This document shows positions 1-20,424 of a stretch of 20,424 nucleotides of DNA, one piece after another (the first letter of the stretch is position 1; each line of letters begins with the position of its first letter). The stretch is from a virus. A model generated the notes under the pieces. It made no database searches and was not told where the DNA came from. It saw nothing but the letters and a program-made list of their open reading frames with translations. A program made the position numbers and the translations under genes. The stretch spans positions 1 through 20,424 of the IMG/VR virus record IMGVR_UViG_3300026534_000121; one strand, written 5' to 3'.

Positions 1-738
1 ATGACTGACTACCTCAAGAAAGTGCACGGTGTTCTGTCGGATATTGCCACCGGAAGCGTGCCGTTAGTGAGAACTTATTCGGACCGGAGAGTTTCGGAAA
101 TACTAAGCATCAACTCTGCATTACGGATCATCCAAGAAATCCTCAACGACGAACAGGCGCTATCAGAAACTGCAGCACACTCATACACACACACCAACGG
201 ATTCGACAAGTTTACGCTTCTCTCGAGCCGAGAACCGGAGTTCAAATTACGCCTGCACGCTTGGTGGCCAAATAGCAACTACGACAAGAGCGGCGAATTT
301 ATCCATAATCATCGGTGGTGCTTCCGTTCGACAACGCTGTGCGGCAGCGTGCACGTCGAGACGTTTACACAAAGAAACGGCGGCAAACCGATGTACCACC
401 ACGAGTATCGCCCGCGAGATGCCGCGAAGGAGACTTACGGCCTCACAGTCGTCGGGCGCTCAAGTCTGGTATCGGATATGATGTTAACGCTGGTGCCTGG
501 CAGCACTTACACGATGGGCCCAGACCTCCTGCATCGCGTGATTCAGGCCAGCGATACTGCGACGGTCACTCTATTTGTGCGGTGGGCAACTATTCAGCCG
601 ACAGCGTCGGTCTTCGCCGAGAGCCCTATCCTTGATGAAGGGATTCTGTCAGTTCCATCGTTCACAATTGACGAACTGCGATCCAAGCTACAGGGTGTTG
701 TGGCAGTGCTAGGCCGGAGAAAATTAGATGGCTGCTAA
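1..738 (+). CDS. Cupin-fold metal-binding protein, function unknown
   Basis: A 245-residue protein whose ATG is the first base of the window, so a longer N-terminus upstream cannot be excluded. The centre looks like a cupin/cysteine-dioxygenase-type beta barrel. An IHNHRW motif (H102, H104) followed by E120 resembles cupin motif 1. The stretch LVPGSTYTMGPDLLHRV, with H178, resembles motif 2; together these could form a 3-His/1-Glu metal site. There is no signal peptide or membrane segment, so it is probably cytosolic. I do not recognise the exact family, and no substrate should be assigned. It is on the opposite strand to the phage operon and has visibly lower GC (about 50% by eye). A small ORF overlaps its 3' end by 11 nt, suggesting a two-gene operon. 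It could be a host gene flanking a prophage or a phage accessory gene. Confidence 0.75.
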   Translation: MTDYLKKVHGVLSDIATGSVPLVRTYSDRRVSEILSINSALRIIQEILNDEQALSETAAHSYTHTNGFDKFTLLSSREPEFKLRLHAWWPNSNYDKSGEFIHNHRWCFRSTTLCGSVHVETFTQRNGGKPMYHHEYRPRDAAKETYGLTVVGRSSLVSDMMLTLVPGSTYTMGPDLLHRVIQASDTATVTLFVRWATIQPTASVFAESPILDEGILSVPSFTIDELRSKLQGVVAVLGRRKLDGC

Positions 739-871
739 CAACTCACAATACTTCGATATGGTGCAAGAAAACATCCACGACAGCAAAAAGAAATTGCAGG
801 GAACGGCCGGATTCGATTTTCCTGCAGTGCTTCAGACGTATCCTGAAAGTGGATGGTTGTGCCGGATATAA
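728..871 (+). CDS. Small 47-codon ORF, possibly a truncated gene start
   Basis: The ATG at 728 lies inside the last codons of the cupin-like gene (11-nt overlap). It is preceded by GGAGA at 716-720 with suitable spacing, so it looks like a real translationally coupled start. The predicted 47-residue product begins MAANNSQYFDM and ends GWLCRI; it is hydrophilic, has no membrane segment, and I do not recognise it. It stops only 8 bp from the end of the convergent o-spanin gene. A well-made start followed by an early stop exactly where phage sequence begins suggests the 5' remnant of a longer gene cut by phage integration or rearrangement. A genuine small protein is the alternative. Confidence 0.45.
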   Translation: MAANNSQYFDMVQENIHDSKKKLQGTAGFDFPAVLQTYPESGWLCRI

Positions 872-879
872 CACTGGCA

Positions 880-1134
880 TCACGGAAAATTACACCCCTG
901 TGCCTGCTCCCGCATAACGGCATAATCGCTCAACATTTTCACAATCGCCGACCCTTCCGGAAGCGCCTGCACTTCCTCGGCCGCCCTTGTCTGGAACTCG
1001 GCATCATACTCCACCACCGGCGGGCACACACCAACCACCCGCTCAGAACTCACCGTCGCGCAGGCGCTCAGCAAGCTCGTTACGATTACGAGGGCGGCGA
1101 GACGCGGCTTCGAGCATTTGGCGCTGGATTTCAT
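880..1134 (-). CDS. Rz1-like outer-membrane spanin (o-spanin) lipoprotein
   Basis: An 84-residue lipoprotein whose gene starts inside the i-spanin gene in another reading frame, overlapping it by 92 nt. After a basic N-terminus and a hydrophobic stretch comes the lipobox LLSAC, with the lipidated cysteine at residue 25. The mature part is short and hydrophilic and carries two further cysteines (in GVCPP and near the C-terminus in QGC). O-spanins sit in the outer membrane and pair with the i-spanin across the periplasm to fuse or disrupt the envelope in the last step of lysis. The frame is open upstream to a TTG at 1155, but the ATG at 1134 is preferred because AGGAGA lies 6 nt upstream. It is the last gene of the late operon and is convergent with the plus-strand pair. 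Confidence 0.8.
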   Translation of the reverse strand: MKSSAKCSKPRLAALVIVTSLLSACATVSSERVVGVCPPVVEYDAEFQTRAAEEVQALPEGSAIVKMLSDYAVMREQAQGCNFP

Positions 1135-1297
1135 TGGCTTTCTCCTGATTTTCAATGCGTTCCGCTAGCCGTCCGGCACGCTCGCCAGAGCGGCGCAGGG
1201 ACAAGAAGAACAGGGTTATTGTGAGGGCGATGGCGGCCCATTTTCCGACAGCCAGCGCGAGCCGGCTGCCAGTGAACCATGTGACCAGCGCGCCCAT
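1043..1297 (-). CDS. Rz-like inner-membrane spanin (i-spanin)
   Basis: An 84-residue type II membrane protein. Residues 16-34 form one hydrophobic helix (GKWAAIALTITLFFLSL). This is followed by a charged, Glu/Arg-rich stretch (about 38-82) likely to be an alpha-helical coiled coil in the periplasm. That layout, its place right after the endolysin, and the o-spanin lipoprotein gene starting inside it identify an Rz/Rz1-type pair. The start ATG shares one base with the endolysin stop (TGATG), so translation is coupled. The family role is to bind the o-spanin and complete outer-membrane disruption after peptidoglycan is cut. It is shorter than lambda Rz (about 150 residues), which is common in alphaproteobacterial phages. 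A holin role is less likely because there is only one helix and a long polar tail. Confidence 0.72.
   Translation of the reverse strand: MGALVTWFTGSRLALAVGKWAAIALTITLFFLSLRRSGERAGRLAERIENQEKANEIQRQMLEAASRRPRNRNELAERLRDGEF
1141..1146 (-). promoter_or_regulatory. Ribosome binding site deciding the o-spanin start
   Basis: On the minus strand AGGAGA is followed by a 6-nt spacer and ATG at 1134. The site lies within the i-spanin coding region. It places initiation at codon 8 of the longer open frame that begins with TTG at 1155. Confidence 0.7.
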
Positions 1298-1971
1298 CAG
1301 CGCCGCCCCTTTCGCCAGTCATCCCAACGGGCGTAGATGGTGGTTCCGATGCCGATCAGGGCCACGGCGATGAATAGCCAGCGCATTGTGTCGAGATAGG
1401 GGATCAGCGGCTGGAGGGCGGATTGGGTGTCGGTGACGGCTTGTTGCACCACCTCGACACCGGCCGCGCCGATGGTGGCGACACCGGCTGCGCCGCCGCC
1501 TTTCATGGTGCGGGTTTCTGTCAGGGTTTCACGTAGGCGCGGTGGTTCGGGGGCGAACCGTGAGGCGCGCGTCCGGAACGGGTCACCCCATTGGCGGGCA
1601 CGGCCAATATCGATGTGCATGAAGTTCTGGCGCGGATAGAAGCCGAAACCGGTAAAGCCGGTTTCACGCGCCGCCGCTTCAAAACTCTCCGGATCATGGT
1701 TGGCCATGGCGATATCGAAGGCCGCGCCTTGCAGGTGCATGGAATATCTGGCCCCGCCGACCTGCCGGTTATAGGCGGGGCTGCGATAGGCGGAATGCAC
1801 GATTAGCGGCACGCCGAGGTGGTCGCGCAGGGCCTGCAGCTTGTCGAGGGCTGGTTCGTTGATGCGGATCGTGCCGTCGCCCCGGCAGGCGATTTCCTCG
1901 GGGCTGAAGTTAGGCCAGCGCCAGAGTTTTTCCGGCACATCGCGCCAGTCGGCATAGTAATGATTGGTCAT
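1297..1971 (-). CDS. Endolysin, M15-family peptidase with C-terminal membrane anchor
   Basis: A 224-residue protein. Residues 1-140 are a peptidase M15 (D-Ala-D-Ala carboxypeptidase-type, Peptidase_M15_3) domain. Its zinc ligands are visible in SMHLQGAAFD (H79, D86) and FMHIDIG (H119), and HSAYRSPAYN precedes them. The enzyme should cut peptide cross-links in host peptidoglycan during lysis. After a Gly/Ala linker, residues 197-214 form one hydrophobic helix (WLFIAVALIGIGTTIYARW) with a basic tail, so the enzyme may be held at the inner membrane. The frame is open 14 codons further to 2013, but ATG 1971 is chosen because GGAGGAA precedes it at good spacing and the upstream codons would run through a terminator hairpin. 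It overlaps the i-spanin start by one base. No separate classical holin gene is visible. Confidence 0.88.
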   Translation of the reverse strand: MTNHYYADWRDVPEKLWRWPNFSPEEIACRGDGTIRINEPALDKLQALRDHLGVPLIVHSAYRSPAYNRQVGGARYSMHLQGAAFDIAMANHDPESFEAAARETGFTGFGFYPRQNFMHIDIGRARQWGDPFRTRASRFAPEPPRLRETLTETRTMKGGGAAGVATIGAAGVEVVQQAVTDTQSALQPLIPYLDTMRWLFIAVALIGIGTTIYARWDDWRKGRR

Positions 1972-1974
1972 GAT

Positions 1975-1981
1975 TTCCTCC
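1975..1981 (-). promoter_or_regulatory. Strong Shine-Dalgarno of the endolysin gene
   Basis: Minus-strand GGAGGAA ends 3 nt before ATG 1971. It sits only 7 nt downstream of the U-tract of the intrinsic terminator at 1989-2010, and it decides the start codon over the upstream in-frame codon at 2013. Confidence 0.7.
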
Positions 1982-1988
1982 AGAAATG

Positions 1989-2010
1989 AAAAAACCCGCC
2001 GGTTGGCGGG
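1989..2010 (-). terminator. Rho-independent terminator between tail and lysis genes
   Basis: On the minus strand there is a perfect 6-bp GC stem CCCGCC, loop AACC, GGCGGG, followed immediately by six T residues. It lies in the 63-nt gap between the DUF6127 gene stop (2035) and the endolysin start (1971). This is textbook intrinsic-terminator architecture. Because it precedes the lysis genes in the same direction, lysis expression must depend on read-through, antitermination or a promoter not identified here. Confidence 0.75.
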
Positions 2011-2034
2011 CATGTGGGTGGTTGGTGGCGGGTG

Positions 2035-2316
2035 TCAGCCGAACAGTTTCAGCTTCACGGCAATGCCGGCGATCAGGGCGAGCAACAGCCCAGTGGTGAT
2101 CAGCCGCACGATGGTTTGCCAGGCGGTGCGGCGCGCCTTACGCAGGCTATCGAGCAACGTGCGCAGATCATGGATGTCGATAGCGGCTTCAGGACCGTCG
2201 AGGCCAACGTCCGCCAGAGCACGGCGTGCGCCTTGTTCGGCGGCGCGGGCCAACATGGCTTCGAATTCATCCTCGGGCATGCGCACAAAGCCCGCTTCAA
2301 TTTTGGGCGGGGTCAT
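2035..2316 (-). CDS. DUF6127-type small membrane protein of prophages
   Basis: A 93-residue protein with an amphipathic, Glu/Ala/Arg-rich N-terminal part (residues 1-65, containing the motif ADVGLDGPEA) and one C-terminal hydrophobic helix at about 70-89 (VRLITTGLLLALIAGIAVKL). I recognise it from memory as a DUF6127-type protein found in alphaproteobacterial prophages next to tail-fibre and lysis genes; no function is established. Its place just before the endolysin and its single helix would suit a holin or lysis-accessory role, but that is inference. AGGAGA lies 5 nt upstream of ATG 2316, supporting the start. The gene is followed by an intrinsic terminator. Confidence 0.7.
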   Translation of the reverse strand: MTPPKIEAGFVRMPEDEFEAMLARAAEQGARRALADVGLDGPEAAIDIHDLRTLLDSLRKARRTAWQTIVRLITTGLLLALIAGIAVKLKLFG

Positions 2317-2342
2317 ATTTTCTCCTGTTTATTCGGGGTGGA

Positions 2343-3623
2343 TCAGACTTCGCGCCACTTCGGGAAAACCATCTGGTAGACCCAGTTGTTGGTCGAGGTC
2401 ATGGTGCTGACGGGGTTGCCGGTCCAGCTGGCAGGCAAGCCACCGGTGATCTCGGCGTTGCTGCCGTTTTCATAAAGATAAACCTGCGGGGCGACGACAC
2501 GGGGATAGGCGCTGGTGCCGCTGCTGTGCGGGTAGTATCGCGTCAGGCCGGGCGTCATCCAGCGGCCATAGCGGGCGTAGGCACCGGCTCCGCTTACCCC
2601 CATTGTAGTAACATACCAGCCTTTGGTGAGGGTCTGCGGTGTGGCCAGATCGAAGATCTTGTGCCCCGCCACGTCCGCCGGCAATGTCCCGAAATCCGCC
2701 ACCCGCGCGCCAATATCCCAGTTGTCGCCATTGGGCACGCCGAGCCTGTAGATGCCACAGCGGAGCAGCGCCCCTGCGGTGGTCGAGGCGGTATGCTGGG
2801 CCACAAACGCACCGAGCAGCTGGATCGGACGATCGACGAAAAACGCCATGAAATACATCCGGTTTTGCGACAGGACCTGTTGCGAGCCGGTGCTGTAACT
2901 CAACGTGAACGGATCGACCGGCCCCCACCAATCCGAGCCACCGCCCTTGGTTAGACCGCCGATGTTGCGGCGCTCGGGATCCATGCCGTTCGGAAATCTG
3001 GCCGCACCGGTATTGCCGTCCGCCCGCAATGCCTCAAAAAACGTGCTGCCGTCGGCACTAACCTTGAGAACCAAATCATCACTGCCCGCCGTGCCCAATT
3101 CGGCACGCCCCGACCAGTTGGTCTGGAACAGCAGGCTGGCGGTGTCACCGGATGCGGCCTTGTTGATCTTGAGCTGGTGGCCGTTGCCGGCGTGATTGAG
3201 CAGGGTTGCGGCGGCGGAAACCGCCAGCCTGTTGGTGGCGTCCGAAGACGTGCCAATGCCAACACCGGAGAGGTTTTGCAGGTTCGGCACAAAGGAATTC
3301 CACGCGCTGCCGTTCCAGACCAGCAATTCCCCCGCCGCCACTTCCCACGCCATCCAGCCAATCTGCGGGATCAGGCGCAGCCATGCGCCGCCGGAAAACA
3401 GGGCGATGCTGTTGTCCCAGCCGTTCCATGCACCGGTTGCACCGGTCCCGATGATATGGCGCTCCCCCTCGGCCGGTGTGCCGGGCGGAGTTGTTGCGCC
3501 AACTGCAACAACTGCCATCTGGGCCAGCGCATCGATCAGGCTCAGCGCCTCGTTGACGGTGACGTGTTTTTGCGCCTGCGCGGCAGCCAGATACGGCAGG
3601 GCAAGGTTCGGGGTGTTGGTCAT
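2343..3623 (-). CDS. DUF2793 domain tail-fibre-like protein
   Basis: A 426-residue protein. The first ~110 residues match the DUF2793 pattern (MTNTPNLALPYLAAAQAQKH, HIIGTGATGAWNGWDNSIAL, GWMAWEVAAGELLVWNGSAW), which marks phage-encoded proteins placed after the tail-tip gene. The middle is Ser/Thr/Gly-rich and beta-prone, like a fibre shaft. The C-terminal ~170 residues (LLGAFVAQHTASTTAGALLRCGIYRL onward, in short hydrophobic strands) resemble a jelly-roll head, so a receptor-binding or tail-fibre role is likely. Its ATG overlaps the stop of the host-specificity gene by four bases (ATGA), so the two are translated together. No catalytic motif was seen. The exact receptor cannot be read from sequence. 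Confidence 0.8.
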   Translation of the reverse strand: MTNTPNLALPYLAAAQAQKHVTVNEALSLIDALAQMAVVAVGATTPPGTPAEGERHIIGTGATGAWNGWDNSIALFSGGAWLRLIPQIGWMAWEVAAGELLVWNGSAWNSFVPNLQNLSGVGIGTSSDATNRLAVSAAATLLNHAGNGHQLKINKAASGDTASLLFQTNWSGRAELGTAGSDDLVLKVSADGSTFFEALRADGNTGAARFPNGMDPERRNIGGLTKGGGSDWWGPVDPFTLSYSTGSQQVLSQNRMYFMAFFVDRPIQLLGAFVAQHTASTTAGALLRCGIYRLGVPNGDNWDIGARVADFGTLPADVAGHKIFDLATPQTLTKGWYVTTMGVSGAGAYARYGRWMTPGLTRYYPHSSGTSAYPRVVAPQVYLYENGSNAEITGGLPASWTGNPVSTMTSTNNWVYQMVFPKWREV

Positions 3624-6600
3624 AGGCTTTCCTTGATCGTGATGGTCTCAATATGCGGCGCACCACGTCCGAGTGCGCCAATCTGGGTGATGCGGACGGA
3701 CAGGCTGCTGACCGGCCCGCCGAAATCGGCAGACTGCATGACGGAGGTGTAGGTGAAGCCGGGGGTGGCAACGGTCATGGATCGCTTGACACTTGTGCCG
3801 TCCAAAAATTCCAGATCATAGGCCTCGGTGGCTTCCGACATCGGCACATCGGTCAGCACCCAGCTATCGGCCGAGAGCGACCGGTCGCAACGCAGCCAGC
3901 GCAAGGACAGATTACCGTTGACCTCACGCCGCATCCGCAATTGCACCGGAGCGAACGGCATGAGCCCGCGCCCGTTCGGGGTGAATGTTTTGGCCTGCAT
4001 GATCGCATCGGACGGTGCCGCACTGGCCGGACCGATGCGCCAGTTCCACGGCAGGCCGAGATCAACCTCGGCAATGGAGAGCGGTTGGATGCCGGAACCA
4101 AGTATCACCACCCGCGCTCCGGTTGGTGCGGGGCTGCCCATGGCATCAAAGGTGCCCCGCTGACCCCGCAGCAGGTGCGTCAGACGGTAACGGCCCGTGG
4201 CGACCAGTTCCGCATTGCCGAACTGGATGACTTCCCGGATGCCGGACGCACTTTCCACTGCCAGTGCATTGGCCCCGGCGAACAGTTCCGTATCGGTGAC
4301 GCTGGTCAGCGTGCCCGAGGAAACATCCACCAGCAGTTCATTGCCATTGTCGAACCGGTTGACCGGACCTGAGGGCAAATCTGCAACCAGCGTGCCAATC
4401 TGCGCGGCCTGACCAATGGTATCCATCAGGGCAAAACCCGAGGTATCTGCACTGCGCCAGACGGCGGCCGTGCCGTACCACGGTTTGGCAAATACGGCGG
4501 CATAGGGCCGGTGCGCCGGAACCGTGTCGGTGATTTGCGGCAGGTCCATCAGGGCGACCTCCGCGGGGCCATAAACGGTGGCCCCTGGCAGGCTCGCCGG
4601 TCGGTATAGCCCCGGTGGCAGATCGTAAATGGCGGCATCCGTCCGAATTGCCTCAATGGAGCGTGCACCGGCGTCACCAATGCGGGTGATGCGATAGTCG
4701 ATCAGCAGTCCGTCGTTAGCGAGGCTGACCACATCGCCGGGATCAAGCAATAGGCGCGAGGGTGGCAATTTGGCCGTCAGGGTCTCCCGCCCGACCCATG
4801 CTTCCATCAGGGCACGGCGGCAGCGCCGATCGGCTTCTTCCAGCGGCACGGCCAGCGGGAAACTTTCCGAGGCCACGCGGGCGGCCTCGACCGTGACGCG
4901 GCGCGCCTCGACGGTGGCAGCGTCATATTCTTCGTCGGGGCGCACCAATTGCCATTTGAGCGCTTGCGGCAGTTCGGTTTCCTGCCCGCGGGTCAATTCC
5001 ATGACGTCGCTGGAATTGGCCACCATGTCATCCGGTGAGATAACTGACGCAGCCTGCTGACCGCGTGTCACAAACCGGATGATGCCCCCGCTTTCCACCG
5101 CATCGAACCCGAAATGCCGCGCCAGCGTTGAAATCGAGGCACGCGGGCTTTCGAGAGCAGAAATCACAAAGCCCGGCACGGTGTCGGAAATTTCGCTCAC
5201 GTCGATCAGGCTGTCGTCCAGTCCGGCGCGGCGACAAAGTTCGCGCACCAGTGCCCCAAGGCCAACCGCCCCGAGCCGCCCGTTCAGCCAGTGCCCGAGC
5301 CGCCAGTTCGGCGCATCGGCCCAGACATCCTCGCGGGCGGGAAAACCCGGATAGGGCCGTGCGTCCCATGTCCAGACCGCGGCCTCATTCATGTCGATCA
5401 TCGGGGCGGTGTAGACGCTGCTGGTCGGGTTATTGGCCGGATTACCCCAATATCCCAGCATCGCCTCGATATAGCGCCGCTGGATCGCCTCGTCCTGCCA
5501 CCCGCGCGAAAAGTGCGGCAAGGCGCTCTCGGCCGACTTCGGATCATAAAACACATTCGGCTGGTTGGTGCCGCGATCGACAGCCGGACAGCCAAGCTCG
5601 GTAAAACGGACCGGTTTTGATTGCGGAACCCAGCCGGTGGTGGACTGACCAACCGGCAGAACCTCGACACCAAACACCACGATGTCCTGGCCCACGGTTG
5701 CCGAACGCGGACCGATCCGGAACCCGACCGAGCCCGACAGGCCAACTGTCACGTCCATCGTCAGTTTCCACTGGCCGGGCGACACTTCGGTAGCCGTCGC
5801 CTGATTGATCGTGTGTGCCCCGGGCGCTGTGCTGTTCCAGCCACCGATGGCCCCAAAGAACGATGCGTGATCACTGCCGCTGCCCAGGGCCAGATACATG
5901 GCAAATTCGCCGGAGGTTCCGGCGGCAACATAGGCCGTGAACTGCACGCGGTCTCCTGCCGCGAGCGTGTGATAGCCCGGCGTTGCGCCGTGCCACGTCG
6001 CCCCGTCCGAGGCAATGCGCGCGGGTGTGTTGAACGGGCCGAAGGAGCCGGTTGTGGTGGCGATCGAAACCGTGGCGGGGTTTGGCGCATAGCTGGCAAC
6101 ATTGGCGGCGTTGGCAAAGTAGCCGGTCCGCACGCCGCCTGGCCGGTCGTGATGGGGCTGCGTCCACCATGACCGGATGTCCTTGGGACGAAATACCCAT
6201 GGCTTGTTGTAGGCCCCGTCGGTGATGGGGGTGCGGATCTGGGCGGTTCGATCGGTGTCCGAGGCATAGAACCACTCAAACCCTTCGCCGCCCTCGATAT
6301 TGCTGCGCAGATAATCCAGATCGCGGATCGAGGCCCAACCAGCCTGCGCGTCGGCATGATCGCCCCCGTCGCGCCAGTCGGACAGCGGCAGGTAATTATC
6401 GATGCCGATGAAATCTATGTTCGAATCGGACCATAGCGGATCGAGGTGATAGAAGAGATCGCCGGAGCCATCTTGCGGCTGATGGCCGATATATTCCGAC
6501 CAGTCGGCAGCGTAACTGATGGTGGTGCCGGCACCGAGTATTCCCGCGACGTCTCCGGCCAGTTGCTTCAGTGCGGATACGACCGGATAGGTGGTTGCTC

Positions 6601-8044
6601 CATCCCTGATCGTGGTCAGCCCGCGTAATTCCGAACCGATCAGGAAGCTGCCCACCCCGCCAGCCGCCGCGCAGAGGTAGGCGTAATGTAGGATCATGCG
6701 ACGGTAGCCCCAGTCGGTGCTGCCGGTCCAGGAGACAGACTCGCCGCTGACTGCAAAGTCGGATACCTGCGCATTGCCGAAGAAGGTCGAGACCTGCGTG
6801 GCGGCAGCAGTGGTCTTGTCCACGGTTCCGACATAGCCTGCCGCCGGAGAACAAGTGATCCTCCCGCGCCACGGGTAAGAGGGTTGGCCAGATGTGGCTG
6901 CATTGTCGGAATACGGATCGGGCAGCGTATTGCCTGTCGGAATATCCATCAGCAAAAACGGATAGAAAGTGACCCGCAGACCGCGTGCCTTGATTTCCTG
7001 AATAGCCTGCACCACCGCAAAATCCGCAGGTGTGCCGCCATAGGCCGTGCGACCGGTTGTATCGAGGCTGATCACATGGGCACCGGCGCGGCTGACGCCA
7101 TTCACCGTCCAGCTTTTTGGCGTGGTCACCTTGGTGGTGTTTTCTACCCCGGGTTTAAGCAGGCAGTTTCCGGCCCGTAGATCGGTGCCGAACCAGCTGA
7201 CCACAAGGCTGATGCTCTCGATGTTCGGTGCTGCGGCCTGCAACTGGTCCAGCGCCGCGACGATGTCGGGCATGGCGTTGGTGGTGTGCACATTCTCGGA
7301 CGCCGTATCGCCACCGCTTCCACGCGAAATGACCTCGGTGGCATAGACGAACTCGCCGGTGCCGGGGATCAGGGTGACGGCGCGGATCATGCCTTCGGCG
7401 GTATCGGGCTCGATGACGGGGCGGAACACCTCGAAGGACAGCTGCGGGATGCGATTGCCGAATTGCTCCAGCGGCAGTTCCTCGAACATCACGTAGGCTG
7501 TGCCGCGATAAGCAGGTGCGTTGCCCGTGCCCATTTTGGCCTCGATGAACGGGTCCGGCTGCTGGACCTCGCCGCCGGTGTAAATCCGCCATGTGACGCC
7601 GGAGAGATCGAGCGGTTTGCCGTCAGCCCAGATGCGCCCGATGCCGGAAATCGGCCCCTCGCACAGGGCAACCGCGAAGGATGCGGAATACAGATAGGCC
7701 GTGGTCGTGACCTTCGGCCCGCCGCCCTTGCCGCCACCCTGCGTAGTCGTATTGACGGTCTCGGTGAAATCCGTCGCCCAGATGATATTGCCGCCGATGC
7801 GCATCCGGCCGAAAATACGCGGGATCACCGCCCCCTCGGTCGAAGTGGTCAGGGTCAGGTTTTCCAGCGGCTGGCCTTCGATCCGCTGCCCGGGGGCGAG
7901 TGAAGAGACAATCCAGCTGTCGATCATCGAGCCCGCAAACGAGCCGATCGCGCCGCCGATGGTAGCAGCGGACACGCCGAGAATGGCCCCGCCGATACTG
8001 CCGCCAATGGCCGCGCCAGCCGAGGCCAGAAGAATGGAAGCCAT
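3620..8044 (-). CDS. GTA-type host-specificity / tail-tip protein with TIM-barrel domain
   Basis: A 1474-residue protein of the Rhodobacter gene transfer agent g15 family (GTA TIM-barrel-like domain plus phage-tail_3 domain), forming the tail tip that contacts the host. It begins with a Gly/Ala-rich hydrophobic segment (1-45). The region from about 445 to 925 holds the glycosidase-like barrel: YRRMILHYAYLCAAAGG, FLIGSELRGL, FIGIDNYLPLSDWRDG, VRFTELGCPAVDRG (E816) and VWTWDARPYPGFP. About 980-1250 holds the tail-protein domain. An extra beta-rich segment at about 641-803 interrupts the barrel between GGVRTG and TGWVPQ; family members as I remember them join these motifs almost directly. The start has GAGGT overlapping the NlpC stop. 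Whether the barrel is a catalytically active glycoside hydrolase is not known from sequence. Confidence 0.9.
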   Translation of the reverse strand: MASILLASAGAAIGGSIGGAILGVSAATIGGAIGSFAGSMIDSWIVSSLAPGQRIEGQPLENLTLTTSTEGAVIPRIFGRMRIGGNIIWATDFTETVNTTTQGGGKGGGPKVTTTAYLYSASFAVALCEGPISGIGRIWADGKPLDLSGVTWRIYTGGEVQQPDPFIEAKMGTGNAPAYRGTAYVMFEELPLEQFGNRIPQLSFEVFRPVIEPDTAEGMIRAVTLIPGTGEFVYATEVISRGSGGDTASENVHTTNAMPDIVAALDQLQAAAPNIESISLVVSWFGTDLRAGNCLLKPGVENTTKVTTPKSWTVNGVSRAGAHVISLDTTGRTAYGGTPADFAVVQAIQEIKARGLRVTFYPFLLMDIPTGNTLPDPYSDNAATSGQPSYPWRGRITCSPAAGYVGTVDKTTAAATQVSTFFGNAQVSDFAVSGESVSWTGSTDWGYRRMILHYAYLCAAAGGVGSFLIGSELRGLTTIRDGATTYPVVSALKQLAGDVAGILGAGTTISYAADWSEYIGHQPQDGSGDLFYHLDPLWSDSNIDFIGIDNYLPLSDWRDGGDHADAQAGWASIRDLDYLRSNIEGGEGFEWFYASDTDRTAQIRTPITDGAYNKPWVFRPKDIRSWWTQPHHDRPGGVRTGYFANAANVASYAPNPATVSIATTTGSFGPFNTPARIASDGATWHGATPGYHTLAAGDRVQFTAYVAAGTSGEFAMYLALGSGSDHASFFGAIGGWNSTAPGAHTINQATATEVSPGQWKLTMDVTVGLSGSVGFRIGPRSATVGQDIVVFGVEVLPVGQSTTGWVPQSKPVRFTELGCPAVDRGTNQPNVFYDPKSAESALPHFSRGWQDEAIQRRYIEAMLGYWGNPANNPTSSVYTAPMIDMNEAAVWTWDARPYPGFPAREDVWADAPNWRLGHWLNGRLGAVGLGALVRELCRRAGLDDSLIDVSEISDTVPGFVISALESPRASISTLARHFGFDAVESGGIIRFVTRGQQAASVISPDDMVANSSDVMELTRGQETELPQALKWQLVRPDEEYDAATVEARRVTVEAARVASESFPLAVPLEEADRRCRRALMEAWVGRETLTAKLPPSRLLLDPGDVVSLANDGLLIDYRITRIGDAGARSIEAIRTDAAIYDLPPGLYRPASLPGATVYGPAEVALMDLPQITDTVPAHRPYAAVFAKPWYGTAAVWRSADTSGFALMDTIGQAAQIGTLVADLPSGPVNRFDNGNELLVDVSSGTLTSVTDTELFAGANALAVESASGIREVIQFGNAELVATGRYRLTHLLRGQRGTFDAMGSPAPTGARVVILGSGIQPLSIAEVDLGLPWNWRIGPASAAPSDAIMQAKTFTPNGRGLMPFAPVQLRMRREVNGNLSLRWLRCDRSLSADSWVLTDVPMSEATEAYDLEFLDGTSVKRSMTVATPGFTYTSVMQSADFGGPVSSLSVRITQIGALGRGAPHIETITIKESL

Positions 8045-8047
8045 GAT

Positions 8048-8488
8048 TTACCTCACGGGAAAACGGAAGGCGAAGGCGATCCGGCGCTGCCAGGCGGGCG
8101 TCAGATGTTCCTCGATCACTCCGGTGCGCTCATAGGCGTGGATGAAAGTGGTTTTACTACTCAGAATACCGACATGCTTGGCAATTGCGCCCGACCGCAT
8201 GCGAAACAGGATGACGTCACCGGCGCGGGCCTCCGCAACATCCAGTTCTTGCATCGCGGCCCGTGCGGCCCCGGCCAATACCTCGACCGGACCTACCTCG
8301 CCCCAATCCCGGGAATAGGGTGGCACGGGCATTGGTTCAGGCCCAACCACGTCACGCCAGACGCCGCGCAGCAGGCCCAGGCAGTCACAACCCACACCGC
8401 GCACAGAGGCCTGATCGTGATAGGGCGTGCCAATCCAGCGGCGGGTCGCCTTGACGATGCGCGCCGGAGTGGTCTGGCTATGGCTCAT
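8048..8488 (-). CDS. NlpC/P60-family tail peptidase (GTA g14-like)
   Basis: A 146-residue cysteine peptidase. The catalytic Cys is C36 in GVGCDCLGL, the catalytic His is H105 in AKHVGIL, and H117 is a plausible third polar residue. The length and motifs fit the GTA g14 cell-wall peptidase, which sits in the tail tip and opens peptidoglycan during DNA entry. The open frame extends upstream to 8761, but ATG 8488 is the real start: it overlaps the previous gene's stop (ATGA), and the domain begins there with MSHSQTTPARIVKATRRWIG. It lies between DUF2163 and the TIM-barrel tip gene, exactly as in gene transfer agents. Confidence 0.9.
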   Translation of the reverse strand: MSHSQTTPARIVKATRRWIGTPYHDQASVRGVGCDCLGLLRGVWRDVVGPEPMPVPPYSRDWGEVGPVEVLAGAARAAMQELDVAEARAGDVILFRMRSGAIAKHVGILSSKTTFIHAYERTGVIEEHLTPAWQRRIAFAFRFPVR

Positions 8489-9369
8489 AACACCGTTCCC
8501 GAGTTGGCATCGCCCTTGGCCGCGTAGCGGATAATAGTGTCCTGTCCGGGGATATGGGGAAAGCCACGGAAATTGGTCGCGTTGGCGAACTTGTTCTGAC
8601 AGGTCTCGAACCGCTTGTCGCATCCGGCAAAGATGTTGAAGGTGTGCCCAACTTCGATCGGACGCACGGGAACCTCGAGCAAAGTGATGATTACGTCCGC
8701 ACCCGTAACAGCATGGCTCAGCACCTCGGACTTGCGCCCCGTGTTGGCACCGGTCAGCCATTGCAACGTGCCGAGCGCAAACCAGCCCTCGGCAAAGCCT
8801 GAAAGGCCGGAAACCGCAAAGCCGCGATCGCCCGACAGGGAAACCACGGTACCGGTCGCCTTGAATGCCGGAGCGTTCAAATCGACACCACAGCGCACAT
8901 CCCCCAATGCCGCGTCACAACTCACCTGAAACGTCCGCCCGAGGGTTTGCCCCAGCACATGGGCGAGGCTGCGCATTTCCGCCACGAAATGCAGCCGCCC
9001 GCGCCGGACCTGACCGATGGCCCCGCGGCGCAGCAGCGCGCGGCTGGCGGTGTCGGCCCAGTTCACCCGCCAGATTTCCACCGTGGCATTATCCCAGCGC
9101 CCATCGAGAATATCGGTCTCGGTGATGGTGGAGGAGGTCAGCACGCCCTCGGCCTCCTGCGCATCGACCGACAGATCGGAGCCAGCGCGGATTTCCGAGG
9201 CGGTGAAACCGGACTCGGGCTCGAATGTCGTGCCGTCAAACGTCAGAGGACGATCATGATCGGTGAAGCCGAACACCGTCCCGTCATTGCGAGTGAGCCG
9301 CCAGCACCAGGCCAGTGTGGTGGTGCCGGACTCAAAGTGGGCTTGCAGTGATTGTGGGAATTGCTTCAT
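8485..9369 (-). CDS. DUF2163 / BR0599-family tail-tip protein (GTA g13-like)
   Basis: A 294-residue protein. The N-terminal half matches DUF2163 (ESGTTTLAWCWRLTRNDG, VFGFTDHDRPLTF, TFEPESGFTASEI). The C-terminal part matches the phage BR0599 domain, with a cysteine-rich end (FNIFAGCDKRFETCQNKF). In the Rhodobacter GTA the equivalent is the iron-sulfur-containing hub protein between the distal tail protein and the peptidase. The conserved cysteines here (in SCDAALGDVRCG and GCDKRFETC) could serve the same cluster; this is an inference from family. The start overlaps the DUF2460 stop by four bases and its stop overlaps the NlpC start by four bases, so the three are translationally coupled. Confidence 0.9.
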   Translation of the reverse strand: MKQFPQSLQAHFESGTTTLAWCWRLTRNDGTVFGFTDHDRPLTFDGTTFEPESGFTASEIRAGSDLSVDAQEAEGVLTSSTITETDILDGRWDNATVEIWRVNWADTASRALLRRGAIGQVRRGRLHFVAEMRSLAHVLGQTLGRTFQVSCDAALGDVRCGVDLNAPAFKATGTVVSLSGDRGFAVSGLSGFAEGWFALGTLQWLTGANTGRKSEVLSHAVTGADVIITLLEVPVRPIEVGHTFNIFAGCDKRFETCQNKFANATNFRGFPHIPGQDTIIRYAAKGDANSGTVL

Positions 9370-9992
9370 CGGTGGACCTCGATTAGCGGTATGGATGTGA
9401 TGGAACCAAGGCGCTCAATGTCGTGGGTGACGTCGAGCTGGTCGGTGTCGAAACGCACCGGAACATCGAACTCGAAACCCGCAGAGACAATGACGCCGTT
9501 GGCCGGAGCGGTGGAGAAGATAATCTGGCCGGTGGTCGTGTCCACGGACCAGCCTGCAGCCTGCGAAACACCATCCAGAGCCACAGTTACGGTTCCCGCC
9601 ACCGGTTTTGTGATCGTGCTGGTCCATGTTTGCGCGCCGGATGAATAGACTTTCACCAGTTGGAATATGGTGGTGGTGCCGTCTCCCGTGCCGATCGTCT
9701 GATCTGTTGCGGCAGGCGCACCCGACGGCAGGCAGGATTTGTAATCGCCCCAATCCTTCCAGCGAAACCCGTAAAGCCGTCCGTTGCGCGCCTCGAAGAA
9801 CGCCACCACGGCCGCCAGATCGTCGGCCCGCCGGACGCCATAAGCCGCATCGTAACGACGGCGCGAGTTGGCCCAGCTGGCATTGCGCTCTTCATCTCCG
9901 GACGCCAGTTCAACAATCTGGGTGCGCCGCTCGGGACCACCACGCGCGCCCCGGCTGATGTTGTCGGGAAAGCGGATTTCGTGAAACGCCAT
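9366..9992 (-). CDS. DUF2460 (TIGR02217) distal tail protein, GTA g12-like
   Basis: A 208-residue protein of the TIGR02217/DUF2460 family, seen in the N-terminal MAFHEIRFPDNISRGARGGP and the central YGFRWKDWGDYKS. By analogy with GTA g12 it forms the distal tail ring between the tube end and the hub. Its ATG follows directly on the tape measure stop (TAAATG), and a GGAGG-like sequence lies in the last codons of the tape measure gene. No catalytic motif is expected. The length is normal for the family. Confidence 0.9.
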   Translation of the reverse strand: MAFHEIRFPDNISRGARGGPERRTQIVELASGDEERNASWANSRRRYDAAYGVRRADDLAAVVAFFEARNGRLYGFRWKDWGDYKSCLPSGAPAATDQTIGTGDGTTTIFQLVKVYSSGAQTWTSTITKPVAGTVTVALDGVSQAAGWSVDTTTGQIIFSTAPANGVIVSAGFEFDVPVRFDTDQLDVTHDIERLGSITSIPLIEVHR

Positions 9993-12125
9993 TTACATGC
10001 CCCTCCGGCCCATGGCGACAGCACGGGCAATGTCGGCCGAGACCTGTGTGCGCGATTGCCGGAAGCTCTCGGCGTCGCGGGTCTGGATGTTGATGGTGAT
10101 GTTTTGGGAGTTGGAGGTGCCATACTGCGATGCCTCGCGCCGGTTCAGCACCCGTTCACCTTTTTGTAGGATGGCGGGCACTTCGTCAGGACGCAGACCA
10201 GCCCAGCCACCACCATGCATGCGGGGCGCATTTGCAAAAGCCATGGCAGGCACCATGCGCTGTGGCGCGGCCCCACCGACCATGCCACCCGCGTGCAGCA
10301 CCGGTGCAAAAATGCCACCGAGATTGCCAAGCGCCCCCGACAAAGCATTGGCCAGCGGCCCGAGAATGAATTTGCGGGCTGATAGCTTGGCCATATCAGC
10401 CAGCAAAGAGGTCACCAGTGACCGGAAATCCAGCTTGCCGGTTTTGACGAATTCGCCAATCGCGTTTTCGGCGCTGGTGAACGCGCCAACCAGTGCATCG
10501 CCAATGCCTTTGCCCACGTCGGCGGCCTTGGCAGCGTAATCTTTGAGGGAATCCGCTGCCATTTCCCATGCGGTTTTGGCAACCTCTGCCGCCGTGCGGG
10601 CCGCGCCGCCGGCACCGGTGACCGCTCGGGACAGGACCTCGGCGGCAGAGGTGGTTCCGGCAAGACCGCTTTCACCATCCTCGGCGCTCGACTTCATGGC
10701 ATCGCGCAGGGCCTGCATGGAGGTGAGCGGCGCGGTCGCTGCTTGGGCCATCTCGCGGGAGGACGTCACCAGCCCGTCGGCGGCGTTTCGGGCATCTTCT
10801 GCCGTGGCCGCCATCTCGTAATAGGCCGATCCGGCCATGATCGCCGCATTGCCGATGGCCAGCATGGCGCTGTCCATGCCCGGGATATTGGCGATCCCGC
10901 GCGTCATCGCGTGCAAAAAGTCTGTCCATGTCTTTTGGATGTTGGCCAGCATGGTCAGCCAGCCGGACTTGATCCTTGCCCAGACCGACGAGAGCGCCGC
11001 ACCGAGGGATTTGCCCCCGAGCTTGATGCGCTCCCAGACCTCGATCGCCACATCTTTCAGCAGCCGCATGGCCTCGCCAAAGCCGCCAGCCCCTTTGACC
11101 AGACGCCCGAACCAGTAGATGAGTTCACCCGCGCCGATGATCAGCGCGCCGATACCGGTGCGGATCAGGGCACCGCGCAGGGCGACCAGCGAAATCGACA
11201 CGCCGTTGATTCCCAATGCCGCACTGGCCAGCGAAATCACCAGCCTGCCGCCCAGCACGGCGGCGAAGGTAGCGGCAATGGTGGCGATCTCGCCGATATG
11301 GTTGAACAGGCCCTTGATGGCGCGCCCGAGCGGGCCTGTCGTTTTCCCTATGACCGCCATGGCATTGGCCATTGCCTCGAGTGCTGGAGCCGCTGCCACC
11401 GCCAGTTGGTTGGCAATCCCGCGCCACAGCAGCCCCATGCGCGACAGCGCGTCATTGGTGCGCTGGATTTGCGCGGCGTCAGTTTCCGACACCGCAACAC
11501 CGAAATCTGCCACGTCCTGCGTGGCTTGTCGTAAGGTGGCGCTGTCGATGCGGGTAAAGATCAGACCGGCGCGCGATCCAAATATCTGTGAGGCCACAGC
11601 CGCTTGTTGGGCCGTCGGGATGAACTTTGCAATCGCATCCTGAATGGCCGCCATCTTTTCATCGATCGGCAGCTTGGCAAGATCGGCGGCGGAAAGGTGC
11701 AACGCATCCAATGCTTTCACCGCCGGACCGGTCCCCTGCGCCGCCTGGCTCAGACTCTTGGTCATCATGATCGTGGCCTGTTCAACCTCGCCCTGCGAAA
11801 CTCCGGCGAGATCGGCCGCGCGCGCCAGCACCTGCATGCTCGCCGTCGTGGTGCGCAAAGACGCCGCCAGCTTTGCCTGCTCATCAATAGTCTGCAGGCT
11901 GGAGCGCACCATGGCGATACCGGCCGCCACCGCAGCTGCCGCCATGATACCTGCAGCGATCTTGGCGCGCCGTGCAAATCTCGCCAGTCGCGCATTGGCG
12001 ATTTCCATCTCGCGCGAGGCCTTGCCGAAACCCTTTTTGCCAGCGTCACCGATGCCTTCGAACTCGGCTTTGACCTGCTTGCCACCCACGGCGGCAAGGC
12101 GCACACTGACGCGTTTCTCAGCCAT
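9993..12125 (-). CDS. Tail tape measure protein
   Basis: A 710-residue protein, lambda gpH-like in role: it sets tail length and is delivered with DNA. It begins with a short beta/coil region (VSVRLAAVGGKQVKAEFEGI). A hydrophobic Ala-rich helix follows at about 55-73, and then long helical stretches. A second strongly hydrophobic zone lies near 275-345 (IATIAATFAAVLGGRLVISL and neighbours). The C-terminus (NITINIQTRDAESFRQSRTQ...ARAVAMGRRGM) is typical of alphaproteobacterial phage tape measures. By the usual rule of about 0.15 nm per residue the tail would be roughly 100 nm, much longer than the GTA tail. The start overlaps the chaperone fusion stop by 8 nt. No lytic-transglycosylase or peptidase motif was noticed inside it. 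Confidence 0.9.
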   Translation of the reverse strand: MAEKRVSVRLAAVGGKQVKAEFEGIGDAGKKGFGKASREMEIANARLARFARRAKIAAGIMAAAAVAAGIAMVRSSLQTIDEQAKLAASLRTTTASMQVLARAADLAGVSQGEVEQATIMMTKSLSQAAQGTGPAVKALDALHLSAADLAKLPIDEKMAAIQDAIAKFIPTAQQAAVASQIFGSRAGLIFTRIDSATLRQATQDVADFGVAVSETDAAQIQRTNDALSRMGLLWRGIANQLAVAAAPALEAMANAMAVIGKTTGPLGRAIKGLFNHIGEIATIAATFAAVLGGRLVISLASAALGINGVSISLVALRGALIRTGIGALIIGAGELIYWFGRLVKGAGGFGEAMRLLKDVAIEVWERIKLGGKSLGAALSSVWARIKSGWLTMLANIQKTWTDFLHAMTRGIANIPGMDSAMLAIGNAAIMAGSAYYEMAATAEDARNAADGLVTSSREMAQAATAPLTSMQALRDAMKSSAEDGESGLAGTTSAAEVLSRAVTGAGGAARTAAEVAKTAWEMAADSLKDYAAKAADVGKGIGDALVGAFTSAENAIGEFVKTGKLDFRSLVTSLLADMAKLSARKFILGPLANALSGALGNLGGIFAPVLHAGGMVGGAAPQRMVPAMAFANAPRMHGGGWAGLRPDEVPAILQKGERVLNRREASQYGTSNSQNITINIQTRDAESFRQSRTQVSADIARAVAMGRRGM

Positions 12126-12785
12126 TTCCTTGATCCATCTGTTCGTTGAGTTTGCGCACCATCACCGCCTCGATGACGGGGAGCAGTTCAGCCGTGGCGA
12201 CCCGACAGACACCGAGCGCCGAGGCCAATGCCAACGCCGTGCCCATGTCCCAGCCGATCATGCCACCGCTCGGGGCAACGCGCAGCTGGCCACCAAGGCG
12301 GGCAACCAGATCCCAGACCTGCCAGCCTTCAAATGTCTGTGGTTGGTTCAGGGTTTGCGGGCAGTCTTCACAGGTGTCGATACAGGCTTGGCAATATCCG
12401 TCGCCCCCGCCGAAGACCCAGTCGGCAAGGGCGCAGAGGCGTTTTTTTCCGCGTCCAGCACCAGACCCTTGGCGACGTATTTGGTCTGGAATGCCTCGAA
12501 CAGGGGCCAGACATCCAGCAAGGCGTCGATCCCTTCGGGGCTGACGGAAATGGTGTTGCCATCGTCGTCCCCGACACCCTCCCAATCCAGCACCGCATTG
12601 CGGGCTAGCGCCTTGGCGAAAACCAGTGCGCTGGCCTCGTCGGTTGCATCTTCGTTCAATGCAGCCACAGCCGGATCATTGCGCGAAGCCACCATCATGG
12701 CGGTGGTCAGGGGTTGCAGATGCAGGCGGACCCCGTGGCCGAGGTCCAGCCAGGCGGGTTCGTTATTCAGATCAAGACGGATCAT
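12118..12785 (-). CDS. Tail assembly chaperone, -1 frameshift fusion (GT-like)
   Basis: The predicted 222-residue fusion is made when ribosomes shift -1 at A AAA AAC (12441-12447). Residues 1-115 are shared with the short form. Residues 116-222 come from the -1 frame and run to 12118, overlapping the tape measure start. The downstream frame shows no plausible start codon or ribosome site of its own, yet encodes a coherent domain (TFEGWQVWDLVARLGGQLRV, MVRKLNEQ). In lambda the equivalent gpGT recruits the tape measure protein and tail tube subunits during tail assembly. The -1-specific part carries a cysteine cluster C132-x2-C135-x3-C139-x2-C142 that could bind zinc. The slip site, spacer and stem-loop are all visible; translation of the fusion itself is inferred. 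Confidence 0.78.
12348..12785 (-). CDS. Tail assembly chaperone, short form (G-like)
   Basis: The zero-frame product has 145 residues. The ATG at 12785 is preferred over the upstream codon at 12833 because GAGGA, overlapping the tail tube stop, lies just upstream, and the first 16 codons of the longer frame fall inside the tail tube gene. The protein begins MIRLDLNNEPAWLDLGHGVR and is mixed helix/strand and acidic. After the slip site at codons 114-115 it ends in a low-complexity Ala/Pro/Ser/Thr tail. By position (after the tail tube, before the tape measure) and by the frameshift it corresponds to lambda gpG, the more abundant chaperone that coats the tape measure. Sequence identity to gpG is not evident. 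Confidence 0.8.
   Translation of the reverse strand: MIRLDLNNEPAWLDLGHGVRLHLQPLTTAMMVASRNDPAVAALNEDATDEASALVFAKALARNAVLDWEGVGDDDGNTISVSPEGIDALLDVWPLFEAFQTKYVAKGLVLDAEKNASAPLPTGSSAGATDIAKPVSTPVKTARKP
12402..12447 (-). promoter_or_regulatory. Programmed -1 ribosomal frameshift signal
   Basis: Three elements are visible on the minus strand. The slippery heptamer A AAA AAC (12447-12441) is in the correct zero-frame phase (codons 114-115, Lys-Asn). It is followed by a 7-nt spacer (12440-12434). A 12-bp stem then pairs CGCCCTTGCCGA (12433-12422) with TCGGCGGGGGCG (12413-12402), with two internal G-U pairs, around an 8-nt loop. This is a textbook bacterial -1 frameshift site, placed where lambda-like phages make their G/GT chaperones. 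Confidence 0.82.
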
Positions 12786-12793
12786 ATTCGTCC

Positions 12794-13732
12794 TCAGTAG
12801 GTTGCGATGTCGTTGACAAGGGTGACGGTGCACATCTGCCCGGCGGTGGCGTCATAAGCTGCCTGCCAGTCAAAGCTGGCCTGCACGCCCTGGGGGCCCT
12901 GAATTTCGATGCGCGGGCGCGGCAGATAAACGGCGTGGGCGGTAAAGGTGAGGCTTTCGCCGCTGCCAAGGTTGTAGGCGAACTCCAGTTCCGCCGGTGT
13001 GCCGTTCATGGCCTGTGTCATAAGCACCTGATCGGCGAAACGCACATCCATCTTGCCGGTCAGGGCGGCAATCGATGGGTCGGCCCCGTCGATGCGCCCG
13101 TCCGAACGGATGGTTTCGATGCGGTCGAGATTATTGACGTATTGGATGTCGGCCGAGACGATGTTGCCGAGCGCCGTGCCATTGCGTTTGATCGAGCCGT
13201 TGAAATGGCCGAACCTCTGCAGGTTCCAGCCCGTCGGCGTTCCGGCGGCCGAGGATGTGGCAATCGCCTCGCCCTGCGCGATCAGTTTGGCGGTGGCGGT
13301 CAATAACCCCGAGCGCTGCATCTGCCAGGAAAGCTGGTCGAGCACGCAGCCGGAATACATCGCGAAGCGCGGCACTTCGGGCATGGCTGTTTCGATCGAG
13401 ATGCTCGGCAGGGTCCAGCTGCCCGACGTAAACACATGGGTATAGGGGCCCGTGCCGGTGGTAACCGGGTCACCGAACGCCGCCTTCAGCCAGAACCCGA
13501 AAGCTTCCGCGTCGATCGGCGCCACCACATCACCGTCTGCCGTCACCGCGTCCTTGATCGGGGCCAGCGGATCGCGGCCATAGCCCAGCAATTCCGAACC
13601 CAGCAGTGGTTGCTCGGCCCCGACCGAGGTGCTGGCGAACGGCATCTGCATGTATCCGCTCAGCGGCGGGGTGCCATAACTTGTCTCGAACGCAGCCGCC
13701 ATCAGCGACCGCGCCCCTTGTGCGCGTGCCAT
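12794..13732 (-). CDS. Major tail tube protein
   Basis: A 312-residue protein of the phage tail tube family seen in alphaproteobacterial siphophages (Phage_tube_2-like). It has the N-terminal MARAQGARSLMAAAFETSYG, a first beta-rich half (TADGDVVAPIDAEAFGFWLK, GPYTHVFTSG) and a second similar half ending MCTVTLVNDIATY. It polymerises into the central tail tube, the role of lambda gpV. The ATG at 13732 has AAAGGA 8 nt upstream. The gene ends within the ribosome site of the chaperone gene. At 312 residues it is longer than gpV (246), possibly from a two-domain repeat. There are no odd features in the coding frame. Confidence 0.85.
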   Translation of the reverse strand: MARAQGARSLMAAAFETSYGTPPLSGYMQMPFASTSVGAEQPLLGSELLGYGRDPLAPIKDAVTADGDVVAPIDAEAFGFWLKAAFGDPVTTGTGPYTHVFTSGSWTLPSISIETAMPEVPRFAMYSGCVLDQLSWQMQRSGLLTATAKLIAQGEAIATSSAAGTPTGWNLQRFGHFNGSIKRNGTALGNIVSADIQYVNNLDRIETIRSDGRIDGADPSIAALTGKMDVRFADQVLMTQAMNGTPAELEFAYNLGSGESLTFTAHAVYLPRPRIEIQGPQGVQASFDWQAAYDATAGQMCTVTLVNDIATY

Positions 13733-13792
13733 ATTGTGTTTCCTTTAGTTTTCGGGGAGAAAAATCAGCCGATGGTGTTCATTCCACGAGGG

Positions 13793-14224
13793 TCAGCCCA
13801 ATGGATCAGCGGTGGTGTAGGTTAAAATGATAGGGACGATGGCCGCTTTTAGCGCCTCGGCCCCTTCAACCGGCAGGTCGACCGGCTGCGGGGCTTCGGC
13901 CTCGGTCCAGTCGCACAGACCGCCGAGAGTGCGATCGGCTGAGATTGCGCTGGCCAGTTCGGCCAGCAGCGTATCAAAAGCAGCATCGCGAGCGGTCGGT
14001 GTTTTACCCTGCACAATCACCTCGATCTCGGCGCGGTGTTCATAATGGTACTGCAACGGCGACAGCGTCACCTCCGGCGTTCCGGGATCACCGTCGCGCA
14101 GAATTAGCAGGCCGCCAGCGGGTATGCGCTCGGGCAGGATTGCGCCCCGCAGCACGGTGGCACCGGGCACGGTTTGCAGTGCCGCAAGCAGGACTTGCAG
14201 GATGGTTTCTCGGGGTGTGGGCAT
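13793..14224 (-). CDS. Tail terminator-like protein (lambda gpU position)
   Basis: A 143-residue protein starting MPTPRETILQVLLAALQTVP, with a compact alpha/beta pattern (HYEHRAEIEVIVQGK, ARDAAFDTLLAELASAI). Similar phage proteins are often labelled 'acyl-CoA transferase' in databases; no such catalytic site is seen here. Its size (gpU has 131 residues), its place immediately before the tail tube gene, and the amphipathic N-terminal helix support the tail terminator role, capping the tail tube so it can join the head. It is the first tail gene downstream of the transporter cassette, and only a weak ribosome site precedes ATG 14224. A promoter for it may lie in the 14225-14352 gap. Confidence 0.72.
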   Translation of the reverse strand: MPTPRETILQVLLAALQTVPGATVLRGAILPERIPAGGLLILRDGDPGTPEVTLSPLQYHYEHRAEIEVIVQGKTPTARDAAFDTLLAELASAISADRTLGGLCDWTEAEAPQPVDLPVEGAEALKAAIVPIILTYTTADPLG

Positions 14225-14287
14225 GGTTTTGCTTAAAGCTGGTTAGAAGGTGGGAGTAAAAAATATCCTGTTTCGCGCTTTAACGTC

Positions 14288-14316
14288 ATGATTGGTAAAG
14301 CGATATGTTTGGTCAA
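14288..14316 (-). promoter_or_regulatory. Possible promoter for the downstream tail genes
   Basis: Minus strand: TTGACC (14316-14311) is a 5/6 match to a sigma70 -35 box. It is followed by 17 nt and AATCAT (14293-14288), a 4/6 match to a -10 box. The -35 lies inside one of the two tandem dyad repeats, so a repressor bound there could block it. The other repeat also contains TTGACC, but its -10 would be poorer. The match is modest and the region is AT-rich, so it may be chance. Confidence 0.35.
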
Positions 14317-14342
14317 TTTCACCAAATGGTCAATTTAACCAA
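14310..14342. repeat. Two tandem 16-bp operator-like repeats
   Basis: On the plus strand TGGTCAATTTCACCAA (14310-14325) is followed after one base by TGGTCAATTTAACCAA (14327-14342), differing at one position. Each copy is an imperfect dyad with TGGT and ACCA arms 8 bases apart, the pattern of a repressor-dimer operator. They lie in the gap between the transporter stop (14353) and the tail terminator start (14224), within AT-rich DNA unlike the rest of the operon. Confidence 0.65.
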
Positions 14343-14352
14343 GCAACGATCG

Positions 14353-15207
14353 CTATGATGTCGCAAGAACCATCACACCCATCAAAATAACGACCGCCCA
14401 AAACAAGCGATGCTTCAGATAGCCCTCACCCAGCAATACGCTTCCCATCAAGACAGTCAGCAGAACACTGAGCTCACGAACAGGCGCGACATATACCACT
14501 GGTGTAAAAGTCAGGGCAACGAGAACCAAAATATAGGCAAGAGGGTTAAATACTGCAATGATCAGGACACCGAAACGATGCGTGGTCCATATTTCACAAA
14601 GTAATTCGCGCCTCTTGAATGCTATGGGGGCAAGGAACACGGCACGCCCGACACTTGATGCATAGTCAAGCAATAGCGGCGGTATCAACAATGACGACAC
14701 GGCGTAAGCATCCCATGTAGTGTAGCTGCCAATCAAAAAACCCGCACTCACCCCAAATCCCAGTGATGTAATCGCACTCCCAGAAGTTTTCCTGGTGCCA
14801 CCGGTCAGCATCATAACGCCAATTATTATGACGGCCCCACCCACGGCCATTGGAGGTGACAGTATTTCCTCAAGAAAAATGACCGCAAAACTGGTCGATA
14901 AAATAGGCCCCGTTGCGCGTGCCGTCGGGTACACGACTGACAAATCTCCCTTTCTATATCCGATCTGCAAAAGCAGGAAATACCCTAAGTGAAGGGCTGT
15001 GCTCCCGACAATGAAAGCCACTTGATTTAAATCAAAGATGGCAACTGTCGAACCAAAATAAATCGCAAATGGTAGATAAATCAGAATTGAAAGGGTAGAG
15101 AAAAGCCAGACGAGTTCGGGTCCGGCATTGATACGTTTTACAAAATAGTTCCATGTTGCATGACAGAATGCAGCGGTTAGAACGAGCGCGAAACCAAGGA
15201 AAGACAT
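14353..15207 (-). CDS. EamA/DMT-superfamily inner-membrane transporter (phage moron)
   Basis: A 284-residue very hydrophobic protein with about ten transmembrane helices in two five-helix halves. It has the EamA pattern: an N-terminal half with ATWNYFVKR and DLSVVYPTARATGPILS, and a second half ending VYVAPVRELSVLLTVLMGSV and LFWAVVILMGVMVLATS. Family members export or exchange small metabolites or drugs; the substrate cannot be read from sequence. The ATG at 15207 is chosen because GAGG lies 5 nt upstream and the 14 extra codons to 15249 would sit in the leader RNA. GC is clearly lower than in the flanking phage genes, and the gene separates the Z-like and U-like tail genes that are adjacent in lambda. 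With its own promoter and leader it looks like an acquired accessory cassette. Confidence 0.88.
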   Translation of the reverse strand: MSFLGFALVLTAAFCHATWNYFVKRINAGPELVWLFSTLSILIYLPFAIYFGSTVAIFDLNQVAFIVGSTALHLGYFLLLQIGYRKGDLSVVYPTARATGPILSTSFAVIFLEEILSPPMAVGGAVIIIGVMMLTGGTRKTSGSAITSLGFGVSAGFLIGSYTTWDAYAVSSLLIPPLLLDYASSVGRAVFLAPIAFKRRELLCEIWTTHRFGVLIIAVFNPLAYILVLVALTFTPVVYVAPVRELSVLLTVLMGSVLLGEGYLKHRLFWAVVILMGVMVLATS

Positions 15208-15234
15208 ATGAACCTCAAGGACTTCAGGGTTACA

Positions 15235-15252
15235 GGCATGCGTAAGCACACC
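15235..15252 (-). promoter_or_regulatory. Alternative hairpin, candidate riboswitch expression platform
   Basis: GGTGTGC (15252-15246), loop TTAC, GCATGCC (15241-15235) can form a 7-bp stem with two G-U pairs. Its 5' arm is the same sequence that closes the riboswitch P3-like stem with ACACCC, so the two structures exclude each other. It lies about 28 nt upstream of the transporter start. There is no U-tract, which would suit control of translation rather than termination. Confidence 0.4.
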
Positions 15253-15355
15253 CGTCCATCCCCCCTGATCTTTTCGTCCTTGGGTGTCTGCCGTACACGG
15301 CTCATATCGGCGCTCGGTCCAAACCTGATTGCTCAGCGGAACCCTAGCCGCACAT
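15246..15355 (-). ncRNA. ykkC-family (guanidine-I class or variant) riboswitch candidate
   Basis: Minus-strand leader of the transporter. CTAGGGTTCCG (15347-15337) is the hallmark ykkC sequence. It sits in P1, formed by ATGT-g-CGGC (15355-15347) with GCCGATAT (15311-15304). Inside are a GCAA-tetraloop hairpin CTGA/TCAG (15336-15325) and GGACCGAGCGCCG (15320-15308), matching the conserved GGUCCGAGAG-like segment. A second hairpin GCCG-TGTA-CGGC (15301-15290) follows. Then ACACCC (15287-15282), AGGACGAAAAG and GGGTGT (15253-15248) form a P3-like element resembling the conserved ACACGG/GGAUAAAAG part. The P3 bases differ from canonical guanidine-I, so the ligand (guanidine, or a nucleotide as in ykkC subtype 2 RNAs) is open. 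No covariance search could be run. Confidence 0.68.
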
Positions 15356-15369
15356 GGATAGGTATGCGG

Positions 15370-15397
15370 AATTTAACAATAATCAGGGCAATGTAAA
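15370..15397 (-). promoter_or_regulatory. Candidate promoter of the transporter cassette
   Basis: Minus strand: TTTACA (15397-15392) is a 5/6 match to the -35 box. It is followed by 16 nt and TAAATT (15375-15370), a plausible -10, in an AT-rich block just after the stop of the Z-like gene (15426). Transcription would start near 15363, only a few bases before the riboswitch P1 stem, which is where an aptamer usually begins. That placement supports the call. Confidence 0.5.
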
Positions 15398-15425
15398 GGT
15401 TTTTCGCCAAACACGATTTTTTCAC

Positions 15426-16052
15426 TTACCCCTCCACCCATTTTTCCACAATCAAGCGCGGCACCGACCTCGCCACCTTGTCCGCATCCCGCGCCAGATC
15501 GAGCCGTTTTCGCAGTTTGACCTGCGGCACCAGAATAAAGATCGGCGCAGAAACCTGCCCGCGTCCAGTTTTAGAGCGCGACGCCACCGCCGTGCCGCGC
15601 GTGTTGATCCGCGCCTTTTCGGCCACCAGAAGGCTCGGCCCGTTGCGGCGGTAGATGAACCTCAACCGCATGCCGCGGCGGCGTTCCCATTCTCCGGGGG
15701 TGAGCCGCGCGCCACCACGGCCCTTGCCGGCGGCTTCGGTCGGGATGGCCAGATAGAAGCCGCGTTTCGAGCGGATCAGCATGCCCCTGTCATGGGCGCG
15801 GATGATCTTCGGGGCCTTGGACCAGACGAAGGCGGCGGCATCAAGGCTTTCGCCCCTTTCCGGATAGGTCTTGTTGCGGATGCTGCGGGCCAGCCGTTGC
15901 CCGAGGCCAGCGCCGGTGATCTGCCCGCGCCAGTCGGCCTTGAGATCACTGCCCGCCTGACGCATGGCGGCGGTGACAGCGCGTTCTCCCGCCAGAAACT
16001 CCGCCTGCATCATCTCGGCGAGATCCGGATCGATGTCGAGTTTCAGCTTCAT
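15426..16052 (-). CDS. DUF6441-type tail completion protein (lambda gpZ position)
   Basis: A 208-residue basic protein beginning MKLKLDIDPDLAEMMQAEFL, with LTPGEWERRRGMRLRFIYRR in the middle. I recognise the DUF6441 pattern of alphaproteobacterial phages from memory. Its place after the head-tail connector and its size (lambda gpZ has 192 residues) suggest a head-tail or tail-completion role at the neck. This is by synteny, not sequence. The start overlaps the previous gene's stop by four bases. The many Arg/Lys residues could contact DNA or the acidic connector surface. Downstream, the lambda order is interrupted by the transporter cassette. Confidence 0.72.
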   Translation of the reverse strand: MKLKLDIDPDLAEMMQAEFLAGERAVTAAMRQAGSDLKADWRGQITGAGLGQRLARSIRNKTYPERGESLDAAAFVWSKAPKIIRAHDRGMLIRSKRGFYLAIPTEAAGKGRGGARLTPGEWERRRGMRLRFIYRRNGPSLLVAEKARINTRGTAVASRSKTGRGQVSAPIFILVPQVKLRKRLDLARDADKVARSVPRLIVEKWVEG

Positions 16053-16360
16053 GCCGGATGCACATCTATCGTCCAGATCAGCCGTTCCGCATCGCGCACC
16101 GGCTCGCCTTGAATGAGGAACGCCTCACCGCCGATTTCCAAACGGTCGCCGGGGCGTGGTGTGGCGACCTCGCTGACCCGCAGATCGAACCGCTGGGTTT
16201 CAGACCAGAGTTTTGCCTCGCCAAAGCCGGTGATACTGTCGGCACGGCGCGCCACCACACGGACGAGAACGGGTGTGCCGCCCCCGGCCGTGTAGATGGC
16301 GTCCATGGCGATATTGTCGTCCGCGAACAGCGCGTCCATGCCAATGGTAAAGGCGTTCAT
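16049..16360 (-). CDS. Head-tail joining protein (lambda gpFII-like)
   Basis: A 103-residue protein starting MNAFTIGMDALFADDNIAMD and containing PVLVRVVARRAD, a beta-rich core (QRFDLRVSEVATPRPGDRLE, IGGEAFLIQGEPV) and the ending LIWTIDVHPA. The pattern and position just after the capsid gene match small phage head-tail joining proteins (gpFII has 117 residues). The ATG at 16360 shares one base with the capsid stop (TGATG); the open frame upstream to 16441 only overlaps capsid sequence. The stop overlaps the next gene by four bases. It is probably a ring at the portal-tail interface. Confidence 0.75.
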   Translation of the reverse strand: MNAFTIGMDALFADDNIAMDAIYTAGGGTPVLVRVVARRADSITGFGEAKLWSETQRFDLRVSEVATPRPGDRLEIGGEAFLIQGEPVRDAERLIWTIDVHPA

Positions 16361-17373
16361 CAGGTCCGCCGTGCAGACCGCAGAACCTGCGGGCGGGTGC
16401 AGATGGGCAGCGGATTGCTTTCGATCTCGAGACGCACCCATTCATCGCGATCCCGGTCCGGGATGGAGCGGGCGTAGAGCGGCAGGCCCAGCGTGTTGAC
16501 CGTCTCGAAGGTGTCCGCCGGGGCGTAGTAAATCTCGAACAGGCCCTCGACGCCTTCGGGATAGAAGAACGCCTTGTCGACCGGCACCCCAAACGCCGCG
16601 TTGCCCCGATACCGGCGGAAGTTGATGCCGCCAAAGCTGACCTCGTCGGAGACGCGTGAACGCAAATCGGCCGCCGCGGCCGTGTTGAGATAGGTTTCCC
16701 GCACCTCCTTGTGGGCCACCAGATCGGCGAAGAAGGCCGAGCCGCATTCGGCGCGCAGTTGCACGGCACCGGTAGAGAGGCCACCGAGGCTATCCTCGAC
16801 ACTCTCGATCAGCGCCTGACAGCGTTTGCGCAGCACGCCGGAGCCGGGATTGGTGGCGGCGAGGTCGAAGTTGACCTCGGTCGCAGGCGTGATGGCGAAC
16901 TCGGCGAAGTAGTCGATGACGGTGGCCCCATCCTTGGGGTCGAGCACCTTGCCTTGGATGCCGTTCAGCAGGTGATACTCGAACGTGGCCTCGGCATCAT
17001 TGCGCAACCGGCGCAGACGGCGGGCGACCTCCGCCTGGATTTGCTGGGTCTCACTGTCGGTACCGAATGCGCGAATGCCCTGAATTTCCGAGGCCCAGAG
17101 CACGTCCTGCTTCTTGAACTGGCGGCACACGAACGCCCGCACGTCACGGCGCTCCGGCACTTGCTGGTCATAGGCCGAGCCACGTTCGGAAAACGGGATC
17201 AGCGACAGGGTGCCGTCGCGGGACTCAATAACGACGGTGCGGCTTCGCACGCCGCGATCGGAAAACAGGCCGGAGCCCGAGAGGGTGGCGGGCTTGAACG
17301 GGATGTTTTCAAGCGCGCGGGTGAGTTCGATGACCGAAAAGGCATCGGTCTCGAAGATATCCATGGTGGCCAT
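16360..17373 (-). CDS. Major capsid protein, lambda E family
   Basis: A 337-residue protein of the phage major capsid protein E family (lambda E has 341). It has N-terminal TDAFSVIELTRALENIPFKP, RTVVIESRDGTLSLIPFSER, VRAFVCRQFKKQDVLWASEI, and a helical spine region with QIQAEVARRLRRLRNDAEAT. It builds the icosahedral shell with an HK97-type fold. A strong AAAGGAGG ribosome site precedes ATG 17373. The decoration protein gene lies immediately upstream, as in lambda. There are no frameshifts or truncation. Confidence 0.95.
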   Translation of the reverse strand: MATMDIFETDAFSVIELTRALENIPFKPATLSGSGLFSDRGVRSRTVVIESRDGTLSLIPFSERGSAYDQQVPERRDVRAFVCRQFKKQDVLWASEIQGIRAFGTDSETQQIQAEVARRLRRLRNDAEATFEYHLLNGIQGKVLDPKDGATVIDYFAEFAITPATEVNFDLAATNPGSGVLRKRCQALIESVEDSLGGLSTGAVQLRAECGSAFFADLVAHKEVRETYLNTAAAADLRSRVSDEVSFGGINFRRYRGNAAFGVPVDKAFFYPEGVEGLFEIYYAPADTFETVNTLGLPLYARSIPDRDRDEWVRLEIESNPLPICTRPQVLRSARRT

Positions 17374-17396
17374 TTCAGCCTCCTTTCGTATTGGAA

Positions 17397-17774
17397 TTAG
17401 CGGGTGAGAATGCAGACGGCGGCGAGGGCCGTATGGGCGGCGGTGATTTCCGGCGCTGTGGGCGTGCCAATGAATACCAGATCATTGGCGTTGACGATGG
17501 CGGGGCCGCGCAGCAGCACCACGGCATCCACGTCGGTAGCGGTGGCATCTGCTTTACCCCAGAGCACGGCGACGGCGGTTTCGGTGCCATCGAGGGCGGC
17601 CGGATCATGGGCGGCGTATTTGCCCGAAGCGGTGATTTTGCCCAGCACGGTGCCGGGCTCCAGAACGGGGTTCGCCCCGCCGGTGGCGATGGTGACGACC
17701 TCGCGGCAATATTCGCGAAAAGCCTCCCAAACTAAAAAACCGCCTGCGTGGCGGGTTTCGGTCAAAGTGGTCAT
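17397..17774 (-). CDS. Head decoration protein, lambda D family
   Basis: A 125-residue protein of the bacteriophage lambda head decoration protein D family (lambda D has 110). It contains the conserved N-terminal segment TETRHAGGFLVWE and VLEPGTVLGKITASGKYAAHDPAA. D trimers bind the expanded capsid and stabilise it. AAAGGA, overlapping the protease stop, serves as ribosome site for ATG 17774. A terminator-like hairpin with a T6 tract lies in the first codons (17734-17754); it may be a by-product of the conserved protein motif. Confidence 0.92.
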   Translation of the reverse strand: MTTLTETRHAGGFLVWEAFREYCREVVTIATGGANPVLEPGTVLGKITASGKYAAHDPAALDGTETAVAVLWGKADATATDVDAVVLLRGPAIVNANDLVFIGTPTAPEITAAHTALAAVCILTR

Positions 17775-17780
17775 GGTGTG

Positions 17781-18713
17781 TTATCCTTTGCGTTTGAAGG
17801 TGCGGGCGATCACGTCGCCCCAGGGTTTTGCCTGAGGCGCGGGCCCCGGTTGCGGGTGGGTGGAGGAGATGTCGGGGTCATCGGCGGCCTTGGCGTCGAT
17901 CAGGGCCTTGCGGATATCCTCGAGGTTGGCCTCGGAGTTGAGGAAGCCCGCCGCCATTTGCGGTTGACCCGCGAGGCGGCAAAGATCGACGACGGTTTTG
18001 GCGTAGGTCATGGCCTCCTTGCGGATGGCCACAGGGTCAGGCTCGGGGTCTACCTTGGCCTCGGGGGCAGAGTTCGGTTCGGGCCCCGGTTTCACCGCAA
18101 CGGGTTCATCCTTTGCCTTCACTGCCTCGACGATTTCCGGCGGTGTGTTCTGGAACCGGCTCACATCAAAACTGGCAGCCATCTTGACCGGCTCGGCCAT
18201 GGTGTCAGCAAAACCCATCTCCAGTGCCTCGGCGGCATCCAGCCAGGTTTCCTTCGCCATCAGCTTCGCGATGTCCTTTTCCGCCTTGCCGGATTTCGCC
18301 GCATAGCCGCGCAGCAGGCTGGCACCGATCTTGTCCAGCGCCTCGGCCATGGACCGCATGTCGGCGGATGTGCCCATAACCATGCCCGAGGGGTCATGGA
18401 TCATCAGGAAAGCGTTTTCCGGCATGATGATTTCATCCCCGGCCATGGCGATATAGGAGGCTGCCGAAGCCGCAATGCCGTCGATGCTCACGGTGACATT
18501 GCCCGTGTGGCGTTGCAGGGCGTTATAGATCGCCACCGCATCGAACACCGACCCGCCCGGGCTGTTGAGCCTGAGCGTCAGCGGGGCCTTGTCCGGCAGC
18601 TTGCCGAGATCGGCCAGAAACGCCTTGGCCGAGACGCCATACGCGCCGATTTCGTCATAGATCGAGATTTCCGCGCCCTCATTGAGGGCGCAGATCGAAT
18701 ACCAGTTTTTCAT
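17781..18713 (-). CDS. Head maturation protease, ClpP/S49-like (lambda C family)
   Basis: A 310-residue protein. Residues 1-180 form a ClpP/S49-type serine protease: LRLNSPGGSVFDA, nucleophile S83 in DGIAASAASYIAMAGD, and H106 in FLMIHDPSG. KETWLDAAEALEMGFAD supplies a likely third residue. It processes portal and scaffold during procapsid maturation. The C-terminal ~120 residues are Pro/Glu/Ala-rich and then helical, the region that acts as scaffold (Nu3) in lambda. The only internal ATG that looked promising (codon 235) has AAGGAGG just 2 nt away, so a separately started scaffold is uncertain. AAGGA precedes ATG 18713. Confidence 0.92.
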   Translation of the reverse strand: MKNWYSICALNEGAEISIYDEIGAYGVSAKAFLADLGKLPDKAPLTLRLNSPGGSVFDAVAIYNALQRHTGNVTVSIDGIAASAASYIAMAGDEIIMPENAFLMIHDPSGMVMGTSADMRSMAEALDKIGASLLRGYAAKSGKAEKDIAKLMAKETWLDAAEALEMGFADTMAEPVKMAASFDVSRFQNTPPEIVEAVKAKDEPVAVKPGPEPNSAPEAKVDPEPDPVAIRKEAMTYAKTVVDLCRLAGQPQMAAGFLNSEANLEDIRKALIDAKAADDPDISSTHPQPGPAPQAKPWGDVIARTFKRKG

Positions 18714-18724
18714 GCTTTGAATCC

Positions 18725-20209
18725 TTATTGGTTTGATTGTTCGGGCGTTTGCTTCGGATCAGCCTGCTTTTGCGGGGTGGCCCGCGCCCCCTGCGTCTCG
18801 CCGGGGCTGGTGCTGTAGTTCAAACCAAGCGCCGCGGCGCGCTCGGCATCCGCCGCATTCTCGCGGTCGATTTCTTCGATGTCGTAACCGGTAGCCTCGA
18901 CCGCCTTCCTGCGTGACATCAGCCCAGCTTCGATCCCCAGCAATTGCGCCTGAATGTCCTTCAGCGGATCGACCCAATCCCAGCGCGGTGGAATCCAGTG
19001 CGCCGGTTTGGCCTTGGCCATGTCCGGCAGATCGAGCGCACCCGACAATGCCGCCGCTTCCAGCCAGCGCGTCCAGACCGGGCGGCAGAACTGGTGCGCC
19101 ATCACCCCATGCTGCAACTGGCCGATGCGGCGGCGGAACTCGACCAGTTCGGCCCGCAGGCTGGAATAGTTGGCCTGGCGCACGTCGCCGGTGACCAGGT
19201 GATAGGGCAGACCGAGCGAGGCCGAGATCGCCAGCAGGGTGCGATATTGAAACGCCTCATAGCCGCCGCCCACATCGGCGGGGCTCGAGAACTTGATGTC
19301 CTCGCCAGGCAGCAGAACCTGCAGGGTGCCGGGCTCGAGGCTAGCGATGCCGATACCTTCGCCGGTATCTTCCACTTCCCCCATCAGCGCCTCTTCCGGC
19401 GCATTCTTGGTGATGAAGCCTGCAAACATGGCGGCGGTTTTCTTGCGGTCGAGCTCGGCGTCATCGTATTGATCGAGCAAAAACAGCCGCACCATCGCTG
19501 GCGCGACATGCGGCAGACCCCTGATTTGCCCCGCATCGATGGGGCGATAGATGTGCAGGACGTCCTCGGCGGGCACCCTTGTGGTGTCCGGAATGGCATC
19601 CCGCCGGTCCGTGCTGTCGCCGGGATGGCGGCGGCGAAAATGATAGGCGACGCGGCGGCCAATCAGATCGAACTCGATACCACAGCGGATGGCATTACCA
19701 TTGGCGGCGGTTTCGGTTTTCTCGAAGGGGAGCATTTCCGACTGCAAAAGCTGCAATTGCATCGGCACCAGCAAGCCGTCCTCGGCACGTCTCGGCCGGA
19801 TGCGCACGAAGCATTCGCCCGCCACGAACATCTCGCGGGCAATCATCGCCTGCAACCCGTAGAAATCCGTCAGCCCGTCGGCATCCGCCTGATCGGTCCA
19901 GGCCAGCCACAGACGCTGGATACGGTCGCGCAACTCCCCGTCCTCGATCAGCGACGAGGGTTTAATCCCGTCCCCGACCAGATTGGCCGCATAGGCTTCA
20001 CAGGCATTGGCGGCGTAACCATTGGTCACCACCAGTTCGCGCGAGCGCGCCAGCAGACGCGGCCCACCCGAAGCCACCAGCGAGTTGATGTTTTCCAAAG
20101 GCGGCTGCCAGCCGCGCAGGCGACGCCGCGACATTGCCCCTTCGAGGCGGGCACGCACACCGCTTGGCTCGCCGGTTTCCCGGCGACGAAAAGCATCAAA
20201 CAGGCCCAT
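18725..20209 (-). CDS. Portal protein, lambda B family
   Basis: A 494-residue lambda-type portal (lambda B has 533). It has N-terminal RLRGWQPPLENINSLVASGG and ARSRELVVTNGYAANACEAY, central AGECFVRIRPRRAEDGLLVP and DVLHIYRPIDAGQIRGLPHV, then YSSLRAELVEFRRRIGQLQH and a disordered polar C-terminus rich in Gln/Pro. Twelve copies form the ring through which DNA is packaged and ejected; the C-terminal tail is a likely site of trimming by the adjacent protease. Its ATG shares one base with the gpW stop (TAATG), and AAGGGA lies in the end of gpW. Confidence 0.95.
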   Translation of the reverse strand: MGLFDAFRRRETGEPSGVRARLEGAMSRRRLRGWQPPLENINSLVASGGPRLLARSRELVVTNGYAANACEAYAANLVGDGIKPSSLIEDGELRDRIQRLWLAWTDQADADGLTDFYGLQAMIAREMFVAGECFVRIRPRRAEDGLLVPMQLQLLQSEMLPFEKTETAANGNAIRCGIEFDLIGRRVAYHFRRRHPGDSTDRRDAIPDTTRVPAEDVLHIYRPIDAGQIRGLPHVAPAMVRLFLLDQYDDAELDRKKTAAMFAGFITKNAPEEALMGEVEDTGEGIGIASLEPGTLQVLLPGEDIKFSSPADVGGGYEAFQYRTLLAISASLGLPYHLVTGDVRQANYSSLRAELVEFRRRIGQLQHGVMAHQFCRPVWTRWLEAAALSGALDLPDMAKAKPAHWIPPRWDWVDPLKDIQAQLLGIEAGLMSRRKAVEATGYDIEEIDRENAADAERAAALGLNYSTSPGETQGARATPQKQADPKQTPEQSNQ

Positions 20210-20424
20210 TACAATCCCTTGCTTGTGGTCACGCGCACCTGTCGGATCACCCTGCGACCTTCGAGCGTGGCAATTTCCCGGTCGAGCACATCGATGGCGC
20301 GGTCGATTTCCGCAAGGCTGCGGTATTCCACCGTCTTGCCGTCATAGCTGACCCGGGCCACGCCACTGGCGCGTGAGGCCGCCAGCGCCTCGCGGCGGGT
20401 TTTAAGTTCTGCCAATGTGGCCAT
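20209..20424 (-). CDS. gpW-like head-tail joining protein
   Basis: A 71-residue protein (lambda gpW has 68) with the family pattern MATLAELKTRREALAASRAS, a short beta hairpin (ARVSYDGKTVEYRS) and a second helix (LAEIDRAIDVLDREIATLEG), ending in a basic tail. gpW binds the portal after packaging to allow tail attachment. Its ATG is the last base triplet of the window on this strand, so upstream signals are not visible. In lambda the terminase large subunit gene would come next beyond this edge. Confidence 0.85.
   Translation of the reverse strand: MATLAELKTRREALAASRASGVARVSYDGKTVEYRSLAEIDRAIDVLDREIATLEGRRVIRQVRVTTSKGL

Follow-up and report, generated by a model that had tools for sequence, protein, structure and literature searches.

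The DNA analysed here, referred to below as the window (all 20,424 nucleotides of IMG/VR record IMGVR_UViG_3300026534_000121), comes from a phage of alphaproteobacteria (Rhodobacterales) that carries a ykkC-family sensor and an exporter gene within its head-tail gene block. A preliminary description of the locus had named a ykkC hallmark, a GCAA-capped hairpin, a second hairpin and a P3-like element in the leader of the transporter gene, and inspection of the sequence located every one of these elements on the minus strand. The features are as follows, in the order in which they are met on that strand:

15426–16052, minus strand: upstream flanking gene, phrog_6367, annotated as minor tail protein in Rhodobacter phages (PHROG family)
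14225–15425, minus strand: 1201-bp cargo unit with a phage structural gene on either side (9 relatives without insert, 67 with others)
15370–15397, minus strand: sigma-70-like promoter TTTACA-16-TAAATT, directly upstream of P0 (consensus scan, 9/12)
15354–15362, minus strand: 5' strand of the P0 helix, CCU-A-UCCAU (100% of cells paired and three compensated positions, 13 leaders)
15308–15350, minus strand: P1/P1a/P1b stem including CUAGGGUUCCG, the GCAA loop and GGACCGAG (model match, covariation and subtype key count)
15347–15337, minus strand: ykkC hallmark CTAGGGTTCCG (read from the sequence)
15336–15325, minus strand: GCAA-capped hairpin CTGA-GCAA-TCAG (read from the sequence)
15320–15313, minus strand: segment GGACCGAG (read from the sequence)
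15312, minus strand: C within the P1/P1a/P1b stem, at a position that is A in guanidine-I
15301–15290, minus strand: P2, the second hairpin, GCCG-UGUA-CGGC (DNA GCCG-TGTA-CGGC; sequence and covariation in 13 leaders)
15263–15289, minus strand: J2/3 and P3, AGACACCCAAGGACGAAAAGAUCAGGG (P3 covariation G-C/A-U; duplex with the Shine-Dalgarno sequence)
15284–15276, minus strand: proposed anti-Shine-Dalgarno strand, the 5' strand of P3 (predicted duplex with the Shine-Dalgarno sequence)
15279–15270, minus strand: P3-like element GGACGAAAAG (read from the sequence)
15251–15259, minus strand: 3' strand of the P0 helix, AUGGA-C-GGG (covariation in 13 leaders)
15232–15255, minus strand: predicted hairpin ACGGGUGUGC-UUAC-GCAUGCCUGU, overlapping the outer P0 strand (minimum-energy fold)
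15213–15222, minus strand: GUCCUUGAGG with the Shine-Dalgarno sequence, which in the free fold pairs with the 5' strand of P3 (fold and duplex computation)
14353–15207, minus strand: eamA, EamA/DMT-family transporter P0001, 284 aa (PF00892, 55.4 bits)
13793–14224, minus strand: downstream flanking gene, tail terminator phrog_4204 (PHROG family)

The aptamer is wider than the 15246–15355 originally proposed, as P0 uses 15362–15354 and 15259–15251, and the expression platform extends to about 15208. Judged by homology, the leader of about 160 nt (approximately 15366–15208) is a full-length ykkC-family aptamer. The promoter consensus scan returned 3 sites against 1.9 expected and is thus weak evidence alone; TTTACA-16-TAGAAT is found at the equivalent place upstream of the leader of the bacterial relative L002. 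The best NCBIfam match of the transporter is TIGR03340 (phn_DUF6), with 108.5 bits, which is below the 288-bit cut-off. By composition and substitution pattern eamA is foreign but maintained: its GC content is 47.8% compared to 61.6% for the window, and comparison with the L002 gene gave a dN of 0.20 with saturated dS, i.e., purifying selection.

Homologous leaders and their covariation

The Rfam Guanidine-I model (RF00442) matched 15358–15258 over its whole length (model 1–107) with 32.7 bits (E 3.5e-6 in the 20-kb record; E = 2e-4 against all 4,227 Rfam families in a 271-base scan). Because this lies below the gathering score of 63 bits, a default Rfam scan of the window is silent and returns nothing above cut-off; for the guanidine-I model this is the outcome, no hit above threshold, that the preliminary description had named as one that would speak against it. 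A Metazoa_SRP match adjoining the aptamer (15.7 bits) is weak and was dismissed as chance.

Searching a genome collection with the transporter protein gave four close genes, three of which have the same leader (72%, 63%, and 56% identity), while the fourth (L005) is without a ykkC leader. At L005 2700–3500 the class A transporter homologue reaches 71% in the best segment and the readable frame stops at 158 aa. In 289 genomes of the bacterial class, RF00442 scored above the cut-off in 18, with matches of the guanidine-I type, and gave two weak matches of the window type (L036 and L037). A covariance model (R1) built from six window-type leaders was run against 395 genomes from the family to which G001 belongs, where it found seven further leaders (L076–L082, 82–127 bits), all before the same transporter gene, and this recovery of seven strong loci by a six-leader model makes the aptamer match more than chance. 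One more window-type leader (L201) was added by a phylum-wide RF00442 search, and in all 13 bacterial loci the window-type leader lies upstream of the same EamA/DMT transporter. These leaders are referred to as class A, which has 14 members including that of the window (13 of them in alignment A2), and all 14 precede the same transporter clade. Class B comprises the leaders of phage L017, L085/L203, plasmid L097 (found through plasmid protein matches), L199, and L200, with EamA genes downstream. In the transporter tree the class A genes, together with L005, are on one branch (100/98) with the window gene as sister to that of L002 (97/90), and the class B genes are on a separate branch (97/97) with two leaderless plasmid genes. 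As far as this tree extends, leader class and transporter clade go together. In the gene neighbourhoods of the class A leaders no conserved gene was found nearby apart from the transporter, and no hint of the ligand.

Across 97 sources R1 matched only the window and L017, and exact-pattern scans of IMG/VR gave L017 as the one true match; the candidates L039–L062 and L101–L103 from these scans were rejected as chance matches, nearly all of them unrelated sequence without the ykkC layout. When phage records were searched at the protein level, the only EamA matches were about 30% identical and came from records with Salmonella or Escherichia as label; in plasmid DNA the cassette had no match.

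In the 13 aligned class A leaders 91% of cells were paired in the structure consisting of P0, P1, P1a, P1b, P2, and P3, and pairing dropped to 26–48% when the structure was slid. Nine pairs were changed on both sides (shuffled mean 4.0), as were 21 cells (shuffled mean 6.9), and 0 of 500 shuffles were as high in either case, relatedness being uncorrected. Compensatory changes were seen in P0, P1, P1b, P2, and P3. In the P0 helix (consensus CCY-W-UCCAU / RUGGA-N-RGG) every cell was paired and three positions were compensated; P1b was the weakest helix, for which variable loop length in the alignment is at least part of the cause. The conserved core and P1-P2-P3 layout of the ykkC superfamily are thus both present. 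The preliminary description had let its ykkC-family assignment depend on compensatory changes among homologues; such changes were found and, together with the end-to-end Rfam match, they bear the assignment out.

Subtype of the RNA

The conserved adenosine A46 of guanidine-I is a pyrimidine in subtypes 2a and 2b, and this one position suffices to tell guanidine-linked gene contexts from others (PMC6031431). The position is C in 19/19 EamA-linked leaders of classes A and B, including all 14 of the window type, whereas 31 guanidine-I-type controls had A (28) or G (3). The window itself has C15312, the pyrimidine expected of ykkC subtype 2. J2/3, read directly from the sequences, is CACC in the window type versus CACGG in guanidine-I, and the P0 helix is a feature of the PRPP aptamer that is absent from guanidine-I (PMC6031431). 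The window RNA is very probably not a guanidine sensor and would belong to a branch of ykkC RNAs with an orphan ligand. Of the order and spacing that had been likened to guanidine-I/ykkC, the ykkC layout stands, but the key residue, J2/3, P0, and the sub-threshold score do not agree with guanidine-I. The suggestion that the divergent P3 hints at a different ligand appears to hold as well.

The genes that define subtype 2d are EamA/phn_DUF6 and TauE (PMC7266159; PMC5912903), and the window leader as well as all 13 homologous loci are situated upstream of such an EamA gene. We therefore favour, with a probability of about 0.72, that the RNA is a ykkC subtype 2 RNA associated with EamA genes, the kind that has been published as 2d, and that it was captured by the phage along with its target gene; the fit to 2d is one of gene linkage. 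Likeness to the 2d candidate is seen in the ykkC core, the non-guanidine key residue, and the EamA/phn_DUF6 transporter downstream (PMC5912903; PMC7266159), while the window RNA differs, when set against the descriptions rather than a 2d consensus, in its location in a phage and in a covarying P0 that is absent from those descriptions. It is a real riboswitch-type RNA; its kind is known but orphan, and its location is unusual. A review from 2020 gives no ligand for 2d (PMC7266159), the discoverers guessed at one that is small, charged, and toxic (PMC5912903), and no later report of a 2d ligand was found in a literature search that covered only a minority of subscription papers. A small toxic ligand, with the transporter working in the direction of export, may be supposed for the window unit as well.

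Extended conserved ends were described for 2a–2c and not for 2d (PMC5912903; PMC7266159), and for this reason class A may be a variant. Its hallmarks are the P0 helix, a CACCY J2/3, a purine-purine third step in P3, and a GGGGAUGG 3' flank. It is tempting to speculate that class A is a riboswitch class of its own, apart from guanidine-I and class B and with an orphan ligand, and that phages carry the sensor-exporter unit from one bacterium to another as an inducible protection cassette complete in itself, but we regard this as a tentative extension that may well not hold. The 14 window-type leaders with a covarying P0, and the distinct class B set, provide better-bounded constructs for ligand screens.

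It is unlikely that the RNA is instead a 2a/2b/2c-like aptamer in which a nucleotide (ppGpp, PRPP, or NDP) switches on the transporter. The pyrimidine key, the fully paired P0 helix, and A-C-A-C-C in J2/3, as in A74–C78 of the PRPP/ppGpp aptamers (PMC6031431), are shared with 2b and 2a, but the linkage is to EamA genes only and never to purine or amino-acid biosynthesis, NUDIX, or HAD genes. Furthermore, PRPP and ppGpp riboswitches have biosynthesis genes and terminator control, compared to an exporter and proposed translational control in the window. Less probable still is a diverged guanidine-I riboswitch turning on a guanidine exporter. Guanidine-I (RF00442, subtype 1) is the nearest Rfam model and shares with the window RNA the P1-P1a-P1b, P2, and P3 layout, CUAGGGUUCC, CCGAG, and the AAAA loop, and known guanidine exporters are of the same transporter superfamily (PMC5912903). 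This is opposed by C in place of A in all 14 leaders, CACC in place of CACGG, the presence of P0, a weaker P3, and a score 30 bits below the gathering score where true guanidine-I loci of the same bacterial class have 77–98.

As decay is frequent in phage cargo, and the window's P3 consists of no more than two standard pairs plus a purine-purine step, the leader could be imagined to be a non-functional relic carried along with the gene. This is highly improbable, since the window retains every residue that does not vary in the rest of class A, scores 139.9 bits with the class model, which it helped to build, and has an eamA gene under purifying selection.

Predicted switching

In the computed fold of the free leader the Shine-Dalgarno stretch is covered by the P3 5' strand (CC-CAAGGAC with GUCCUUG-A-GG, z -2.4), and the unpaired probability of the Shine-Dalgarno guanines is near 0. 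The same duplex is preserved by paired changes in L009 (CAAGGGC with GCCUUUG), and cognate P3/Shine-Dalgarno pairs have a mean of -10.6 kcal/mol compared to -8.4 kcal/mol for swapped ones (permutation p 0.0006). Pairing of this kind is present in the minimum-energy fold of 5 of the 13 leaders, with 11–14 pairs each. We propose that in the ligand-free state GUCCUUGAGG is held by the 5' strand of P3, CCCAAGGAC, so that the Shine-Dalgarno sequence is hidden, and that ligand binding would allow P0 to P3 to form and P3 to retain its own strand, so that the ribosome site is freed and the transporter made. For the window and its nearest relatives the duplex suggests that control is of this translational ON type, which agrees with reports that guanidine-I, 2a, and 2b behave as ON switches (PMC6031431). 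Compared to the sequestered fold, the aptamer fold is computed to be weaker by 19 kcal/mol, and the Shine-Dalgarno guanines are still partly paired locally in the aptamer fold; as the computation omits tertiary contacts, ligand, and co-transcriptional order, thermodynamics alone neither prove nor exclude switching. The folds computed for the L077–L082 group had no P3/Shine-Dalgarno duplex and the expression platform must therefore differ there. After P3, this class A subgroup is also set apart by AGAGGGG versus AGGGGGG.

The cargo site and a second capture

In 9 of the 76 relatives with both flanking genes these genes abut or overlap by a few bases, and the remaining 67 have other inserts at the junction, about 430–3840 bp long, in either orientation and many with one or two main genes. 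The window unit is thus an extra transcription unit absent from collinear relatives, and the EamA moron that had been proposed within the structural operon is indeed there. Ten cargo proteins compared with Pfam included AbiEi, AbiEii, ParD, ParE, a PIN-domain protein, YhaV toxin, KAP NTPase, DUF488, and an EamA transporter, and an Abi_2-like match was slightly under the cut-off. The junction between phrog_6367 and the tail terminator is, by this comparison of relatives, an established cargo hotspot, which in related phages holds toxin-antitoxin and abortive-infection genes, and the window insert is one among many. A metabolite-sensing RNA in the middle of a structural operon had been considered unusual; this is true of the place, but the site is not a random one. 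The cargo ends had no shared sequence except for a few bases beside the start of the tail terminator gene, and Rfam scans of 40 cargo loci gave two tRNAs only and no riboswitch. In one related phage (L164) the junction is occupied by another EamA transporter gene, which lies on the opposite strand and has no ykkC leader. That the unit is bacterial DNA joined to a phage contig during assembly, as the lower GC content of eamA might suggest, can hardly be credited when the position of the insert is precisely the junction that holds inserts in 67/76 relatives, both flanking genes are intact, and a second phage has a ykkC-EamA unit of its own within a bacterial contig of 3.2 Mb.

This second phage (L017, from IMG/VR) carries a class B ykkC-EamA unit (2777–1744, minus strand) between the large terminase and portal genes. 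Over 10.9 kb it matches part of the 3.2-Mb contig (G440:C4) without a difference and is therefore a prophage; the same alignment ruled out G440 as a non-phage copy of the unit, as it is the same prophage. That the two phages differ in both RNA class and insertion site implies independent captures, and the presence of a sensor-exporter unit at two structural-gene junctions in two unrelated phages suggests that the ligand matters to lysogens in nature. Riboswitches have been called rare in phages (PMC9004378). The glutamine riboswitch of methylophage Melnitz is likewise a metabolite-sensing RNA in a phage genome (PMC9004378), but RNA class, target, and phage group are different, and the window RNA serves a cargo gene.

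The family of the window phage is at least partly temperate, as a 93%-identical flank (L184) is found past base 2,480,000 of a long contig from a bacterium. In the reading favoured here, a Rhodobacterales phage took the riboswitch from a bacterium along with its single target gene, and probably the promoter too, and a lysogen would gain an inducible pump that does not depend on expression of the tail operon. Right downstream of eamA (14340–14300, minus strand) there are two near-identical copies of TGGTKAAATTGACCA, each near-palindromic, which are possibly a regulator site brought in with the cargo.
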